Shown piece by piece: positions 1-64,000 of a stretch of 64,000 nt of DNA. The first letter of the stretch is position 1. Each line of letters opens with the position of its first letter. The position numbers were made by a program, and so were the translations under genes. Location: the NCBI RefSeq assembly GCF_019375475.1, contig NZ_JAHXGQ010000004.1, positions 372,001 through 436,000 on the forward strand, in the 5' to 3' direction. The notes under the pieces are model-generated. The model did not search any database, had not been told where the DNA came from, and saw only the letters and a program-made list of their open reading frames with translations. This DNA comes from Saccharothrix obliqua. GTDB taxonomy: Bacteria > Actinomycetota > Actinomycetes > Mycobacteriales > Pseudonocardiaceae.

Positions 1-495
1 GAGCAACGCACCCCGGTCGTCGAGCAACGCGACCGGCGCGTCCAGCAGGTCACGCAGCACCGCCACGACCTCCTCGGGTGGCCGCAGCCGCTCGCCCAGC
101 GCGGCCTGCGCCGCCAGCACCAGCCGCGCCCGGTCCAGGTCCGGCGCGGCCAACGCCAGCCGGGCCGCGACCACCAGGTCCAGCGGCTCGGCGGCGGTGA
201 CCAGCACCGGCACCGCCAGCCGGTCGCCGAGCAACCGCGTGGCCGGCGGCAGCCCGCCGGGCAGCAGCACACCCGCGCCGCCGGCGTCGGCGACCCGGCG
301 CAACAACGCGTCGACCCGCCAGTCCGCGGCGGGCGGCGGGTGCACCGGCACCACCAGCTCGCCGGCCGCCACCTCGGGGCGCAGGTCGAACACCGCGCGC
401 ACCGCCGTGACCCGGCGGTCCAAGCCGTCCGCGCCCGCCGGCACCACCACGTCGGACCACTCGGGCAGGGCCAGCAGCCCCCGCACGGCGATCAC
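1..495 (-). CDS. PucR-family transcriptional regulator, N-terminal part (truncated by window edge)
   Basis: Only the first 165 codons are inside the window; the C-terminal half runs off the left edge. The start GTG (495-493) overlaps the TGA of the upstream DUF917 gene in a GTGA junction, so it is the distal gene of the minus-strand operon. The N-terminus (GLLALPEWSDVVV, then a DRRVTAVRAVFDLRPEVAAG stretch, then VADAGGAGVLLP) resembles the PucR N-terminal domain, which senses small ligands. In full-length members a C-terminal helix-turn-helix follows, which cannot be seen here. PucR proteins usually regulate purine, hydantoin or amine catabolism, and this fits the neighbouring hydantoinase and DUF917 genes. 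The family call rests on the N-terminal domain only. Confidence 0.75.
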   Translation of the reverse strand, partial: MIAVRGLLALPEWSDVVVPAGADGLDRRVTAVRAVFDLRPEVAAGELVVPVHPPPAADWRVDALLRRVADAGGAGVLLPGGLPPATRLLGDRLAVPVLVTAAEPLDLVVAARLALAAPDLDRARLVLAAQAALGERLRPPEEVVAVLRDLLDAPVALLDDRGALL

Positions 496-1523
496 GCGGG
501 CACCGGGTCGCAGTCGATGCCGAACGCACGCGGCGCCACCACCGGCAGGTGCGCCGGGTCGGCCCAGAACGCCGGGGCGGGCAGCCGGGCCACTACCAAC
601 TCGATCCCCGGCCGCACGTGGTAGCAGGAGATCGGCGCGCGGGTGCGGCGCTCCAGCACCACGAGCACGTCCGGCGTGGCGGCGACCGGCGCGCCGTCAC
701 GCAGCGCCAGCAGGTACTCGTTCTCCATCTCCAGGCGCAGCACCGCGCCCGTGGCGTGGTCCAGCACCGCGACGCTGCCCCGGCCGAAACCCGTGCCGCG
801 TCGGCGGGACACGTCCACCACGCGGCCGGTGGCCAGGACGTCGCCCGGCACGCCCGTCACCGCACGCCTGCCCAGTTCCAGCGCGCCGGACGTGCTGCCG
901 ACCACCGCGCACCCCGGCAGGTCGGCCACGCGGACCGGGCTCAACGCGAGCACCGCCCACCCGCCGACCACGGTGAGGAACCCGCGCACCGCCCGTTCGA
1001 CGTCCGCGGGCGTGCCGGTGGCCAGGACCAGCACCTGGCCGCCGGGCGCGGCGAGCGCCGCCGGCGCGACACCCCGGCCGGCCGCCGCGGTGGACAGCTG
1101 GTCCAGCCGCGGCAGGCCCCGTCCGGCCAGGTCGGCGTCCACGTACGGCAGGTCGAGGTCGTCGGCGGCGACCACCGGCAGCAGCCCGTTCAACCCGCCG
1201 ACCTCGATGCTCATCACCGCGTCCGGCCGGTCGCCGGTCCACCGGGCGATCGCGTCCACGGCCGTGCGGAACTCGTGGCCGCCCATGGGTTTCTCGGCCA
1301 GCACGGCGGTCGCGCCGACCAGGCCGACGGGCACCACCAGGGCGTCCGGCGGGAGGTCGCCGGGCGGGATCGCGGTCGGCCGCCGCCCGGCGTCGATCCG
1401 CCCGCGCAGCACCGCGCCCGCCCACGCGGTGTCGCCGCCGCCACCGGAGCCGAGCAACGTCACGCCAAGCTCCAGGGCGGCCACGTCGTCGCGGTCGATG
1501 CGCATGTGGACAGTGTCGCCCAT
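492..1523 (-). CDS. DUF917 / S-methyl-thiohydantoin desulfurase family protein (second copy)
   Basis: A 343-residue protein of the DUF917 family, whose Pfam domains are now named S-Me-THD after a thiohydantoin desulfurase. The family signatures are the N-terminal glycine-rich LLGSGGGGD, the central IEVGGLNGLLPVVAADDLDLP segment and a C-terminal PRAFGIDCDPVP. It is paralogous to the next upstream gene (1670-2740) but clearly diverged, so the two may form a heteromer or act on different substrates. DUF917 pairs commonly sit beside hydantoinase/oxoprolinase subunits, as here. The reaction is not known from sequence. ATG 1523 is used; ATG 1505 is an alternative start. Confidence 0.8.
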   Translation of the reverse strand: MGDTVHMRIDRDDVAALELGVTLLGSGGGGDTAWAGAVLRGRIDAGRRPTAIPPGDLPPDALVVPVGLVGATAVLAEKPMGGHEFRTAVDAIARWTGDRPDAVMSIEVGGLNGLLPVVAADDLDLPYVDADLAGRGLPRLDQLSTAAAGRGVAPAALAAPGGQVLVLATGTPADVERAVRGFLTVVGGWAVLALSPVRVADLPGCAVVGSTSGALELGRRAVTGVPGDVLATGRVVDVSRRRGTGFGRGSVAVLDHATGAVLRLEMENEYLLALRDGAPVAATPDVLVVLERRTRAPISCYHVRPGIELVVARLPAPAFWADPAHLPVVAPRAFGIDCDPVPA

Positions 1524-1669
1524 CCCGCTCGGCGCAGCGCGCGACCGCCGTCCGGGCCGGCGCCCTCACCGGTCGCCGGTGTCCACCACGGCGTGCCGGG
1601 CCGAGCGGGCACGCCGCCTTCGCGAACACCGCTCCGGTGACCTGCCGATCACCACGGCGGTCCGCTCGC

Positions 1670-2740
1670 TCACGCCGACACGCGCACCGGGTCGTGGTCG
1701 TACCCGAAGTACCGGGGACCGGCCAGCGCCAAGCCCTCCGGGGTGTGCCAGCGCGGGTCGGCGGGCGCGGCGATCACCGCGACCCGCTGCCCGAACCGCA
1801 GCCGCTCGGTGGTCACCGCCTCCCCCGACTCCCGGTCCAGCACGCAGATCAGGTCCGGCACCGAGACCTGGACCACGCCGTCGCGCTCCGCGACGAGGTG
1901 CTCGTTCTGGAAGCGCAGCACCATTTCCGCACCCGCGTCACCGTCCATACCGGACAGTCGCGCGTCACCGCGCGCGAAGCCCGACGCGGTGCGCCGCCGG
2001 ACGTCCACCACCTTGCCGGTGAACAGCCGCCGCCCACCCAGCCGCCGCACCAGGGCGTCCACCGGGTCGGTGTGGTCGTCGCGTGCCGAGGCGGCCAGCG
2101 CGCCCAGCTCCGCGCACAACGACAGCGTGCCGGGCACCAACGCCTCCCGCGCCTGACCGCCGGTCATCGCGAACGACGCGATCATCGCCGAGCACCCCAT
2201 GTCGATGGTGGCACTGCGCGCGAGCCGTTCCGCCCAGTGGTTGTCGACGGTGTCCAGCACACCCTTGTTGCCCTTGTCGTCGGCGATCGCCATCGGCGTG
2301 GCGCGCACCCCGTACAGGGTGGGCAGCACCATCTGGATCTCCGGGAACGCCCGGCCCATGCCGTCGGCGTCCAGCAGCGGCAGGCCGAGTTGCGCGGCGG
2401 CGGCGACCGGGATCAGCGAGTTGACGCCGCCCGCCTCGGCACACGCGATGTGCGTCAGCTCCCGGCCCAGGTAACGCGCGAGCGTGCGGGCCGCGGTCGC
2501 GATCTCGTCCACGGACGGCAGCTTCTCCACCATCACCGTCGGCGCGCCCATCATCGCCACCGTCAGCACCAGGGCGTCGTCCGGCACCTCGGCCGGCGCC
2601 ACCAGCGGCACCGGGCCGTGCGCGCGGACCGCCGCCGCCGCGAGCAGCCGCCCGATGTACGGGTCGCCGCCGCCGCCCGTGCCGAGCACCGCCGCGCCGC
2701 GTGCCACGTCCGCCAGGTCGGATTCCGTGATCTCCCGCAT
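1670..2740 (-). CDS. DUF917 / S-methyl-thiohydantoin desulfurase family protein (first copy)
   Basis: A 356-residue DUF917 protein with the characteristic AVLGTGGGGDPY near the N-terminus, CAEAGGVNSLIPVAAAAQ at about residue 105 and a C-terminal GPRYFGYDHDPV. The start ATG lies three bases after the stop of the hydantoinase gene and is preceded by a GGGGAG ribosome-binding site, so the two are translationally linked. The protein is soluble, with no signal peptide. Known family chemistry includes thiohydantoin desulfuration. With an adjacent hydantoinase/oxoprolinase subunit, a ring-opening or hydantoin-processing role is likely, but the substrate is inferred. Confidence 0.82.
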   Translation of the reverse strand: MREITESDLADVARGAAVLGTGGGGDPYIGRLLAAAAVRAHGPVPLVAPAEVPDDALVLTVAMMGAPTVMVEKLPSVDEIATAARTLARYLGRELTHIACAEAGGVNSLIPVAAAAQLGLPLLDADGMGRAFPEIQMVLPTLYGVRATPMAIADDKGNKGVLDTVDNHWAERLARSATIDMGCSAMIASFAMTGGQAREALVPGTLSLCAELGALAASARDDHTDPVDALVRRLGGRRLFTGKVVDVRRRTASGFARGDARLSGMDGDAGAEMVLRFQNEHLVAERDGVVQVSVPDLICVLDRESGEAVTTERLRFGQRVAVIAAPADPRWHTPEGLALAGPRYFGYDHDPVRVSA

Positions 2741-2743
2741 CCC

Positions 2744-4294
2744 TCAGCTCCCCACCTGGAGGTCGCCGACCGCCTTCACCCTGATCCGGGTCGCGTTGCC
2801 CGGCAGGTAGGGGATCGGGACCTCGTCGAAGTCGACCACGGCCACCGTGGACGGGCGCGCGCCCGCCGCCACCGCCCGGTCGACGGCCTCCTGCTTCGCC
2901 TCGTCCACCACGGCGTCGCGGCGGCCCGGCTCGACCGCGTACACCCGGTCGACCTCGCCGCCGACCTGCGCGATGGCCGCGCCGATCGCGTTGGCCACCG
3001 CGTGGTTCTCCGGCCGCCGCACCGGGCCGACGCCCGCCAGCTCGTCGGGCAGCAGCACCGAGCCACCGCCGACCGCGACCACCGGCAGCGGTTCGGCGGA
3101 GGTCCGCATCCGCTCCACCGCCTCCGCCGTCTCGGCGGCGATCCGGTCCAGCGCCGCCCGCACCAGGTCCCGGTCCAGGTGCGCGACCAGGCTCCGGTCG
3201 CCGATGTCGGCACGCCCGGCGGCGACCGCGATGTCCGTCGCGGTCAGCGTGTCGCCGCCGAACACCAGGGCCTTCGACGTCAGCCGGTAACCCACCGACT
3301 CGGGGCCGACGGCCACGTCCGCGGGTCCGCCGCGCACCAGGCTGCCGCCGCCTACGCCCACCGAGAGCACATCCGGCATCCGGAAGTTGGTGCGGATGCC
3401 CGCCACGCTCACCTCGGTCGTCGCCTCGCGCGGGAAACCCCGGTCGAGCACGCCCACGTCGCTGGTGGTGCCGCCGACGTCGACCACCGCGCAGGTGTCC
3501 AGGCCGGACAGCACGGCCGCGCCGCGCATCGAGTTCGTCGGGCCGGACGCGAACGTCGCCACCGGGTAGCGGCGGGCGAAGTCCACGTCCATCAGGGTTC
3601 CGTCGTTCTGGCTGAGGTAGAGGGGCGCGCTGATGCCCGCGCCCGCCACGGACGCCGCGAGGCCGTCCACGATGCCCGCCGCCAGCTCGCGCAGGGCGGC
3701 GTTGACGATGGTCGCGTTCTCCCGCTCCAGCAGGCCGATCCGGCCGATCTCGTGGGACAGCGAGATCGCCGCGCCCGGCAGCTCGGCGGCGATGATCTCG
3801 GCGGCGCGGGTCTCGAACTCGGCGTTCACCGGGGAGAACACGGAGGTGATCGCCACGCTGCGGATGCCGGCGCGGCCCATGTCCTCGGCGGCCCTGCGCA
3901 GCTCCGCCTCGTCCAGTTCCGCGATGTGCCTGCCGTCGAACTCGTGACCGCCGTGCACCAGGTAACCGCGGCCGGAGACCGCGTCCACCAGGCGTCGCGG
4001 CCAGTCCACCATCGGCGGCAGCGACGAGCCGGCGGGCAGGCTGAGCCGGACCGCCGCGGTCGGCGCGAGCCGGCGTGCCTCCACCAGCGCGTTGATGAAG
4101 TGCGTGGTGCCGATCATCACCGCCCGCACCGCCGCCGGGTCGAACGCGTGCTGCCGGTGCAACCCCTCGACCGCCGCGACGATGCCGGACGTGACGTCGG
4201 GTGTCGTGCCGGTCTTGATCGCGGCGAGCACGTCGGTGCCGTCGAGCAGGACGGCGTCGGTGTTCGTGCCGCCGACGTCGATGCCGATGCGCAC
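2744..4294 (-). CDS. Hydantoinase/oxoprolinase family protein
   Basis: A 516-residue member of the HyuA/hydantoinase A family, which hydrolyses cyclic amides (hydantoins, 5-oxoproline) with ATP. The N-terminal actin-like phosphate-binding loop IGIDVGGTNTDAVLLDG and the central VVDVGGTTSDVGVLDRG are both present, followed by the VSVGVGGGSLV segment typical of the hydantoinase A domain. GTG 4294 is chosen because CTGGAGG sits seven bases upstream; an ATG ten codons earlier has no such site. No HyuB partner is visible in the window; the single-subunit length matches family members that travel with DUF917 proteins. It is the first gene of the operon, with 245 bases separating it from the ROK gene. 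Confidence 0.9.
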   Translation of the reverse strand: MRIGIDVGGTNTDAVLLDGTDVLAAIKTGTTPDVTSGIVAAVEGLHRQHAFDPAAVRAVMIGTTHFINALVEARRLAPTAAVRLSLPAGSSLPPMVDWPRRLVDAVSGRGYLVHGGHEFDGRHIAELDEAELRRAAEDMGRAGIRSVAITSVFSPVNAEFETRAAEIIAAELPGAAISLSHEIGRIGLLERENATIVNAALRELAAGIVDGLAASVAGAGISAPLYLSQNDGTLMDVDFARRYPVATFASGPTNSMRGAAVLSGLDTCAVVDVGGTTSDVGVLDRGFPREATTEVSVAGIRTNFRMPDVLSVGVGGGSLVRGGPADVAVGPESVGYRLTSKALVFGGDTLTATDIAVAAGRADIGDRSLVAHLDRDLVRAALDRIAAETAEAVERMRTSAEPLPVVAVGGGSVLLPDELAGVGPVRRPENHAVANAIGAAIAQVGGEVDRVYAVEPGRRDAVVDEAKQEAVDRAVAAGARPSTVAVVDFDEVPIPYLPGNATRIRVKAVGDLQVGS

Positions 4295-4539
4295 GGCTGG
4301 ACCTCCAGGTTCTGTTGCGTTCACGACGGCCGGCGCCGGGGGCGGCGACCTGCCCGAACCGCCGCACGGCGATCGACCACCACCCTGGTCAGGGCGTGGT
4401 CGTCGGCGCCGGCGGACGAGGCCGTGCCAACCTCCTCGGTCTGCGGGAGGAGCGGATGGCGGTACCGTAGGTGCACTTCGGGCCCGCGTCAGTGTGCTGA
4501 TCGCACTGCCCGGGGTTGGTGGTTGTGCAGGGTGCTGCG

Positions 4540-5736
4540 TCAGCCCTCCTCGAACAGCTCCTCCTGAGCCGCGTCGCAGGCGGCGAGCAACGCGCCTCGC
4601 AGCACGGCGGAACCACCGAGCGCGCTGTACCGCACGGCGGTCGGCGCGGGCGAACGCGCGGCCAGCCGATCGGCGACCCGACCGGCCAGCGCGTCACCGC
4701 CCGCGTGCCCGATCTCGCCGCCGAGCACGAGACAACCGGGGTCCAGGACCGCGACGACCGAAGCGGCGGCCACCACGACCCGGTCGGCGAGGTCGTCCAG
4801 GAAGGCGTGCTGCCCGTTGGCCACGGCCGCCCGCACCACCGCCGCGGCCGGCGGTTCGTGGTCGACCGGCTCGACGACGATGCCGTGCGCCGCACCCAGC
4901 TCGACCACGGCCGGTGAGCCAGCCAGAGCGTGGAAGCCCTTCGGCTGTTCCGGGTCGGGCGCTGCCCGGTCCGGGGCCGCCGCCCGTACCCGATCGGCGA
5001 GGCCCTGGTCGGGTACGGGCAGGTAGCCGAGTTCACCCGCGCCGCCGGACGCGCCCCGGTGCAGCGCCCCGCCCAGCACCAGGGCGGCTCCGGTGCCGTG
5101 GCCGAGCCAGAGCAGTGCGAACGCCTCGCGGTCGCGGGCGGTGCCCAGGCGGTGTTCGGCGACGGCGGCGGTGTTGGTCTCGTTCTCCACCACCAGCCTG
5201 CCGTGGAGGCGGGTGCGGAGTTCGGTGAGGACCCGACCGTGCCACTGGGGGCCGGGGGTGCCGCGCAGTTCGCCCGTGCCCGGTTGGACCAGGCCCGGGA
5301 CCCCGATGCCGATGGAGTGCAGTGTCTGCGCGCCCGCCTCGGAGGTGGCATCGGTGAGGAGGTCGAGGGTGCGTGCCACGGCGCGGGTGGTGGGGATGCC
5401 CGGCGCGATCGGCGTGGAGGCTTCGGCCAGCACGTCACCGAGCAGGTCGGCCACGACCACGGCGACGCTGTGCGTGCGGACGTCCAGCGCGGCCACGTGG
5501 GCGCGGGTGCGGACGATGCCGTAGAGCTGGGCGTTGGGCCCGCGCCTGCGCACGTCGTCCTGCCCGACGACCTCGATCAAGCCGGCCTCGCCGAGCCCCT
5601 TGAGCAGGTCGGCGACGGTTTGTCGGGACAACCCCGTGAGCCGCGCGACCTGGCCCGCGGTCAGCGGACCGTCACGGAGCAGGAGCAGCGTCTCCCGGTT
5701 GTTGATGGCGCGCGCGGCGCTCGGCGATGCGGGCAT
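4540..5736 (-). CDS. ROK-family transcriptional regulator
   Basis: A protein of about 398 residues with an N-terminal winged helix-turn-helix (GPLTAGQVARLTGLSRQTVADLL) and a C-terminal ROK (sugar kinase-like) domain containing VENETNTAAVAEHRLG and GHGTGAALVLGG. The canonical zinc-binding ROK cysteine motif (CxCGxxGC) is not visible, suggesting loss of the metal site. ATG 5736 is used; ATG 5769 is in frame and only two bases from a perfect palindrome (5771-5799), so the true start needs N-terminal data. It is divergent from an MFS transporter, and the palindrome plus its second copy at 5912-5936 are probable operators. The likely job is sugar- or ligand-responsive control of itself and the transporter (inference). 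Confidence 0.9.
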   Translation of the reverse strand: MPASPSAARAINNRETLLLLRDGPLTAGQVARLTGLSRQTVADLLKGLGEAGLIEVVGQDDVRRRGPNAQLYGIVRTRAHVAALDVRTHSVAVVVADLLGDVLAEASTPIAPGIPTTRAVARTLDLLTDATSEAGAQTLHSIGIGVPGLVQPGTGELRGTPGPQWHGRVLTELRTRLHGRLVVENETNTAAVAEHRLGTARDREAFALLWLGHGTGAALVLGGALHRGASGGAGELGYLPVPDQGLADRVRAAAPDRAAPDPEQPKGFHALAGSPAVVELGAAHGIVVEPVDHEPPAAAVVRAAVANGQHAFLDDLADRVVVAAASVVAVLDPGCLVLGGEIGHAGGDALAGRVADRLAARSPAPTAVRYSALGGSAVLRGALLAACDAAQEELFEEG

Positions 5737-5770
5737 GGCGCGATCATCCCAGACCGCCCTGGCGGCCATC

Positions 5771-5799
5771 TATCTTTCAGGGAGCCTGCCTGAAAGATA
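5771..5799. promoter_or_regulatory. Perfect palindromic operator beside the ROK regulator
   Basis: An 11-base arm TATCTTTCAGG is followed by a 7-base spacer GAGCCTG and the exact inverse arm CCTGAAAGATA. It lies directly upstream of the possible ATG 5769 and would overlap a TATCTT -10 box on the minus strand. Position and symmetry indicate autoregulation by the ROK protein; binding is inferred. Confidence 0.75.
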
Positions 5800-5911
5800 A
5801 CCCACCTGGGTGCCCCGTAACCGCCACCACCCGGACCGCATCGCTCCTACCTGCGGAAACGTCCGCAACCCACCTCGCTCGGCTCGCCCCCGATGCATCC
5901 TCCAGGCATCC

Positions 5912-5936
5912 TCTATCTTTCAGGGAGCCTGCCTGA
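5912..5936. promoter_or_regulatory. Second copy of the ROK-type operator (one arm degenerate)
   Basis: Twenty-five consecutive bases are identical to 5769-5793, including the full left arm and the spacer, 143 bases away in direct orientation. The right arm then departs from the palindrome (CCTGATAATT instead of CCTGAAAGATA). Two sites about 14 helical turns apart could support looping or cooperative repression of both divergent genes. Confidence 0.65.
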
Positions 5937-6302
5937 TAATTTCAGCGACCGGACCACTGCGATCACTGGAAGGCCAGCGGGAGTCCCCCGCCGACCGCGA
6001 ACACGGCAACCAACACACCGAGCGGAGCCGATCACCCAGCCTTCGAGCCGTCCCGGCCGACCGCGGTCGGGAACGCCGGCGGCCGCAACGGGGCAGCCAC
6101 CGACATCCACAGCGCACGGCCACCGGTGGGTGTGACTACCGCGGCCACAACGACGTGGTCATCGGCGAATGCGGTCACCGGCCAAGGGTCGACGCCGGTG
6201 GCTTCTCGGGTGGTTGTGCGGTCGCGATAGGTCGTAGTCAGGCGTAACAGCGCAACAGGCGCACCAGGACAGACGAGGCTGGGCGGGTGGAGAGGGGAAG
6301 CG
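5937..6302. other. Intergenic leader upstream of the MFS gene
   Basis: About 370 bases between the second operator copy and the MFS start hold no convincing gene; open frames here lack ribosome-binding sites and actinomycete codon bias. AGAGGGGAAG just before 6303 is the ribosome-binding site of the transporter. The stretch between the two operator copies (5800-5911) also shows nothing recognisable. Confidence 0.5.
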
Positions 6303-7460
6303 GTGGGTCGCGAGGGTGTTGAGGTCGCCCCGGCTGTTCGGCGGTCCAGGGTCGCGGTGGCCGCGGTTTTCGGGGTGCACGGCGCGGTTCTCGGGTCGTT
6401 CGCCACTCGGGTTCCGTGGGTCCAGGAGCACACCGGCGTGGGGGCGGGGCAGTTGGGGCTCGCCCTCGCCTTCCCGGCGATCGGGTCCGCGTTGGCGATG
6501 CCGTTCGCGGCACGCCTGAGCCACCGGTTCGGCAGCCGGGCGGCGCTTCGCGGGTTGCTCGCGCTGTGGACGCTGTCCCTGGTGCTGCCCTCGCTGGCGC
6601 CCAACCTGCCCACGCTCTGCTTGGCCCTGCTCGCCTTCGGCGCGGCGGCGGGGACTTCCGATGTCGTGATGAACGCCATCGGCGTCGAGGTGGAACGCGG
6701 GCTCGGCAGGTCGATCATGTCGGGCCTGCACGGGATGTGGAGCGTCGGCGCGCTGGTGGGCTCCACCGCGGGCACGTTCGCGGCGCACTTCGACGTCAGC
6801 GCGCGCGTGCACCACATCGCGGCGGCACTCGTGCTCACCGCCGCCGGGCTGGTGGCCGTCCACCAGGTCCTCGACCTGCGCCCCGCGCACGACGAGGAAC
6901 CACCGCCGCACTTCGCGTTCCCGCCCAGGTCGGCCCTGCTGATCGGTGCGGTCGGGTTCTGCGCGGTGTTCGCGGAGGGCGCGAGCCTGGACTGGTCGGC
7001 GGTCTACCTGCGGGACGTGCTGGACACCTCCGCCGGCCTCGCGGCGGCCTCCACCACCGGGTTCACGTTGACCATGGTGGTCGCCCGGTTCGCAGGCGAC
7101 GCGGTGGTGAACCGGTTCGGCCCGGTACGCGCGGTCCGAACCGGCGGCGTCGTCGCGGCGCTCGGCGGGCTCCTCGTGGTGCTCGCCCCGCACCCGGCGG
7201 TCGCCATCGCCGGCTTCGGGCTCCTGGGGCTGGGCATCGCGGTCGTGGTGCCGCTCGCCTTCGCCGCCGCCGGGCACCGCGGGCCGAACACCAGCCGGTC
7301 CATCGCGGGCGTCGCGACCATCACCTACACGTCGGGGCTCGTCGCGCCGTCGCTGATCGGCGGCATCGCGCAACTGACCAGCCTGACCACGTCGTTCCTC
7401 GTGGTCACCGCCCTCGCGTTCGGGCTGGTGCTGTTCGCGAGCGTGCTGCGGGCCGACTGA
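6303..7460 (+). CDS. MFS transporter (YbjJ-like)
   Basis: A 385-residue integral membrane protein with about 12 hydrophobic segments and a short central loop (HQVLDLRPAHDEEPPPHF) dividing two six-helix halves. The cytoplasmic loop between helices 2 and 3 carries ARLSHRFGSRAALR, in the place of the MFS A-motif. GTG 6303 is preceded by GAGGGGAAG. MFS proteins of this subgroup are often encoded beside ROK regulators, as here. The substrate cannot be read from the sequence; a sugar-like compound is plausible from the ROK partner. Confidence 0.88.
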   Translation: MGREGVEVAPAVRRSRVAVAAVFGVHGAVLGSFATRVPWVQEHTGVGAGQLGLALAFPAIGSALAMPFAARLSHRFGSRAALRGLLALWTLSLVLPSLAPNLPTLCLALLAFGAAAGTSDVVMNAIGVEVERGLGRSIMSGLHGMWSVGALVGSTAGTFAAHFDVSARVHHIAAALVLTAAGLVAVHQVLDLRPAHDEEPPPHFAFPPRSALLIGAVGFCAVFAEGASLDWSAVYLRDVLDTSAGLAAASTTGFTLTMVVARFAGDAVVNRFGPVRAVRTGGVVAALGGLLVVLAPHPAVAIAGFGLLGLGIAVVVPLAFAAAGHRGPNTSRSIAGVATITYTSGLVAPSLIGGIAQLTSLTTSFLVVTALAFGLVLFASVLRAD

Positions 7461-7461
7461 A

Positions 7462-7504
7462 CGGGGTGCGCCGACCGGGTGCGGCACCCGGTCGGCGCAC
7501 CCCG
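7462..7504. terminator. Bidirectional terminator, 21-bp perfect inverted repeat
   Basis: Arms 7462-7482 and 7484-7504 are perfect inverse complements of 21 bases around a single central base. The element exactly fills the gap between the MFS stop (7460) and the asparagine synthetase stop (7506), so it serves both converging genes. There is no U-tract on either side, as is usual for actinomycete terminators. Confidence 0.9.
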
Positions 7505-7505
7505 C

Positions 7506-9338
7506 TCACGACAGGCGCAGTTCCGGCGAGTACAGGTCGAGCCAGTGGTAGAAGTCGAGCACGCGGTCCAGGCCGACCCGCACCCCACCGTCCATGGCGG
7601 TCGGGTCGAGCGCCACCACCCGCTCCACCCACGCCCGGTCCACGAGGTCGAACACGCGGTTCCCCGGCTCGGCGAGGACTTCCTTCGCCTGCTGCTGCAA
7701 CGCCGCCGCGTACCCGGGGTCCTGGGTGGACGGGTACGGGCTCTTCACCCGGTCCCGCACGGACGCGGGCAGCACGTGCGCCGTCGCGTGCCGCAGCAGG
7801 CTCTTCTCCCTGCCGTCGAACGCCTTCAGCGACCAGGGCGCGTTGTACACGTACTCGACCAACCGGTGATCGCAGAACGGCACCCGCACCTCCAGCCCGA
7901 CCGCCATGGAGGCGCGGTCCTTGCGGTCCAACAACATCCGCACGAACCGGGTCAGGTGGAGGTGGGACACGACCCGCATCCTGGCCTCCCGCGCGGACTC
8001 CCCGTCCAGCGGCTCGACCTCGGCGACGGCGGACCGGTACTGGTCGCCCACGTACTCGGACAACCGCAACCGCCGCAGCAGGTCGGGCTCGATCATGGCG
8101 GGCCGGTCGTCGGTCAGCGCGGTGCGGAACGCCAACCACGGGAACGTGTCCGCGTTGACCGCCGCCTCGTCGTGGAACCAGCGGTAGCCGCCGAACACCT
8201 CGTCGGCCGACTCGCCGGACAACGCGACCGTCGACTCCTCCCGGATCGCCTTGAACAACAGGTACAGCGAGGTGTCCATATCGCCTTGCCCGACCGGGAT
8301 GTCGCGCGCGGTGAGCATGGCACGGCGCACCGCCGGGTCGGTCAGCGCGGCCGGGTCGAGCACCACGTCCCGGTGCTCCGAACCGACCAGCCGGACGACG
8401 TCGCGCACGTACGGCGAATCCGGGGTGTCACGCATCTCGTCGGGCCGGAAGTTCTCCTCCTGGCCGAGGAAGTCGACCGAGAACGTCCGCAGCCGCTCGT
8501 CGAGGTGCGCGGCGGCGAGACCGGTGACCGCACTGGAATCGAGACCACCGGACAGCAGCACGCACCGCGGCACGTCGGCCACCAACTGCCGGTGCACGGT
8601 GTCGGTCAACAGCTCGCGCACCCGCGCGACGGTGGTCTCCCGGTCGTCGGTGTGCGGCCGGGCTTCGAGCTTCCAGTAGGTGCGGGCGCGGATGCCGTCG
8701 CGGGTCACCGTGACGACCGTCCCCGGCAACACCTCCACGATGTCCTTCCACAACGACCAGCCGGGCCGCTTGGTGAACGCCAGGAGTTCGCGCAGGCCGT
8801 CCGCGTCCACGACGCGCGACGCCATCGGGTTGGCCAGGACGGCTTTGGGCTCCGACCCGAACAGCACGCCGTCGGGTGTCCGGTGGTAGTAGAACGGCTT
8901 GACGCCCATCCGGTCCCGGACCATGACCAGCTTCTCGTCGCGCTCGTCCCAGATGGCGAACGCGTACATGCCGTTGAGGTGGTCGACCACGGCATCGCCC
9001 CACTGGAGGTAGCCGCGCAGCACGACCTCGGTGTCGCTGTCGGTTTCCCAGACGTGGCCGAGCCGGGTCAGCTCCTCCCTCAGCTCGGTGAAGTTGTAGG
9101 TCTCACCGCTGTAGACCAGGGACACGTCGCCGCCGGCGGTGCGGACGGACATCGGCTGCCGGCCGCCGGGCAGGTCGATGATCGCCAGCCGCCGATGTCC
9201 CAGCGCCACGTGGGGTCGCACCCACGTGCCGACGTCGTCCGGTCCTCGGCACGCCATGGTCCGCGTCATGGCGTCGACGACGTCCTGTCTGCGCGTCAGG
9301 TCGGTGTCGTAGGAGACCCACCCGGTGATACCGCACAT
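7506..9338 (-). CDS. asnB: Asparagine synthase (glutamine-hydrolysing), class II
   Basis: A 610-residue enzyme that transfers glutamine amide nitrogen to an aspartate-like carboxylate using ATP. The start is fixed at ATG 9338 because Cys2 of MCGITGW must be the N-terminal nucleophile; an in-frame start 22 codons upstream would bury it. The glutaminase domain (about 1-210) has RGPDDVG and GHRRLAIIDL; the synthetase domain carries the PP-loop LLSGGLDSSAVTG and SGESADEVFGGY. It is a stand-alone gene, so housekeeping asparagine synthesis is likely, but actinomycete paralogues also amidate cell-wall precursors or natural products, and sequence alone does not separate these. Confidence 0.92.
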   Translation of the reverse strand: MCGITGWVSYDTDLTRRQDVVDAMTRTMACRGPDDVGTWVRPHVALGHRRLAIIDLPGGRQPMSVRTAGGDVSLVYSGETYNFTELREELTRLGHVWETDSDTEVVLRGYLQWGDAVVDHLNGMYAFAIWDERDEKLVMVRDRMGVKPFYYHRTPDGVLFGSEPKAVLANPMASRVVDADGLRELLAFTKRPGWSLWKDIVEVLPGTVVTVTRDGIRARTYWKLEARPHTDDRETTVARVRELLTDTVHRQLVADVPRCVLLSGGLDSSAVTGLAAAHLDERLRTFSVDFLGQEENFRPDEMRDTPDSPYVRDVVRLVGSEHRDVVLDPAALTDPAVRRAMLTARDIPVGQGDMDTSLYLLFKAIREESTVALSGESADEVFGGYRWFHDEAAVNADTFPWLAFRTALTDDRPAMIEPDLLRRLRLSEYVGDQYRSAVAEVEPLDGESAREARMRVVSHLHLTRFVRMLLDRKDRASMAVGLEVRVPFCDHRLVEYVYNAPWSLKAFDGREKSLLRHATAHVLPASVRDRVKSPYPSTQDPGYAAALQQQAKEVLAEPGNRVFDLVDRAWVERVVALDPTAMDGGVRVGLDRVLDFYHWLDLYSPELRLS

Positions 9339-9506
9339 GCCCGCCCCCAAAAACTGCTTAGCAAGCACAACTATTGGCATCCCAGATGAAACACCCCGAC
9401 CCACCCGTTTGTCTGCCCGAAATGCACGCTCCGTCCATGTCCAATCACGGAGTGTCTAATAGATCACGATCCGGTGCACACCGAGGAGTGGATCAGCTAC
9501 CCTGCG

Positions 9507-10568
9507 TCAGATCTGCGGACCGGTCACCACGTCGGCCACCACGCAGACCACGTTGTCCGGCCCGCCGCGTTCGTTGGCCGACTCGACCAGCCGCTCCACC
9601 GCGTCCTCCGGCTCGACCACCTCGCGCAGCACCGCGGCCAGTTCCTCCCGCGGCACCACGGTGTGCAGGCCGTCGGTGCACAGCAGGTACCGGTCGCCGG
9701 GCAACGCGTCGTGCAGCGCCAGGTCCGGCCGCACGTCGCGGCCGTTCAACGCACGCACCAGCAACGACCGCCGCGGGTGGCTCACCGCCTCCTCCTCGGT
9801 CAACCGACCCTCGTCCACCAGGCTCTGCACCGCGGTGTGGTCGTGGGTGATGCGGAACAGCTCGCCGCCACGCAGCAGGTACACCCGCGCGTCGCCGACG
9901 TGCACCAGGCCCAGCCGGGAACCGGACAGCACCAGGGCGGTCAACGTCGTGCCGCTGCACCCGTCGTCCCGGTTCGCCGCGACGACGTCGGCCACCGCCG
10001 TCCCGGCCCGGTGCACGGCGTCCGCGAGCGCGTTGAGCAGCTCGCCCGCCGGGATCACGCCGTCCAGGGCGCTCAAGGCGTCGATCGCCGACGCGCTCGC
10101 GGGTTCGCCCCGCGAGCCGAAGCCGTCCGCCACGGCGAGCAGCCGGTCACCCGCGTAACCGCGGTCCTGGTTCGACTCGCGGACCAGACCGCGGTCGGTG
10201 CGCAGCGCGTAGCGCAAAGCAAGCGTCATGGTGGTGTTCTCCCGTTCGGAGAGCTGTGCCACGAGGAAGGAGGCGAGGTCGCGGCGCGTGGCGGTGTCCG
10301 CCTCCACGCCCGCCCAGTAGGCCCGCACCTCGGCCGCGGCGTCCGCGCGGGACAACGCGCACACCTGCCGGATGCGGGCCAGCGGCATCCCCAGCCGGCG
10401 CAGCCACGCCACCAGGCGTGCCTGGTCGAGCTGAGCGGGCGAGTAGAACCGGTACCCGGACCGCGGATCGGTCCGGGCGGGCGTCAGCAGGCCGAGTTCG
10501 TCGTAGAGCCGCAACGCCTTGGGCGTCAACCTGGACGCCCGCGCGAACTCGCCGATGGTCAGCTCCAC
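9507..10568 (-). CDS. MerR-type DNA-binding domain fused to PP2C phosphatase
   Basis: A 353-residue fusion. Residues 1-70 form a MerR helix-turn-helix and wing (LTIGEFARASRLTPKALRLY, then LGLLTPARTDPRSGYRFY); a helical linker follows. From about residue 115 a PP2C-type Ser/Thr phosphatase carries the metal-binding motifs ESNQDRGY, VADGFGS, GCSGTTLTA, VGDARVYLLR, CTDGL and GPDNVV. GTG 10568 sits behind a purine-rich GGGGGAGGGG. The arrangement implies that DNA binding is coupled to dephosphorylation, perhaps of a Ser/Thr kinase substrate or of itself. No kinase is adjacent, so the partner is unknown. Fusions of this kind occur in other actinobacteria. Confidence 0.9.
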   Translation of the reverse strand: MELTIGEFARASRLTPKALRLYDELGLLTPARTDPRSGYRFYSPAQLDQARLVAWLRRLGMPLARIRQVCALSRADAAAEVRAYWAGVEADTATRRDLASFLVAQLSERENTTMTLALRYALRTDRGLVRESNQDRGYAGDRLLAVADGFGSRGEPASASAIDALSALDGVIPAGELLNALADAVHRAGTAVADVVAANRDDGCSGTTLTALVLSGSRLGLVHVGDARVYLLRGGELFRITHDHTAVQSLVDEGRLTEEEAVSHPRRSLLVRALNGRDVRPDLALHDALPGDRYLLCTDGLHTVVPREELAAVLREVVEPEDAVERLVESANERGGPDNVVCVVADVVTGPQI

Positions 10569-10586
10569 GACCCCACCCCTCCCCCG

Positions 10587-10604
10587 CCGGGCGGGACCGC
10601 CCGG
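10587..10604 (-). terminator. Hairpin at the end of the amidohydrolase operon
   Basis: CCGGGCG and CGCCCGG pair around a GGAC loop, between the M20 stop (10639) and the next gene start (10568). It is short but correctly placed to end the minus-strand catabolic operon. Confidence 0.5.
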
Positions 10605-10638
10605 TGCCACCACCGTGCGGCCTGCCCCCGGGTCAAGG

Positions 10639-11883
10639 TCAAACCGGCAGCCAGGCGCGGGCCGCCGACACCAGCGCCGCCACGCCGACGTCCAGCGTCG
10701 GGCTGATCACCGGCGCGTACTTCGGGGAGTGGTTGGCGGGCAGCACGGCCGCCAGCTCGCGCAGCGTGCCGGGCGTGCCCGCGCCCGCGAACGCCGCCGG
10801 GTCCGCGCCGCCGAGCAGCCAGTACACCAGCGGCACGCCCGCCGCGGTCGCGAACACGCCCACGTCCTCGCTGCCGGTCACCTGGCCGGGGTCGACCACG
10901 CGGGCGACCCCGGCCAGCGCCGCCCCCGTGCGGGCCGCCGCGTCCGGGTCGTTGCGCACGGCCGGGTAACCGGTCAGCCGCACGATCTCCGGTTCGCGAG
11001 CGGCGCCGGACGCCGCCGCCTCCGCCCGCACGACCCGCTCGACCGCCGCGAGCACCCGTTCCCGCACGGCCGGCTCGTAGGTGCGCACGCTGAGCAGCAG
11101 CTCCGCCTCGTCCGGGATGATGTTGGCGACCGTGCCCGCGCGGATCGCGCCGACCGTCACCACGGCCGTGTCCAGGCCCGACACCTCGCGCGACACCACG
11201 GTTTGCAGCCGCAGCACGGTCGCCGCCGCCATCACCACCGGGTCCACCGCCGACTCCGGGCGCGAACCGTGGCCACCCTCCCCGTACAGCGTCACCCGAA
11301 GCGTGTCGGCCGCCGCGAACGCCGGACCGGGCCGCAGCCCGATCATCCCGGCCGGCAGCGGGGCCACGTGCTGGCCAAGCACCACGTCCGGGGTGCCGAA
11401 CCGCTCGAACAGGCCGTCGTCGACCATGCCCTGCGCGCCACCGCCCAGCTCCTCGGCCGGCTGGAAGACGGCGAGCACCGCGCCCCGCCACGTGTCGCGG
11501 GTCGCCGCGAGTTCCCGCGCCGCGCCGACCAGGCACGTGACGTGCACGTCGTGACCGCACGCGTGCGCCACCGGCACCCGCTCGCCGTCGCGGTCGGCGG
11601 TGGCGGTGCTCGCGTAGGGCAGGCCGGTCCGCTCGGCCATCGGCAGGCCGTCCATGTCGGCCCGCAGCAGGGCGGTGGGCCCGTCGCCGTTGCGCAGCAC
11701 GCCCACGACGCCGGTGACACCCACCCCCTCCGCGGTCTCGAAGCCCGCGGCGCGCAGCTCGCGCGCGGCGATGGCCGCGGTGCGCGTCTCGGCGAACCCG
11801 AGTTCGGGGTGCTGGTGGAGGTCGCGGTACAGGTCGGCGAGGTTCACGGCGATCACTATCAGCGGGATCGGCCGAGCGGGCAA
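10639..11883 (-). CDS. M20-family amidohydrolase (hippurate hydrolase/aminoacylase-like)
   Basis: A 414-residue metallo-amidohydrolase of the M20D group, which cleaves N-acyl amino acids and aryl-amide conjugates. Visible signatures are LHQHPELGF, ADMDGLPM, HACGHDVH (with the metal-bridging Cys and His), FQPAEELGGGA and a C-terminal NHSPKYAP. TTG 11883 is used because GAGGT lies upstream at proper spacing; GTG 11856 is possible. It follows the nitrilase by nine bases, so it is the last gene of the salicylate operon. That context suggests release of salicylate or a similar aryl acid from an amino-acid conjugate such as salicyluric acid (inference). Confidence 0.88.
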   Translation of the reverse strand: MPARPIPLIVIAVNLADLYRDLHQHPELGFAETRTAAIAARELRAAGFETAEGVGVTGVVGVLRNGDGPTALLRADMDGLPMAERTGLPYASTATADRDGERVPVAHACGHDVHVTCLVGAARELAATRDTWRGAVLAVFQPAEELGGGAQGMVDDGLFERFGTPDVVLGQHVAPLPAGMIGLRPGPAFAAADTLRVTLYGEGGHGSRPESAVDPVVMAAATVLRLQTVVSREVSGLDTAVVTVGAIRAGTVANIIPDEAELLLSVRTYEPAVRERVLAAVERVVRAEAAASGAAREPEIVRLTGYPAVRNDPDAAARTGAALAGVARVVDPGQVTGSEDVGVFATAAGVPLVYWLLGGADPAAFAGAGTPGTLRELAAVLPANHSPKYAPVISPTLDVGVAALVSAARAWLPV

Positions 11884-11892
11884 CAGCGGACC

Positions 11893-12900
11893 TCAACCGC
11901 CGTTCGGCGACCACGGGCCGACGACCGGGTCGGGCACGTCGTCCGGCTCGCGGACCAGGGGTGTGGTGGGTGCCGTGTGGTGGTGCAGGCGGAACACGTC
12001 GAACCGGTTGTAGTGGCCGATGATGTCGTGCATCTGCTTGGGCTGGATGCAGCGCGCGAGGTCGACCTCCGCGAAGACGACGCCGTCCACGTCCACCAGC
12101 GGTTCGGTGACCGGGTTGCCGTCCGGGCCGAAGATCCCGGACAACGCGGAACGCGGCCGGCGCATCCGCCGCGCGACCTCCTCGTCCCCCGCCGCCGCGA
12201 CCTCCACCATCTCGTCGGTGATGGTGGAGCAGGACACGACCGAGAACAGCTTGCCCTCGAACGCGTGCGCGGCCGAGCGGATCGCGATGGCCTGCGCCAT
12301 GTCGTAGTCGGCGGGCGCCACGGGCAGCGCGGCGTAGTTCGCGGCGTGCACCAGTTCTCCCTGTGCCAGCAACGAGAACCGGGCGAGCGTGTTGGTGTTC
12401 TCGCCGCACGCCAGCACACCGAGCGGGCCGACCGGAGTGCGGTGCACAAGGACCGTGCTGCCGTCGCCCGGTGTCCAGGTGAGCTTTTCCGCCCACGTCG
12501 GCATGAGCTTGCGGTGCAGGCCGATCACCGAGCCGTCCGGCCCGATGGTCAGGACGCTGTTGTAGAGCACGCCCAAGCTGTGCTTGCCGCGCTCGTTCAC
12601 GCCGATGACGACCGTGACGCCGGTGGTCGCCGCAGCGGCGCGCAGCACGTCCACGTGTGGTCCCGGGACGTCCACCGAGGCCCGGTAGAGGCGTTCGTAC
12701 AGCGCGGAACCGGCGACGGGGCTCATCGTCCAGTTCCAGTACGGGTAGCCGGCGACGAACACCTCCGGGAACACCACCAGCGACGCGCCGCGGTCGGCGG
12801 CCTCGTGGATGATCGACGCGGCCTTGGCGACGGTGGCCGCGGGGTCGAGGTAGACCGGCGACGCCTGCACGGCGGCGGCGGTGAAGCGCGGGAAGTCCAC
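11893..12900 (-). CDS. Nitrilase (aliphatic/arylacetonitrilase type)
   Basis: A 335-residue carbon-nitrogen hydrolase that converts nitriles to acids and ammonia. The catalytic Glu-Lys-Cys triad is in VVFPEVFVAGYP (Glu), HRKLMP (Lys) and LACGENTN (Cys); CGEN followed by a long C-terminal region is typical of branch 1 nitrilases rather than amidases. GTG 12900 follows AGGAG at five bases and is only eight bases after the hydroxylase stop. Being inside the salicyl-CoA operon, its substrate may be an aryl nitrile that gives salicylate or a related acid (inference). Confidence 0.9.
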   Translation of the reverse strand: MDFPRFTAAAVQASPVYLDPAATVAKAASIIHEAADRGASLVVFPEVFVAGYPYWNWTMSPVAGSALYERLYRASVDVPGPHVDVLRAAAATTGVTVVIGVNERGKHSLGVLYNSVLTIGPDGSVIGLHRKLMPTWAEKLTWTPGDGSTVLVHRTPVGPLGVLACGENTNTLARFSLLAQGELVHAANYAALPVAPADYDMAQAIAIRSAAHAFEGKLFSVVSCSTITDEMVEVAAAGDEEVARRMRRPRSALSGIFGPDGNPVTEPLVDVDGVVFAEVDLARCIQPKQMHDIIGHYNRFDVFRLHHHTAPTTPLVREPDDVPDPVVGPWSPNGG

Positions 12901-12908
12901 GATCGCTC

Positions 12909-15164
12909 CTATGGCCGGTGCGTGGCCGGTGGTCGTACCCGGCCGGCGGCGTGGAACGCGGGCCAGTGCGCGCCCGGACCGGTGTAGCCGAGGTCGGCGG
13001 CGGCGTGCAGCGCCCACGCCGGGTCGTGCAGCTGGGCGCGACCGACGGCGACCAGGTCCGCGCGACCGGCGAGCAACACGGAGTTGGCGTCGTCGTGGCC
13101 GGAGATCCCGCCCACCGCGATCGTCGGCACGCCGGTCGCCGACCGGACGCGTGCCGCGAACGGGGTCTGGTAGCCACGCCCGCGGGCCGGGCGCTCGTGC
13201 CGCACGACCTCGCCGCTGGACACGTCGACCGCGTCCACGCCGTGCTCGGCGAACGCCGCGGCGATCCGGACGGCGTCCTCGACGGTCGTGCCGCCGGGCG
13301 CCCAGTCGACCGCGGAGATCCGCGCCAGCAGCGGTTTCCGCCAGACCGCGCGGACGGCGTCGAGCACCAGCAGCGGGAACCGCAGGCGGCCCGCGAGGTC
13401 GCCGCCGCAGCGGTCGGCGCGGTGGTTGGTCAGCGGTGACAGGAACTGCGACAGCAGGAAGCCGTGCCCCGCTTGGACTTCCAGCACGTCGAAACCGGCG
13501 GCGTCGGCGCGGGCCGCCGCGGCGGCGAAGTCCTCGGCCAACGCGGTCAGCTCGGACGCGGTCAGCTCGCGTGGCACGGGCAGGCCCCGGTACGCGACCG
13601 GAGACGGCGCGACGGTCGGCCACCCGCCCGGCAGCGGGCGGCCCAGCGGTCCCCCGTCCGGGACGCCGGTCGCGCCCTTGCGGCCGGCGTGGTTGAGCTG
13701 CACGCCGATCGCCGAGCCGGTGTTGCGGTGCACGAGGTCCGTGATGCGCCGCCACGCGGCCACGTGCTCGTCCGCGTAGAGGCCGGGGCACGCCGGTGTG
13801 ACGCGGCCGTGGGCGCTGACCGCGGTCATGCCGGTGAGCACCAGCCCGCTGCCGCCCACGGCCTTGCCGGTCAGGTGCAGCAGTTCCGCGTCGCCCGGCA
13901 CGCCGTCCACCGCCCCGTACACCGCGACGGGCGCGGTCACCACCCGGTTGCGCAGCTCCAGCCCGCCGAGCCGGAACGGCTGGAACAGCGGCGGCCCGGG
14001 TGCGCCCCGCCCGGCGGCGAACCAGCGGTCCAGGGCGGCGACGTGGGCCGGGTCGCGTCGGCGCAGGTTGTCGTAGGTGACGCGGCGGCTGCGGGTGAGC
14101 AGGTTGAACGCGAACTGCTCCGGTTCCTGGCCCACGGCGTGCTCGATGTCCTCGAACCACTCCAGGCTGGCCTGCGCCGCGCGTTGGGTGGACTCGACCA
14201 CGGGTCGGCGTTCGGCCTCGTACCGGTCGAGGGCCGTGCGCAGGTCGGTGAGGTCGCCGAGCGCGGCGGCGAGCGCCGCCGCGTCCTCCATCGCGAGCTT
14301 GGTGCCGGAGCCGATGGAGAAGTGGGCGGTGTGGGCGGCGTCGCCGAGCAGCACCACGTTGCCGTGCCGCCAGGTCGCGTTGCGGACGGTGGTGAACCGG
14401 ACCCACCGGGAGTTGTTCGTCAGCAGGCGGTCGCCGCCCAGGTGGTCGGCCAGCAGCTCCGCGCACCGGGCCACGCCCGCGTCGTCGCTGCGGCCCGGCG
14501 GCGGGTCGGCGGCGGCACCGGCGAAACCGGCGGCGCGCCAGACCCGTTCGGTCAGCTCGACGATGAACGTGCTGCGGTCGGCGCGGAACGGGTAGGCGTG
14601 CACCTGGACCGGCCCGAACCGGGTCTCGTGCACGATGAACGTGAAGGCGGGCAGCGCGCGGTCGAGGGCGAGCCACATGTACCGGCAGCCGCGTTCGTCC
14701 AGGGACGGCCGGAACACGTCGGCGTGCTTGGCGCGGATCGCCGAGTGCACCCCGTCCGCCGCCACCACCAGGTCGTGGTCGCGCCGCAGCCGGTCCACGT
14801 CGGGCGCGACCGCGGCGAACCGCAGGTCGACGCCGAGCCCGGCGCAGCGGTCCTGGAGCAGCCGCAGCAGCCGCTCGCGCTCGACGGCGGCGAAACCGTG
14901 CCCGCCGGAGGTCCGCACCGACCCGCGGTAGTGGACCTCGACATCGCTCCAGCGGACGAACTCCGCCTCCAGCGCGGCGGCCACCACCGGGTCCGCGCCG
15001 GTGATGCCGTCCACGGTCTCGTCGGAGAGCACGACGCCGAAACCGAACGTGTCGTCGGCGGCGTTGCGCTCCCACACGGTGATCTCGTGCGTCGAGTCGG
15101 ACTGCTTGGCCAACGCGGCGAAGTACAGCCCGCCCGGTCCGCCGCCGACGACCGCGATCCTCAC
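12909..15164 (-). CDS. Bifunctional salicylyl-CoA 5-hydroxylase / old-yellow-enzyme oxidoreductase
   Basis: A 751-residue natural fusion. Residues 1-375 are a flavin monooxygenase with a Rossmann motif VVGGGPGGLYFA and the FAD motif VVLLGDAAHTAHF. Residues from about 395 to the end are an old-yellow-enzyme flavoprotein (PLFQPFRLGGLELRNR; QLNHAGRKG; VQAGHGFLLSQFLSPLTNHR). Known relatives hydroxylate salicylyl-CoA to gentisyl-CoA, or 2-aminobenzoyl-CoA with ring reduction. The divergent gentisate dioxygenase favours the salicylyl-CoA reaction. GTG 15164 overlaps the thioesterase stop (GTGA). The role of the reductase half in a salicylate pathway is not settled, so an aminobenzoyl-CoA substrate remains possible. 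Confidence 0.9.
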   Translation of the reverse strand: MRIAVVGGGPGGLYFAALAKQSDSTHEITVWERNAADDTFGFGVVLSDETVDGITGADPVVAAALEAEFVRWSDVEVHYRGSVRTSGGHGFAAVERERLLRLLQDRCAGLGVDLRFAAVAPDVDRLRRDHDLVVAADGVHSAIRAKHADVFRPSLDERGCRYMWLALDRALPAFTFIVHETRFGPVQVHAYPFRADRSTFIVELTERVWRAAGFAGAAADPPPGRSDDAGVARCAELLADHLGGDRLLTNNSRWVRFTTVRNATWRHGNVVLLGDAAHTAHFSIGSGTKLAMEDAAALAAALGDLTDLRTALDRYEAERRPVVESTQRAAQASLEWFEDIEHAVGQEPEQFAFNLLTRSRRVTYDNLRRRDPAHVAALDRWFAAGRGAPGPPLFQPFRLGGLELRNRVVTAPVAVYGAVDGVPGDAELLHLTGKAVGGSGLVLTGMTAVSAHGRVTPACPGLYADEHVAAWRRITDLVHRNTGSAIGVQLNHAGRKGATGVPDGGPLGRPLPGGWPTVAPSPVAYRGLPVPRELTASELTALAEDFAAAAARADAAGFDVLEVQAGHGFLLSQFLSPLTNHRADRCGGDLAGRLRFPLLVLDAVRAVWRKPLLARISAVDWAPGGTTVEDAVRIAAAFAEHGVDAVDVSSGEVVRHERPARGRGYQTPFAARVRSATGVPTIAVGGISGHDDANSVLLAGRADLVAVGRAQLHDPAWALHAAADLGYTGPGAHWPAFHAAGRVRPPATHRP

Positions 15165-15568
15165 CGGCCACCCGCTCCCAGCAACGCCCGCACGTCGTCG
15201 GACCAGGGCGTCGCACCGGGCGCGTCGGGCTCGGCGTGCGCGACGACCAGCACGCCGTCGGCGGCCGGACCGGTGGCACCGCGCACGGCGAACTCGTAAC
15301 GCAGCGAGGTCCGGCCGAGGTCCACCACGCGCAGGCTGGTGCGCACGACCTCGCCGAACCGCAGGCGGCTCCGGTAGTTGACCTCGTGCCGGACCCGCGG
15401 GGTGCGGCCGAACAACCCGGCGAGCCCGAGGCCGCGCAGCAGTTCCGCCTCGGCCTGCTCCACCCAGCGCAGCACGGCGGAGTGGTGCTGGTGGCCGGCG
15501 GCGTCGGTGTCGTACCACTCGACGCGCCGTTCGATCGTCACCCCGGAACGGGGGTCGGGTGTCGCCAT
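15161..15568 (-). CDS. Acyl-CoA thioesterase, 4HBT family (probable gentisyl-CoA thioesterase)
   Basis: A 135-residue hot-dog-fold thioesterase with the 4-hydroxybenzoyl-CoA thioesterase signature VEWYDTDAAGHQHHSAVLRW (the catalytic Asp is in DTDAAGH). It is the first gene of the minus operon, with GGAGGAG upstream of ATG 15568, and overlaps the hydroxylase start by four bases. In the pathway it would release gentisate from gentisyl-CoA, linking the CoA-dependent hydroxylation to the ring-cleaving dioxygenase encoded divergently. The pathway step is inferred from context. Confidence 0.88.
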   Translation of the reverse strand: MATPDPRSGVTIERRVEWYDTDAAGHQHHSAVLRWVEQAEAELLRGLGLAGLFGRTPRVRHEVNYRSRLRFGEVVRTSLRVVDLGRTSLRYEFAVRGATGPAADGVLVVAHAEPDAPGATPWSDDVRALLGAGGR

Positions 15569-15587
15569 GACCGCTCCTCCCGCACTC

Positions 15588-15629
15588 TTGACACGGCGAA
15601 CGGTATTGCGAGATGTTGACGCTCGTCAA
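15588..15629 (+). promoter_or_regulatory. Promoter/operator of the gentisate operon
   Basis: A TTGACA (15588-15593) and, 17 bases later, a weak AGATGT -10-like hexamer precede a perfect palindrome TTGACG-CT-CGTCAA at 15616-15629. The palindrome would cover the -10/+1 region, where a repressor would block transcription. The same 100-base gap serves both divergent operons. The PaaX-family protein at 19360 is the only local candidate regulator. Confidence 0.55.
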
Positions 15630-15668
15630 GACAACGAAATATCGCGAGGGATGCGGCGAGGAGCTGCC

Positions 15669-16778
15669 ATGACCACCTACGGCGATGACGTGCTTGGCCG
15701 GGCCCGCGTGACCGACAACGCCGACCTGCGTGCCTACTACGAGCGGCTGGCGCGCCACGACGCGGGCGCGCTGTGGACCGTGGCGAACGAGATCGAGCCC
15801 TGGTACCCGCGACCCCGGTCCGTGCCGGTGAAGTGGGGCTACCGGGAGCTGCGCCCCCTCGTCCTGGAAGCACTGCGCCTGGTCAGCGGCGACGACGCGG
15901 GCCGCCGCGTGGTCGCCCTCTACAACCCGCTGCGACGCGACGTCGCCGCGACGGTCGGCCTGCTCTACAGCGGCCTCCAGGTGATGGGCCCCGGCGAGTC
16001 GATGACCGCGCACCGCCACCAGGCCGCGGCGCTCCGGTTCGTCATCGAGGGCACCGGCGCGTGGACCGTCGTGGACGGGCAGAAGCTCAAGGTCGGGCCG
16101 CGTGATTTCGCCATCACGCCCAACTGGACGTGGCACGAGCACGGCAACGAAGGCGACGACGGACCCGTCATCTGGCAGGACGGCCTGGACATCCCGCTGG
16201 TCAACGCCATGGACGCCGGGTTCTACGAGGTGCACCCGGACGTCTACCAGAAGCAGGAGGGCATCACGAACTCCTCCCTGCACGTCTACGGCGCGGGACA
16301 ACTGCGGCCGTTCGGCGACACGTGGCACAAGAACCACTCACCACTGCTCGCCTACCCCTGGGAACCGACGTACGAAGCACTGCTCAACGCGGCCCGAGCC
16401 ACCGACGGCTCGCCGTACGACGGCATCATCATGGAGTACAGCAACCCGTTGACCGGCGGTTCCGTCATGCCGACCATGAGCGCACACATGCAGTTGCTGC
16501 GGCCCGGCGAGGCCACGCTCGCACACCGCCAGGTCGGTTCCAAGGTCTACACGGCGGCCAAGGGCAGCGGCACGTCCATCGTCGCCGGACAACGCATCGA
16601 CTGGACCGAGGGCGACATCTTCTGCGTCCCGTCGTGGGCGTGGCACGAGCACGCCAACGCCAGCCGCTCCGACGACGCGTGCCTGTTCTCGTTCAACGAC
16701 TTCCCGGTGATGCGCGCACTCGGCTTCTTCCGCGAGGAGCCCTACCCGGACCACGACGGCCACCAGCCGGTCGCCTGA
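15669..16778 (+). CDS. Gentisate 1,2-dioxygenase
   Basis: A 369-residue bicupin Fe(II) dioxygenase that opens the gentisate ring to maleylpyruvate. The first cupin supplies MTAHRHQAAALRFVIEG and WTWHEHGNEGDDG, with the iron-binding His pair; the second repeats the fold with LAHRQVGSKVYTA and WAWHEHANA. Length is normal for the family. ATG 15669 follows GAGGAG at six bases; longer upstream frames are not credible because they run into the divergent promoter. It is the first gene of the plus operon that completes salicylate breakdown. Confidence 0.92.
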   Translation: MTTYGDDVLGRARVTDNADLRAYYERLARHDAGALWTVANEIEPWYPRPRSVPVKWGYRELRPLVLEALRLVSGDDAGRRVVALYNPLRRDVAATVGLLYSGLQVMGPGESMTAHRHQAAALRFVIEGTGAWTVVDGQKLKVGPRDFAITPNWTWHEHGNEGDDGPVIWQDGLDIPLVNAMDAGFYEVHPDVYQKQEGITNSSLHVYGAGQLRPFGDTWHKNHSPLLAYPWEPTYEALLNAARATDGSPYDGIIMEYSNPLTGGSVMPTMSAHMQLLRPGEATLAHRQVGSKVYTAAKGSGTSIVAGQRIDWTEGDIFCVPSWAWHEHANASRSDDACLFSFNDFPVMRALGFFREEPYPDHDGHQPVA

Positions 16779-16795
16779 GCCAGGACGGAGGACCC

Positions 16796-17668
16796 GTGCT
16801 GCTGGTCACCTTCTCCGTGGACGACGACCGCGCCCGCCTCGGCGTGCGACGGGAGTCCGACGTCGTGGACGTCGGCGTGCTCGGCGGGCCGGGCACGCTC
16901 TGGGACGTGGTGCGCGACAACGCCGCCGACGCCGTGGCCGACGTGCTTTCCGGCCCGGTCCCCGACCACGCGGTGCACCCGCTGGACCGGGTCGCGCTGC
17001 GTGCCCCGTTCCGGCCGGGCAAGATCGTCGCGGTCGGGCTGAACTACACGGAGCACGTCGCCGAGTCGGCCCGCGCCCTGGACACGGCGGGCGAGCTGCC
17101 GCGCCGGCCGGTGCTGTTCGCCAAACCGACCACGGCCGTGATCGGACCCGAGGAGCCCATCGAGCACAACGGTCACCTCACCCGGCAACTGGACTGGGAG
17201 TGCGAGCTGGCGGTGGTGATCGGGCGCACCGCCAAGCGGGTGCCGCCGGAGCACGCGTTGGCCCACGTGTTCGGCTACAGCGTCCTCAACGACATCAGCG
17301 CCCGCGACCAGCGGCGCGGCGGCCTCTGGTTCTACGCCAAGGGCCAGGACACGTACGCGCCGTTCGGACCGGCCGTGCGCACCGCCGACGAAGTGCCCCG
17401 GCCGCACGCCCTGGACCTCGAACTGAGCGTGAACGGCGTGGTGAAGCAGAAGTCCAACACCCGGTACATGTTGTTCCGCATCCCCGAGCTGATCGCCGAC
17501 ATCAGCGCGGGCATCACCCTGGAACCCGGCGACGTGATCGCCACCGGCACGCCCGCCGGTGTCGGCGCGGGACGCGTGCCGCGGGAGTGGCTGTGGCCGG
17601 GCGATGTCGTGGAGGCCACCGTGGAGGGCATCGGCACGCTGCGCAACCCGGTGGTGGACGTCCGATGA
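16796..17668 (+). CDS. Fumarylacetoacetate hydrolase family protein (maleylpyruvate/fumarylpyruvate hydrolase)
   Basis: A 290-residue FAH-superfamily enzyme. The catalytic core includes KIVAVGLNYTEHVAE, the metal-binding acidic motif DWECELAVVIG, GYSVLNDISARDQ and a C-terminal GDVIATGTPAGVG. GTG 16796 follows GGAGGA and lies 17 bases after the dioxygenase stop. It would hydrolyse the ring-cleavage product to pyruvate plus maleate or fumarate. No maleylpyruvate isomerase is encoded in the window, so the enzyme may act directly on maleylpyruvate or the isomerase lies elsewhere. Confidence 0.9.
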   Translation: MLLVTFSVDDDRARLGVRRESDVVDVGVLGGPGTLWDVVRDNAADAVADVLSGPVPDHAVHPLDRVALRAPFRPGKIVAVGLNYTEHVAESARALDTAGELPRRPVLFAKPTTAVIGPEEPIEHNGHLTRQLDWECELAVVIGRTAKRVPPEHALAHVFGYSVLNDISARDQRRGGLWFYAKGQDTYAPFGPAVRTADEVPRPHALDLELSVNGVVKQKSNTRYMLFRIPELIADISAGITLEPGDVIATGTPAGVGAGRVPREWLWPGDVVEATVEGIGTLRNPVVDVR

Positions 17669-17714
17669 GGTCCTGCCGCACCACGCGCACACGGCCCGCG
17701 AAGGAGCGTCGCTG

Positions 17715-19355
17715 ATGCCCGGATCGGCGCACGTCGACACGTTCTGCCACGACCACCTCCCGCCGGTCGAGCAGCAGCCCGAGTTCCTCTTCGACCTGCC
17801 CGAGCTGCGGTACCCGGACCGGCTCAACTGCGCGGACGTGCTGCTGGCGGGCGCGATCCACCGGTTCGGCGCGGACCGGCCGTGCCTGCGCACCACCGGC
17901 GGCACGTGGACCTACGGCGAGTTGTCCGCCCACAGCAACCGGATCGCCCACGTGCTGGTGGACGACCTCGGCCTGGTGCCCGGCAACCGGGTGCTGCTGC
18001 GCGGGCCGAACAACCCGTGGACGGTCGCGGCGTGGCTGGCGATCGTGAAGGCGGGCCTCGTGGCGGTCACCGCGATGCCGCTGCTGCGCGTCCGGGAGAT
18101 CACCGAGCTGGTCGGGATCACCCGGCCCGCGCTGGTGCTCGCCGACCACCGGTTCGCCGACGACCTGCCCCCTGGCGTACCGCACCTGCGTTACGGCGGT
18201 GACGCGCCGGACGACCTGGTCGCGCGCTCGGCGTCCAAAGCGGACTCCTTCGCGAGCGTCGACACCGCGGCCGACGACGTGGTGCTGCTCGCGCCGACCT
18301 CCGGCACGACCGGCCGGCCCAAGGCCACCATGCACTACCACCGGGACGTGCTCGCGTCGGCCGACACGTTCGCCCGGCACGTGCTCAAACCCGAGCCCGA
18401 CGACGTCTTCGCGGGCACACCGCCCATCGGCTTCACGTTCGGCCTCGGCGGGCTGGTGGTGTTCCCGCTGCGGTTCGGCGCGTCGGCGTTCCTGGTCGAG
18501 CGCGCCACACCCGGCGAACTCGCGGACGTGGTGGCCGAGCACGGCGTGACGGTGTTGTTCACCGCGCCCACCGCGTACAAGGCGATGCTCGCCGCCGGGA
18601 AAGCGGTGTCGCTCAGGGGACTCCGGCGTTGCGTGTCGGCGGGCGAGCACCTGCCCGCGACCACGTGGGAGCTGTTCCACCGGGCCACCGGGCTGCGCAT
18701 CATCAACGGCATCGGCGGGACCGAGTTGCTGCACATCTTCATCGCCTCCGCCGACGACGACATCCGGCCGGGCGCGACCGGGCGCGTGGTGCCCGGCTAC
18801 CGCGCGGCCGTGCTGGACGACGACGGCGCACCGGTGCCGGACGGCACGCCCGGCCGGCTCGCCGTGCGCGGGCCGACCGGCTGCCGCTACCTCGCCGACG
18901 CCCGTCAGGCCGACTACGTGCGGGACGGCTGGAACCTCACCGGCGACACCTACCTGCGTGACGCCGACGGCTACTTCTGGTTCCAGGCGCGCAGCGACGA
19001 CATGATCGTCTCGGCCGGTTACAACATCGCCGGTCCCGAGGTGGAGGCGGTGCTGCTGGACCACCCGGACGTCGCGGAGACCGCCGTGGTCGCCGCGCCC
19101 GACGCGGACCGGGGCTCCGTGGCGCACGCGTTCGTGGTGCTGCGCGAGGGCGTGGCGGCCGGGCCGGAGAAGGTCGCCGAACTCCAGGCGTTCGTGAAAG
19201 CGGTGATCGCGCCGTACAAGTACCCGCGGCGGGTGGACTTCGTGGCCGAGCTGCCCAAGACGCCCAGCGGGAAGGTGCAGCGGTTCAAGCTGCGTGAACG
19301 GGTCCGCGCGGCGGCGCGGCACGAGGTCGGGCGAGGTGGCGCACTGCTACCGTGA
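17715..19355 (+). CDS. Aryl-CoA ligase (salicylate/2-aminobenzoate/benzoate-CoA ligase family)
   Basis: A 546-residue ANL-superfamily adenylate-forming ligase. Visible core motifs are A3 (LLAPTSGTTGRPKATMH), A5 (INGIGGTELLHIF), A8 (GYFWFQARSDDMIVSAGYNI) and the A10 lysine (LPKTPSGKVQRFKL). The overall pattern matches the benzoate/2-aminobenzoate-CoA ligase group. ATG 17715 follows AAGGAG. It would activate salicylate through salicylyl-AMP to salicylyl-CoA, the substrate of the divergent hydroxylase. The ligand is assigned from context; anthranilate or benzoate cannot be ruled out. Confidence 0.88.
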   Translation: MPGSAHVDTFCHDHLPPVEQQPEFLFDLPELRYPDRLNCADVLLAGAIHRFGADRPCLRTTGGTWTYGELSAHSNRIAHVLVDDLGLVPGNRVLLRGPNNPWTVAAWLAIVKAGLVAVTAMPLLRVREITELVGITRPALVLADHRFADDLPPGVPHLRYGGDAPDDLVARSASKADSFASVDTAADDVVLLAPTSGTTGRPKATMHYHRDVLASADTFARHVLKPEPDDVFAGTPPIGFTFGLGGLVVFPLRFGASAFLVERATPGELADVVAEHGVTVLFTAPTAYKAMLAAGKAVSLRGLRRCVSAGEHLPATTWELFHRATGLRIINGIGGTELLHIFIASADDDIRPGATGRVVPGYRAAVLDDDGAPVPDGTPGRLAVRGPTGCRYLADARQADYVRDGWNLTGDTYLRDADGYFWFQARSDDMIVSAGYNIAGPEVEAVLLDHPDVAETAVVAAPDADRGSVAHAFVVLREGVAAGPEKVAELQAFVKAVIAPYKYPRRVDFVAELPKTPSGKVQRFKLRERVRAAARHEVGRGGALLP

Positions 19356-19359
19356 CGCC

Positions 19360-20220
19360 GTGACGAGCGGTTCGGACGGGGTCGGGTTCGCCGACGGGGA
19401 GGGCTATCCCCGGGCGCCACAGCCCCGTCAGCTCATCGTGACGCTGTACGGGCTGTTCTCCCGCGACCACGGCGGTTGGCTGTCGGTGGCCTCGGTGGTG
19501 GCGCTGCTCGGCGAACTCGGCGTGGAGGAACCGGCCGTGCGGTCGTCCATCTCCCGCCTCAAGCGGCGCGACGTGCTCCAGGCGCAGCGGCGGGACGGCG
19601 CGGCGGGTTACGCCCTGTCCCCCGCCGGGCTGGCGATCCTGCGCGAGGGCGACCACCGCATCTTCCGCCGCAAGCGCGCGACCCCGGCCGAGGGCTGGCT
19701 GCTCGCCGTGTTCTCCGTGCCGGAGTCCGAGCGGGACAAGCGGCACCTGCTGCGGTCCCAGCTGAGCAGGCTGGGCTTCGGCACCGCCGCGCCCGGCGTG
19801 TGGATCGCGCCCGCGCACCTGCACGAGCCGACCGCGGACGTCCTGCGCAGCCAGGGCCTGCACGGGTACGCGGAGCTGTTCCGCGCCGACCACCTGGCGT
19901 TCGGCGACCTGGCCGCGAAGGTGGGCCGCTGGTGGGACCTGGCCGGGTTGGCGGCCCTGTACTCGGCGTTCCTCACCGAGCACGACCCCGTCCGGGAGCG
20001 GTGGCGGCACGCGCGTGCGGTGGACGAGCGCGCGGCGTTCGCGGACTACCTGCGGCTGCTGACCGACTGGCGGCGGCTGCCCTACCTGGACCCCGGCCTG
20101 CCCGAGGAGCTGCTGCCCGCGGACTGGATCGGCATCCGCGCCGCCGACCTGTTCTTCGCCCTCCAGGACCGCCTGGAGGAACCCGCCCGCGCGTACGGCG
20201 AGCGCGTGGTTTCCGGCTGA
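19360..20220 (+). CDS. PaaX-family transcriptional regulator
   Basis: A 286-residue member of the PaaX family (phenylacetyl-CoA-responsive repressors and relatives). The N-terminal winged helix reads RQLIVTLYGLFSRD, then VRSSISRLKRRDVLQ; the central PaaX domain has WLLAVFSVPESERDKRHLLR and the C-terminal domain ends in LPADWIGIRAADLFF. GTG 19360 starts four bases after the ligase stop, so it is co-transcribed with the pathway it probably controls. An aryl-CoA such as salicylyl-CoA is the likely inducer (inference). It ends two bases before a converging MFS gene. Confidence 0.88.
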   Translation: MTSGSDGVGFADGEGYPRAPQPRQLIVTLYGLFSRDHGGWLSVASVVALLGELGVEEPAVRSSISRLKRRDVLQAQRRDGAAGYALSPAGLAILREGDHRIFRRKRATPAEGWLLAVFSVPESERDKRHLLRSQLSRLGFGTAAPGVWIAPAHLHEPTADVLRSQGLHGYAELFRADHLAFGDLAAKVGRWWDLAGLAALYSAFLTEHDPVRERWRHARAVDERAAFADYLRLLTDWRRLPYLDPGLPEELLPADWIGIRAADLFFALQDRLEEPARAYGERVVSG

Positions 20221-20222
20221 GG

Positions 20223-21719
20223 TCAGGGTTTCGCCCGGTCGCGCAGCACCCGCCACCCGGTCCACACGACGTCCACGAGCAACACCACCGCCCAGACGCG
20301 ACCCGCGCCGTAGACGAACGCGCCGACGCCCTCACGCGGCACCTGCCCGAGGAGCACCGTCCCGAGGTCACGCGTCAGCAGGTCCCACACCCACGACAGG
20401 TCCACGAACGCGAGGCCCGCCTGCACGGCCGCGAACAACCCCGCGTGCCGACCCAGGTTCACCAGTGGCCGGCCCTCGGTTTCCTTGGCGGGCGCGGCCA
20501 CCGGCACGCGCTCGGGAGTCCGCACCTCCTCCACCGCCGGGATCTCCGGGGCGGGCGGCGGGACGTCCGCCACGCCCAGGCGGCGCACCGCGCGCGGTAC
20601 GACCACCGCGCCCGCGAGGATCATCGCGCCCGCCACCAGGCAGGCGACGGACCAGTTCGCCCCGTCGTACAACGCGCCCGCGACCAGGCTGCCCACCATC
20701 GCGCCGACCAGGCACGCCGACTCGTAGACACCCATGCCGCGCCCGGCCTGCGCGCCGGACGCCTCGGCGACCACCGCCTGCTGGATCGGCACGACCGCCG
20801 CCCACGCCAGGCCGCTGAGCACCCACAGCGCGGCGATCACGTACGGGTTCGGCGCCCACGCCAGGCTGACCGCGAACACGCAACTGGCCAGCGAGGCGGT
20901 CACCAGCACGCGGGACCGGCCGAACCGGACGACGTAGCGGTGCAGCCGCTCGGCCGCGAGGCTCATCGCGATCGCGCCCGGCAGGAACACGTACGCGACC
21001 TGCACGACCTCCAGCCCGAACCCGCGTTGCAGGTGCAGCAGGAGCAGCAACGACACGGCCGCTTCGGCGGCCATCGTCATCGCGACCGCGAACAGCACCG
21101 GGCGCAGCCTGCGCCCGATCGCGCCCAGCCCGGCGGCCTCCGCGCCGGCGGTCCGCCGCGCGTCGCCGTCGCGACGGGGTGCGGCCAGCAGGAAACCGGC
21201 CCCGACCAGGCACGCCGCCGCGCACGCCCAGAACAACCCGGTGAACCCGACCAGGCTCAGCCCGGTCAGCCCGGCGACGAACGCCACCCATGCGCCGGTC
21301 TCCTCGGCCGTGAGCAGCTTGGGGAACACCGCGGAGTCCTCGTGCAGCCGTTCGCTGACGATCGCCCGCACGGACACCCACAGCAACGCGCCGCCCGCTC
21401 CCCCGACGGCCGCCGCCACGTACGCCACGGAAACGTTGCCCGCCAACGCGTAGCCCACGCACGACAACGCGTACATCAGCGCACCGGCGGCGGCGACGGT
21501 GCGGCGTTCCCAGCGGTCGGCCAACACGCCGGCGACCGGCCGGACGACCACCGACACCGCCATCTCGACCGCCAGCAGCACGCCGACCTCGGCCGAGCCC
21601 AGCCCCAACGCCACACCCGCCCACAGCGGCAGCACGAAATCGAGCAGTTCGGCCGGCCCGTTCACCAGCATCGCCGCCCACAACGTCCGGCCCTCCCGCC
21701 GGAGACGTGCGGTGGTCAC
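20223..21719 (-). CDS. MFS transporter (probable drug efflux)
   Basis: A 498-residue membrane protein with about 12 transmembrane segments, the cytoplasmic A-motif-like loop GVLADRWERRTVAAAGA between helices 2 and 3, and an extra C-terminal region (after about residue 400) with more hydrophobic segments. GTG 21719 follows GGGGGAT. It is divergent from a TetR regulator with an operator between, the usual layout for a regulated exporter. The substrate is unknown. The long proline/glutamate-rich cytosolic stretch around residues 385-420 is unusual for a simple MFS pump. Confidence 0.85.
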   Translation of the reverse strand: MTTARLRREGRTLWAAMLVNGPAELLDFVLPLWAGVALGLGSAEVGVLLAVEMAVSVVVRPVAGVLADRWERRTVAAAGALMYALSCVGYALAGNVSVAYVAAAVGGAGGALLWVSVRAIVSERLHEDSAVFPKLLTAEETGAWVAFVAGLTGLSLVGFTGLFWACAAACLVGAGFLLAAPRRDGDARRTAGAEAAGLGAIGRRLRPVLFAVAMTMAAEAAVSLLLLLHLQRGFGLEVVQVAYVFLPGAIAMSLAAERLHRYVVRFGRSRVLVTASLASCVFAVSLAWAPNPYVIAALWVLSGLAWAAVVPIQQAVVAEASGAQAGRGMGVYESACLVGAMVGSLVAGALYDGANWSVACLVAGAMILAGAVVVPRAVRRLGVADVPPPAPEIPAVEEVRTPERVPVAAPAKETEGRPLVNLGRHAGLFAAVQAGLAFVDLSWVWDLLTRDLGTVLLGQVPREGVGAFVYGAGRVWAVVLLVDVVWTGWRVLRDRAKP

Positions 21720-21741
21720 CCTGATCCCCCAAACTCCGAAC

Positions 21742-21765
21742 ACCGTTCGATCTACTCCGAACGGT
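21742..21765. promoter_or_regulatory. TetR-type operator between efflux gene and regulator
   Basis: ACCGTTCG and CGAACGGT form perfect 8-base arms around an 8-base spacer. The right arm abuts a TATACT -10 box (21765-21770) of the TetR gene, whose ATG is at 21781, so its mRNA is nearly leaderless. A repressor here would block both divergent genes. Confidence 0.75.
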
Positions 21766-21780
21766 ATACTGGGTTTCGTC

Positions 21781-22476
21781 ATGAACGCAAAGGACCAGGC
21801 GCTACGCCTGCTCTGGACCGGTGATCGCCGACCCGGTCGCGGGCCGCAGCGCGGTCTCACCACGGAGCGCATCGTGGCGGCGGCGATCGAGGTCGTGGAC
21901 GCCGAGGGGTTCGCGGCGCTGTCGATGCGGCGCGTCGCGACCAAGCTCGGTGTTGGCACCGCGTCGCTCTACACGTACCTGCCGGGCAAAGCCGAGTTGG
22001 CCGCCCTGATGCTGGACGCGGTGGGCGCGGACGACCCGCTGCCGCACGAGCACCCCGGCGACTGGCGTGCCAAGACCGAGGCGTGGGCCCGCGCCGACTG
22101 GGCCGCGTTCCGCGCCCGGCCGTGGCTGCTCCAGCTCGTCGCCACCGCCGCCGTGCCGGGCCCGAACATGTTGCGGTGGCTGGATTCCGCGTTGTCCGTG
22201 CTGGACGGGACCGGGTTGACCGCGCCGGAGCGGGTGGCCGTGGTGGAGACGGTCGACGCCTACGTGCGGGGGCTCGCGCGCCTGCACGTGGAGGAGGCGG
22301 TGCAGGCCGAGACCGACCGGGAGGTCCTCGGCGAGCTGGTCGACTTCACCCGCTACCCGGCGTTGCTGGAGGTGTTGCGGGCGGGGGTGGCCCCGTGGAC
22401 CGGCGACCAGTTCGAGTTCGGCCTGCAACGCCTGCTGGACGGCGTGGCGGCCCTGATCGCCGCCCGGTCGTCCTGA
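21781..22476 (+). CDS. TetR-family transcriptional regulator
   Basis: A 231-residue regulator. The N-terminal helix-turn-helix is clear (GLTTERIVAAAIEVVDAEGF, then SMRRVATKLGVGTASLYTYL), and the rest resembles the TetR C-terminal ligand domain of the TetR_C group. ATG 21781 is eleven bases after a TATACT box. Its position divergent to the MFS exporter, with a palindromic operator between, suggests autoregulation and drug-induced derepression of the pump (inference). Confidence 0.92.
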   Translation: MNAKDQALRLLWTGDRRPGRGPQRGLTTERIVAAAIEVVDAEGFAALSMRRVATKLGVGTASLYTYLPGKAELAALMLDAVGADDPLPHEHPGDWRAKTEAWARADWAAFRARPWLLQLVATAAVPGPNMLRWLDSALSVLDGTGLTAPERVAVVETVDAYVRGLARLHVEEAVQAETDREVLGELVDFTRYPALLEVLRAGVAPWTGDQFEFGLQRLLDGVAALIAARSS

Positions 22477-22484
22477 GCGGGCGC

Positions 22485-22874
22485 TCAGCGACCCAGTGCC
22501 GCCCGCACCCGGCCGACCGCCGCGCCCTCGCCCCGACCGACCCGGCCGTCCGCAGACGCGACCCGCTCGCACATCGCGACCACGGCCCGCGCGAACGCGT
22601 CCGCCTCGTCGGCCGACCGCTCACCCAGCAACGCCATCGAGCCCCGCAGAGCCGCCAGCACGCCGCGCTCCACGTCCGCCACCGATCCGGCGGGCAACTC
22701 CGGCGCACCGGCCGCCACCGCTTCACGCACGCGTGGCGGCAAAGTGGACATCGCCCGGATGCCCGCGTGGCTCTCCTCGTCCAGCGCGCCCTCCTCCGCG
22801 ACCGACACCAGCACCATCGCCCCGTACACCGCGGTCCGCAGAGTGCGGCTCTCCTCGTCCGTGTATCCCCTCAT
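22485..22874 (-). CDS. Small hypothetical protein, possibly TerB-like
   Basis: A 129-residue soluble, alpha-helical protein with no recognised enzyme motif. Its C-terminal CERVASADGRVGRGEGAAV has the acidic, metal-binding look of TerB-like helical domains, but the match is weak. ATG 22874 is used. It converges with the TetR gene eight bases away and lies 26 bases downstream of the DUF4328 gene, so it may be the last gene of that minus-strand unit. No function is proposed. Confidence 0.7.
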   Translation of the reverse strand: MRGYTDEESRTLRTAVYGAMVLVSVAEEGALDEESHAGIRAMSTLPPRVREAVAAGAPELPAGSVADVERGVLAALRGSMALLGERSADEADAFARAVVAMCERVASADGRVGRGEGAAVGRVRAALGR

Positions 22875-22900
22875 GCGCCAACCTTACGTTCCGTTGATCA

Positions 22901-23602
22901 TCACTCCGGCCTCGCCCAGCGCGGGTCGGGCGCGGGCGGCGGCGGGAGCACCCGCGGTGGCGCTTCCGCCGGTTGGACCGGCGCGGGGTGCGGAGCCGGT
23001 GGGAAGTCGGCCGCCGACTGCCAACCGGTGATCCGCTGGACCACGACCACCAGCAGCACGCCCTCCGCCGCGTCCAGCATCGCGACCACGAGGACCGCTA
23101 CGGCCACGTTCCGGTAGTCGTCCACCGAACCGGCGCGGTCGACCATCCGGCTCACGACGCGGTTCAGCACGAGCGTCGCGAGCCACAGGCCCCACCACCA
23201 GTTCACGGCGGCCCGTGAGAGGTCCGGGACCGGGGCGCTGGCCCGCCACACGTCGAGCACCACCCGGCGTGGCACCCACAACTGCACCACGGGCAGCCAA
23301 CCCCACAGCACGGCCCGTTGTCCGTACGTGTGGTTGACGGACTCCGCGTTCGCCCGTACCCGCCACAACCACACCAGGAACACCACCGCGGAGGCGATGA
23401 ACAACGTGAGGCTGACGTACTCGATCGCGGTCACCACAGTGGTCATGAGGTCGAGTTCGGCATCGCCGACCACGCCGTTCACGTAGCCGGTGACGGTGTT
23501 CGCCGCGTACGCCGCGCCGAAGCCGACCACGACGTCGGACAGCACGCTCAACGCCACCAGCACGACCACGGCCGTCGACAGGCCGCGCACTTGACGGAAC
23601 AT
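22901..23602 (-). CDS. DUF4328 membrane protein
   Basis: A 233-residue membrane protein with about four to five transmembrane segments (for example GLSTAVVVLVALSVLSDVVV and LTLFIASAVVFLVWLW) and a cytoplasmic Pro-rich tail of about 35 residues. The RANAESVNHTYGQRAVLWGW motif followed by WVPRRVVLDVW is the DUF4328 signature. ATG 23602 overlaps the deacetylase stop (ATGA), so the two are translationally coupled, which suggests a shared role at the cell envelope. The function of the family is unknown. Confidence 0.85.
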   Translation of the reverse strand: MFRQVRGLSTAVVVLVALSVLSDVVVGFGAAYAANTVTGYVNGVVGDAELDLMTTVVTAIEYVSLTLFIASAVVFLVWLWRVRANAESVNHTYGQRAVLWGWLPVVQLWVPRRVVLDVWRASAPVPDLSRAAVNWWWGLWLATLVLNRVVSRMVDRAGSVDDYRNVAVAVLVVAMLDAAEGVLLVVVVQRITGWQSAADFPPAPHPAPVQPAEAPPRVLPPPPAPDPRWARPE

Positions 23603-24348
23603 CAGGTCTCGGGGTGGGCGAGCAGTTCGGAGACCGTGGCGAACCGGTAACCGCGCTCCCGCAGGCGTTCGACGGCCGGGCCGAGCGCGTCCCTCGTCAA
23701 CGCCCGCCCCGGGTACATGCCGTGCAGGAGCACGATCGAACCGGGCCGCACCTCGTCGGCGGTGCGGCGGGCGAGTTCGTCGGCACTCGCGGGCAGGTCC
23801 GGCCCGGAGTCCGGCTCGACGTCCCACATGACCGTCCGGCGGCCGTGCTCGGCCAGGTATTTCGGCAGCGCCAGTAGCTTCTTCCCGTTGGGCGGGCGGA
23901 AGGTTATCTCGCCGGCGTAGCCGGTGGCGCGGATCAGGGCGTCGGTCCGCTCGACCTCCTCCGCGACCCGGTCCGGCGACACGAACACCATCCGCTCGTG
24001 CGAGTACGAGTGGTTGCCGATCTCGTGGCCCGCGCCCGCGATGGCCGCGCCGAGCGCCGGGTGCGCCGCGAGTTCGCGGCCCGTCAGGTAGAAGGTGGCG
24101 CGAACGCCCTCACGCGCCAACACGTCCAGCAACGGCCGCGTGCCCGCCGGGTCGGGTCCGTCGTCGAACGTCAGGGCCACCACGCGGTCGTCGGTCTCCA
24201 CCCGGTCGGTGAGGTCGCCGAACAACTGGAACGTGCGCGAGTTGGCCAACGCGGACAGCCCGAACCCGCTCAGCGGCAGCACCAGGGCCACCACGGCGGT
24301 GATGATCGTCAGCCGCCGCGCTCGGCGGCCGAGGGGTGGTAAGCGCAT
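23602..24348 (-). CDS. Polysaccharide deacetylase (NodB/CE4 domain), membrane anchored
   Basis: A 248-residue enzyme with an N-terminal hydrophobic segment (RRLTIITAVVALVLPLSGFG) acting as signal or anchor, followed by a CE4 domain. The five CE4 motifs are visible: TFDDGPD, GNHSYSH, RPPNGKK, DVEPDSGPD and IVLLHG. It would remove acetyl groups from cell-wall peptidoglycan or chitin-like polymers outside the cell. ATG 24348 follows GGAAGA; a longer form to 24486 has less typical composition. It overlaps the DUF4328 start. Confidence 0.9.
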   Translation of the reverse strand: MRLPPLGRRARRLTIITAVVALVLPLSGFGLSALANSRTFQLFGDLTDRVETDDRVVALTFDDGPDPAGTRPLLDVLAREGVRATFYLTGRELAAHPALGAAIAGAGHEIGNHSYSHERMVFVSPDRVAEEVERTDALIRATGYAGEITFRPPNGKKLLALPKYLAEHGRRTVMWDVEPDSGPDLPASADELARRTADEVRPGSIVLLHGMYPGRALTRDALGPAVERLRERGYRFATVSELLAHPET

Positions 24349-24529
24349 GGGGCATCTTCCCGCAGTCGGATTCGCACGTTGAGCCGGCCGCGGTTGCGAG
24401 GACGCCGTGGCCGCGACGTCCGGCGACACCGGGGTTGTCGGTGCGCACCGGTCCGTCGAGGAGGCTGCCGGGGCACGGAGGGGCACGGCGAGCGGCGCGG
24501 GTCACGGAGGTGCATGGCGGCGACGGGAC

Positions 24530-24965
24530 AGGGGCGGCGCGGCGTCGGCGGGGCGCGGCGGGCGGCGCGGTGGGGGGCGGCGGGCGGTGCGGTGGGGGGC
24601 GGAGATGCGGGGCGAGGCGCGCGGCAGCGGAGGCACGGGGCGGCGGAAGCGCGGCGTGAGGCGGGGCGCGGCGGGCGGTGCGGCGGGCGGTGCGGCAGGC
24701 GCGGGGCCGGAGCGGGGCAGGGCAGGACGCGGGCCGGGGCGGGGCAGGGCGGAGCGGAGCGGCGCAGGGCGGCGTGGGGCAGGCGGCGGAGCGCGGAGCG
24801 ACGCGGGGCGGCGCTGAGCGGGGCCGGTGCAGGGCGGGGCCGGTGCGGGGCGGTGCGGAGCAGGGCGGAGCGGAGCGGGGTGCGGCGGAGCGGGGTGCGG
24901 CGGGGCGGAGCGGGGTGTGGCGGGGCGGGCGGGGTGCGGTGGGGCGGGCGGGGTGCGGTGGGTGT
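24530..24965 (+). repeat. Strand-asymmetric G-rich degenerate repeat tract
   Basis: About 435 bases in which the plus strand is overwhelmingly G with interspersed GC, GGA and GGT steps; the unit is a variable 5-6-mer such as GCGGG, GCGGA or GGGGC. It includes GGGGGG runs. A 19-base unit is duplicated exactly in tandem at 24922-24940 and 24941-24959. Many windows satisfy the four-G-run rule for a G-quadruplex on the plus strand. It sits between two divergent promoters. Confidence 0.8.
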
Positions 24966-24997
24966 CTCGCACAGACGTTCAAGACGCGCCTTCGCGC

Positions 24998-25014
24998 ACC
25001 GGCTAGAAACCGGT
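24998..25014 (+). promoter_or_regulatory. Putative leaderless promoter and operator of the dehydrogenase gene
   Basis: ACCGG-N7-CCGGT is a small perfect inverted repeat whose spacer contains TAGAAA (25004-25009), a plausible -10 box. Transcription would start at or one base before GTG 25016, giving a leaderless mRNA, and a bound regulator would cover the -10. Confidence 0.4.
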
Positions 25015-25015
25015 C

Positions 25016-25885
25016 GTGGTCGACTTGGGATTCATCGGACTCGGTGTCATGGGTCAACCCATGGCGCTCAACGCGGCCCGCGCCGGCGTGCCGCTGACCG
25101 TCTGGAACCGCACACCCGGCCGGTGCGCGCCGCTCGCCGCGGCGGGCGCGCAGGTCGCCGCCGGGCCGGGCGAGGTGTTCGCGCGCGCCGACGTCGTGCT
25201 GCTGATGCTCGCCGACGAACCGGCGGTGGACGCGGTGCTGGACCGGGGCGGACCGGACTTCGCCACCCGCTGCCGCGACCGGGTGGTGGTGCAGATGGGC
25301 ACCATGCCCGCCACGTACTCGCGCGCGCTCGCCGAGGACGTGGCGGCGGTCGGCGGTCGGTACGTGGAGGCGCCGGTGTCCGGCTCGCGCGGACCCGCCG
25401 AGGCCGGGACGCTGGTCGCGATGGTGTCCGGCGCGGAGGACGACGTGGCCCTCGTCCGGCCGCTGCTCGCGCCCCTGTGCGCGGAGGTGGTGGACTGCGG
25501 CCCGGTGCCGGGCGCGTTGCTGATGAAGTTCGCGGTGAACCTGTTCCTGATCACCATGGTCACCGGCCTGGCCGAGGCGTACCGGTTCGCCGACGGCCAC
25601 GACCTCGACCCGAAGGTGCTCACGCGCATCCTGGACGCCGGACCGATGGCGTCGCAGGTGTCCAGGGCGAAGGCGGCGAAGCTGCTCGCGGGCGATTTCA
25701 CCGTCCAGGCGGCGAGCGCGGACGTGCTGAAGAACAACCGCCTCATCGCCGAAGCCGCCCGTGCGGCGGGCATCGCCTCGCCGCTGCTCGACGTGTGCCA
25801 CGCGTTGTTCGGCGAAACCGTCGCACTGGGACGCGGCGGTGAGGACATGGCCTCCGTCGTGCACGCCATCCACGCACGCGGCTGA
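25016..25885 (+). CDS. NAD(P)-dependent 3-hydroxyisobutyrate dehydrogenase-family protein
   Basis: A 289-residue beta-hydroxyacid dehydrogenase. The N-terminal Rossmann motif is [15 protein letters not shown]; the substrate-binding segment is [16 protein letters not shown] and the catalytic lysine lies in [16 protein letters not shown] 25016 appears leaderless. The gene stands alone between a G-rich tract and a converging AraC gene, so its substrate cannot be fixed; family members reduce 3-hydroxyisobutyrate, tartronate semialdehyde, succinic semialdehyde or imines. Confidence 0.88.
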
Positions 25886-25891
25886 GCGACC

Positions 25892-26728
25892 TCACACCCG
25901 TGCCGTGGCGGCGAGCCAGGCGGCCGGGGTGAGGCCGTAGGCGCGTTTGAACATCCGGGTCAGGTGGCTCTGGTCGGCGAAGCCCACGACCACCGCCACC
26001 TCGCCCAGCGCCACACCCGCCACCATCAGCCGACGCGCGGCGTCCAGTTGGCGCATGGTGCGGAAGCGGGTGGGGCTGGTGCCGAAGGCCGCGCGGAACT
26101 GGCGGGCCACCGACCAGCGGTCCAGCCCGGACACGCGTTCGAGGTCCGCGGCGGTGTGCCGGTGCGCGAAGTCGTCCAGCAGCAGGGCACGCACCCGGCG
26201 CACCGCCGCGAGGTCGAGCGCGACCCGGCCGGGGCGTGCGGCGGAGTGGGCGTGCAGCAGGTCCGCGACGGCGGTCGTCACCTCCACCGCCTCGGCGTCG
26301 TCCAGCGGTTGGTCGATGTGCCGCAACCAGCCCGCGACGGCGCCGCCCACCCCGGAGGGCCGGAGCACCGGGTCGGCGACGAACGGCAGCGGCTGCCCGT
26401 CGAGCGCGTCCCGCACCAGCGCCGGGTCGAGGTAGATGATCCGGTAGCCGAAACCGGAGTCCGTGCCGGCCGCGCCGTCGTGCACCTCGTCGGGGTGCAG
26501 CACGTGCCACTCGCCGGGCAGGCAGTGCCGCTGCTCGCCGCGGTAGCGGAACGCCTGCACGCCCGCCAGGGTCACGCCGACCGCGTAGGTGTCGTGCCGG
26601 TGCGGCGCGAACGCCGTGCCCACCAGCGCCGCTTCCATCCGCTCGATGCCCGTCGCGCCGCCGCCGAACCGCAGGCGCTGCCCGACGCCCGGCGAGACCA
26701 GCGCCCCCGGCGCCGCGAGATCGCCCAT
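25892..26728 (-). CDS. AraC-family transcriptional regulator
   Basis: A 278-residue regulator with an N-terminal cupin-type sensing domain (HRHDTYAVGVTLAGVQAFRY) and a C-terminal double helix-turn-helix (TAADLERVSGLDRWSVARQF and LGEVAVVVGFADQSHLTRMF). The composition matches AraC proteins that bind small hydrophobic or amine ligands. It converges on the dehydrogenase (six bases) and is divergent from the esterase-like gene at 26839. Its target is not known; the operator upstream of 26839 looks TetR-like rather than AraC-like. Confidence 0.9.
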   Translation of the reverse strand: MGDLAAPGALVSPGVGQRLRFGGGATGIERMEAALVGTAFAPHRHDTYAVGVTLAGVQAFRYRGEQRHCLPGEWHVLHPDEVHDGAAGTDSGFGYRIIYLDPALVRDALDGQPLPFVADPVLRPSGVGGAVAGWLRHIDQPLDDAEAVEVTTAVADLLHAHSAARPGRVALDLAAVRRVRALLLDDFAHRHTAADLERVSGLDRWSVARQFRAAFGTSPTRFRTMRQLDAARRLMVAGVALGEVAVVVGFADQSHLTRMFKRAYGLTPAAWLAATARV

Positions 26729-26805
26729 GCCCGCCCCCCGACCGGGACCACCCAGCCCTGTTTGAGGGTCCGGCCGCCACAGGCCCAGGTGGTCTTCCCA
26801 GAACT

Positions 26806-26835
26806 TTCAACGAGTTGTTCAACGATACCGTTGAA
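26806..26835. promoter_or_regulatory. Operator cluster upstream of the erythromycin esterase-like gene
   Basis: TTCAACG occurs at 26806-26812 and again at 26818-26824; the second copy forms a perfect inverted repeat with CGTTGAA at 26829-26835 around ATAC. The site ends four bases before GTG 26839, and the spacing suggests leaderless transcription with the repressor covering the start. The symmetry is TetR-like; no TetR gene is adjacent. Confidence 0.6.
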
Positions 26836-26838
26836 GCA

Positions 26839-28005
26839 GTGACGACGAAGCAGAACGAAGCGCACCCGGCCCGGTCGATCGCCGAGGAGGTCGCGCGGTG
26901 GCTGCCGGCCGGCACCCGGCTGCTCGGTTTCGGCGAGCCGCTGCACGGCGAGGAGCGGTTCCTCCGCCACCGCAACGAGCTGTTCGCCCACCTGGTCGAG
27001 CACGCCGGTTTCGGCGCCATCGCGGTCGAGAGCGACTGCCTGCGCGGCCGGGTGGTGAACGCCCACGTCCGCACCGGCGAGGGCGTGCTGGACGACGTAC
27101 TGCGCACGGGCTTCAGCCACGGCTTCGGCACCGCGCCCGCCGACCGGGACCTGGTGCGGTGGCTGGCCGAGCACAACCGGACCGCCGCCGAACCCGTGCG
27201 GTTCCACGGTTTCGACGCCCCAGTCGAGATGATGGGCGCGGAGAGCCCACGCGGGGCGCTGGCGATCGTGCACGGCTACCTGACCGCCCGTGTCGGGCAC
27301 GTCCTCCCGTGGGAGCGGATCGACGCGCTGCTGGGCGACGACGCCCGTTGGAGCGACCCGGCCGCCGCGATGGACCACACGCGGTCGGTCGGCGACACGC
27401 CGGAGGCCCGCGAGCTGCGGTTGATCGCGGACGACCTGCGGTGGCTGCTGACGGCCGAGTCGCCCGGCCTGGCCGACGACCCGGACGCCCGGTGGGACGC
27501 CGAACTCGCCGCCCGCACCGCCACCGGGCTGCTCGCCTACCACGCGGGCATGGCGGGCGACTCGCCGCGGCGGGTGTCCCGGCTGCTCGGCGTCCGGGAC
27601 GCCATGATGGCCGAGAACCTGTGCGCGCTGGCGGAGCGCGACACCCGACCCACCCTGGTGTTCGCGCACAACCAGCACCTGCGTGCCGGTGCCGTCCGCT
27701 GGGACCTGGCGGGGATGGACCTGCGGTGGCACAGCGCGGGCGCGCACGTCGCCCGCCGGCTCGGCCCGGCCTACGCCGTGATCGCCACGGCGGTGGGCCG
27801 CGCCGAGCGGCACGGGATCGCCGAGCCGGAGCCGGGTTCGGTCGAGGGGCTGCTGTTGGCCGCCGGCGGCGGCACGCGGCTCGTGCCGTCCGCCGGGCTG
27901 CCGACGGCCACCACCCGGCGCACGCCCGGCAACCCCGGCTACTTCCCGCTGGACCCGGCGCACACCGACGAGGTCGACGCCGTGTGGTTCGTCCCGGAGC
28001 TGTGA
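26839..28005 (+). CDS. Erythromycin esterase family protein
   Basis: A 388-residue protein of the EreA/EreB-like family, metal-independent esterases that open macrolide lactones; many family members have other or unknown substrates. Landmarks are GFGEPLHGEERF (the Glu/His pair of the active site), GFGAIAVESDCLRG and FAHNQHLRAGAV. GTG 26839 is preferred to TTG 26815 because the operator overlaps the latter. There is no macrolide cluster nearby, so a resistance role is possible but unproven. Confidence 0.85.
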   Translation: MTTKQNEAHPARSIAEEVARWLPAGTRLLGFGEPLHGEERFLRHRNELFAHLVEHAGFGAIAVESDCLRGRVVNAHVRTGEGVLDDVLRTGFSHGFGTAPADRDLVRWLAEHNRTAAEPVRFHGFDAPVEMMGAESPRGALAIVHGYLTARVGHVLPWERIDALLGDDARWSDPAAAMDHTRSVGDTPEARELRLIADDLRWLLTAESPGLADDPDARWDAELAARTATGLLAYHAGMAGDSPRRVSRLLGVRDAMMAENLCALAERDTRPTLVFAHNQHLRAGAVRWDLAGMDLRWHSAGAHVARRLGPAYAVIATAVGRAERHGIAEPEPGSVEGLLLAAGGGTRLVPSAGLPTATTRRTPGNPGYFPLDPAHTDEVDAVWFVPEL

Positions 28006-28006
28006 C

Positions 28007-28426
28007 TCAGCGGAACGCCGCCACCCAGCGCCGCTGCCACGGCGTTTCGACGGCACGGGGGTGGTGGTGCGCGCGGACCCAGGCGACGGCGTCCGCCGGG
28101 TCGACGCCGGACAGCACGGCCAGGCACGCGAGCACGGTGCCGGTGCGGCCGACGCCGCCGTGGCAGGCGACCTCCACCACCGCACCGGCACGGGCCCGCG
28201 CGTGCAGGTCGTGGATCAGCCGGACCGCCTCCGCCCGGTCGCGGGGCAACAGGAAGTCCGGCCACACGACCCACTCGTGCGGCCACCGCAGCTCGGCGTC
28301 GTGTCGGCGGCGCAGCCGGGGCGATCCCAGGTACAGCCCGTAGTCCGGGTCGTCGGCGGGTGCCGGGTGGCGGAGGCCGCGTGCGCGCACGGCGACCCCG
28401 TCGGGCAGCACCAGCACGCCGGTCAC
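28007..28426 (-). CDS. Small protein-tyrosine phosphatase-like protein
   Basis: A 139-residue protein with the cysteine phosphatase signature CX5R in VEVACHGGVGRTGTVLACLA. An upstream WP and DFLLPRDRAEAVRLIHDLHA match the helix before the P-loop. Its compact size is typical of the dual-specificity-like group in actinobacteria. GTG 28426 overlaps the CGNR gene stop in a GTGA junction, so it is the second gene of that operon. Substrates are unknown. Confidence 0.85.
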   Translation of the reverse strand: MTGVLVLPDGVAVRARGLRHPAPADDPDYGLYLGSPRLRRRHDAELRWPHEWVVWPDFLLPRDRAEAVRLIHDLHARARAGAVVEVACHGGVGRTGTVLACLAVLSGVDPADAVAWVRAHHHPRAVETPWQRRWVAAFR

Positions 28427-28977
28427 CCGGCCACCGCCCGGCGGGAGCGGTGGTTGGCGACGTGGACGCGGTTGCCGCACAGCCCGGGTGTGCAGTAACG
28501 GCGGCGGCCGGCGCGGCTGGTGTCCACGAACACGCCTCGACAGCCGGGTGCCTCGCACGCCCGGAAGCGCTCGTGGCCGAGCGCGCGGAGCACGCCGCCC
28601 AGCGCGAGGCCGATCCGCGCCGCGAGCCGGTCCGCCAGCGGGGCGTCCGGGCGGACCGGCACGCGCCACTGCCAGCGGCCGTCGGTGGCGCGGACCGGCA
28701 CCGGTCCCAGCGCCGCCCGCCGCACCAGCTCCGCCACGCCCGCCGCGGCCTGCTCCGCCGTCTCGGTCTCAAGCACGCCGCGCACGTCGAAGCGCAGCAA
28801 CCGCACCGCGAGCACGTCGTCGTCGGTCGGCTCCGCCACGACCCCGTGCCGCGCCAGCAGGGCCGCCAGCACGACCGGGTCGGCCAGTTCCTCGACACCC
28901 CGCACGGTGGGCGACGTGATGACCAGTTCGGTCGCCAGCGCCGCCCCCGCGGGGTAGTCGTCGAGCGGTACGTCCAC
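28423..28977 (-). CDS. CGNR zinc-finger protein
   Basis: A 184-residue protein with an N-terminal ABATE-type helical domain and a C-terminal CGNR zinc finger: CEAPGCRGVF, then RRRYCTPGLCGNRVHVANHR. The Cys residues and the CGNR tetrad are all present. Such proteins are putative stress-related transcription factors in actinobacteria. GTG 28977 follows AGGAGG. Upstream (28981-29024) the sequence becomes AT-richer, consistent with a promoter. It overlaps the phosphatase start. Confidence 0.9.
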   Translation of the reverse strand: MDVPLDDYPAGAALATELVITSPTVRGVEELADPVVLAALLARHGVVAEPTDDDVLAVRLLRFDVRGVLETETAEQAAAGVAELVRRAALGPVPVRATDGRWQWRVPVRPDAPLADRLAARIGLALGGVLRALGHERFRACEAPGCRGVFVDTSRAGRRRYCTPGLCGNRVHVANHRSRRAVAG

Positions 28978-29024
28978 GCCACCCTCCTACGTAATAGGTA
29001 TGGCTGGACTTTACACCTTACTGA

Positions 29025-30776
29025 TCAACGCGCGGTGAGGAACCTGTCCACCGGCAGCGCCCGGTCGACGATCCGCACGTCACCCAGCCAGCCGTGGAAC
29101 GACTTCTCCACCACGCGGTCGTAGGCGTACGCGCCGATCAGCCACGGGTCGTTCGCCGTGGCGATGCCGGTCGCCGGCGTGGACGGGTTGCGCAGCAGCT
29201 CCGACCCCTCGACGTAGAGCTTCGTGCGCCGACCGTCGTTGACGACCGCGACGTGCCACCACACCTCCTCGTCCATCTCGTGCCCCCAGTTGGTGGACAT
29301 GCCGGGCCGGTTCTTCGGGAACACCGCCCACTGCAACCCACCGCCACCCGCCACGTTGAGGGTGCACAGCGGTTCCTTCGGGTCGTCGCCCGTCTTGCCG
29401 GCGGCCGAACCCGGGGCGAGCTTGGTCAGCAGACCCGACCACGGGTGGTTGAAACCCTTGGGCAGCTTCACGAACGCCTCGAACGTGTAGCCGCGCTCGA
29501 ACGTCATCCGGTTGAGCGGCGCGTTGTCGGCGGTGGTGAGGTAGCCCTGCTTGCCGAAGAAGCGGCTGCCGTGGCCGGGCGAGTCCGGGTGGTGGTCGGC
29601 GGTGGCCTCCAGCGCGCCCACCTGACGCAGGTGGTTGCCGTTGCCGGACAGGTCCTGGAGCGAGTCCGACCGCCAGTACGCGACCGTGCCGGGCACCAGC
29701 ACCTGCCGCGCGGGCCGCTCCGGGCGGACCGGCACGGGCGCGAACCCGGCGAACCGGCGGTCGAAGTCGATCGGCACGCTGAACCGGTCCTCGGCGCCGG
29801 TCAGCTCGACCTCGCGCCGCTCCAACGCGTTCAGCGACCGCTTGGCCAGCAGCCATGGCGAGAACGTGCGGACGTCCACCACCTTGCGCGCGAGGTCGAA
29901 CTCGTAGAGCCGGATCATGCCGCTGCCGCCGTAGTAGCGGTCCTGGTAGTTCGTGATGTGGACGTGCACGTCGTTGCCGGCGGCGTTGGTGAGGACGGTC
30001 CGCGCCGGGGGCCAGAAGTGCCCGTTGACGGTGAGGAAGATCTGGTCGTGGTCCTTGATCAGCTCGTCCCACAGGCGACGGCCGTAGCCGGACAGCTCGG
30101 CCTGCCCGCCGTCGCCCGCGTGCACCAGCTCGTGGGTGGTGAGCACGACCGGCAGCTTCGGGTGCTTCGCCAGCACCTCACGGGTCCACGCGAAGCCCTT
30201 TGCCGACATGCGCCAGTCCAGCGCGAGCACCAGCCACTCGCGGCCGGCGGCGCGGAACACGTGGTAGCTGTTGTAGCCGTCCGGGCTCGCACCGCGGAAC
30301 GTCGGCGAGTCGCGGAACCGGTGCGGCCCGAACTCCTCCAGGTAGGGCGTGCGCCCGCGCTGGTCGTCGGTGCGCGAGTCGAGGTCGTGGTTGCCCGCCA
30401 GCACGCTGTACCCGACGCGCCGCCGGTCGAGCGCCCGGAACGACCGGCCGACGTCCTGGATCTCGGCACGCTGCCCGTTCTCGGTGAGGTCGCCGAGGTG
30501 GGCGATGAACACGATGTTGTCCCGCGCGGCGTTGTCCACCAGGTGCCGCAACGCGGCGTCGAGCGGTGCGGCGTCGCCGCGGTCCTGGTCGAACAGGTAC
30601 TGGGTGTCCGGGATGACGGCGATGGTGAACCGGTCGCGGTTCGGGTCGGGCCGGTGACCGGCCGCCCGGACGTCGGGCTCGGCGGACGCGGCGACCGGCC
30701 CGAGGGCTGTCGCGGCGACCGGGACCAGGGCGCCCGCGGCGGCGGAGCCCAGCAGGAACGTGCGGCGGGAGGTCAT
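29025..30776 (-). CDS. Tat-exported metallophosphoesterase with C-terminal LamG domain
   Basis: A 583-residue secreted protein. The N-terminus has a twin-arginine signal (MTSRRTFLLGSAAAGALVP) ending near an Ala-rich cleavage site. Residues about 55-330 are a calcineurin-like phosphoesterase: VIPDTQYL, HLGDLTENG, LAGNHDLD and TTHELVHAG. From about residue 380 a concanavalin A/LamG-like domain follows (YTFEAFVKLPKG; WWHVAVVNDGRRTKLYVEG), probably binding a polymer. ATG 30776 is the start that keeps the Tat motif at the N-terminus. It is divergent from the protease operon (199 bases). An extracellular phosphate-scavenging or nuclease role is plausible. Confidence 0.9.
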   Translation of the reverse strand: MTSRRTFLLGSAAAGALVPVAATALGPVAASAEPDVRAAGHRPDPNRDRFTIAVIPDTQYLFDQDRGDAAPLDAALRHLVDNAARDNIVFIAHLGDLTENGQRAEIQDVGRSFRALDRRRVGYSVLAGNHDLDSRTDDQRGRTPYLEEFGPHRFRDSPTFRGASPDGYNSYHVFRAAGREWLVLALDWRMSAKGFAWTREVLAKHPKLPVVLTTHELVHAGDGGQAELSGYGRRLWDELIKDHDQIFLTVNGHFWPPARTVLTNAAGNDVHVHITNYQDRYYGGSGMIRLYEFDLARKVVDVRTFSPWLLAKRSLNALERREVELTGAEDRFSVPIDFDRRFAGFAPVPVRPERPARQVLVPGTVAYWRSDSLQDLSGNGNHLRQVGALEATADHHPDSPGHGSRFFGKQGYLTTADNAPLNRMTFERGYTFEAFVKLPKGFNHPWSGLLTKLAPGSAAGKTGDDPKEPLCTLNVAGGGGLQWAVFPKNRPGMSTNWGHEMDEEVWWHVAVVNDGRRTKLYVEGSELLRNPSTPATGIATANDPWLIGAYAYDRVVEKSFHGWLGDVRIVDRALPVDRFLTAR

Positions 30777-30975
30777 GGCCGGCGATGCTAGGCACGACCA
30801 CGCAACACGCGACGAACCAGACATGAACCTTGCTCGCATCACTGGGGAAGAGTGCGCACCCTCCCGCATCGCCCCCGTTACCGTTTCGTTATCGGACGGG
30901 CGTATCGGCTCCACCCAAACCACGCACGTGACAAGCGGGGACGGGGGATCGTGTCAATCGCGAGAAGGAGGGCCA

Positions 30976-32568
30976 GTGGCGATCCAGTTCATTCGAAGGC
31001 AACTGGGCGCGCGACCGGCGGGGGGATCCGACTACCGGCCCGCGGCGAAGCTGCGGGTGCCGCCCGAACTGCTCGACCGGCACGGCGGACGGGTGCTCGA
31101 CCCCGTCCGGGCCGAGGCGGCGAGCGGTACGCGGCCGGGTTCGACCGCGTACCGACCGGACGTGCTGCTCATCCCGGACGACGTGCTGCGTGACGAGACG
31201 GCGCTCGGCGCGGTCCGCGCGGTGCTCGACGGCGAGGGGATCGACGTGGAGCACCCCGAGCCCGGCGGCGGCACCACGCCGCGACCGGTGCGGCTGCGCG
31301 CGCGGAACGGGCGGGACCGCGACAACGTCGACTCGTGGGCCGCGTTGCAGCGGTTGCGCGCGGCGGCGGACGACCCGGACACCGGGCCGGACCGCGACGT
31401 GGTCCGGCGCATCACGCTCGAACACCTGGTGTTCAGCGCCGTCACCTTCACCGGCACGCCGTGGGACACCAACAGCCTGGTCGACCGCTCCTACCGCCGT
31501 TCGCCCGGCGGCTCGGCGCGGGTGCCGGTGGCGATCGCCGCCGCGCCGCCCGCCCGCGGCCGACTGGACGACGAGCGCTTCACCCGGCGGCCCGTGGTCG
31601 CCGTGCTCGACTCGGGCATCGGGCCGCACCCGTGGTTCGACATCCACGACCGGTCCACGCCGCCGCCCGCCGGCGGGTTCATCTCGGTGCTGCACGAGGC
31701 GCAGGAGCGCATCCGCGAGAACGCGTTGACCACCGGCGCGTCGCCGTGCCTGATGGACTACTGGGACGCGCCGGTCGTGTCCGACGCGCTGATCCGCGAC
31801 GTGGACAGCAACACCGGGCACGGCACGTTCATCGCGGGCATCATCCGGCAGGCCGCGCCGCGTGCCGACGTGCTCGCCGTCCGGGTCATGCACAGCGACG
31901 GCATCGCCTACGGCTCGGACGTCATCGCCGCGCTGGAGGAGATCGCCCGCCGCGTCGACCGGGCCCAGCGGTACGACCGGCCCGAGGACATGGTGGACGT
32001 GGTGTCCCTGTCGCTCGGCTACCTGGACGAGTCGCCCGACGACGACGTCTACACCTCGCACTTGGCGGAAGTCGTGCGGCGGCTGACCGAGCAGGGCGTG
32101 CTGGTGCTCGCCGCGTCCGGCAACAACTCCACCAGCCGCCGGTTCTACCCGGCGGCGCTGGCGGACCTGCCGGACGTGCCGGGCGCGGGTCCCGGCGTGA
32201 TCAGCGTCGGCGCGCTCAACCCCAACAACACCAAGGCGGGTTTCTCCAACGACGGCGCGTGGGTCACCTGCTGGGCGACCGGAGCGGGCGTCGTCAGCAC
32301 GTTCCCGACCGACGTCCGCGGACCGCGCCAGCCCGAGATGGCCGACAGCCACCGCGCCGGGCTCGACCCGGACGACTTCCACGGCGGGTTCGCGGTGTGG
32401 GACGGCACGTCCTTCGCCACGCCGCTCGCGGCGGCGGCCGTGGCGAACGCGCTGATCGACGTGGCGGCCGAGGACACCGGGCTCAGCCTGGCCGACGTCG
32501 GGCCGGAGACCGTGGTCAAGCGGGCGTGGGCGGCGCTAGAGCGGTGCTATGAGCAGTACGAGGTCTGA
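30976..32568 (+). CDS. Cytosolic S8 (subtilisin-like) serine protease
   Basis: A 530-residue protein without a signal peptide. The catalytic triad is complete: Asp212 in VAVLDSGIGPH, His282 in NTGHGTFIAGI and Ser479 in WDGTSFATPLAAA; the oxyanion Asn is in LAASGNNSTS. The first 200 residues form an extra N-terminal region unlike a standard inhibitor propeptide. GTG 30976 follows GAAGGAG. Its last 20 bases overlap the sigma-factor gene, so it is the first gene of a four-gene translationally coupled operon. A cytosolic subtilisin placed with a sigma factor and a CHAT protease suggests regulated intracellular proteolysis (inference). Confidence 0.92.
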   Translation: MAIQFIRRQLGARPAGGSDYRPAAKLRVPPELLDRHGGRVLDPVRAEAASGTRPGSTAYRPDVLLIPDDVLRDETALGAVRAVLDGEGIDVEHPEPGGGTTPRPVRLRARNGRDRDNVDSWAALQRLRAAADDPDTGPDRDVVRRITLEHLVFSAVTFTGTPWDTNSLVDRSYRRSPGGSARVPVAIAAAPPARGRLDDERFTRRPVVAVLDSGIGPHPWFDIHDRSTPPPAGGFISVLHEAQERIRENALTTGASPCLMDYWDAPVVSDALIRDVDSNTGHGTFIAGIIRQAAPRADVLAVRVMHSDGIAYGSDVIAALEEIARRVDRAQRYDRPEDMVDVVSLSLGYLDESPDDDVYTSHLAEVVRRLTEQGVLVLAASGNNSTSRRFYPAALADLPDVPGAGPGVISVGALNPNNTKAGFSNDGAWVTCWATGAGVVSTFPTDVRGPRQPEMADSHRAGLDPDDFHGGFAVWDGTSFATPLAAAAVANALIDVAAEDTGLSLADVGPETVVKRAWAALERCYEQYEV

Positions 32569-33160
32569 CCGCCACGCGGCGGACGGCAAGCCCTTCGAGG
32601 ACTACGAAGGGCTTGCCGAGCTGTTCGAGTCCGCGCGCGCCGGTGACCGCGTGGCGCTCGGCCGGATCGCGGAAACCCTGGCGCCCCTGCTCTGGCAGGT
32701 CGCGCGGGCGCAGGGGCTGGACCGCGAGCGCAGCGCCGACGCCGTGCAGACGGCGTGGCTGCGCCTGCTCGGCGCGCTGGACGACATCCGCTCGCCACGC
32801 GCGCTCACCGCGTGGCTGGTCACCGTGACCAAGCGGACGGCGTGGCGGATGCGGGAGGAGCAGCGCGACGCGGAACTCGTCGGCGTGCCGCCCGAGGCGC
32901 AGCCGACCGACCCGGAGCCGCTACCCGACGAGCAGGCCGTGTTCACCGACCGGCGGGCCCGGCTGTGGGCCGCGGTGGACCAGCTCTCCCACCGCTGCCG
33001 GGAACTCCTCCGGGTGATCGCGTTCGTGGCGCGACCCGAGTACGGCGAGATCAGCACCGCGCTGGGGATGCCCCGGGGCAGCATCGGTCCGACCCGGGGC
33101 CGGTGCCTGGCGCAGCTGCGCAAGCGGCTGCTCGCCGACGACGAGGGGAGCTGGCGGTGA
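32549..33160 (+). CDS. ECF-type RNA polymerase sigma factor
   Basis: A 203-residue sigma-70 family protein with region 2 (RVALGRIAETLAPLLWQVAR, then DAVQTAWLRLLGAL) and region 4 (LSHRCRELLRVIAF, then EISTALGMPRGSIGPTRGRC). It starts inside the protease gene and ends in a GTGA overlap with the next gene. There is no standard anti-sigma factor with a membrane segment nearby; the small downstream protein is the natural candidate regulator. Recognition promoters cannot be derived from this window alone. Confidence 0.9.
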   Translation: MSSTRSDRHAADGKPFEDYEGLAELFESARAGDRVALGRIAETLAPLLWQVARAQGLDRERSADAVQTAWLRLLGALDDIRSPRALTAWLVTVTKRTAWRMREEQRDAELVGVPPEAQPTDPEPLPDEQAVFTDRRARLWAAVDQLSHRCRELLRVIAFVARPEYGEISTALGMPRGSIGPTRGRCLAQLRKRLLADDEGSWR

Positions 33161-33642
33161 ACACGGCCGACCCGGACGGTCCCAGCGGCGACCTGGACGA
33201 GCTGGACGTGGCGATCCTGCGGGAGGTCCGGTGGATGTGGGAGTCGGTGGACCCGGCTCCCCCCGAACTGGCGGACCTGGTGAAGTTCGCGATCCAGCTG
33301 GAGGACGTGGACGTCGAGGTCGTGCGGCTGACCGAGCACCGCGAGGTCGCGGGCGTGCGCGGCGACGTGCGGTCGAAGCTGATCACGTTCTCCGGCGACA
33401 CGTTGGACTTCATGGTGAACGTGCAGCCGCGCAACGACGGGACGGTGCGCATCGACGGCTGGATCTCGCCGCCCGCCGCGCACCCCGTGGAGGTGCGGAC
33501 CGGTGAAGGACCACCCCTGCACACCTCGGCGAACGAGGAGGGGCGGTTCGCGTTCGACCGGGTTCCCTGCGGCCTCATGCAAATCGTCATCCGGCCGACC
33601 GGCCGAACCAGTGCCGTAAGCACACCGACGATGACACTATAG
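33157..33642 (+). CDS. Small adaptor-like protein of the sigma/CHAT operon
   Basis: A 161-residue soluble protein. Residues 10-60 are acidic and helical (LDELDVAILREVRWMWESVD); residues 60-150 look like a beta-sandwich of the carboxypeptidase-regulatory type (VRIDGWISPPA, then FAFDRVPCGLMQIVI). The GTG overlaps the sigma stop and its TAG is five bases before the CHAT gene. It has no catalytic motif. By position it could bind the sigma factor or act as the proteolytic substrate that controls it; this is inference. Confidence 0.8.
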   Translation: MNTADPDGPSGDLDELDVAILREVRWMWESVDPAPPELADLVKFAIQLEDVDVEVVRLTEHREVAGVRGDVRSKLITFSGDTLDFMVNVQPRNDGTVRIDGWISPPAAHPVEVRTGEGPPLHTSANEEGRFAFDRVPCGLMQIVIRPTGRTSAVSTPTMTL

Positions 33643-33647
33643 GCCCG

Positions 33648-36143
33648 GTGAGCGACCGGGTGCGGACCCTGCATGAGCGCGCGATCGAGGAGATCAACAG
33701 CGGTCGGCCCGCGGTGGGCGCGCGCTTGCTGCGCGAAGCGCTCAAGCTCGGCGAGGCGTCCCCGTCGCGGACCGCCCGGATGCTCGGCACGCTGGCCGCC
33801 GCGGAGGTGTCGCGGGGCGGCACCGACCGGGCGCTGGAGCTGCTGGACGAGGCGGAGCGGGTGGTCGCGCCCGAGGACCGGCACCTGCTGCTGTCCCAGC
33901 GCGCCCTGGTGTTCATGATGTCGGGGCGGCTGGACGACGCGCTCGTGTTGTTCGACGACACCATCCTGCGGTTGCGCCGCACCGACCAGAAGGCCGCGTT
34001 GGCCCGGGTGCTGCTCAACCGCGGGATGCTGCACCAGATCGCGGGCCGGGTGCGGCTCGCGCTCCAGGACCTCGACCAGTGCGCGCAGCTCGGGTCCGCG
34101 CTCGGCCCCGACGACGGGATGCCGCGCACCGTGGCGAAAGCCGTGCACGGCCGCGGCCAGTGCCGGGTGCTGACCGGCGACATCCCCGGCGCGCTGCGTG
34201 ATTTCGACATCGCCGCCGAGGTGTACGCCGACCAGGGGCAGGGGATGCTCGCCGTGCTGGCGGGCGACCGCGCGCGGGCGTTGCTCGCGGCGGGTCTGCC
34301 GACCGAGGCCGCGACCGAGCTGGACACGTTCCTGCGGCAGGTGCCCGAACTGCGGATGGGCCACGAGCACGCCGAGGCGGAGCTGACCATGGCCCGCGCC
34401 CGGCTGGCCGCGGGCGACCCGGGCGAGGCGCTGCGGTGGGCGCGGCGTGCCCGCCTGCACTTCCGCCGCCGCCGCAACGAGACGTGGGCCGGCGTCGCGG
34501 AACTCGTGGCGCTGCGGGCGGAGTTCGCGGCGGGCCGGACGACGGGCCGGGTGGCGCGTGCCGCGTCCCGGCTCGCGGAGCGGCTGCGGTCGCTCGGCCT
34601 GCCCAACGACGCCGACGAGGCCGCCCTCCTGGCCGCCCGCGTGTTCATCGCGCGTGGCGCGCCGGCCGAAGCCCGCGCCGAGCTGGCCGGGCGCGACCGG
34701 CCCGGCGCGCCCCTGGCCAACCGGCTGCTGCGGCGGCTCGCGCTGGCCGAACTCGGTTCCGCGAGCGGCGACCAGCGACGCGCGTTCGCCGAGGCCCGCG
34801 CCGGTCTGGCGTTGTTGCGCGAGCACCGCGCCCGGTTCGGCAGCCTCGACCTCCAGACCGGCACCACGTCGCTCGGCGGCGAACTGGCCCGCGCCGGTCT
34901 CGCGGCGGCGCTGGACAACGGCAAACCCGAGGTCGTGTACCGGTGGCTGGAGCGCTCCCGCGCGCAGGCGTTCCGGTTCCCGCCCGTGCGCACGCCCGCC
35001 GACGAGCACACCGTGGACGCCGTCGCCGAGTTGCGGCAGCTCTCCCTCGACGTCCGCGCCGCCGAGCTGCGTGGCGCGCAGGACCAGGAGGCGTTGCGCC
35101 GCGCCCGGCAGTTGGAGCGCGAGATCCGGGCCAAGGGCTGGCGCACCGACGGCGCGGGCGAGCGGCACGTGGAGGTCGGCTTCGCCGAGGTGAAGGCGGA
35201 GCTGGCGGACGCCGACAGCGTCATGGTGATCTTCCTGGCGTCCGGTGACCGGCTGCTCGCCGAGGTGATCGGCGCGGACCGGGCCGAACTGCTCGGGCTC
35301 GGCGAGACCGCCACCGTGTTCGAGGCCATCGCCCGCCTGCGCAGCGACCTGGACGCGGCGTGCGGGCGGCGGCTGCCGGGCGCGCTGGAGCACGTGATCC
35401 GCACGTCGATCCGGCGGCAGCTCGCCACGCTGTCCGAGCACCTGCTCGACCCGCTGGCCCGGGTCATCGGCGACCGGAACGTGGTGCTGGTGCCGACCGG
35501 CGGGCTGTCGGCGATGCCGTGGGGCCTGCTCGACCGGCTGCGGGGCCGACCGGTCACCGTGACGCCGTCGCCGTCGTCGTGGGTGTCGGCCAAGCGCGTC
35601 ATCCGGCCGCCGGGCTCGGTGCTGCTGGTGAGCGGCCCCAACCTGGACCACGCGTCGGCCGAGGTGAACCGCTTGGCGCGCCTGTACCCCGACAGCACCG
35701 TGCTGGACGGCACGGACGCGACGGTCGCCAACGCGCTGCGTGAAGTCAGTCGCAGCACTCTCGTGCACTTCGCCTCGCACGGGCACCACGAGCAGGAGAA
35801 CGTGTTGTTCTCCCGGCTGGACTTGGTGGACGGGCCGTTGATGGCACACGACGTGCACCAGCTCGCGGCCGTGCCGGACCACGTCGTCCTGTCGTCGTGC
35901 GATGTCGGGCAGGCCGTGGTGCGCACCGGTGACGAAATCCTCGGCTTCACCGCCGCGCTGCTCTACAGCGGCAGCCGGACCGTCGTGTCCAGCGTCGCCC
36001 GCGTGGACGACCAGGCGTCGGTGGACGTGATGACCGCGTACCACCACGCGCTGACCCGCGGCGTGCCGCCGGGCAAGGCGTTGGCGGACGCCACCGAGAC
36101 GGAGTCCCTGATGCCGTTCGTCTGCCACGGCTGGGGCGGCTGA
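33648..36143 (+). CDS. TPR-CHAT caspase-like protease
   Basis: An 831-residue protein. The first 440 residues are helical TPR-like repeats (for example RALELLDEAERVVAPEDRHL and ALQDLDQCAQLGSALG). A helical linker precedes the C-terminal CHAT domain (about 560-831), a caspase-fold peptidase. The catalytic dyad is intact: His711 in VHFASHGHHEQ and Cys751 in VVLSSCDVGQAV. GTG 33648 follows the adaptor stop by five bases. CHAT-TPR proteins act in bacterial defence and regulated cleavage, including the type III-E CRISPR protease that controls a sigma factor. Here it shares an operon with a sigma factor and a subtilisin. Confidence 0.93.
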   Translation: MSDRVRTLHERAIEEINSGRPAVGARLLREALKLGEASPSRTARMLGTLAAAEVSRGGTDRALELLDEAERVVAPEDRHLLLSQRALVFMMSGRLDDALVLFDDTILRLRRTDQKAALARVLLNRGMLHQIAGRVRLALQDLDQCAQLGSALGPDDGMPRTVAKAVHGRGQCRVLTGDIPGALRDFDIAAEVYADQGQGMLAVLAGDRARALLAAGLPTEAATELDTFLRQVPELRMGHEHAEAELTMARARLAAGDPGEALRWARRARLHFRRRRNETWAGVAELVALRAEFAAGRTTGRVARAASRLAERLRSLGLPNDADEAALLAARVFIARGAPAEARAELAGRDRPGAPLANRLLRRLALAELGSASGDQRRAFAEARAGLALLREHRARFGSLDLQTGTTSLGGELARAGLAAALDNGKPEVVYRWLERSRAQAFRFPPVRTPADEHTVDAVAELRQLSLDVRAAELRGAQDQEALRRARQLEREIRAKGWRTDGAGERHVEVGFAEVKAELADADSVMVIFLASGDRLLAEVIGADRAELLGLGETATVFEAIARLRSDLDAACGRRLPGALEHVIRTSIRRQLATLSEHLLDPLARVIGDRNVVLVPTGGLSAMPWGLLDRLRGRPVTVTPSPSSWVSAKRVIRPPGSVLLVSGPNLDHASAEVNRLARLYPDSTVLDGTDATVANALREVSRSTLVHFASHGHHEQENVLFSRLDLVDGPLMAHDVHQLAAVPDHVVLSSCDVGQAVVRTGDEILGFTAALLYSGSRTVVSSVARVDDQASVDVMTAYHHALTRGVPPGKALADATETESLMPFVCHGWGG

Positions 36144-36153
36144 GCCGTGGGTC

Positions 36154-36972
36154 TCAGGCGGACATGCAGAACTCCATGACCGCCTGGTGGACCGGCAGGA
36201 GTGCCTGCTTGAACCCGTGCCCCGCGAAGGCCGGGTGCTTGAACGCGTCCGCGGTGGCTTCGCGGCCGGCCACGTGCGGCGGGCAGGGTGCGTACTGCGC
36301 GCCGGGTGGGGCCGTGTCGAGGAGGTCGGCGGTGATCCGGAACGGCGCGAGCCGGTCGGCGTGGGGGCCGGGACCGTCGGTGATGATCACGTCGGCGGTC
36401 CTGATCGCCCCTGCCAGGTCGTCCGTCCAGTCGCCGCCCGGGGTCGCCAGTTCGCGCGGGCAGCACTGGGTGAGGTCGAGCCCGAGCACGGTCGCGATCT
36501 CCCGCCAGGCGCCCGCGATGTTCCCGTCCGCACCGACGAAGAGGTAGTGCAGTGCCCGCGGGTCGCGCTTCTTGCCGAGCGTGTACACGTCGCTGAGCAC
36601 TTCGCAGGGGTGGTTGAGTTCCGACATGGCGTTCACCACCGGCACGGGGCTTCCGGCAGCGATGCCCTCGATGATCTCCATGCGGTGCCGGACGACCAGG
36701 ACGGCCGTCCACGGGGCCAGGTAACCCGCCACGTCCGACAGCGCTTCCGGCTTCTCCAGGGCGTCGGGCGGGCACACGATCGGTTGCAGGCCCATCAGGT
36801 GGGCGCCGCGCTCGAACGTCACCCGGGTGCGCAGGCTCGACGAGGGGAAGAACATCACCGCGGACCCGGATCGACGCGGCCCGTTCCCCGCGCTGTACTC
36901 GTCGGCCAGCGCGAAGACCGCGTCGATCTCCGCTCGCGTCCAGTCGGTGAGTCGTACCAGGTGCCGCACCAC
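36154..36972 (-). CDS. Divergent ornithine/aspartate carbamoyltransferase family protein
   Basis: A 272-residue member of the carbamoyltransferase fold, shorter than the usual 300-340. The carbamoyl-phosphate motif is present as SSSLRTRVTFE, and NHPCEVLSD replaces the usual HPxQ. The ornithine-binding HCLP loop is replaced by APCPPHVAG. It is not clustered with arginine or pyrimidine genes. These changes suggest a different acceptor, perhaps in secondary metabolism, or a non-catalytic role. It converges on the CHAT gene, ten bases apart. Confidence 0.8.
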   Translation of the reverse strand: MVRHLVRLTDWTRAEIDAVFALADEYSAGNGPRRSGSAVMFFPSSSLRTRVTFERGAHLMGLQPIVCPPDALEKPEALSDVAGYLAPWTAVLVVRHRMEIIEGIAAGSPVPVVNAMSELNHPCEVLSDVYTLGKKRDPRALHYLFVGADGNIAGAWREIATVLGLDLTQCCPRELATPGGDWTDDLAGAIRTADVIITDGPGPHADRLAPFRITADLLDTAPPGAQYAPCPPHVAGREATADAFKHPAFAGHGFKQALLPVHQAVMEFCMSA

Positions 36973-37022
36973 GCGAAATTATCACCGGCCACGTGGCTGT
37001 CGTCTCGCGACCGCGGCTCCGG

Positions 37023-37559
37023 TCAACCGCGTGCTTCGCCGACGGTGGTGGCCACCCACTCGATGAACTCGCCCTTCACCGCGCTGTACCGCCGCGGGTC
37101 GCCGCCGCTCAGGCCCAGCGCGAGCCGCTTCACGGCCGAGTACGCCTCGGCCACCTCGGGGTGGTCCCGCAGCAGCCGGTAGAACGCGCGCTCCGGGCTC
37201 GCCGCCCACACCCGCGGCCCGACCAGGTGGACGTGGAGGTCCGGCACGGCGGTGCCCGCGCGGTAGCGGCGGAGCATGGTGCGGGACAGCTCGTCCAGCC
37301 GGATCGGCTGGAAGCCCCGGCGGGCGAGGCGGGCCGCGGCGTGCGGCGCGTCCCGGTCGCCGACCAGCACCAGCAGGTCGGTGATGGGTTTGGCCACGAT
37401 GCCCGGCACCAGCCTGCTGCCGATCGGCTCGATCGCGCGGGCCAGCAGGCCGAGGGCGTTCGCCACCTCGGCGCGGTCCTGCTCGAACCGCGCCACCACG
37501 CCGTCGTCGTAAGGCACCAGTTCGACGGCGTAGTCGTAGCGACCGCACACGGGGATCAT
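37023..37559 (-). CDS. GrpB/UPF0157 family protein
   Basis: A 178-residue protein of the GrpB nucleotidyltransferase-like family. The usual HVGSTAVPG motif reads PIGSRLVPGIVAKPITDLLV, so the first active-site His and Ser/Thr are altered; the later DLHVHLV is kept. ATG 37559 is used. Family members are fused to or adjacent to CoaE, but no such partner is here. The altered motif leaves catalysis uncertain. Confidence 0.8.
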   Translation of the reverse strand: MIPVCGRYDYAVELVPYDDGVVARFEQDRAEVANALGLLARAIEPIGSRLVPGIVAKPITDLLVLVGDRDAPHAAARLARRGFQPIRLDELSRTMLRRYRAGTAVPDLHVHLVGPRVWAASPERAFYRLLRDHPEVAEAYSAVKRLALGLSGGDPRRYSAVKGEFIEWVATTVGEARG

Positions 37560-37620
37560 CGCCTCGATCGTAGGGAGCCCGGACGACCCATCCCCCGCAA
37601 TTTCGCGGGCGCCACCCGGG

Positions 37621-37648
37621 CCGGTCCGCGCGGGAAGGCGCGGACCGG
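37621..37648 (-). terminator. Terminator of the large secreted-protein gene
   Basis: CCGGTCCGCGC and GCGCGGACCGG form a perfect 11-base stem around GGGAAG, starting 19 bases beyond the stop at 37667 on the minus strand. Confidence 0.85.
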
Positions 37649-37666
37649 CGTGGAATCCCGGACGGC

Positions 37667-40096
37667 TCACAGGTTGCAGAGCAGGGCGCACGCCATCGCC
37701 GAGGAGTACGGCGAGTAGGACGCCGGGGTGCCCGACGGCGAGTTGCGCGGCGTGTACCGCGCCTTCGCGTAGTTGGTGATGGGGAACAACGTCAGCACCG
37801 CGGAGGTGGCGCAGTACACCTGCTTGGACTGGCCGGGCGCGAGGCTGAACGTGCCGCCCGCCGTTTCGCACGACGGCTCCTGGAGGTCGTACACGCTCAC
37901 GTCGTCGACCGGCACCGGACCGTCGTTGGTGACCGTGATGCGCCACCGGGCCGTGCCGAGCAACGCGCCCAGCAGGCCCACCGGCGTCCGCTTCACCCAC
38001 GGTCCCGCGCCGCCCGGACCGCAGTCGGCGGCCTTGTGCGACGCGCAGATCTCCTTGTCCACCCGCACCACCGGCTGGCACGCCGCGCCCGGCGCGACGG
38101 GCACCGACGCGGTGTTCGAGGTGAACGAGCCGGAACCGTCGACGCCGGACGCGGTGTTGGCCACGTCGGTCACCGCGCAGGTCGTGGCGATGGTGGTCTG
38201 GAAGCAGACCTGCGGCGGGTCGCCGGTGAAGTCGACCACCAGGTGCGGTTTCGCGCCGCCCGTGAAGTCCGCGCCGCTGGTGAGCACCAGTCGCGTGGTC
38301 ACCGTCAGCGAGGTGTGGGCGGTGGCCGACACGCCGCTCAGGTCCACCGTGCCGTCCGGCGCGAAGCCCGGCGTGGGCACGGTCGCGCCGTCCTGGTCGA
38401 CCGCGGTCACGCTGGACGCGCCGAAGTCCACGTTCGCCGGGGTGATCCCCTCCAGCCGCGCCGAGCCGTAGCCGGTGACGTGGTTCGTGCCGCCGTCGCA
38501 GTAGAAGTCGGCCGGGGTCAGGGTCACCGCCGCGCCGCTGCGCACGCAGGGCGTGCCGCCCGTGGCCGGGTCCATGGAGAACAACACGCCCGCGTCGCCG
38601 AGCCCGATCAGGCACTGCGTGGTGCCGTCGAACGCGTAGCCGTAGTCACGGGTCGCGCCGCCGTTCACCGTCGGGTGCCCGGCCGGGTTGGGGAAACCCG
38701 CGCAGCCGGACCCGGTGGTCCAGTCGTGGCAGATCGCGGCGCCGGGGTACGGGCCGCCCCAGATCGGGAGGTAGCCGCGGGTGTGGCCGTCCACGCCGAC
38801 GACGACCTCCGGGTTGAACACCAGCACGCCGCCGGGCAGGCCGGCGTACGACGACGGGGACGCCAGCGCGCCGCCGGCGGTCGTGTAGCAGGTGGTGACG
38901 TTGGTGCCGCCGGTCGTGCCGGCACACGCGCCGACCGGTGCGCCGGACGTGTCGTACGCCGTGTAGGCGTTGTAGGCGTAGTTGTCGGCCGGCCCGACGG
39001 GGCGCGGAGTCGCCCAGCCGGCGCAGGCCGTGCCGGTCGCCGGGTCGAAGCAGCCCAGTGCGGGCGGCAGGCCGGCCCGGGGTGACGACGAGGCGAACAC
39101 CTTGCCCGCCACCGCGGTCATCGCGCCGAGGTACATCGAGCCGGGAGTGGTGCCGTTCGGCGGCACGACCGGCGCGAACGGCTGGCCGGGGCACGCCGCC
39201 TTGGTGGTGACCGCCCAGCACGTCACCGAACCGGCCGTGGTGACGCCGTACAGGTTGCCGTCGACCTCGACCAGGCCCGCCAGGTTGTTGACGGCGGGCG
39301 AACCGCCGATCGCCGCCAGCGGCCAGTAACCGCAGTTCGCGGCGTTCGCCAGGTCCAGGCAGCCGACGCCGACGGAGGACGCGGTGATGGCGGCGTAGTA
39401 GACCAGGGCGGAGTTCGCCGGGTCCCGCACGTACTGCGGCTCCAGCGGGCTGGAGATGTCGCCGGCCGCACCGCCCTGGAGCGGGCCGACCGCCGTGTTC
39501 AGCGTCTTCGGCCACGGACCGCCCGCGCACAGCGAGCCGGTGGGGAGTTCGCTGCACACCACCTTCGGCTGCGCGGCGGACGCGTGGTGGAAGATGTTCC
39601 ACGCCTGCAGGGCGCCGCTCGGCGTGCGGTGCAGCAACGGCGTGAAGCCGTCGCCGCCGGTCGCCGTGGTGGCCGCCCGCACGGGTGGGGTCAGCTCGGC
39701 GTCCAGGGCGGTGCCGCCGGGCCGGGCCGCCGCGTTGGCGGCACGCACCGCGACCACGTCGGACGCGGGCTCGACGTCGCCGAACGAGGTGCCGTCCGCG
39801 GACCACCGCGGCGTCCAGCCCGGCGGCACGCGCAGGGAACCGGGCACGTAGGTGTGCGCGGACGAGCCGACCTGGTCGGTGATCGTCGCCGCGCCGGTGG
39901 TGGCGGAGTTGTTGTCGTAGGAGACCGCCCACGACGCGGTGCCGCCGTGGTCCGCCGGGGTGGTCGCGGTGCGGACCGATTTGGTGAGCGTCGACGCGGC
40001 GAGCGGTTCCGCGCTCGCCGCCGGGTTCGCGACCGGCACCGCCAGACCGGCGAGCAGAACCGCCGCGCACGCGGTTCGGAAAAGGCTTCTTCGCAT
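37667..40096 (-). CDS. Large secreted protein with a signal peptide and DUF11-like C-terminus
   Basis: An 809-residue exported protein. A Sec signal (RTACAAVLLAGLAVP to ASAEP) is followed by a beta-rich domain (SVRTATTPADHGGTASWAVS), a Cys-containing repetitive region of about 400 residues with recurring W/G/C pairs (for example VGCLDLANAANCGYW and LGCFDPATGTACAGW) suggesting a disulfide-stabilised propeller, and C-terminal DUF11-like domains ending in MACALLCNL. There is no sortase or lipobox motif. Function is not known; adhesion or surface structure is possible. ATG 40096 begins the signal peptide. It is divergent from trpF. Confidence 0.85.
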   Translation of the reverse strand: MRRSLFRTACAAVLLAGLAVPVANPAASAEPLAASTLTKSVRTATTPADHGGTASWAVSYDNNSATTGAATITDQVGSSAHTYVPGSLRVPPGWTPRWSADGTSFGDVEPASDVVAVRAANAAARPGGTALDAELTPPVRAATTATGGDGFTPLLHRTPSGALQAWNIFHHASAAQPKVVCSELPTGSLCAGGPWPKTLNTAVGPLQGGAAGDISSPLEPQYVRDPANSALVYYAAITASSVGVGCLDLANAANCGYWPLAAIGGSPAVNNLAGLVEVDGNLYGVTTAGSVTCWAVTTKAACPGQPFAPVVPPNGTTPGSMYLGAMTAVAGKVFASSSPRAGLPPALGCFDPATGTACAGWATPRPVGPADNYAYNAYTAYDTSGAPVGACAGTTGGTNVTTCYTTAGGALASPSSYAGLPGGVLVFNPEVVVGVDGHTRGYLPIWGGPYPGAAICHDWTTGSGCAGFPNPAGHPTVNGGATRDYGYAFDGTTQCLIGLGDAGVLFSMDPATGGTPCVRSGAAVTLTPADFYCDGGTNHVTGYGSARLEGITPANVDFGASSVTAVDQDGATVPTPGFAPDGTVDLSGVSATAHTSLTVTTRLVLTSGADFTGGAKPHLVVDFTGDPPQVCFQTTIATTCAVTDVANTASGVDGSGSFTSNTASVPVAPGAACQPVVRVDKEICASHKAADCGPGGAGPWVKRTPVGLLGALLGTARWRITVTNDGPVPVDDVSVYDLQEPSCETAGGTFSLAPGQSKQVYCATSAVLTLFPITNYAKARYTPRNSPSGTPASYSPYSSAMACALLCNL

Positions 40097-40347
40097 GACT
40101 TTCCCCTCGTTTCCAACGGGGCCGGGAACCCCGCACCGAAACGCTAGGAAGGCCGATCACCCCGGACAACAGCCCTCACCCCGGTGGCGGTCCGGCCTGC
40201 ACTGATGGCCCAGCCGGCAACCCGAAACAACGGGTTCCCGGAACTGTTCCCCACGCACCGTCGAAGAAGCGTTCGCGAAATTGCGGAGAAGTCCCGCGAA
40301 ACGGCCTAACGCGGATCGGCGGGTGGCCGCGCGATAGAGTCGTGCCC

Positions 40348-40944
40348 GTGTACGTGAAGTTGTGCGGTCTGCGCACCGCGGAAGACGTGGCGGTCGCCGT
40401 CGAGGCCGGGGCGGACGCGGTCGGTTTCGTGTTCGCCGCGAGTCCGCGGCAGGTGGACCTGGAGACGGCGCGGCGGCTGGTGCGCGAGGTGCCGCCCGGC
40501 GTGCTGACCGTGGGCGTGTTCGCCAGGATGGGCGCGGCGGAGGTGCGGCGGCTCGCGGAGGCGTCCGGTGTCGCCGCCGTGCAACTGCACGGCGACTACC
40601 CGAAGGCGGCGTTCGACGAGGTGGCGGTGTCCGGGTTGCGGCTGTTGCGCGCGGTGGCGCTCAAGCCCGACACGGACGTGCGCGTCGGCGCGTTCGGGGA
40701 GGAGATGCTGCTGCTCGACTCGCCGATCGCGGGATCGGGCGAGCGGTGGGACCTGTCGGCGCTCAACGCCGCCCGCCCGCAGGGCCGGTGGCTGCTCGCG
40801 GGTGGGCTGGAGGTGGGTAACGTGGCCGAGGCCGTGGCGCGGGCGCGCCCGTGGGGCGTGGACGTGTCCAGCGGTATCGAGTCCAGCCGGGGCGTGAAGG
40901 ACCACGCCCTGATGAGAGCCTTCGTCGCCGCCGCTCGCGGCTGA
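40348..40944 (+). CDS. trpF: Phosphoribosylanthranilate isomerase
   Basis: A 198-residue TIM-barrel enzyme of tryptophan synthesis. Signatures are VKLCGLRTAEDVAVAVEAGA (Cys near the start is the general base), GFVFAASPRQV, VAAVQLHG and the phosphate-binding LLAGGLEVGNV, then GVDVSSGIESSRGVKD. It stands alone rather than in a trp operon, as in some other actinobacteria that use PriA for this step. A TAGAGT box at 40335-40340 makes a leaderless mRNA at GTG 40348 likely; GTG 40342 is the alternative. Confidence 0.9.
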   Translation: MYVKLCGLRTAEDVAVAVEAGADAVGFVFAASPRQVDLETARRLVREVPPGVLTVGVFARMGAAEVRRLAEASGVAAVQLHGDYPKAAFDEVAVSGLRLLRAVALKPDTDVRVGAFGEEMLLLDSPIAGSGERWDLSALNAARPQGRWLLAGGLEVGNVAEAVARARPWGVDVSSGIESSRGVKDHALMRAFVAAARG

Positions 40945-41140
40945 TCCGGTCGGAGCCACGCGGCCGGTGGTCCGCGTGGTCGAGCCACGCGAGCCGCCAC
41001 GCGGCCGGTCGTCCGCGTGGTCGAGCCACGCGAGCCGCCACGCGGCCGGTCGTCCGCGCGGTCGAGCCACGCGAGCCGCCGAGCGGCCAGTCGTCCGCGT
41101 GGTCGAGCCAGCCGCACCGCCGAGCGGCCGGTGGCGGCCG
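40945..41140 (+). repeat. 41-bp tandem repeat array with alternative hairpins
   Basis: About four and a half copies of a 41-base unit; the segment CCGCGTGGTC recurs at 40972, 41013, 41054 (as CCGCGCGGTC) and 41095. Inside each unit CGCGTGG and CCACGCG pair around TCGAG, while CCGCGTGG can also pair with CCACGCGG of the preceding unit around CCGGTCGT. The two hairpins are mutually exclusive. The period is not a multiple of three, so it is not a protein repeat. It begins at the trpF stop and lies before a converging lipoprotein gene. The remaining DNA to 41263 shows no gene. Confidence 0.85.
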
Positions 41141-41263
41141 GCAGCCCGAACCACGCCGGTCCGGCGGAGCGCCCGACCCCCGAGGCGGGCGCTCCGCCGA
41201 CCTGCTCCGCCGGGCGGTCTGTTCTGCTCGGACCCGCGCTGCCCCGAGCCGGCCCGACCCGGG

Positions 41264-41911
41264 TCAGTTCTCCCAGACGATGGGCGACTTGTCGTAGCCG
41301 TCGCCCTTGTCGAAGCTCGCGCCGCCGGCCTTCGTCCCCTCGCGGGTGCCCTGGAGGACGCAGGTCTCGAACTTCGCCCCCGCCGTGGTGAAGTCGCGCC
41401 CGGCGTTCTCGGACTTGCAGCTGTCCGTCTCACCCGTGATGATCACGCCGGTGCTCTTGCCGTCCGCGCCGAGCGCCCGCAGGCTCACGGTGCTGTTGGC
41501 CAGGTCGGTGCCGCCGACGTTCTCCACGGTCGCCCGGATGTAGACCGGCGTGATGCCCTTCGCCTTGTCGCCGTACTTGGCGAGGTCGGCGTTCGAGCCC
41601 TCCTCGATGGCCGTCACCGTGATCGCGACGGTGCCGGTCTTGGTGGTGCCGTACTTGAACGGCACGACGGCGCGGTCGCCGACCTTCAGCTTGGTGCCGG
41701 GCTTGGTCGCGTCGCCCGACGCCTGCTGGGTCGGCGTGCTCGCGCTGCTCGATGTCGTCTCCGCGGTCGTGGTGGTGGCGGCGGCGGACGTCGTGCCGGG
41801 CGTGGCGACACCGTCCGTCGAACTGCCGCACGCCGACAGCAGCAGGGCCGCGGCGGAGCCGGCGGCGACGAACAGGGCTGCACGGGCGTGGGTCAAGGCA
41901 GGGCTCCTCAT
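41264..41911 (-). CDS. Secreted lipoprotein of unknown function
   Basis: A 215-residue lipoprotein. The signal ends in the lipobox LLLSACGSS with Cys as the lipidated residue, followed by a Thr/Ser-rich linker and a DUF4352-like beta domain (VPFKYGTTKTGTVAITVTAI, then YIRATVENVGGTDL). ATG 41911 is preceded by a small hairpin (CGGGG-ATGT-CCCCG, 41916-41929), which might affect translation. It converges toward the tandem repeat array. Domains of this kind are often extracellular sensing or binding modules. Confidence 0.85.
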   Translation of the reverse strand: MRSPALTHARAALFVAAGSAAALLLSACGSSTDGVATPGTTSAAATTTTAETTSSSASTPTQQASGDATKPGTKLKVGDRAVVPFKYGTTKTGTVAITVTAIEEGSNADLAKYGDKAKGITPVYIRATVENVGGTDLANSTVSLRALGADGKSTGVIITGETDSCKSENAGRDFTTAGAKFETCVLQGTREGTKAGGASFDKGDGYDKSPIVWEN

Positions 41912-41981
41912 CGGACGGGGATGTCCCCGCAAGCTAGCCCGGTCCGCACGATTGCGGTGTGGGTCGTTCGCACCACACGGC

Positions 41982-42632
41982 TCAGAGGTCGTCCACGCCG
42001 ATCAGCCCGTCCTGGATGGCCCGCGCCACCAACGCCGCTTTCGTCGGCGCCTCGCGGCCGATCATGGCGTACTTGATCCGGATGCGTTCCAGGTGGGAGT
42101 TCACCGTGCTCACCGAGATGCCCAGCCGCCGGGCCACGAAGTCCTTGGACTCGGACTGGAACCACTCGACCAGCACCTCCGCCTCGCGGGCGGACAACGC
42201 GGGCCGGGCGTCCGACCGGTCGCCGGCCAGCGCGCCCGCGAGCGACGGCGGCGTGTACGGGCGGCCCTCGGCGGCGGCACGCACCGCGGGCACCAGGTGC
42301 TCCGCGCCCTCCGCCTTGGTCAGGTAGCACAGCGCACCCAGTTCCAGGCACTGGAGCGCGATCTCGTCGTCGGCGCGCATCGAGTACACGACGACCCGAC
42401 GACCCGCCTCCACCAGCCGCCGCAGGTCGCCCAGCGCGGGTGTCGGCCCGCCCAGGTGCAGGTCGAGCACGACCACGTCGGCGTCCGCGCCCGCGCCCAG
42501 CCACGCCGCCTTCACGTCCTCGCCGTCCGCGACGACCCGGATCGGCGGCTCACCGGACGACAGCCAGTACGCCACCCCCGCCCGCACCGCCGGGTGGTCG
42601 TCCACCACCACCACGCTCAGCTGGTCCGCCAT
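41982..42632 (-). CDS. LuxR/NarL-type response regulator
   Basis: A 216-residue response regulator. The receiver has VVDDHPAVR, the phosphoacceptor Asp in VVVLDLHLGGP and the conserved Lys in YLTKAEG. The C-terminal LuxR helix-turn-helix is LSAREAEVLVEWFQ, then FVARRLGISVSTVNSHL. ATG 42632 lies inside the end of the second kinase gene (16-base overlap), so all three two-component genes form one operon. Its targets are unknown. Confidence 0.92.
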   Translation of the reverse strand: MADQLSVVVVDDHPAVRAGVAYWLSSGEPPIRVVADGEDVKAAWLGAGADADVVVLDLHLGGPTPALGDLRRLVEAGRRVVVYSMRADDEIALQCLELGALCYLTKAEGAEHLVPAVRAAAEGRPYTPPSLAGALAGDRSDARPALSAREAEVLVEWFQSESKDFVARRLGISVSTVNSHLERIRIKYAMIGREAPTKAALVARAIQDGLIGVDDL

Positions 42633-43687
42633 CTGGCCTCCGTCCGGGTCCGCTCGCCGTACGCGTCGCACCGCACCTCCACCTGCCCCGACTCGGCGTG
42701 GACCGGCACGCCGGCGTCGGCGATCACCGCCAGCCGCACCTCGTCGCCGGTCCGCAGCAGGCTCACCCGCGCCCGCTCGCGTGCCGCCGACAACGCCGCC
42801 GCCACCGGTGCCGTCAACGCCCGGCGCACGTCCGTCGGCACGTCCACCGCGCCGCCGCTGACCGCGAGCGACACGGCGAGCCCACGCCGTTCCGCCACGT
42901 CCACGCACGCCGCCACCTCGTGCACCAGCGGGTCGGGCACCTCGTCGTGCTCCGCGAACAGCCGGCGGAGCTGGGTCGCGGCGAACGCGCACCGCCGGCG
43001 GGTCTCCTCGGCACGCGGGTCGGCCACGCCGTCCGCCAGGTCGGCCAGCAGCGGCAGCGTCGTGCCCAGGCCACCCGCGAACCCGGCTCGCAGGTCCTGC
43101 GCCCACTGCTCGGCGAGCGCGACCCTGGTCGCCGCCCGCTCCTCCGCCGCCGCGACCTCGGCGGCCTGGCGCGCGGTGCGCAGCAGCACGCGGATCAGCA
43201 CCAGCAGGCCGAGCTGGAAGCTGGTCACGCCGAGCACCACGACACCCGCCGCGCCCACCTCCGTCCGGTCCGGCGGGCCGGCCAGCGCGAACAACACGAG
43301 GTCGCCGCCGATGTGCGCGCCCAGCGCGCCGAGCAACCACGGCACCCGGTCCGCGAGCAGCACCAGCAGGTGCCAGCTGACGAGGCCGAACGACCAGTGC
43401 GGCGGACCGAAGTGGGCGTCCGGCGGTATCGAGGAGGTCGCCACCACCGACGCGGTCACCACCGTCACCGTGCCCGCCACCACCAGCGGCACGGGCAACG
43501 GACGCCGCCGCACCACCCAAGGCGCACAGGCCACCGTGACCAACGCCAACGCACCGTATGCGGGCCACGCGCCCGGTCCGTACTCGTAGGTCAGCAACGG
43601 CCGCAACCCGAGCCCGAGTTGGATGATCGCCACCACGCCGAGCAGCGCGAGCCGCACGCCGCCGAAGACCTGCTCCTCCGCCGTCAC
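42617..43687 (-). CDS. Degenerate sensor-kinase-like membrane protein
   Basis: A 356-residue protein with an N-terminal membrane domain of about six segments (for example LALLGVVAIIQLGLGLRP and VVAGTVTVVTASVVAT) followed by a helical dimerisation region (RTARQAAEVAAAEERAATR). The phosphoacceptor position reads LAEQWAQDLRAG with no His, and the ATPase half lacks a recognisable N-box and DxGxG, keeping only ADAGVPV. It is probably a pseudokinase that pairs with the kinase encoded upstream. GTG 43687 overlaps that gene's stop (GTGA). Confidence 0.8.
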   Translation of the reverse strand: MTAEEQVFGGVRLALLGVVAIIQLGLGLRPLLTYEYGPGAWPAYGALALVTVACAPWVVRRRPLPVPLVVAGTVTVVTASVVATSSIPPDAHFGPPHWSFGLVSWHLLVLLADRVPWLLGALGAHIGGDLVLFALAGPPDRTEVGAAGVVVLGVTSFQLGLLVLIRVLLRTARQAAEVAAAEERAATRVALAEQWAQDLRAGFAGGLGTTLPLLADLADGVADPRAEETRRRCAFAATQLRRLFAEHDEVPDPLVHEVAACVDVAERRGLAVSLAVSGGAVDVPTDVRRALTAPVAAALSAARERARVSLLRTGDEVRLAVIADAGVPVHAESGQVEVRCDAYGERTRTEARWRTS

Positions 43688-44739
43688 GCCGACCACGTCA
43701 ACCGCACCGTCGTGCCGCCGGGCGCGGACGTCACCTCGGCGTCGCCGCCGACGGCCGCCATCCGCGCGACGATCGACCCGCTGATGCCGCGCCGGTGCCC
43801 GGACACCTCGGCCGGGTCGAACCCGCACCCGTGATCGGTGACGGTGACGGTGACGCGGCCCTGTCCGGTGGTCACGGCGAGTTCGGCGCGGTCCTCCCCC
43901 GCGTGCCGCTCGACGTTCCGCAACGCCTCGCGCACCGCGCGCACCAGCGCCAGCGCGACGGGTGCCGGCACGGAGGCGGGCACCGTGCTCGCCCGCACGT
44001 CCAGCGGTGAGCCGTCGGCGACCGCGCGCAGCGACGCGCCGACGTCCACCAGGCTGTCGCGCGACTCCGGCGTCCTGGTGAGCAGGTCGAGGTCGCGCCG
44101 CGCGTACCCGGCGACCGCCGCGGCGTCCACGTCCTGCGTCGCCACCACGAGGAAGGTCGCCGACGCGGTGTCGTGCAGCAACGCCATGTACTCCCGTTCG
44201 CGGGCGCGGCGCTCGGCCGCCAACGCCTCGGCACGCTCCGCCTCGGCACGCCGGACCCGCGACACGTCGACCCGCCGGGCCGACCGCCGCACCACCAGGA
44301 ACGCGGGTCGGGCGAGCGCGCTCTCCAACGCGGTGCGCACCACCACCCCGGCGTCGAACCCGGCGACGCCCACCTGCACGCCGAGAAGCACGGCGGTCAC
44401 CGGGACGGCCACCGCGGGTCCCCACTCCCACTGGAGCGTGATCGCCGTCGTGGTGAGGACGTTGAGCGCCCACAGTTCGGCGTGGCCGCCGAGCGCGTCC
44501 TGCGCCACGCACACCGCGACCACCCGCGCCACGGCGAAGACCAGGGACACCCGCCGATCACCGAAGTCCGCGACCGCGCCGACCGCCACCAGGGCCAGCA
44601 GCGCGAAGCCCAGCGGCAGGCCCTCGTCGGAGACGGAGCAGACCCCGAACGCGCTGAGGAGCAGCACGCCGACGCCGCGGACCGGACCCACCAGCCGACC
44701 GACGGCAGCCAGGAATTCCGCTTCGACCTGCCCCACCAC
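43684..44739 (-). CDS. Sensor histidine kinase (NarX/DesK type)
   Basis: A 351-residue membrane kinase. About six hydrophobic segments form the N-terminal sensor domain; the dimerisation domain carries the phosphoacceptor in ALLHDTASATFL, and the ATPase domain has the N-box EALRNVERHAG and the G-box DHGCGFDPAE, then GISGSIVARM. All key residues for activity are visible. It starts the operon that continues with a degenerate kinase and a response regulator. The signal is unknown; the sensor is intramembrane with no large extracellular loop. Confidence 0.9.
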   Translation of the reverse strand: MVGQVEAEFLAAVGRLVGPVRGVGVLLLSAFGVCSVSDEGLPLGFALLALVAVGAVADFGDRRVSLVFAVARVVAVCVAQDALGGHAELWALNVLTTTAITLQWEWGPAVAVPVTAVLLGVQVGVAGFDAGVVVRTALESALARPAFLVVRRSARRVDVSRVRRAEAERAEALAAERRAREREYMALLHDTASATFLVVATQDVDAAAVAGYARRDLDLLTRTPESRDSLVDVGASLRAVADGSPLDVRASTVPASVPAPVALALVRAVREALRNVERHAGEDRAELAVTTGQGRVTVTVTDHGCGFDPAEVSGHRRGISGSIVARMAAVGGDAEVTSAPGGTTVRLTWSA

Positions 44740-45121
44740 GGGGCGACCCTAACCCGGCGCCGGGCGACCGCCCTTCGGCGGTCATCGGTAATCCCGATAG
44801 GACGATCGGCGGCGACTTCCGCGGCCGGCTCGCGCGACCTACCATTTCGCCCCGGTCGGCGGGGGTGGCGCCGTGGACGTGCCGCCCCCGCCCGACCCGC
44901 GAACGCCGGGCACCGAGCCCGCTCTCCACCCGAGGCGTTGCCACCTGCCGCTCACGGCCGGTGTCCGGGGCCGGGTGCCGCCGCTCGGCCTCGCCCGGTC
45001 GGCAGCGCGTGGTGCCGCACCAGCCCCCGGCCCCTGCCCGACACCGCACCGCGCCCCGGCGAAACCCGCACGAGCGCACCCGCGCCCGTTACCATGACCG
45101 CCGGATCGGGGAGGGGTGGCC
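44740..45121. other. Intergenic stretch with no gene
   Basis: About 380 GC-rich bases between the kinase start and an acetyltransferase gene. Possible short frames (for example near 44873) encode Pro/Arg-rich peptides without ribosome-binding sites and are not credible. GGGGAGG just before 45116-45122 serves the downstream gene. Confidence 0.5.
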
Positions 45122-45655
45122 GTGGTGCCGGTGTTGCGTGCCGCGACGCGGGAGGACGTGCCGCGGATCGCCGCGTTGATGCGGAGTTCCGTGCTGGAGC
45201 TGTTCCCCCGCTACCACGACGAGCGCGAAACGGCCTCCGCCGCCGACCACCTCACCGTGCCGGACACCGTGCTGATCGACGACGGCACGTACTTCGTGCA
45301 CGAGGCAGCCGGTGACGTCGTCGCCTGCGGCGGGTGGAGCAAGCGGGGCAAGTTGTTCATCGGCGCGGAGGCTTCGCCGGACGACGCGCGACCGCTGGAC
45401 CCCGCGACCGAGCCCGCGCGGGTGCGGGCGGTGTTCGTGCGCGGCGACTGGACGCGGCGCGGCCTGGCGCGCTCGATCCTGGACCGGTGCGCGGCGGCGG
45501 CGCGGGACGAGGGGTTCCGGTCGCTGCGGTTGTTGTCGACGCTGCCGGGTGAAGCGCTGTACCGCGCGTACGGGTTCCGCGAGCTGGACCGGCTGGAGGT
45601 GCCGATGCCCGACGGGGTGGTCCTGTCGGGCGTGGAGATGGAATTCACGCTCTGA
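45122..45655 (+). CDS. GNAT-family acetyltransferase
   Basis: A 177-residue GCN5-related N-acetyltransferase. The acetyl-CoA-binding segment is VRAVFVRGDWTRRGLARSIL, followed by LDRCAAAARDEGF and LYRAYGFRELDRLEVPMPDG. GTG 45122 is preferred because GGGGAGG then has normal spacing; GTG 45116 is in frame. The substrate is unknown. It is a single-gene unit before the TetR promoter. Confidence 0.85.
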   Translation: MVPVLRAATREDVPRIAALMRSSVLELFPRYHDERETASAADHLTVPDTVLIDDGTYFVHEAAGDVVACGGWSKRGKLFIGAEASPDDARPLDPATEPARVRAVFVRGDWTRRGLARSILDRCAAAARDEGFRSLRLLSTLPGEALYRAYGFRELDRLEVPMPDGVVLSGVEMEFTL

Positions 45656-45716
45656 GGCGTGTTGCCCCGGTCTCACGGGCGTTCCACGAGCCGCGCGGAC
45701 GGGGCACCGCCGGATA

Positions 45717-45732
45717 CACTACGGCCGTAGAC
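45717..45732. promoter_or_regulatory. Operator of the TetR gene (TAGAC half-site type)
   Basis: CACTA-N6-TAGAC, with the inner CTACGG-CCGTAG a perfect 12-base palindrome, overlaps a TACACT -10 box (45715-45720). It matches the site at 48338-48353 in its right half-site and spacing, which suggests that one TetR protein controls both promoters. Confidence 0.65.
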
Positions 45733-45757
45733 GAACCGCCGCACCGCGAGGAGCACG

Positions 45758-46351
45758 ATGCCGAAGGTCATCGACCACGACGAACGTCGCGAGCACATCG
45801 TGGACGTGACTTGGGGCCTGATCGTGCGCGGCGGGCTCGAAGCCGCCACGATGCGGGAGATCGCCACCGCCGCCGGGTTCGCCAACGGCGCCCTGAAGCG
45901 GTACTTCGCCACGAAGGACGAACTGGTGGAGGCGACGTTCGACCGCGCCCTCACCATGGTGCACAAGCACATCTCCGGCGCCGCCGGTGAGCAGTCGGGC
46001 GTGGCGGCGTTGCGCGCCATGTGCTACGGCACCATGCCGCTGGACGCCAAGCGGGTCACCGCGGGCCGCGTCCTGATGGCGTTCTGGGAGATGTCGCTGG
46101 CCAACAAGAACCTGCGCGACCGGTACGCCGCGCACCTGAAGTCGTGGCGCGGCGTGCTGCACGAGCACATCCGGCGCGGGCGCGAGGACGGCGACATCCG
46201 GACGTCCACTCCGGACGACCAGCTCGTGGACGAGATCGTGGTGATGAACGCGGGCGCCAACGTGATGAGCCTCGTGGGCGCGCGGTTCTCCACCCGCAAG
46301 CTCCAGCGGCAGCACCTGGACTCGTTCTTCGAACGGCTCACCCGCCCCTGA
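45758..46351 (+). CDS. TetR-family transcriptional regulator
   Basis: A 197-residue regulator with the N-terminal helix-turn-helix RREHIVDVTWGLIVRGG, then TMREIATAAGFANGALKRYF, and a helical ligand domain with a SLANKNLRDRYAAHLKSW core. ATG 45758 follows GAGGAG. It converges with the esterase gene across a palindromic terminator. The shared operator upstream of itself and of the reductase/amidohydrolase pair makes local regulation likely. Confidence 0.92.
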   Translation: MPKVIDHDERREHIVDVTWGLIVRGGLEAATMREIATAAGFANGALKRYFATKDELVEATFDRALTMVHKHISGAAGEQSGVAALRAMCYGTMPLDAKRVTAGRVLMAFWEMSLANKNLRDRYAAHLKSWRGVLHEHIRRGREDGDIRTSTPDDQLVDEIVVMNAGANVMSLVGARFSTRKLQRQHLDSFFERLTRP

Positions 46352-46353
46352 GC

Positions 46354-46379
46354 GGTGGGCCGCCCGCGGGCGGCCCACC
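46354..46379. terminator. Bidirectional terminator, 26-base perfect palindrome
   Basis: GGTGGGCCGCCCG joined directly to its inverse complement CGGGCGGCCCACC, filling the gap between the TetR stop (46351) and the esterase stop (46383). Confidence 0.88.
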
Positions 46380-46382
46380 ACG

Positions 46383-47306
46383 TCACAGGACCCGGTCGAG
46401 GAACGCCGCCACGTCGGCGTGCGCCACCGGCGAGGCGGGCAGGTCCGGGTAGAGGCCGTAGAAACCGTGGATCTGGCCGTCGTAGCACCGGTAGTCGGTC
46501 GGCACCCCGGCCTTCGCCAACCGGGTCGCGTACTGCTCCCCCTCGGACCGCAGCACGTCGTACTGGGCAGTGAGGACGAACGCGGGCGGCAGGCCGGTCA
46601 GGTCGCGCGACCGGGACGGCAGCAGGTACGGGTCGTCCAGGTCGGCAGGCGAGGACGGGTACTGCGCGAAGAAGAACCGCATCGAGTCGGCCGTCATGCC
46701 GTAACCCTCGGCGCACTCGGCGTAGGACGCTAGGTCGGGGTCCTCCGGGTGCGCGGTGACGGGGCAGACCAGCACCTGCGCGGCGATCCGCGGCCCGCCG
46801 CGGTCCCGGCTGAGCATGGTGAGCACGGTGGCCAGGTTGCCGCCCGCGGTCTCGCCGCCGACCGCGATGCGGGACGCGTCGATCCCGTACCGCACGCCGT
46901 TGGCGGTGAACCAGGCCAGCACCGCGTAGCAGTCGTCCGGCGCGGCCGGGTACGGGTTCTCCGGCGCGAGCCGGTACTCGACCGACGCGACCGCCACGCC
47001 CGCCTCGCGGCAGACGCGGCGGTTGGCCACCTCGTTCTCCTCGATGCCGCCCAACGTCCAACCGCCGCCGTGCATCCACAGCAGCAGCGGCACCGGTCCG
47101 GCCGCGTCGGGCAGGTACAGGCGGACGCGCAGCCCACCCGCCGGACCCGGCACCGCGAGGTCCGCGACCGAGCGGACCTCCGGCGGGTCGACCGGCGCCA
47201 CCAACGCGGAGGCGAACGCCGCCCGGATCTCCGCCGCCGTGCGCGGCGTGGTGCCCGCGGGTGGCGCGGACGCGAGCAGCGCGGCGGCGGCGGGGTCGAG
47301 GGGCAT
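46383..47306 (-). CDS. Alpha/beta hydrolase (HSL-like) with Ser-to-Thr at the nucleophile
   Basis: A 307-residue hormone-sensitive-lipase family fold. The oxyanion motif is WMHGGGWTLGG. The nucleophile elbow, normally GDSAGG, reads GGETAGGNLATV; the DNA codon is ACC, so the nucleophilic Ser is replaced by Thr. The Asp (AQYDVLRSEGEQ) and His (GQIHGFYGL) remain. Activity is therefore doubtful or unusual. ATG 47306 follows AGGAGAG. It is 29 bases downstream of the reductase gene, in the same operon. Confidence 0.85.
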   Translation of the reverse strand: MPLDPAAAALLASAPPAGTTPRTAAEIRAAFASALVAPVDPPEVRSVADLAVPGPAGGLRVRLYLPDAAGPVPLLLWMHGGGWTLGGIEENEVANRRVCREAGVAVASVEYRLAPENPYPAAPDDCYAVLAWFTANGVRYGIDASRIAVGGETAGGNLATVLTMLSRDRGGPRIAAQVLVCPVTAHPEDPDLASYAECAEGYGMTADSMRFFFAQYPSSPADLDDPYLLPSRSRDLTGLPPAFVLTAQYDVLRSEGEQYATRLAKAGVPTDYRCYDGQIHGFYGLYPDLPASPVAHADVAAFLDRVL

Positions 47307-47335
47307 GGCGTCCGCTCTCCTTAACGGGTCGGTGG

Positions 47336-48301
47336 TCACCACGAGCCGTCGGCGTTGACCGCGCGGTCCGTCCACAGTGGATCGAGTTCGGCACGCAGCT
47401 CCGCGCCGTGCTCGGTGGCCAGGCGGATCGCGCCCAGGTTCTCCTCGAACTGGGCGAGCCTGCTGACGCCGAACAACACGTTCGCGACGGCCGGGTTGGT
47501 CAGGCAGAAGGCGATGGCGACCTGGGCCGCCGTGGCGTCGTGCCGCGCCGCGATCTCGGCGACGCGGTCGGCGGCCTCGCGGATGGCGTCCCGGATGCCG
47601 CCGGGGTCCGCGCCGATCTTGCGCTCGGGGAACTTGCGGCCGGCGAGGATGCCGCCCTCGAAGACGTCGGACGCCTGGAGCGCCAGGCGCCCGGCCGAGA
47701 AGTGCTCGCCGTAGTACGGCCCTTCCGCCATGGAGCGGCGGGCGATGCTGTACTTCAGCTGCGCGAACGACGGCGGCACCAGGCCCTCGCGGTCGGCGAA
47801 CTCCAGCGCGGTCTCCAGGTCGGCGGCGACCCAGTTGTTCACGCCCCAGCTGTCGAACCGGCCGGCCCGGATCTGCTCCGCCACGTCGGTGACGATCGAC
47901 GGGATGTCGGGCGGCGACATGTAGTCGCCGACGACGACGCTGTCCGCCTTCTCGACGCCGATGCGCTCCAGCGAGGTGTCCATCTGCTGGGTGAAGCTGG
48001 TGGTCGGGTACTCCCAGAGCCACAGCTTGCCGCACAGGTGGTAGTCCTCGCGGGCGATGCCCGCGGCACGCACGGCCTCGCCGAAGATGATGTCGGTGCG
48101 CGCCTGCTCGGCGTGCGGACCCATGTTGTAGTGCGCGACGTCGAACATGGCCGCGCCGGCGTCCACGGCCCGCCGCAGCAGGGTCACGGCGTCGTCGAAC
48201 TCCATGCGGTCCCAGGTGTTCCACGAACCGAGCCCGAACAGCGGCACCTCGGGGCCGCCGGGGCCCAACCGCCGGATCGGGACGCGGGGCGCCTCAGTCA
48301 T
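47336..48301 (-). CDS. Aldo/keto reductase family protein lacking the conserved His
   Basis: A 321-residue AKR-fold protein. Asp and Tyr of the catalytic tetrad are in FDVAHYNMG, and Lys is in YHLCGKLWLW. The strand that normally ends with the catalytic His (LLxH) reads ADSVVVGDYMSP, so that His is missing. The NADP-binding C-terminus (NVLFGVSRLAQFEENL) is retained. ATG 48301 follows GAGGAG. It starts the minus operon under the shared TetR-type operator. Confidence 0.85.
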   Translation of the reverse strand: MTEAPRVPIRRLGPGGPEVPLFGLGSWNTWDRMEFDDAVTLLRRAVDAGAAMFDVAHYNMGPHAEQARTDIIFGEAVRAAGIAREDYHLCGKLWLWEYPTTSFTQQMDTSLERIGVEKADSVVVGDYMSPPDIPSIVTDVAEQIRAGRFDSWGVNNWVAADLETALEFADREGLVPPSFAQLKYSIARRSMAEGPYYGEHFSAGRLALQASDVFEGGILAGRKFPERKIGADPGGIRDAIREAADRVAEIAARHDATAAQVAIAFCLTNPAVANVLFGVSRLAQFEENLGAIRLATEHGAELRAELDPLWTDRAVNADGSW

Positions 48302-48337
48302 GAACGCTCCTCAACTAGCCGCGAAAAGTTGGGGATA

Positions 48338-48353
48338 GTCTACACACATAGAC
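48338..48353. promoter_or_regulatory. Operator between reductase and amidohydrolase genes
   Basis: GTCTA-CACACA-TAGAC is a perfect inverted repeat with six-base spacing, matching the site in the TetR promoter. It lies between the divergent starts at 48301 and 48428 and overlaps possible -10 elements on both strands. Confidence 0.65.
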
Positions 48354-48427
48354 GAAAACAGGGCAGTTCCCCGTATGCTGCGCCCGAAGTCGAACCTGTG
48401 CGTTCTACACCCGTTGACGGAGGACCC

Positions 48428-49747
48428 GTGCCGACCACCAGGACCGCCGACCTCGTGCTGATCGGCGGCACGGTGCTCACCTTCGACGACCGGGACCGCG
48501 TGGCGGACGGGCTGGCCGTCGTGGACGGCGTGGTGGCCCGGGTCGGCGACGTCGCGGAGCTGATCGGGCCGGACACCCGCGTGGTCGACCTCGCCGGCCG
48601 CACCGCGATGCCCGGCATCAACGACTCGCACCTGCACGGCGCGTGGCTCGGCGCGTTGTGGCCGAAGACCCTGTTCAACGGTGGCGGCGAGGAGACCGGG
48701 ACGCTGTTGGCCGACACCGAAGCACGACGCACGGCGATCATGCGCACCGGCGAGGTGCTGTCCGAACTCGGCATCACCAGCTACACCGAACCCGGCCTGG
48801 GACCGGGCGAGGACGCCGGGCGCACCGGCTGCTTCTCCACCGCCGTGCTGGAGGAGTACGCGGCGCTGGCCGACGCGGGTCTGCTCCAGGCACGCGTCAC
48901 CGTGCTGCGGCTGTTCGGCGAACTCGACGGCCGGAGCACGCCGGAGGACTTCGAGCGCGGGCTCGCCTCGCCCGTGCCGGCGACCGACCCCCGGTGGCTG
49001 CACGTCGCCGGGGTGAAGATCTTCGCCGACGGCATCCCGCCGATGCGCTCGTCGTGGACGCACCACTGCTACCCCGACGGCACGTCCGGCCACCTGCTCG
49101 TCGCGGGCGCGCAGGACGCCGAGCGCGAGGCGAACCTGCGCCGCATGATCGACCTCGCCCACCGGGCGGGCGCGCAGATCGGCGTCCACGCGACCGGTGA
49201 CCGGACGATCGAGGTCGTCGTCTCCGCGATGGCCGACGCCATCGCCGTGCACGGCCCGGCGGGCAGGCACTACCTGATCCACGGCGACCTGGTGCCCGCC
49301 GACGTGCTCGACCGCCTGCCGGAACTGGGCATCGGCCTGAACGTGCAGCCCGGCATCGCCGCCACCACCGGGCCGTGGCTGGCCGCCGCGCTCGGTGAGG
49401 ACGTGCTGAGCACCGCGTGGCCGCTGCGGGACGCGTTCAAGCGCGGCGTGCCGGTGTGCCTGAGTTCCGACTCGCCGGTGATCGAGCCGGACTGGCGGCG
49501 CTGGGTCGCGGCGGCGGGTGAGCGGGTCGGCGGCGGGCCGGGGCTGATGCGCGAGTTGCTTCGTGCCTACACGCTGTCGCCGGCTGTCCAGGACGGCGCG
49601 GAGTCGTGGAAGGGCACGCTGGAGGTCGGCAAGGTCGCGGACCTGTGCGTGCTGGACGCGAACCCGCTGGAGCTGGCGCCCGCCGACATGCCGCACGTCG
49701 GTGTGGCGATGACGGTCGTGGGCGGTCGGGTCGTCTTCGAGCGGTGA
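48428..49747 (+). CDS. YtcJ-like metal-dependent amidohydrolase
   Basis: A 439-residue amidohydrolase of the YtcJ/exoenzyme-like group. Metal-binding motifs are INDSHLHGAWLG, the later VHATGDRTIE and HGDLVPADVLDRL, and the C-terminal LSSDSPVIEPDW; residues after about 400 form the small beta-sandwich domain. GTG 48428 is chosen for frame and spacing. It is divergent from the reductase/esterase operon across the shared operator, so it probably belongs to the same pathway. Substrate unknown. Confidence 0.88.
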   Translation: MPTTRTADLVLIGGTVLTFDDRDRVADGLAVVDGVVARVGDVAELIGPDTRVVDLAGRTAMPGINDSHLHGAWLGALWPKTLFNGGGEETGTLLADTEARRTAIMRTGEVLSELGITSYTEPGLGPGEDAGRTGCFSTAVLEEYAALADAGLLQARVTVLRLFGELDGRSTPEDFERGLASPVPATDPRWLHVAGVKIFADGIPPMRSSWTHHCYPDGTSGHLLVAGAQDAEREANLRRMIDLAHRAGAQIGVHATGDRTIEVVVSAMADAIAVHGPAGRHYLIHGDLVPADVLDRLPELGIGLNVQPGIAATTGPWLAAALGEDVLSTAWPLRDAFKRGVPVCLSSDSPVIEPDWRRWVAAAGERVGGGPGLMRELLRAYTLSPAVQDGAESWKGTLEVGKVADLCVLDANPLELAPADMPHVGVAMTVVGGRVVFER

Positions 49748-49855
49748 CCCTCCCCCGCGCGGGGTAGGCGGGTGGGTGTTGCCGGAACACCGGCGGAGGT
49801 CTTCTATATCGTTCCCGGACGAACATCACCCATCGTGCCTGGGGGGAGACGTCCG

Positions 49856-51487
49856 GTGATCGGCCAGCCCGACGAGCAGGACCTGGAGCGCCGGTGGCGC
49901 GCCGACCCCGACGGGGCGCCGCCGCACGGCGAGGAGGAGGCGCCGGGCGGTTCGGACGCCGACCTCGCCGAGGCCGTGCGGCAGGGCCGGGTCGAGGCGT
50001 ACGGGCGGCTCTACGAGCGGCACGTGCGGGCCGCGCGGAACCTCGCGCGGTCCCTGGCGCGGTCCGGCGCGGAGGCCGACGACCTGGTCTCCGAGGCGTT
50101 CGCGAAGGTGCTGGACGTGTTGCGCTCGGGTGGCGGGCCGGGCCCCGCGTTCCGCGCCTACCTGCTCACGGCGGTCCGGCACGTCGCGTACGACCGGACC
50201 CGGCAGGAGCGCAGGCTCCGGCTGGCCGACGACGTGGCCGCGGTGTCCGGTGTGGAGAAGCGCACGGCGGTGCCGTTCCACGACCCGGCGGTGGCGACGC
50301 TGGAGCGGTTCCTCGCGTCCAAGGCGTTCGCCAGCCTGCCGGAGCGGTGGCAGGCGGTGTTGTGGCAGACGGAGATCGAGGGCCAGACGCACGCCGAGGT
50401 CGCCCCGATGATGGGGCTGACCGTGAACGGCGTGTCGGCGCTCGCGCACCGCGCGCGGGAGGGGTTGCGCAAGGCGTACCTCCAGGCGCACCTGGCGGAC
50501 GACTCGTCCGGGCGCTGCCGCGCGGTCGTCGACCGGCTCGGCGCGTGGGCGCGTGACGGCCTGACCCGGCGGGAGACCGCGCAGGTGGAGGCGCACCTGG
50601 ACGGGTGCGCCGACTGCCGCGCGCTGGCGGCGGAGCTGGCCGACGTGAACGGGACGCTGCGTGCCGTCGTCGCGCCCCTGGTGCTCGGCGCGGGCACCGC
50701 GGGCTACCTGGCCGCGGTCGGCCCGGCGAAGGCGGGTGCGACGGCCGCACCCGCCGCCGCGCACTGGCTCGCCGCCGCGGCGTCCACCGTCGCCGTGGCG
50801 GTGGCCGTGGTGTGGACGGCGGGCACCGGACCGGTGGCGCTGCCCGAAGCGGGCGCGACACCCGGCACGACACCGACGACCTCCGCCGCGCCGGACCCGA
50901 GCGCGGTCGGCTCGTCTCCCACCACGCCGGGCGCCTCACCCGCCGGCTCCCCGACCTCCGGCACCACGACGACCGAGGGCACGACGACGACCGAGGGCAC
51001 GACGGCCACCGGTGCGGCCACCGGCGTGGCCACCACCGCACCGGCCGAGTCCCACCTGGCACCGACCGCGCCGGAGGGGTTCGCGTTGACCTCGGGCGGA
51101 CCGCCGACCGATTTCCCGGTCACGGTGCGGAACACCGGCGCGGCGCCCGCGCCCGCGCCGACCATGTCCTTGACGCTCCCGGACGGCGTGCAGGTGGTCG
51201 GCCCGGGGAACCGCCTCCGCGCCGAACCGCTGCTGCGCCCGGACGGCGCGCGGCGCGCCGAGCCGGCGAGCTCGGCCGCCACGCGCGGGACGATCGGGTG
51301 CCCGGCGGGCCGGGGCGTGGTGTCGTGCGCGGCGGACGGGGTGCTCGCGCCGGGCGAGTCGGTGACCTTCGTGTTCCGCCTGCTGGCGGGACCCGGGTCG
51401 GCGGACGGCGTGGTGAGCGGTCAGGTCACCGCCGGTCCGGTGTCCACGCCGTTCAGCGCGTCGCTGGCGGTCACGCCGCGGCGGTAG
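49856..51487 (+). CDS. Sigma factor fused to anti-sigma zinc finger, membrane and extracellular domains
   Basis: A 543-residue single protein. Residues about 35-110 are sigma region 2 (AYGRLYERHVRAARNLARSL) and 160-205 are region 4 (LPERWQAVLWQTEIEGQ, then VNGVSALAHRAREGLRK). A zinc-binding anti-sigma-type domain follows (RRETAQVEAHLDGCADCRAL, with HxxxCxxC), then one transmembrane segment near 300-325 and a Thr/Ser/Pro-rich linker. An extracellular DUF11-like domain ends the protein. GTG 49856 follows GGGGGGAG. The protein combines the sigma factor and its membrane regulator in one chain. Confidence 0.88.
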   Translation: MIGQPDEQDLERRWRADPDGAPPHGEEEAPGGSDADLAEAVRQGRVEAYGRLYERHVRAARNLARSLARSGAEADDLVSEAFAKVLDVLRSGGGPGPAFRAYLLTAVRHVAYDRTRQERRLRLADDVAAVSGVEKRTAVPFHDPAVATLERFLASKAFASLPERWQAVLWQTEIEGQTHAEVAPMMGLTVNGVSALAHRAREGLRKAYLQAHLADDSSGRCRAVVDRLGAWARDGLTRRETAQVEAHLDGCADCRALAAELADVNGTLRAVVAPLVLGAGTAGYLAAVGPAKAGATAAPAAAHWLAAAASTVAVAVAVVWTAGTGPVALPEAGATPGTTPTTSAAPDPSAVGSSPTTPGASPAGSPTSGTTTTEGTTTTEGTTATGAATGVATTAPAESHLAPTAPEGFALTSGGPPTDFPVTVRNTGAAPAPAPTMSLTLPDGVQVVGPGNRLRAEPLLRPDGARRAEPASSAATRGTIGCPAGRGVVSCAADGVLAPGESVTFVFRLLAGPGSADGVVSGQVTAGPVSTPFSASLAVTPRR

Positions 51488-51627
51488 GCGGAAGCGCTTT
51501 CCCGCCCGCGCCCGGCGGTTCCACGCGGTGCGGCTCGGATCACACCGCACCGCGGTTTCCCGCACCGGTTCACGGGGTACACCACGGATACCGGTGAGCG
51601 CCTCCCCCAAGCCTCGCCGGTGGTGCA

Positions 51628-51658
51628 GCGGGCGGCCCAACCCCTCGGGGCCGCCCGC
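51628..51658. terminator. Bidirectional terminator after the sigma fusion
   Basis: GCGGGCGGCCC and GGGCCGCCCGC form an 11-base stem around AACCCCTCG, between converging genes ending at 51487 and 51794. The rest of this 306-base interval shows no gene. Confidence 0.75.
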
Positions 51659-51793
51659 CACCCTTCCGATCAACGAATCCCGGTGGTCGTGCCCCGGAAA
51701 TCGGACCAAATCGCCCAGGCGGTTCGAAACACCGCCACCATTTCCGGCGGAACGCGCATTCTTCCGCACTCGCCGATAAATCGGACATCTTTC

Positions 51794-52246
51794 TCACCGG
51801 GCGGGGAACGCCGGCTCGGGCAGTTCCTCGAAGACCACCGCGCCACCCGCCAGGCACCCGGCCGCGGCGGCGGCGAGCAGGTGGGCGCGACGTGGTCCCG
51901 GCTCCGGCCGGACGAGCCCCAGCGCGTCGCCGAGGAGCACCAGCACGGCGCCCCGGCGGCGTGCGGCCCAGCGCCAGACGTCGGGCAGGGGCACCGGGGC
52001 GTCGGCGACCAGCGGGGTGCGGTGCGGCCACCGGACGGTGAGTTCGCCACCGGGTTTGACCTGGACACGCCACGCGCGGGCGGTCGGCAGGACGATCCGG
52101 TCGAGGTCCGCGACGGCGGTCAGCCCGGTCGCGGTGAGCCGTTCCAGGCCGAAGGGCACGTGACCCTCCAGCAGCAGGACGGCGATGCGGTTGTCGGCGC
52201 GGCCCCAGACGGCGGCGCGGACGTGCAGACGTGCTTCGGCGCTCAT
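51794..52246 (-). CDS. Hypothetical protein, 150 residues
   Basis: A soluble 150-residue protein with no family recognised. It has LHVRAAVWGRADNRIAVLLLEGH at the N-terminus, a WRVQVKPGGELTVRWP strand region and a hydrophobic GAVLVLLGDALGLVRPEPGP segment. ATG 52246 follows GGAAAGGG. It is divergent from narG across 263 bases that hold a CRP-type site. No function is proposed. Confidence 0.75.
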   Translation of the reverse strand: MSAEARLHVRAAVWGRADNRIAVLLLEGHVPFGLERLTATGLTAVADLDRIVLPTARAWRVQVKPGGELTVRWPHRTPLVADAPVPLPDVWRWAARRRGAVLVLLGDALGLVRPEPGPRRAHLLAAAAAGCLAGGAVVFEELPEPAFPAR

Positions 52247-52407
52247 GACCAACCCTTTCCACGGGTCTCGCGCCGCAAGTCGATCCTATGCCCCGAACGC
52301 CCCGATCTCGTCACCGGTTCGAGTGACGCGGGACGGTCAATTCCGACGAACCGGCCCAAGGGAATGACCACCCGCCGATGATTGTGCAGACAACGATCGA
52401 CAATGGG

Positions 52408-52423
52408 TGTGACCTGCATCACA
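52408..52423. promoter_or_regulatory. Perfect CRP/FNR-type binding site upstream of narG
   Basis: TGTGA-CCTGCA-TCACA matches the consensus of Crp/Fnr-family regulators exactly, centred 94 bases before the narG start. A TTATAT-like -10 at 52453-52458 lies downstream. Whether the regulator responds to cAMP, oxygen or nitric oxide cannot be told from the site. Confidence 0.7.
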
Positions 52424-52509
52424 TAGCACTGTAATGGCTCCATCACCGAGAGTTATATGACGTTATCTCGCGCCTTAATCGCCTGTCTCGTCGGGGGAAG
52501 GATCCACTC

Positions 52510-55500
52510 ATGTGCGCGGCATTCCATCGCGCGGAAAAAACGATCGACCGGGCCACCGACCTCCTGCTCGCCGCGGGCCGCTTCCTGAGCGACGCGGAGG
52601 TCTCCGCCGACGCGCGGGCCGCCTTCCACCGGGGAGGCCGGGACGGCGACGCGTTCTACCGGGACCGCTGGAGCCACGACAAGGTCGTGCCGTCCACGCA
52701 CGGCGTCAACTGCACCGGTTCCTGCCGGTGGAACGTGTACGTCAAGGACGGCATCATCACCTGGGAGACCCAGGACGTCGACTACCCGTCCACGGGGCCC
52801 GGTCGCCCCGAGTACGAACCCCGCGGCTGCCCGCGCGGCGCGTCCTTCTCCTGGTACTCCTACTCGCCGCTGCGCGTCCGCTACCCCTACGCGCGAGGCG
52901 TGCTGGTCGAGATGTACCGCGAGGCGCGGCGCGCGCACGACGACCCGGTGGACGCCTGGCGGTCCATCGTGGACGACCCGCTCAAGCGCCGCGCCTACCA
53001 GCGGGCCCGCGGCAAGGGCGGCCTGGTGCGCGTCACGTGGGACGAGGCCGTCGAGATGGTCGCCGCCGCCCACGTGCACACCATCGCGCGGCACGGGCCG
53101 GACCGGATCGCCGGGTTCTCCCCCATCCCCGCCATGTCCATGGTGTCGCACGCCGTCGGCTCCCGGTTCATGGCGCTGATCGGCGCGCCGATGCTCTCCT
53201 TCTACGACTGGTACGCCGACCTGCCGCCCGCGTCGCCGCAGGTGTTCGGCGACCAGACCGACGTGCCGGAGTCCGCCGACTGGTGGGACGCCGCCTACCT
53301 CGTGCTGTGGGGCTCGAACGTCCCCGTCACCCGCACCCCGGACGCGCACTTCATGGCCGAGGCCCGCTACCGCGGCCAGAAGGTGGTGGTCTGCTCCCCC
53401 GACTACTCCGACGCCACCAAGTTCGCCGACGAGTGGCTGGCGCCGCACCCCGGCACGGACGCCGCGCTGGCCATCGCCATGGGCCACGTGGTGTTGCGCG
53501 AGTTCTTCGTGGACCGCCCGACGCCGTTCTTCACCGACTACGTCAAGCGGTTCACCGACCTGCCGTTCCTGGTCACCCTGGAGGAGCGCGCCGGCGCGCT
53601 GGTGCCCGGCAAGTTCCTCACCGCCGCCGACCTCGGCGACCGGACGCCCGGCGCGGAGTGGAAGACCGTGCTGCTGGACGGCGACGGGAACCCGGTCGTG
53701 CCGAACGGCTCGCTCGGGTTCCGCTGGCACGACGAGCCCGGCCGCTGGAACCTCGACCTCGGCGACACCGACCCGGCGCTGACCGTCCCCGGTGGACGCG
53801 GCGTCGAAGTCCTCCTGCCCCGCTTCGACGAGCCCGACGGCAGCGCCGGTTCGGTCGTGCGCGGCGTGCCGGTGACCGAGGTCGCGGGCCGCACCGTCAC
53901 CACCGTCCACGACCTGCTGCTCGCGCAGTACGGCGTGGGGCGGCCCGGCCTGCCGGGGCGCTGGCCCGCCGACTACGACGACCCCGACGCACCCGGCACC
54001 CCGGCGTGGGCGCACCGGCTGACCGGCGTGCCCGCCGACCGGATCGCGCGGATCGCCCGCGAGTTCGCCGACACCGCCGTCCGCTCCCGCGGCCGGTGCA
54101 TGATCGTGATGGGCGCGGGCACCAACCACTGGTTCCACTCCGACCTGGTCTACCGGTCGTTCCTCACGCTCCTGCTGATCACCGGCAGCCAGGGCCGCAA
54201 CGGCGGCGGCTGGGCGCACTACGTCGGCCAGGAGAAGGTCCGCCCGCTGACCGGCTGGGCCACCCTGGCGGGCGCGCTGGACTGGCACCGCCCGCCACGC
54301 CAGATGATCGGCACCGCCTACTGGTACACGCACACCGACCAGTGGCGCTACGACCGCCTCACCGCCGACGCGCTCACGTGGCCGGGCGCGCCGGGCAGGA
54401 TCGCCGGGCAGGCCGTCGCCGACCTGCTGGGCACCTCGACGCGGCTCGGCTGGATGCCCTCCTACCCCACGTTCGACCGCAACCCGCTGGACCTCGCCGA
54501 CGAGGCGGGCGACGCGGACCCGGTGGCGCACGTCCTGGCGCGGGTCAGGTCCGGTGAGGTCGGCTTCGCCTGCGAGGACCCGGACGCGCCGGAGAACTGG
54601 CCACGCGTGCTCACCGTGTGGCGGGCCAACCTGCTCGGCTCGTCCGCCAAGGGCAACGAATACTTCCTGCGGCACCTGCTCGGCGCGGACGGCAACCCGC
54701 GTGCGGCCGAGACGCCCGCCGCCGAGCGCCCGCGCACCGTGCGGTGGCGTGACGAGGCGCCCGAGGGCAAGCTGGACCTGTTGCTGGCGCTGGACTTCCG
54801 GATGACCAGCACCACCCTGTTCGCGGACGTGACGCTGCCCGCCGCCACCTGGTACGAGAAGCACGACCTGTCCAGCACGGACATGCACCCCTTCGTGCAC
54901 TCGTTCAACGCGGCCGTCGACCCACCGTGGCAGGCGCGCACGGACTTCGACGCGTTCCACACCATCGCCGCGAAGTTCAGCGAACTGGCCCGGACCCACT
55001 TGGGCGTGCGGCGCGACGTCGTGGCCACCGCGCTGCTGCACGACACGCCCGGCGAGGTGGCGCAGCCCGGCGGCGTGGTGCGGGACTGGCGGGAGGACGG
55101 GTCCGACCCGGTGCCCGGCCGCACGTTCCCGACGCTCACCGTGGTGGAGCGGGACTACCCGGCGGTGGCGGCGAAGCTCGCGACGCTCGGGCCGGTGCTG
55201 GACAAGCGGGGCGTGACCACCAAGGGCTGGACGGCCGAGGTGGGTCCCGAGCTGGCGTGGCTCGCGGAGTCCAACGGCATCGCCGCCGACGGGCCCGCCG
55301 CCGGCCGGCCGCTGCTGGACACCGACCGCAAGGCCGCCGACGCGGTGCTCGCGTTGTCGGGCACCACCAACGGCCGCGTCGCCGACGAGGGCTTCCGCGC
55401 CCTGGAGGAGCGCGTCGGCAGACCGCTGCGGCCGATGGTGGAGCACCACCGGGCGCACCGGGTGACCTTCGCCGACACCCGGTCCCGGCCCGCGTCCGTG

Positions 55501-56181
55501 GTGACCAGCCCGGAGTGGTCCGGCGACGAGTCCGGCGGGCGGCGGTACGCGCCGTTCACCATCAACGTGGAACGGCTCAAGCCGTGGCACACGCTCACCG
55601 GCCGCCAGCACTTCTACCTCGACCACGACTGGGTGGCCGAGATCGGCGAGCAGCTGCCGGTGTACCGGCCGCCGCTGGACCTGCACCGGCTGTTCGGCGA
55701 ACCGCGGCTCGGCCCGAACGGGCCCGAGGTGACCGTCCGCTACCTGACGCCGCACTCGAAGTGGTCCATCCACTCGGAGTACCAGGACAACCCGATCATG
55801 CAGACGCTGTCCCGGGGCGGGCCCGCGTTCTGGATCAGCCCCGCCGACGCGGCGGCGATCGGCGTGTCCGACAACGACTGGGTGGAGGCGGTCAACCGCA
55901 ACGGCGTGGTGGTGGCGCGCGCGATCGTGTCGCACCGGATGCCCACCGGCACCGTCTTCATGTACCACGCGCAGGAACGCACCGTGAACGTCCCCAAGAG
56001 CGAGACCACCGGCAAGCGCGGCGGCATCCACAACTCGTTGACGCGCCTCCAGATCAAGCCGACGCACCTCGTCGGCGGCTACGGGCAGCTCAGCTTCGCC
56101 CTCAACTACTACGGCCCCACCGGCAACCAGCGCGACGAGGTCACCGTGCTGCGCCGGCGGAGCCAGGAGGTGACCTACTGA
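52510..56181 (+). CDS. narG: Respiratory nitrate reductase alpha subunit
   Basis: A 1223-residue Mo-bis-MGD enzyme that reduces nitrate to nitrite at the cytoplasmic membrane face. The FS0 iron-sulfur ligands are in HGVNCTGSCRWNVYVKDG with the fourth Cys in EPRGCPRGAS; the Mo-coordinating Asp is in FYDWYADLPPASP. Length and motif order match NarG. ATG 52510 is the start. Its TGA shares the A of the narH ATG. It heads the narGHJI-HPP operon under a CRP/FNR-type site. Confidence 0.97.
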   Translation: MCAAFHRAEKTIDRATDLLLAAGRFLSDAEVSADARAAFHRGGRDGDAFYRDRWSHDKVVPSTHGVNCTGSCRWNVYVKDGIITWETQDVDYPSTGPGRPEYEPRGCPRGASFSWYSYSPLRVRYPYARGVLVEMYREARRAHDDPVDAWRSIVDDPLKRRAYQRARGKGGLVRVTWDEAVEMVAAAHVHTIARHGPDRIAGFSPIPAMSMVSHAVGSRFMALIGAPMLSFYDWYADLPPASPQVFGDQTDVPESADWWDAAYLVLWGSNVPVTRTPDAHFMAEARYRGQKVVVCSPDYSDATKFADEWLAPHPGTDAALAIAMGHVVLREFFVDRPTPFFTDYVKRFTDLPFLVTLEERAGALVPGKFLTAADLGDRTPGAEWKTVLLDGDGNPVVPNGSLGFRWHDEPGRWNLDLGDTDPALTVPGGRGVEVLLPRFDEPDGSAGSVVRGVPVTEVAGRTVTTVHDLLLAQYGVGRPGLPGRWPADYDDPDAPGTPAWAHRLTGVPADRIARIAREFADTAVRSRGRCMIVMGAGTNHWFHSDLVYRSFLTLLLITGSQGRNGGGWAHYVGQEKVRPLTGWATLAGALDWHRPPRQMIGTAYWYTHTDQWRYDRLTADALTWPGAPGRIAGQAVADLLGTSTRLGWMPSYPTFDRNPLDLADEAGDADPVAHVLARVRSGEVGFACEDPDAPENWPRVLTVWRANLLGSSAKGNEYFLRHLLGADGNPRAAETPAAERPRTVRWRDEAPEGKLDLLLALDFRMTSTTLFADVTLPAATWYEKHDLSSTDMHPFVHSFNAAVDPPWQARTDFDAFHTIAAKFSELARTHLGVRRDVVATALLHDTPGEVAQPGGVVRDWREDGSDPVPGRTFPTLTVVERDYPAVAAKLATLGPVLDKRGVTTKGWTAEVGPELAWLAESNGIAADGPAAGRPLLDTDRKAADAVLALSGTTNGRVADEGFRALEERVGRPLRPMVEHHRAHRVTFADTRSRPASVVTSPEWSGDESGGRRYAPFTINVERLKPWHTLTGRQHFYLDHDWVAEIGEQLPVYRPPLDLHRLFGEPRLGPNGPEVTVRYLTPHSKWSIHSEYQDNPIMQTLSRGGPAFWISPADAAAIGVSDNDWVEAVNRNGVVVARAIVSHRMPTGTVFMYHAQERTVNVPKSETTGKRGGIHNSLTRLQIKPTHLVGGYGQLSFALNYYGPTGNQRDEVTVLRRRSQEVTY

Positions 56182-57743
56182 TGCGCGTGATGGCCCAGTT
56201 GGCGATGGTGATGAACCTCGACAAGTGCATCGGGTGCCACACCTGCTCGGTCACCTGCAAGCAGACCTGGACCAACCGGTCCGGGGTCGAGTACGCCTGG
56301 TTCAACAACGTGGAGACCAAGCCCGGCCAGGGCTACCCGCGCCGGTACGAGGACCAGGACCGCTGGCACGGCGGGTGGAAGCTGCGCCGGGGACGGCTGG
56401 AACTGGCCTCCGGCGGGCGACTGCGGCGCGTGCTGTCGTTGTTCGCCAACCCGGACCTGCCGCGGCTCGACGACTACTACGAGCCCTGGACCTACGACTA
56501 CCGCAACCTCACCGAGGCGCCGCTCGGCGACGACACGCCCGTGGCGCGGCCGGTGTCGGCGGTGACCGGCGCGCCGACGGACGTGCGCTGGGGCCCCAAC
56601 TGGGAGGACAGCCTCGGCGGCGCGCCGGAGCACGCGCCCGCCGACCCGGTGGTGGAGAAGCTGGGCCGGGACATCAAGTTCTCCTACGAGCAGTCGTTCA
56701 TGTTCTACCTGCCCCGGATCTGCGAGCACTGCCTCAACCCGTCGTGCGTGGCGTCGTGCCCGTCCGGCGCGATGTACAAGCGGTCCGAGGACGGCATCGT
56801 GCTGGTGGACCAGGACCGCTGCCGGGGCTGGCGGATGTGCGTTTCCGGCTGCCCGTACAAGAAGGTCTACTTCAACCACAAGACCGGCAAGGCCGAGAAG
56901 TGCACGTTCTGCTACCCGCGGCTGGAGGTCGGGCAGCCGACCGTGTGCGCGGAGACGTGCGTCGGCCGGCTGCGGTACATCGGCGTGCTGCTGTACGACG
57001 CGGACCGCGTCGGCGAGGCCGCCGCGACCGAGGACGAGCAGCGGCTGTACCAGGCGCAGCTGGGCGTGTTCCTCGACCCGCGCGACCCGGGGGTGGTGGC
57101 CGCCGCCGAGCGCGCCGGCATCCCGCACGACTGGCTCACCGCCGCGCGCCGCTCCCCCGTGTACGACCTGATCGTCAAGCACCGGATCGCGCTCCCGCTG
57201 CACCCGGAGTACCGGACCATGCCGATGGTCTGGTACGTGCCGCCGCTGTCACCGGTGGTGGACGCGGTGGCGGGCAGCGGGTTCGACGGCGAGGACGCGG
57301 ACAACCTGTTCGGCGCGATCGACGCGCTGCGCATCCCGCTGGACTACCTGGCGGGCCTGTTCACCGCGGGCGACCCCGAACCCGTGCGGCTCGCGCTGCG
57401 GCGGCTCGCGGCGATGCGGTCGCACATGCGGTCGGTCAACCTGGGCGAGCCGCCCGACCCGCACGGCCCGGCCGCGGTGGGCATGACCGCCGAGACCACC
57501 GAGGAGCTGTACCGGCTGCTGGCCATCGCGAAGTACGAGGACCGGTACGTGATCCCGACCGCGGGCATCGGCCGCGCCCACGAACTGGAGGGCATCGCCA
57601 CGAAGTGCAGCCTGGACACCGACGGCGGTCCCGGCATGGGCGACGGCGGTACCGGCACGGGCGAAGGGCGCACCGACCTGTTCGTGTGGCGGGAAGGGGA
57701 ACGGCCCGCCGGCATGTTCCCGACCGTGGGGCGGAAGTCGTGA
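56181..57743 (+). CDS. narH: Respiratory nitrate reductase beta subunit
   Basis: A 520-residue electron-transfer subunit with four cysteine clusters: CIGCHTCSVTCK, CEHCLNPSCVASCPSG, CRGWRMCVSGCP (with Trp in the place that gives a 3Fe-4S centre) and CTFCYPRLEVGQPTVCAETC. ATG 56181 overlaps the narG stop by one base. It carries electrons from NarI haems to NarG. The C-terminal tail is rich in Gly and Asp. Confidence 0.97.
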   Translation: MRVMAQLAMVMNLDKCIGCHTCSVTCKQTWTNRSGVEYAWFNNVETKPGQGYPRRYEDQDRWHGGWKLRRGRLELASGGRLRRVLSLFANPDLPRLDDYYEPWTYDYRNLTEAPLGDDTPVARPVSAVTGAPTDVRWGPNWEDSLGGAPEHAPADPVVEKLGRDIKFSYEQSFMFYLPRICEHCLNPSCVASCPSGAMYKRSEDGIVLVDQDRCRGWRMCVSGCPYKKVYFNHKTGKAEKCTFCYPRLEVGQPTVCAETCVGRLRYIGVLLYDADRVGEAAATEDEQRLYQAQLGVFLDPRDPGVVAAAERAGIPHDWLTAARRSPVYDLIVKHRIALPLHPEYRTMPMVWYVPPLSPVVDAVAGSGFDGEDADNLFGAIDALRIPLDYLAGLFTAGDPEPVRLALRRLAAMRSHMRSVNLGEPPDPHGPAAVGMTAETTEELYRLLAIAKYEDRYVIPTAGIGRAHELEGIATKCSLDTDGGPGMGDGGTGTGEGRTDLFVWREGERPAGMFPTVGRKS

Positions 57744-58330
57744 GCCGCCGCGACACGCGGGTGCGGCACCGGATGGCGTCGCTGTGCCTGCACTACCCCG
57801 ACGACGTCCGCGACCGCCTGCCCCTGCTGCGCGGCGGGCTGGCCGAGGTGCCCGAGCCGGGCGTCGCGGCCCTCGTCGACCACCTGGAGCGCACCTCCCC
57901 GGTCGACGCCGCACGCCACTACGTCGAGGTGTTCGACACCAAGGCCGACCGCTGCCTGCACCTCACCTGGTACACCGACGGCGACACCCGCCGCCGCGGT
58001 GGCGCGTTGGCCGCGCTCAAGCAGGAGTACCGGCGGCACGGGCTCCGGCTCGCCGACGGCGAGCTGCCCGACTACCTGCCGGTGCTGCTGGAGTTCGCCG
58101 CCCTGACCGGCGAGGTGCGGTCGCTGGCCGGGTTCCGCCCGGCGCTGGACCTGCTGCACCGCAACCTCGTCGCGCTCGGCACGCCGTACGCGCCGGTGGT
58201 GGCGGGTGTGCTGGCGACCCTCCCGGCACGCGTCGAAACCCGCGCCCTGCACGGCGACGAGGTCGAGTTCGTCGGCCGGGAGCCGGTCCTGCTCGGGTAC
58301 CCGACCTCTCACGCGGAGCGCGCCCGATGA
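57740..58330 (+). CDS. narJ: Nitrate reductase molybdenum cofactor assembly chaperone
   Basis: A 196-residue NarJ-type redox enzyme maturation protein, needed to insert the Mo cofactor into NarG. The helical core has ASLCLHYPDDV, ARHYVEVFDTKADRCLHLTW and LPDYLPVLLEFAALT, all typical of NarJ. GTG 57740 overlaps the narH stop (GTGA), and its TGA overlaps the narI ATG. Confidence 0.95.
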   Translation: MSRRDTRVRHRMASLCLHYPDDVRDRLPLLRGGLAEVPEPGVAALVDHLERTSPVDAARHYVEVFDTKADRCLHLTWYTDGDTRRRGGALAALKQEYRRHGLRLADGELPDYLPVLLEFAALTGEVRSLAGFRPALDLLHRNLVALGTPYAPVVAGVLATLPARVETRALHGDEVEFVGREPVLLGYPTSHAERAR

Positions 58331-59043
58331 ACCTCCTGCTGTGGGGCGTGCTGCCCTACCTGACGATCGCCGTCCTGGTCGGCGGCACGGTGTGGCGTTA
58401 CCGGCACGACCGGTTCGGCTGGACCACCCGCAGCTCGCAGCTGCACGAGTCGCGGCTGCTGCGGGTCGGCGGCCCGCTGTTCCACTTCGGGCTGCTGTTC
58501 GTGGTCGGCGGGCACGTCGCCGGGCTGCTGGTCCCCGCGTCGGTGACCCGCTGGTTCGGCGTGGCCGACGAGACCTACCACCTGGCGTCGCTCACCGCGG
58601 GCGGCCTCACCGGCGCGGCGACCGTCGCCGGGTTGGGCGTGCTGCTGCTGCGGCGGTGGCGGACGCCCGCGGTGCGCGCGGCGACCACGCGTGACGACCG
58701 GCTGATGTACCCGGTGCTGGTGGGCACGCTGCTGCTGGGCATGGTGACCACGCTGGTCACCAACGGCATGGGCGGCGGCTACGACTACCGGGCCACCGTG
58801 TCGCCGTGGTTCCGGGGCGTCCTGCTGCTCCAGCCCGATCCGGCGCTGATGGCGGACGTGCCGCTGTCGTACCGGTTGCACGTCCTGTTCGGCATGGCGT
58901 TGTTCACGCTGTGGCCGTTCAGCAGGCTGGTGCACGCGTTCAGCGCGCCGGTGCGCTACCTGGTCCGCCCGTACATCGTCTACCGGAGCCGGGACGACCG
59001 GCTGGCGGCGCGTCCCGCCCGGCGCGGGTGGGAGGACCGGTGA
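58327..59043 (+). CDS. narI: Respiratory nitrate reductase gamma subunit (cytochrome b)
   Basis: A 238-residue membrane subunit with five transmembrane segments that binds two b-type haems and oxidises menaquinol. Haem-ligand His residues are seen in GPLFHFGLLFVVGGHVAGLL and in YRLHVLFGMALFTLWPFSRLVHAF. ATG 58327 overlaps the narJ stop. Its TGA overlaps the start of the HPP gene. Confidence 0.95.
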   Translation: MNLLLWGVLPYLTIAVLVGGTVWRYRHDRFGWTTRSSQLHESRLLRVGGPLFHFGLLFVVGGHVAGLLVPASVTRWFGVADETYHLASLTAGGLTGAATVAGLGVLLLRRWRTPAVRAATTRDDRLMYPVLVGTLLLGMVTTLVTNGMGGGYDYRATVSPWFRGVLLLQPDPALMADVPLSYRLHVLFGMALFTLWPFSRLVHAFSAPVRYLVRPYIVYRSRDDRLAARPARRGWEDR

Positions 59044-59585
59044 CGGCAGGCCGGGCACGGGCGGCGCTGCACCCGGCACTGGGCGCGCTGCTGGTGACGA
59101 TGCTGATCGGCGGGTTGGCGGCGGTGACGGGCGAACCGCTGCTGTTCCCGTCGCTGGGGCCGACCGCGTACCTGCTGCTGGCCACGCCGACGCAGCCGGC
59201 GGCCAGCCCGCGCAACGCGTTCGCCGGTCACCTGGTGGGCCTGCTGGGCGGCGCGGCGGGGTTGACCGCGTTCGGGCTGTGGGACCTGCCCGCCGACCTC
59301 GGGCACCTGTCGTGGGCGCGGGCGGGCGCGTCGGCGCTCGCGCTGACCATCACCTGCGGCGGCATGGTGTGGACCGGGCTGCCGCACCCGCCGGCGGGTG
59401 CCACCACGTTGATCGTGGCGCTCGGTGTGCTGCACACGCCGGGCCAACTGCTGGTGATCGCCGTCGGCGTGGTGCTGCTGACCGTGGTGGGCGGGGTGTT
59501 CAACCGGCTCGCGGGCGTGCCCTACCCGCTGTGGCGCCCGCCGGACATATCGTTTGCGCAGCCGCCGGTCGCTGATCGAACATGA
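59040..59585 (+). CDS. HPP-family membrane protein (probable nitrate/nitrite channel)
   Basis: A 181-residue integral membrane protein with about four segments and the family motif GLPHPPAGATTL. HPP proteins occur with nitrate or nitrite genes and transport nitrite in plastids. GTG 59040 overlaps the narI stop (GTGA), so it is translationally coupled to the reductase and probably moves nitrate in or nitrite out (inference). Confidence 0.88.
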   Translation: MTAGRARAALHPALGALLVTMLIGGLAAVTGEPLLFPSLGPTAYLLLATPTQPAASPRNAFAGHLVGLLGGAAGLTAFGLWDLPADLGHLSWARAGASALALTITCGGMVWTGLPHPPAGATTLIVALGVLHTPGQLLVIAVGVVLLTVVGGVFNRLAGVPYPLWRPPDISFAQPPVADRT

Positions 59586-59968
59586 CCCCGGCAGACGTCG
59601 TCGGCAGTCGGAGCGCGCACATGGTCGAGCACACCTACCGGGTCATGGTCCGCGGCCGGTTCACGGACCTCGACGACGCCGGGCGCGCGCGGCTGCTGGC
59701 GGCGGTGGAGCGGCACGGCGTGCTGGACAACGGCTTCTCCGAGCAGGGCGCGTTGTCCTACGACCGCTCCCTCGACTTCTTCAGCTACCGCGTGCAGTTG
59801 CGCGGCGAGGTCGAGGACACCGACCGCGCCGTGTGCGACCGCGCCCGCGTGCTGGCGGCTCGGGCCGTGGAGGCGTTCGGCGTCGACTTCCGCGACATGA
59901 AGGCGTCGGCGACCGACCTGGACCTGATGAAGGTCAACCGGCCCCGGCGCCTCGGCCGGGAGTCCTGA
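59582..59968 (+). CDS. DUF6204 family protein
   Basis: A 128-residue soluble protein containing HTYRVMVRGRFTDLDDAGRA and LDFFSYRVQLRGEVED, the pattern of DUF6204. The ATG overlaps the HPP stop (ATGA), so it is transcribed with the nitrate operon although no link to nitrate is known. No catalytic residues are evident. Confidence 0.75.
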   Translation: MTPADVVGSRSAHMVEHTYRVMVRGRFTDLDDAGRARLLAAVERHGVLDNGFSEQGALSYDRSLDFFSYRVQLRGEVEDTDRAVCDRARVLAARAVEAFGVDFRDMKASATDLDLMKVNRPRRLGRES

Positions 59969-60478
59969 GTGGTCGACGTCCGGGTCGTGGACCTGACCGG
60001 CCCGGTGCTGCGCGCGCTCGCCGCGGGTGACCTGGCGGCGGCCAACGCGGTCGGCCCGGTGCCGCTCACCCCGTACTTCGCCGCGCCGGACCAGCGCCCG
60101 CTGTGGCGGCTGCGCGTCCGGCAGCTCACGGCCGACCCGGCGAGCGCCGGGTGGTGGACCGGCGTCATCTGGGCCGAGGCGATCGGGCTGGCCGTGGGTC
60201 ACGCCGGTTTCCACGGCCCGCCGGACGACGACGGGCTGGTGGAGATCGGCTACGCCGTGGACCCGGAGCACCGGCGGCGCGGGTACGCCGGCGCGGCACT
60301 GGCCGTGCTGCTGCGCCGGGTCGCCGAGGACCCGGCCGTGCGGACCGTGCGGTTGTCCATCAGGCCGGACAACGCCGTGTCCCGCCGGTTGGCGGCGCGG
60401 CACGGCTTCGTCCGCACCGGTGAGCAGTGGGACGAGGAGGACGGCCTGGAGCACGTCTTCGAGCGGCCGGCGCGGTAG
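59969..60478 (+). CDS. GNAT-family acetyltransferase
   Basis: A 169-residue acetyltransferase of the RimJ/RimL-like group. The acetyl-CoA loop is in EIGYAVDPEHRRRGYAGAAL, followed by VRLSIRPDNAVSRRLAARHG and FVRTGEQWDEEDGL. GTG 59969 is directly after the preceding stop. It is the last gene of this plus-strand unit and ends two bases before the converging P450 gene. Substrate unknown. Confidence 0.88.
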   Translation: MVDVRVVDLTGPVLRALAAGDLAAANAVGPVPLTPYFAAPDQRPLWRLRVRQLTADPASAGWWTGVIWAEAIGLAVGHAGFHGPPDDDGLVEIGYAVDPEHRRRGYAGAALAVLLRRVAEDPAVRTVRLSIRPDNAVSRRLAARHGFVRTGEQWDEEDGLEHVFERPAR

Positions 60479-60479
60479 G

Positions 60480-61688
60480 TCAGGCCCGCAGCCGCACCGG
60501 CAGCTCGTCGTGGCCGTTGGCGATGAACGACCGGACCGGCCGCAGCTCCGACGGCGGCACGGCGAGCGCCAGGTCCGGGAACCGGTCGAACAACGCGGGC
60601 AACGCGATCTCCGCCTCCAGGTGGGCGAGCGGCGCGCCCAGGCAGTAGTGCGCGCCGTGCCCGAAGGAGAGGTGGGTCTTGTCCGACCGGGTCACGTCGA
60701 AGCGGTCGGCCGACGGACCGTGGAAGCCGGGGTCGCGACCCGCCGCCGCGTAGGAGGCGAGGATCGGCTCGCCGCGGCGGATCATCACGCCGTTCACCGA
60801 GATGTCGTCGACCGCGTAACGCAGCGGGAGGTGGGCCACCGGCGCCTGCCAGCGCAGCGTCTCGTCCACGACGTCCCGCCAGGTGCGCTCGCCGGACCGC
60901 ACCAGCGCGAGCTGCTCCGGGTGGGCCAGCAGCGCGGCGATGGCGTGGTCGAGCAGGTTCACCGTCGTCTCGTGGCCCGCCACGAGCAGGAGCAGGAGGG
61001 TGCCGACGAGTTCCGTCTCGTCCAGCTGGTCGCGGCACTCGTCGCGCACGGCGATCAGCGCGCTGGTCAGGTCGTTGCCCGGGGTGCGGCGGCGGAAGGC
61101 CACCAGGTCGTCCAGGATGCGGTAGAGGTCGGCCTGGTTCGCGGTGGCGACCTCGGGCGTGGCGGCGGTGTCGAAGATGACGTCCGCCGCGTGGCGCAGG
61201 GCCGGGCGCACGTCGTCGGGCACGCCGATCAGGCGGCAGATCACCTCGATCGGCAGCGGGTTGGCGAAGCCGGCACGCAGGTCGGCGACGTCCGGGCCGG
61301 CGGCGAGGTCGTCCAGCAGACCGGTGGTGATCGCGGTGATGTCGCCGCGCAACGCCTCGGTGCGCCGCACCGTGAACGCCTTCGCCACCAGCGACCGCAG
61401 CCTGCGGTGCTCGTCGCCGTAGGCGGTGAACATGTTCCGCACCGACACCCAGATGTGCAGGGGCCAGTCGTCCGGGATCCGGCCCGCCGACCAGGCGGGC
61501 CAGTGCCGCTCCGGGTCCTTGGACACGCGTCGGTCGGACAGGATGCGCCGGAGCACCTCCAGGTGGTTGACCGACCACGCGACGACGCCACCGGGCAGCA
61601 CGACGCGGGTCACCGCCCCGCGTTCCCGCAGCAGTGCTCCTTCCGCGTGGATGTCGCGGCCGGTGAGGTCGAGCCGAAACGGTTCCAT
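60480..61688 (-). CDS. Cytochrome P450
   Basis: A 402-residue soluble bacterial P450. The I-helix oxygen-binding motif is LLLVAGHETTVNLL, the ExxR motif is in VVDETLRWQ and the haem-binding Cys is in FGHGAHYCLGAPLAHLEAE. ATG 61688 is used. No ferredoxin or reductase gene is beside it and no biosynthetic cluster is visible, so its substrate is unknown. A TACCG-N12-CGGTA inverted repeat (61700-61721) upstream may be a regulatory site. Confidence 0.93.
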   Translation of the reverse strand: MEPFRLDLTGRDIHAEGALLRERGAVTRVVLPGGVVAWSVNHLEVLRRILSDRRVSKDPERHWPAWSAGRIPDDWPLHIWVSVRNMFTAYGDEHRRLRSLVAKAFTVRRTEALRGDITAITTGLLDDLAAGPDVADLRAGFANPLPIEVICRLIGVPDDVRPALRHAADVIFDTAATPEVATANQADLYRILDDLVAFRRRTPGNDLTSALIAVRDECRDQLDETELVGTLLLLLVAGHETTVNLLDHAIAALLAHPEQLALVRSGERTWRDVVDETLRWQAPVAHLPLRYAVDDISVNGVMIRRGEPILASYAAAGRDPGFHGPSADRFDVTRSDKTHLSFGHGAHYCLGAPLAHLEAEIALPALFDRFPDLALAVPPSELRPVRSFIANGHDELPVRLRA

Positions 61689-61699
61689 GCACTCATGGT

Positions 61700-61721
61700 T
61701 ACCGCTTATATACCCACGGTA
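61700..61721. promoter_or_regulatory. Inverted repeat in the P450 promoter region
   Basis: TACCG and CGGTA arms flank a 12-base AT-rich spacer that includes TATAAG on the minus strand, a plausible -10 for the P450 gene. The arms are short, so the call is tentative. Confidence 0.35.
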
Positions 61722-61924
61722 CAAGACCCCGAATCGCCCGGACCGCCGCGATGCGGACATCACACCCTGGAGGGGCCACCCGACCCACCCCGCCGTGTCC
61801 ACTCGGGACTGGGCGGCGGTGCTCGCGTGGCGCACGGGTTGCGGGAGATCGACCCCGCCCGACGAACCGCCACGCGCGGCAGGCGAGGCGGAGGGCCGCG
61901 GTGGCGAAGGTCGCGGGAGGCGGG

Positions 61925-62040
61925 GCATCGCCCGACGGGCGCGGGTCACGAGGGGCAGGTGTCGCCCAACGGGGGTGTCACGCGGGGCCGGGCGTCGCGC
62001 GAGGGGCGGGCGTCGCGAGGCAGGTGGCGGTCGCGGGGGC
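61925..62040 (+). repeat. G-rich degenerate repeats upstream of the chitinase gene
   Basis: TCGCCCGACGGG (61928) and TCGCCCAACGGG (61962) are 34 bases apart, and GTCACGAGGGG (61945) and GTCACGCGGGG (61977) are 32 apart, followed by two GTCGCG-GAGGGGC-like elements. The interval 61722-62435 contains no credible gene; the repeats are its only visible structure. Confidence 0.5.
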
Positions 62041-62435
62041 GGTGAAATCTGTCGCGCGGCGACACTTATCCGCGTGGCGGGCGGATCGCGGCGGGGCCGC
62101 CGCCCGTGACGGCGGGCAGTCGCGGCGGCGGGATCGGGGCGGCGGGATACCGCGAATCCACCTCGCGGGGCATCGGCCGCTGCTCCACCGGGTCGGCACG
62201 GGACCTCGCCGCTCGCGAACCGCTCCGCCGGTGCCGCGCCCTCGCGCTTCGCGCCGCACATCGCAGGCGGCATCCCGGGAGCCCCCTCGGTGACGCACCG
62301 TGTCGATCGGACCGTCGACAGCCCCGCGCACCTCAAGTCCACATCGGACGGACAGGTCGGACTTCCCCCGCCACAGCGGGCGATTCCCGTGATTCCCGAC
62401 CTTTGCCGCATACCGCGCCACCGCACCCGGACGTC

Positions 62436-62465
62436 TTGACAACCCCTGTGGTCTAGTCCAATTCT
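62436..62465 (+). promoter_or_regulatory. Chitinase promoter with a DasR-like box
   Basis: TTGACA (62436-62441) is followed by TGTGGTCTAGTCCAAT (62447-62462), which closely matches the dre consensus ACTGGTCTAGACCAGT of DasR, the N-acetylglucosamine-responsive GntR repressor, and the direct repeats known in Streptomyces chitinase promoters. It lies between the -35 and the probable -10. Confidence 0.75.
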
Positions 62466-62528
62466 GAAGGCCGGTCGCCACCGCCGGGTCCCACCGGGCC
62501 CGCGTCCCCTCCCCTGCCTGGAGCGCAC

Positions 62529-64000
62529 ATGCGTTCGTCCAGAGTCCTCGTGCTTCTGGTGGCCTTGTTCACCTCTGCCGCACTCATGCCCACCGCCGCC
62601 CACGCCGCGGCCAAGCCGCTGCCCGCCCACGTGTTCGCGCCCTACTTCGAGGCGTGGACCGGCGAGAACCCGGCCACGCTCGCCCAGCAGTCCGGCGCGA
62701 AGTACCTGACCTTCGCGTTCCTCCAGACGGCGACCAAGGGCTCCTGCACACCGCTGTGGAGCGGCGACCCCGGGATGCCGGTCTCCTCCTCCGTGTTCGG
62801 CGCCGACATCAACGCGCTGCGCGCGAACGGCGGCGACGCCATTCCGTCCTTCGGCGGCTACACGGCCGACAACACCGGCACCGAGATCGCCGACAGCTGC
62901 ACGGACGTCGCGAAGATCGCCGCCGCGTTCCAGAGCGTGATCACCACCTACGACGTGACGCGCCTCGACCTCGACATCGAGGACAACTCGCTCACCAACA
63001 CCGCGGGCATCGACCGCCGCAACAAGGCCATCAAGATGACCGAGGACTGGGCCGCCGCCAACGGCCGCACGGTCCAGTTCTCCTACACGCTGCCCACCAC
63101 GCCGCACGGCCTCGCGCCGAGCGGTCTCGCGGTGCTGCGCAACGCCGTCACCAACAACGCCCGCATCGACGTCGTGAACATGATGACGTTCGACTACTAC
63201 GACGGCGCGACGCACCAGATGGCCGACGACACCAAGACCGCCGCGCAGGGCCTGGTCGACCAGCTCGCCCAGCTCTACCCCGGCAAGACCCAGCAGCAGC
63301 TGTGGTCCATGGTCGGCATCACCGAGATGATCGGCGTGGACGACTACGGCCCCGCCGAGACGTTCCAGCTCGCCGACGCGCGCACGGTCTACGACTGGGC
63401 GGTCGCCAAGGGCATCAACACGTTGTCGTTCTGGGCTTTGCAGCGCGACAACGGCAACTGCCCGGGTGGCTCGGCGGCGGACAACTGCTCCGGCATCGCG
63501 CAGCAGACGTGGGAGTTCACGCACATCTTCGCGCCGTTCAGCGGTGACGGGAACCCGAACCCGGACAACGACTTCTCGCTCGCGGTGAACCCCGCGTCGG
63601 CCACCGTGGACCCGGGCGCGTCGACCACCGCGACGGTCGGCACGGCCGTCACCGCGGGCAACGCGCAGACCATCGCGCTCACCGCGGGCCCGGCACGCAC
63701 CGGCCTCACCGCGGCCCTCTCGCCGACCAGCGTCACGGCGGGCGGCTCGTCGACGTTGACCGTGAGCGCCGCGGCGAACGCGACACCGGGTGACTACCAG
63801 TTCACCATCACCGGCACGAGCAGTTCGGCGACGCACACCGCCACGTTCTCGGTGAAGGTCAAGGGCACCCCGCCGACCGGTGTGATCGCCAACGCGGGCT
63901 TCGAGGACGGCGGGCTCGCACCGTGGACCGGCGCGGGCGACACCGTCGTCGGCTCCCCGACCCACTCGGGGACGCACGCCCTTCAGGTCGCCCCGAGCGG
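62529..64000 (+). CDS. Secreted GH18 chitinase (C-terminus beyond window)
   Basis: 490 codons are present before the right edge. A Sec signal (MRSSRVLVLLVALFTSAALM to AHA) precedes a GH18 domain with the catalytic motif LDLDIED, in which Glu151 is the acid/base; YFEAWTG and FDYYDG are further family landmarks. After about residue 350 an Ig-like linker domain follows (FSLAVNPASATVDPGASTTA), then the start of a carbohydrate-binding module (NAGFEDGGLAPWTG). ATG 62529 follows TGGAG. It degrades chitin outside the cell and is probably controlled by DasR. Confidence 0.93.
   Translation, partial: MRSSRVLVLLVALFTSAALMPTAAHAAAKPLPAHVFAPYFEAWTGENPATLAQQSGAKYLTFAFLQTATKGSCTPLWSGDPGMPVSSSVFGADINALRANGGDAIPSFGGYTADNTGTEIADSCTDVAKIAAAFQSVITTYDVTRLDLDIEDNSLTNTAGIDRRNKAIKMTEDWAAANGRTVQFSYTLPTTPHGLAPSGLAVLRNAVTNNARIDVVNMMTFDYYDGATHQMADDTKTAAQGLVDQLAQLYPGKTQQQLWSMVGITEMIGVDDYGPAETFQLADARTVYDWAVAKGINTLSFWALQRDNGNCPGGSAADNCSGIAQQTWEFTHIFAPFSGDGNPNPDNDFSLAVNPASATVDPGASTTATVGTAVTAGNAQTIALTAGPARTGLTAALSPTSVTAGGSSTLTVSAAANATPGDYQFTITGTSSSATHTATFSVKVKGTPPTGVIANAGFEDGGLAPWTGAGDTVVGSPTHSGTHALQVAPS

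Follow-up and report, generated by a model that had tools for sequence, protein, structure and literature searches.

The stretch of DNA analyzed here (the window; 64,000 nucleotides from the soil actinobacterium Saccharothrix obliqua, contig NZ_JAHXGQ010000004.1 of assembly GCF_019375475.1) carries a compact four-gene operon, read from the sequence, that encodes two proteases together with a sigma factor and its small partner. We conclude that it is an actinobacterial ECF54-type regulatory module, the group being assigned by gene context. What is new is that no two genes of the module stay together as constantly as those for the sigma factor and the small protein, that a TPR-CHAT protease is its steady third component, encoded in cis or at another genomic place, that an S8 subtilase is an optional, accessory part, that the small protein is modeled as two helices and a beta-sandwich with a candidate cleavage site in a loop, and that a conserved promoter-like element lies upstream of the operon. 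The features are as follows.

30876..30906, + strand: promoter-like element, its pattern conserved upstream in relatives
30976..32568, + strand: S8 subtilase, 530 amino acids, D212/H282/S479 (Pfam PF00082, Peptidase_S8, 1.6e-26)
32549..33160, + strand: ECF sigma factor, 203 amino acids, regions 2 and 4 (PF04542, 3.2e-8; TIGR02937)
33157..33642, + strand: 161-amino-acid partner protein, a putative sigma-restraining adaptor and protease substrate (AlphaFold2 model; CarboxypepD_reg-like matches)
33648..36143, + strand: TPR-CHAT cysteine protease, 831 amino acids, H711/C751 (PF12770, TPR_12)

All four open reading frames are present as an earlier, sequence-only reading of this DNA had described them. 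The S8 and sigma factor genes overlap by 20 bases (32549-32568), the sigma factor and small-protein genes by four (GTGA, 33157-33160), and five bases (33643-33647) separate the latter from the CHAT gene. No sigma70-type promoter or terminator was detected within 30700-36400, and a scan of 150 loci revealed no natural fusions between module proteins. The claim that both proteases have complete catalytic residues was borne out: among homologues covering at least 80% of the model, the D/H/N/S residues of S8 were invariant in 31 of 31 sequences, and the H and C of CHAT in 68 of 68, the window being included in both sets. The S8 N terminus, judged by eye, has no hydrophobic signal sequence, as had also been claimed. 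Its score against the type VII secretion mycosin model TIGR03921 (80.5 bits, cut-off 278.75) does not identify it as a mycosin. In the second protease, the CHAT domain (4.9e-30) spans residues 590-816, and the TPR_12 match (5.1e-7) exceeds the Pfam cut-off by 0.1 bit. In several relatives the CHAT gene lies behind a short, fast-evolving repeat-peptide gene, whose product could be a second substrate or a released signal.

Conservation of the gene order well beyond close relatives, on which the sequence-only reading had staked its proposal, was observed, with linkage recurring across the phylum. Because the same genes co-occur phylum-wide, their arrangement is far beyond chance. The proposed coupling of the sigma factor and the small protein is seen in a start-stop overlap of four bases in 103 of 131 distinct gene pairs, which is typical of stoichiometric partners, and in adjacency: the small gene adjoins the sigma factor gene in 74 of 80 loci fetched by sigma factor (it is absent from the other six, L126-L131), and a sigma factor gene adjoins the small gene in 37 of 40 neighborhoods hand-chosen among small-gene matches. 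Distances of the sigma factor, small protein, CHAT, and S8 co-vary, with Spearman coefficients of 0.845-0.901 (73 loci, 28 for S8) that were computed without a species baseline. The S. obliqua genome itself contains four modules of this type, one of them split.

CHAT behaves as the steady partner protease that had been proposed. Among 92 small-gene loci flanked on each side by 4.2 kb or more, CHAT is encoded at most 4 kb away in 64, and S8 in 31. In seven genomes with a CHAT-less sigma-small locus, a related CHAT was found elsewhere every time (7/7), which rules out, for these seven, that such loci mark CHAT-less genomes; in one of them (G019), the full-length CHAT found elsewhere has a sigma-small pair of its own. 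At E ≤ 1e-60, CHAT was present in 17 of 17 chosen small-gene genomes and in 0 of 20 genomes that gave no single-sequence match to the small gene. When the threshold was relaxed to 1e-40, five of these 20 comparison genomes had a CHAT, in three cases with a weak, divergent small gene adjoining it, and two genomes with weak small-gene matches (G006 and G016, best E about 2e-4) had no related CHAT. In S. obliqua, an orphan CHAT at 1.118 Mb of contig C1 is closest to CHATs from sigma-small-CHAT loci; this similarity is as expected if it were the relocated partner of a sigma-small pair on C44.

The S8 protease, which the earlier reading had counted among the four coupled genes, is not a core part of the module. 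In 33 sigma-small-CHAT loci, no S8 gene lies within 4 kb of the small gene, and a search with one module S8 found no relative at E ≤ 1e-20 in any of 14 such genomes searched (14/14). A module-family S8 gene lies upstream on the same strand in 7 of 21 CHAT loci that have no adjoining small gene.

The sigma factor scored 64.6 bits against TIGR02937 (cut-off 42.9) over residues 37-194, the Sigma70_r2 match is above the Pfam cut-off, and the family profile matches ECF sigma factors of known structure across both region 2 and region 4. The ECF54 group (Huang et al. 2015; Casas-Pastor et al. 2021, via PMC8999054) is described as having subtilase, carboxypeptidase, and CHAT proteins among its conserved genomic neighbors. 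These neighbors are found in the window and in its relatives, provided that the review's "carboxypeptidase" is the CarboxypepD_reg-like small protein, as we infer. In contrast to that description, the S8 gene is optional here, modules may be divided between two genomic sites, and the most constant partner is the coupled small protein, which has no peptidase domain. The named example of the group is SFT86700.1 from Geodermatophilus amargosae; no Geodermatophilus appeared by title among the 80 loci kept from our sigma factor search. Hence the statement that no characterized system has this gene set stood in part: the set is already catalogued as ECF54, with proteolytic control proposed, yet section 3.3 of the 2022 review names no experimentally tested member (PMC8999054), and no experimental study of the set was found among the literature matches listed, mostly titles and abstract openings.

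The small protein gave only a sub-threshold Pfam match, to CarboxypepD_reg at residues 111-156; matches to this family at E ≤ 0.1 were obtained for 30 of 38 homologues. Its AlphaFold2 model (pLDDT 87, pTM 0.70) comprises helices at residues 15-31 and 38-49 followed by a beta-sandwich at 53-155. The sandwich is CarboxypepD_reg-like, and no peptidase domain is seen. Of the 846 PDB matches that a Foldseek search with the model returned at E ≤ 10, not one reached E ≤ 0.001, and the best PDB chain found with a profile of the 38 homologues had an E value of 0.27, in a database copy that may lack Csx30. Leaving the termini aside, model confidence is lowest in the loop at residues 61-70 (mean pLDDT 67), which contains Arg68 (codon 33358-33360). 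Of 136 sequences, 132 retain this arginine, and in 135 the following residue is G, S, A, or T. We therefore regard the near-invariant Arg68, in its low-confidence predicted loop, as a candidate cleavage site. Arg68 is conserved equally with or without an adjacent CHAT (83/86 with CHAT near, 27/28 without), so its conservation is not tied to the adjacent protease.

We also modeled a read-through fusion of the sigma factor and the small protein (L136, TGA read as G) from an alignment of 24 small-protein rows and three other sigma factor rows, none of them paired (alignment A5). The larger mixed alignments A4, A6, and A7 were discarded because small-protein rows fell wholly or partly on the sigma factor half. 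The pTM of the fusion was 0.40, and there is therefore no confident prediction of how the two halves dock. The equivalent arginine, residue 248 by hand count, again falls inside a segment (241-249) with pLDDT under 50.

Taken as a whole, the module is best explained, with a likelihood that we place just short of even, by CHAT cutting the small protein and thereby freeing the sigma factor. The small protein would hold or position the sigma factor, and may itself be an anti-sigma factor. CHAT, as the third constant part, would act on a signal perhaps sensed via its TPR domain, with the flexible Arg68-Gly69 loop of the small protein as the likeliest place of the cut. The cut would part the helical segment from the beta-sandwich and release the sigma factor; such release by cleavage, likened to the cutting of Csx30 by Csx29, seems the most likely mode of action. 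The apparently cytoplasmic S8 would optionally assist CHAT, whether by activating it, by acting as another cutter, or by clean-up proteolysis. The genes with their conserved linkage and overlap, the catalytic residues, the co-occurrence of CHAT with the pair across genomes, the pairing of S8 with CHAT, and the upstream element were observed, whereas the inhibitory role of the small protein, its cutting by CHAT, the cut position, the signal, and the target genes are inferred. Several results speak against this explanation: the low pTM of the fusion, the conservation of Arg68 irrespective of an adjacent CHAT, a lineage with no sigma factor gene in the operon (below), the six sigma factor loci that lack the small gene, and the two genomes with weak small-gene matches but no related CHAT. 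The small protein also matches no anti-sigma family; of the 38 homologues, one gave a marginal match (E 0.084, NCBIfam antisigma).

The published proposal for ECF54 differs in that the proteases degrade the sigma factor itself: PMC8999054 places the group, beside ClpXP and AntA, among sigma factors kept inactive by proteolysis, and counts a "carboxypeptidase" among its proteases. In the form considered here, to which we have added the adaptor role, the small protein would bring CHAT and S8 to the sigma factor, with no anti-sigma factor involved. A beta-sandwich adaptor linking sigma factor to proteases fits both the gene overlap and the S8-small-CHAT operons. However, the protein matching the "carboxypeptidase" is here a sandwich with no peptidase domain, and an adaptor alone does not account for the conserved arginine in the low-confidence loop; we consider sigma factor degradation in this form unlikely.

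One lineage, a single genus represented by loci L046 and L060, has the order S8-small-CHAT with the sigma factor gene missing in between; its genomes encode other sigma factors of the family elsewhere. The small protein must therefore have a role independent of a sigma factor neighbor there. The same upstream element is retained in this lineage. In the window, its GTTAC-N6-GTTAT direct repeat occupies 30877-30892 and its GTATC 30902-30906, about 70 bases 5' of the S8 start. The full pattern, GTNAY-N6-GTNAY-N8-11-GTATC, is present in 15 type-A upstream regions out of 26, several of which stem from mutually close relatives, and never appeared in 50 rounds of dinucleotide shuffles. In this form it occurs once in the whole 8.04 Mb genome, and a genome-wide regulon scan with the promoter pattern returned the operon only, or the operon and one match with three mismatches. 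There is therefore no wider regulon with the element in this form. This would suit an arrangement in which the small protein forms a protease effector unit with CHAT, and in some cases with S8, and the sigma factor mainly drives expression of that unit via the conserved promoter, as would the sigma-less lineage and the S8-CHAT pairs found apart from the sigma factor. Such a unit is nevertheless decidedly unlikely, as the sigma-small link is the module's tightest and is retained even when CHAT, alone or along with S8, is encoded elsewhere.

An OmpR-type response regulator similar to AfsQ1 and MtrA, a class with which GlnR is also counted, could also recognize the element. The module would then be one of the outputs of a two-component system for nutrient or envelope signals, amplified by the sigma factor, an arrangement compatible with the other readings. 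Except for the last base, GTTAC-N6-GTTAT matches the AfsQ1 site GTnAC-n6-GTnAC (PMC6988585) and resembles MtrA repeats (PMC13189361). The direct repeat, considered by itself, was found in 18 type-A regions out of 26, where shuffled sequences averaged 0.34, and also in the sigma-less lineage, but in just 3 of 100 type-B regions (shuffle mean 0.84), while GTATC is common to both types (20/26 and 59/100). The shared GTATC fits a -10 element read by the sigma factor better than it fits a response regulator, and we regard control by such a regulator as possible, though on the unlikely side.

The sequence-only reading had suggested that the operon may be a CRISPR-free phage-defense system, by its likeness to type III-E CASP, in which, with CASP-sigma as the sigma factor, the TPR-CHAT protease Csx29 cleaves the sigma inhibitor Csx30 (PMC10028731). 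The two share a TPR-CHAT protease, an ECF-like sigma factor, a third protein, and, as proposed here, the logic of inhibitor cleavage (PMC10028731), and there are partial likenesses, of CHAT to Csx29 and, over residues 270-499 only, of S8 to IetS/IteS, an anti-phage peptidase (PADLOC E 4.8e-9). Yet CHAT is far below the Csx29 cut-off (model NF041237, 16.2 versus 300 bits), as S8 is for IetS/IteS (NF042956, 27.7 versus 900 bits), and the S8 protease is extra to the type III-E set. No spacer-separated array was found among direct repeats of at least 22 bases within 400 bases in the 28 kb around the operon (window 20000-48000); the repeats there fall into four families, made up of low-complexity GC-rich sequence, a tandem of 41 bases, and a single distant pair. 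For 77 of 99 called flanking proteins from 12 relatives and the window, PADLOC gave matches to 39 families, each by at most one protein and strongest to SNF2-helicase-type models, which, without a random-gene baseline, gives no signal of defense enrichment. In addition, 6 of 17 sigma-small neighborhoods lie near a gene that we take to encode GroEL, and one genome carries four module copies. We regard a defense role as very improbable. Overall, linkage, sigma-small coupling, and CHAT as partner survive from the earlier interpretation, whereas the defense link found no support, S8 is not a core part, and the unfamiliarity of the gene set holds only in part.

Other known systems are related in part. 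In the RpoE/RseA pair with DegS, and in SigW/RsiW, ECF sigma factors and their anti-sigma partners are under regulated proteolysis (PMC10028731). There the cutting of a partner is the switch, as is proposed here; the gene overlap between sigma factor and partner belongs to the present operon, whose partner is modeled as soluble helices plus a beta-sandwich and whose caspase-like and subtilisin-like proteases are part of the module. EACC2-caspase neighborhoods also contain ECF sigma factors (PMC8195603), with other partner domains (EACC2, TRADD-N, DUF1822) and, in the portion of that paper describing them, no mention of a comparable small protein.

In its broadest form the proposal would be a phylum-wide, CRISPR-free switch in which CHAT cuts its partner between Arg68 and Gly69 to release the ECF sigma factor, CHATs being general signal-driven sigma factor activators in Actinomycetota and type III-E one special case; so wide a claim is rather unlikely to hold in full. 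The published "carboxypeptidase", if it is the same gene, looks small and adaptor-like and not a peptidase. If the mechanism is true, the catalogued ECF54 group gains a concrete single-residue prediction, and control of transcription by a caspase-like protease would extend, free of CRISPR, to many actinobacteria.

The four genes lie where the sequence-only reading had placed them, with the 20-base overlap, GTGA overlap and 5-base gap it had described. They are listed here with an upstream promoter-like element and neighboring features.

26815-28005, erythromycin-esterase-family protein (PF05139, E 2.6e-42), upstream of the operon
30877-30906, promoter-like element GTTAC-N6-GTTAT-N9-GTATC, upstream of the operon
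30976-32568, + strand, S8 subtilase
32549-33160, + strand, ECF sigma factor
33157-33642, + strand, small protein of 161 residues
33648-36143, + strand, TPR-CHAT protein
36154-36972, minus strand, aspartate/ornithine carbamoyltransferase-like protein of 272 residues, convergent with the operon end (Pfam match above the cut-off for the N-terminal domain, below it for the C-terminal one)
40955-41118, about four tandem copies of a 41-base unit, flanked by two genes called with a simple script

The catalytic residues are also at the places claimed (S8, Asp212/His282/Ser479; CHAT, His711/Cys751). In homologues that span 80% or more of the model, they are invariant in 31/31 S8 and 68/68 CHAT sequences, the window included in each.

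A published overview of ECF sigma factors with non-canonical control describes carboxypeptidase, subtilase and CHAT proteins as conserved around the ECF54 group and, citing two papers, gives proteolysis without an anti-sigma factor as the proposed control (PMC8999054). By gene context, the window operon fits this description. Because the gene set is thus already catalogued, the novelty claimed for it has to be lowered. We found no experimental study of any ECF54 member in the open-access literature searched. The only domain match of the 161-residue protein is weak, carboxypeptidase-regulatory-like and in the C-terminal half. Since CarboxypepD_reg is matched in 30/38 homologues (Pfam, E ≤ 0.1) and no peptidase domain was found by Pfam in these 38 sequences, the published "carboxypeptidase", if it is the same gene, is a predicted regulatory-type sandwich and not an enzyme.

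Within the window's family, a single-sequence search detected the small protein in 79 of 150 genomes; a profile search of 396 genomes of the phylum found it in 47 at E ≤ 0.001, 33 of these at E ≤ 1e-10. The window's genome carries four copies of the sigma-small pair (contigs C33, C44, C2 and C1). A sigma profile matched at least 595 stretches of the genome collection, at least 569 of them relatives; actinobacteria are named in 79 of the 80 titles among the best 80 of these relatives, which were the sigma loci fetched, and locus L132 has a Melainabacteria label on a metagenome-type contig. At L126-L131 relatives of the window's sigma factor are wired differently, the flanks that were fetched containing no small gene. 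Gene content within 4 kb was compared at 92 small-gene loci, not counting the window, that had flanks of 4.2 kb or more in both directions: sigma-small-CHAT was found in 33, all four genes in 29, sigma-small alone in 27, S8-small-CHAT without sigma in 2 and the small gene alone in 1, sigma being present in many by construction because those loci were fetched by sigma. When neighborhoods were chosen from small-gene matches, sigma adjoined the small gene in 37/40. The same four-gene order, which the earlier reading had proposed to seek in relatives, occurs on one strand in 22 of the 92 loci, and in 7 more S8 or CHAT points the other way or takes another place in the cluster. The sigma stop and small-gene start codons overlap by 4 bases in 103 of 131 distinct pairs.

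The S8 gene is an optional part of the module. A relative of the S8 of locus L200 (E ≤ 1e-20) was absent from 14/14 genomes that carry sigma-small-CHAT in cis but lack an adjoining S8, an absence relative to the sensitivity of the search because divergent S8s escape this query, the one at L040 in the window's genome among them; across 36 genomes its sole match was the window's own operon S8. CHAT can also stand apart. Where sigma-small loci have no CHAT nearby, a CHAT of the same subfamily was found elsewhere in 7/7 genomes (G000, G021, G030, G019, G093, G078, G136); in G019 a full-length CHAT adjoins its own sigma-small pair. At E ≤ 1e-60, CHAT was present in 17/17 chosen small-gene genomes (six genera) versus 0/20 without a single-sequence small-gene match, the latter being those listed among 71 such genomes. 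A weaker CHAT (E ≤ 1e-40) is present in five of the 20; three of the five (G012, G013, G025) carry next to it a weakly matching small gene (E 1e-7 to 1e-5). In G006 and G016 the small gene is likewise matched weakly, and no CHAT reaches E ≤ 1e-40. The orphan CHAT of the window's genome has its nearest relatives among the CHATs of sigma-small-CHAT loci, and a module-family S8 lies upstream on the same strand in 7 of 21 loci around CHATs without an adjoining small gene. The in-trans CHATs and the S8-CHAT loci apart from the small gene therefore show that the module consists of two halves that are separable in the genome: the sigma-small pair, and CHAT, with S8 as an optional addition.

Short peptide genes were seen near several CHATs. 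One is fast-evolving, has GGPY[KQ][PT] repeats and lies upstream of CHATs without an adjoining small gene; a different short ORF, Cys-rich and mostly His-rich, occupies the same position in L203, L209, L211 and L213 (L211 example: HTHEDGELSPLCAGGGC). A third, in Actinophytocola loci, lies between the small gene and CHAT.

L191 5817-6122 (window genome C1:1115816-1116121), GGPY[KQ][PT] peptide gene; also in L197, L206, L210, L212, L214 and L215
L106 within 8073-8762, ORF with GH[VI]GTGS[AIS]P repeats, eight units by count; same gap in L071 and L109

Similarity to the L210 peptide was found in 5/150 family genomes, one match each, four in the window's genus and the fifth weak. The GGPY[KQ][PT] peptide is possibly a CHAT substrate or a peptide signal.

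The small protein was modeled as two helices (15-31 and 38-49) followed by a beta-sandwich (53-155; AlphaFold2, 38 sequences, pLDDT 87, pTM 0.70). Of 19 tabulated columns, five are invariant among 136 sequences (P35, F78, G101, G129, F131). Arg68 is kept in 132/136, is followed by Gly, Ser, Ala or Thr in 135/136, and falls in the internal block that the model predicts with least confidence. L136 is the only named locus with sigma and small genes in the same frame; it was modeled as a single chain with the TGA read through, and the Arg68 equivalent (residue 248, by count) falls in a stretch of pLDDT < 50. The sigma-small arrangement in that model is not confident (pTM 0.40; alignment of three other sigma sequences, no paired rows, no interface error returned). 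A cleavage site would be expected to show just such a near-invariant Arg within a flexible loop, making Arg68 a candidate, and a cut there would part the helices from most of the beta-sandwich. However, Arg68 is conserved no less where CHAT is not adjoining (27/28 loci versus 83/86 with one), which speaks against cleavage, and it is possible that the residue is kept for binding or a structural role. Under the cleavage reading, its retention in loci without an adjoining CHAT may be explained by CHAT acting in trans.

Upstream regions were divided into two types. In type A the gene cluster starts with S8, followed at once by sigma or by the small gene; type B comprises the remainder, which start with sigma or the small gene. 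The general element pattern was found in 15/26 type-A regions and 0 times in shuffled sets, the direct repeat alone in 18/26 (shuffle mean 0.34), and GTATC alone in 20/26 type-A (shuffle mean 2.7) and 59/100 type-B regions (shuffle mean 8.0), regions that are not independent because several come from close relatives. The pattern has a single occurrence in the entire genome of the window, at the operon. Its repeat resembles the boxes of the OmpR-type response regulators AfsQ1 and MtrA, as given in excerpts of PMC6988585 and PMC13189361. The element may be read by the operon's own sigma factor, with GTATC as the -10: GTATC is common to both types, as such reading would have it, but the sigma-less S8-small-CHAT operons L046 and L060 retain the element, which argues against reading by this sigma factor alone.

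The test for co-occurrence with defense islands that had been proposed gave no support for it. We compared with PADLOC 77 of 99 called flanking proteins, taken from the window and 12 type-A relatives after two other relatives had been dropped; in raw counts, 39 families were matched, none by more than one protein. The strongest names, DrmD, DpdE, ZorD and BrxH, are helicase types and probably represent one single protein; mad2 and mad3 were also present. Within the operon, S8 gave a partial match to the anti-phage peptidase IetS (E 4.8e-9), and CHAT matched BovA without significance (E 0.13); the sigma factor and the 161-residue protein had no PADLOC match. No CRISPR-like array was found in window 20000-48000. 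By Pfam, the flanking proteins are histidine kinases, transporters, enzymes and housekeeping proteins, and a gene assigned to GroEL by its sequence lies nearby in 6 of 17 examined neighborhoods. The operon's surroundings fit a resident regulatory module rather than a defense island. The idea that a protease of this module cleaves the 161-residue protein and thereby frees the sigma factor is sharpened by the present analysis and is, still as a proposal, plausible.
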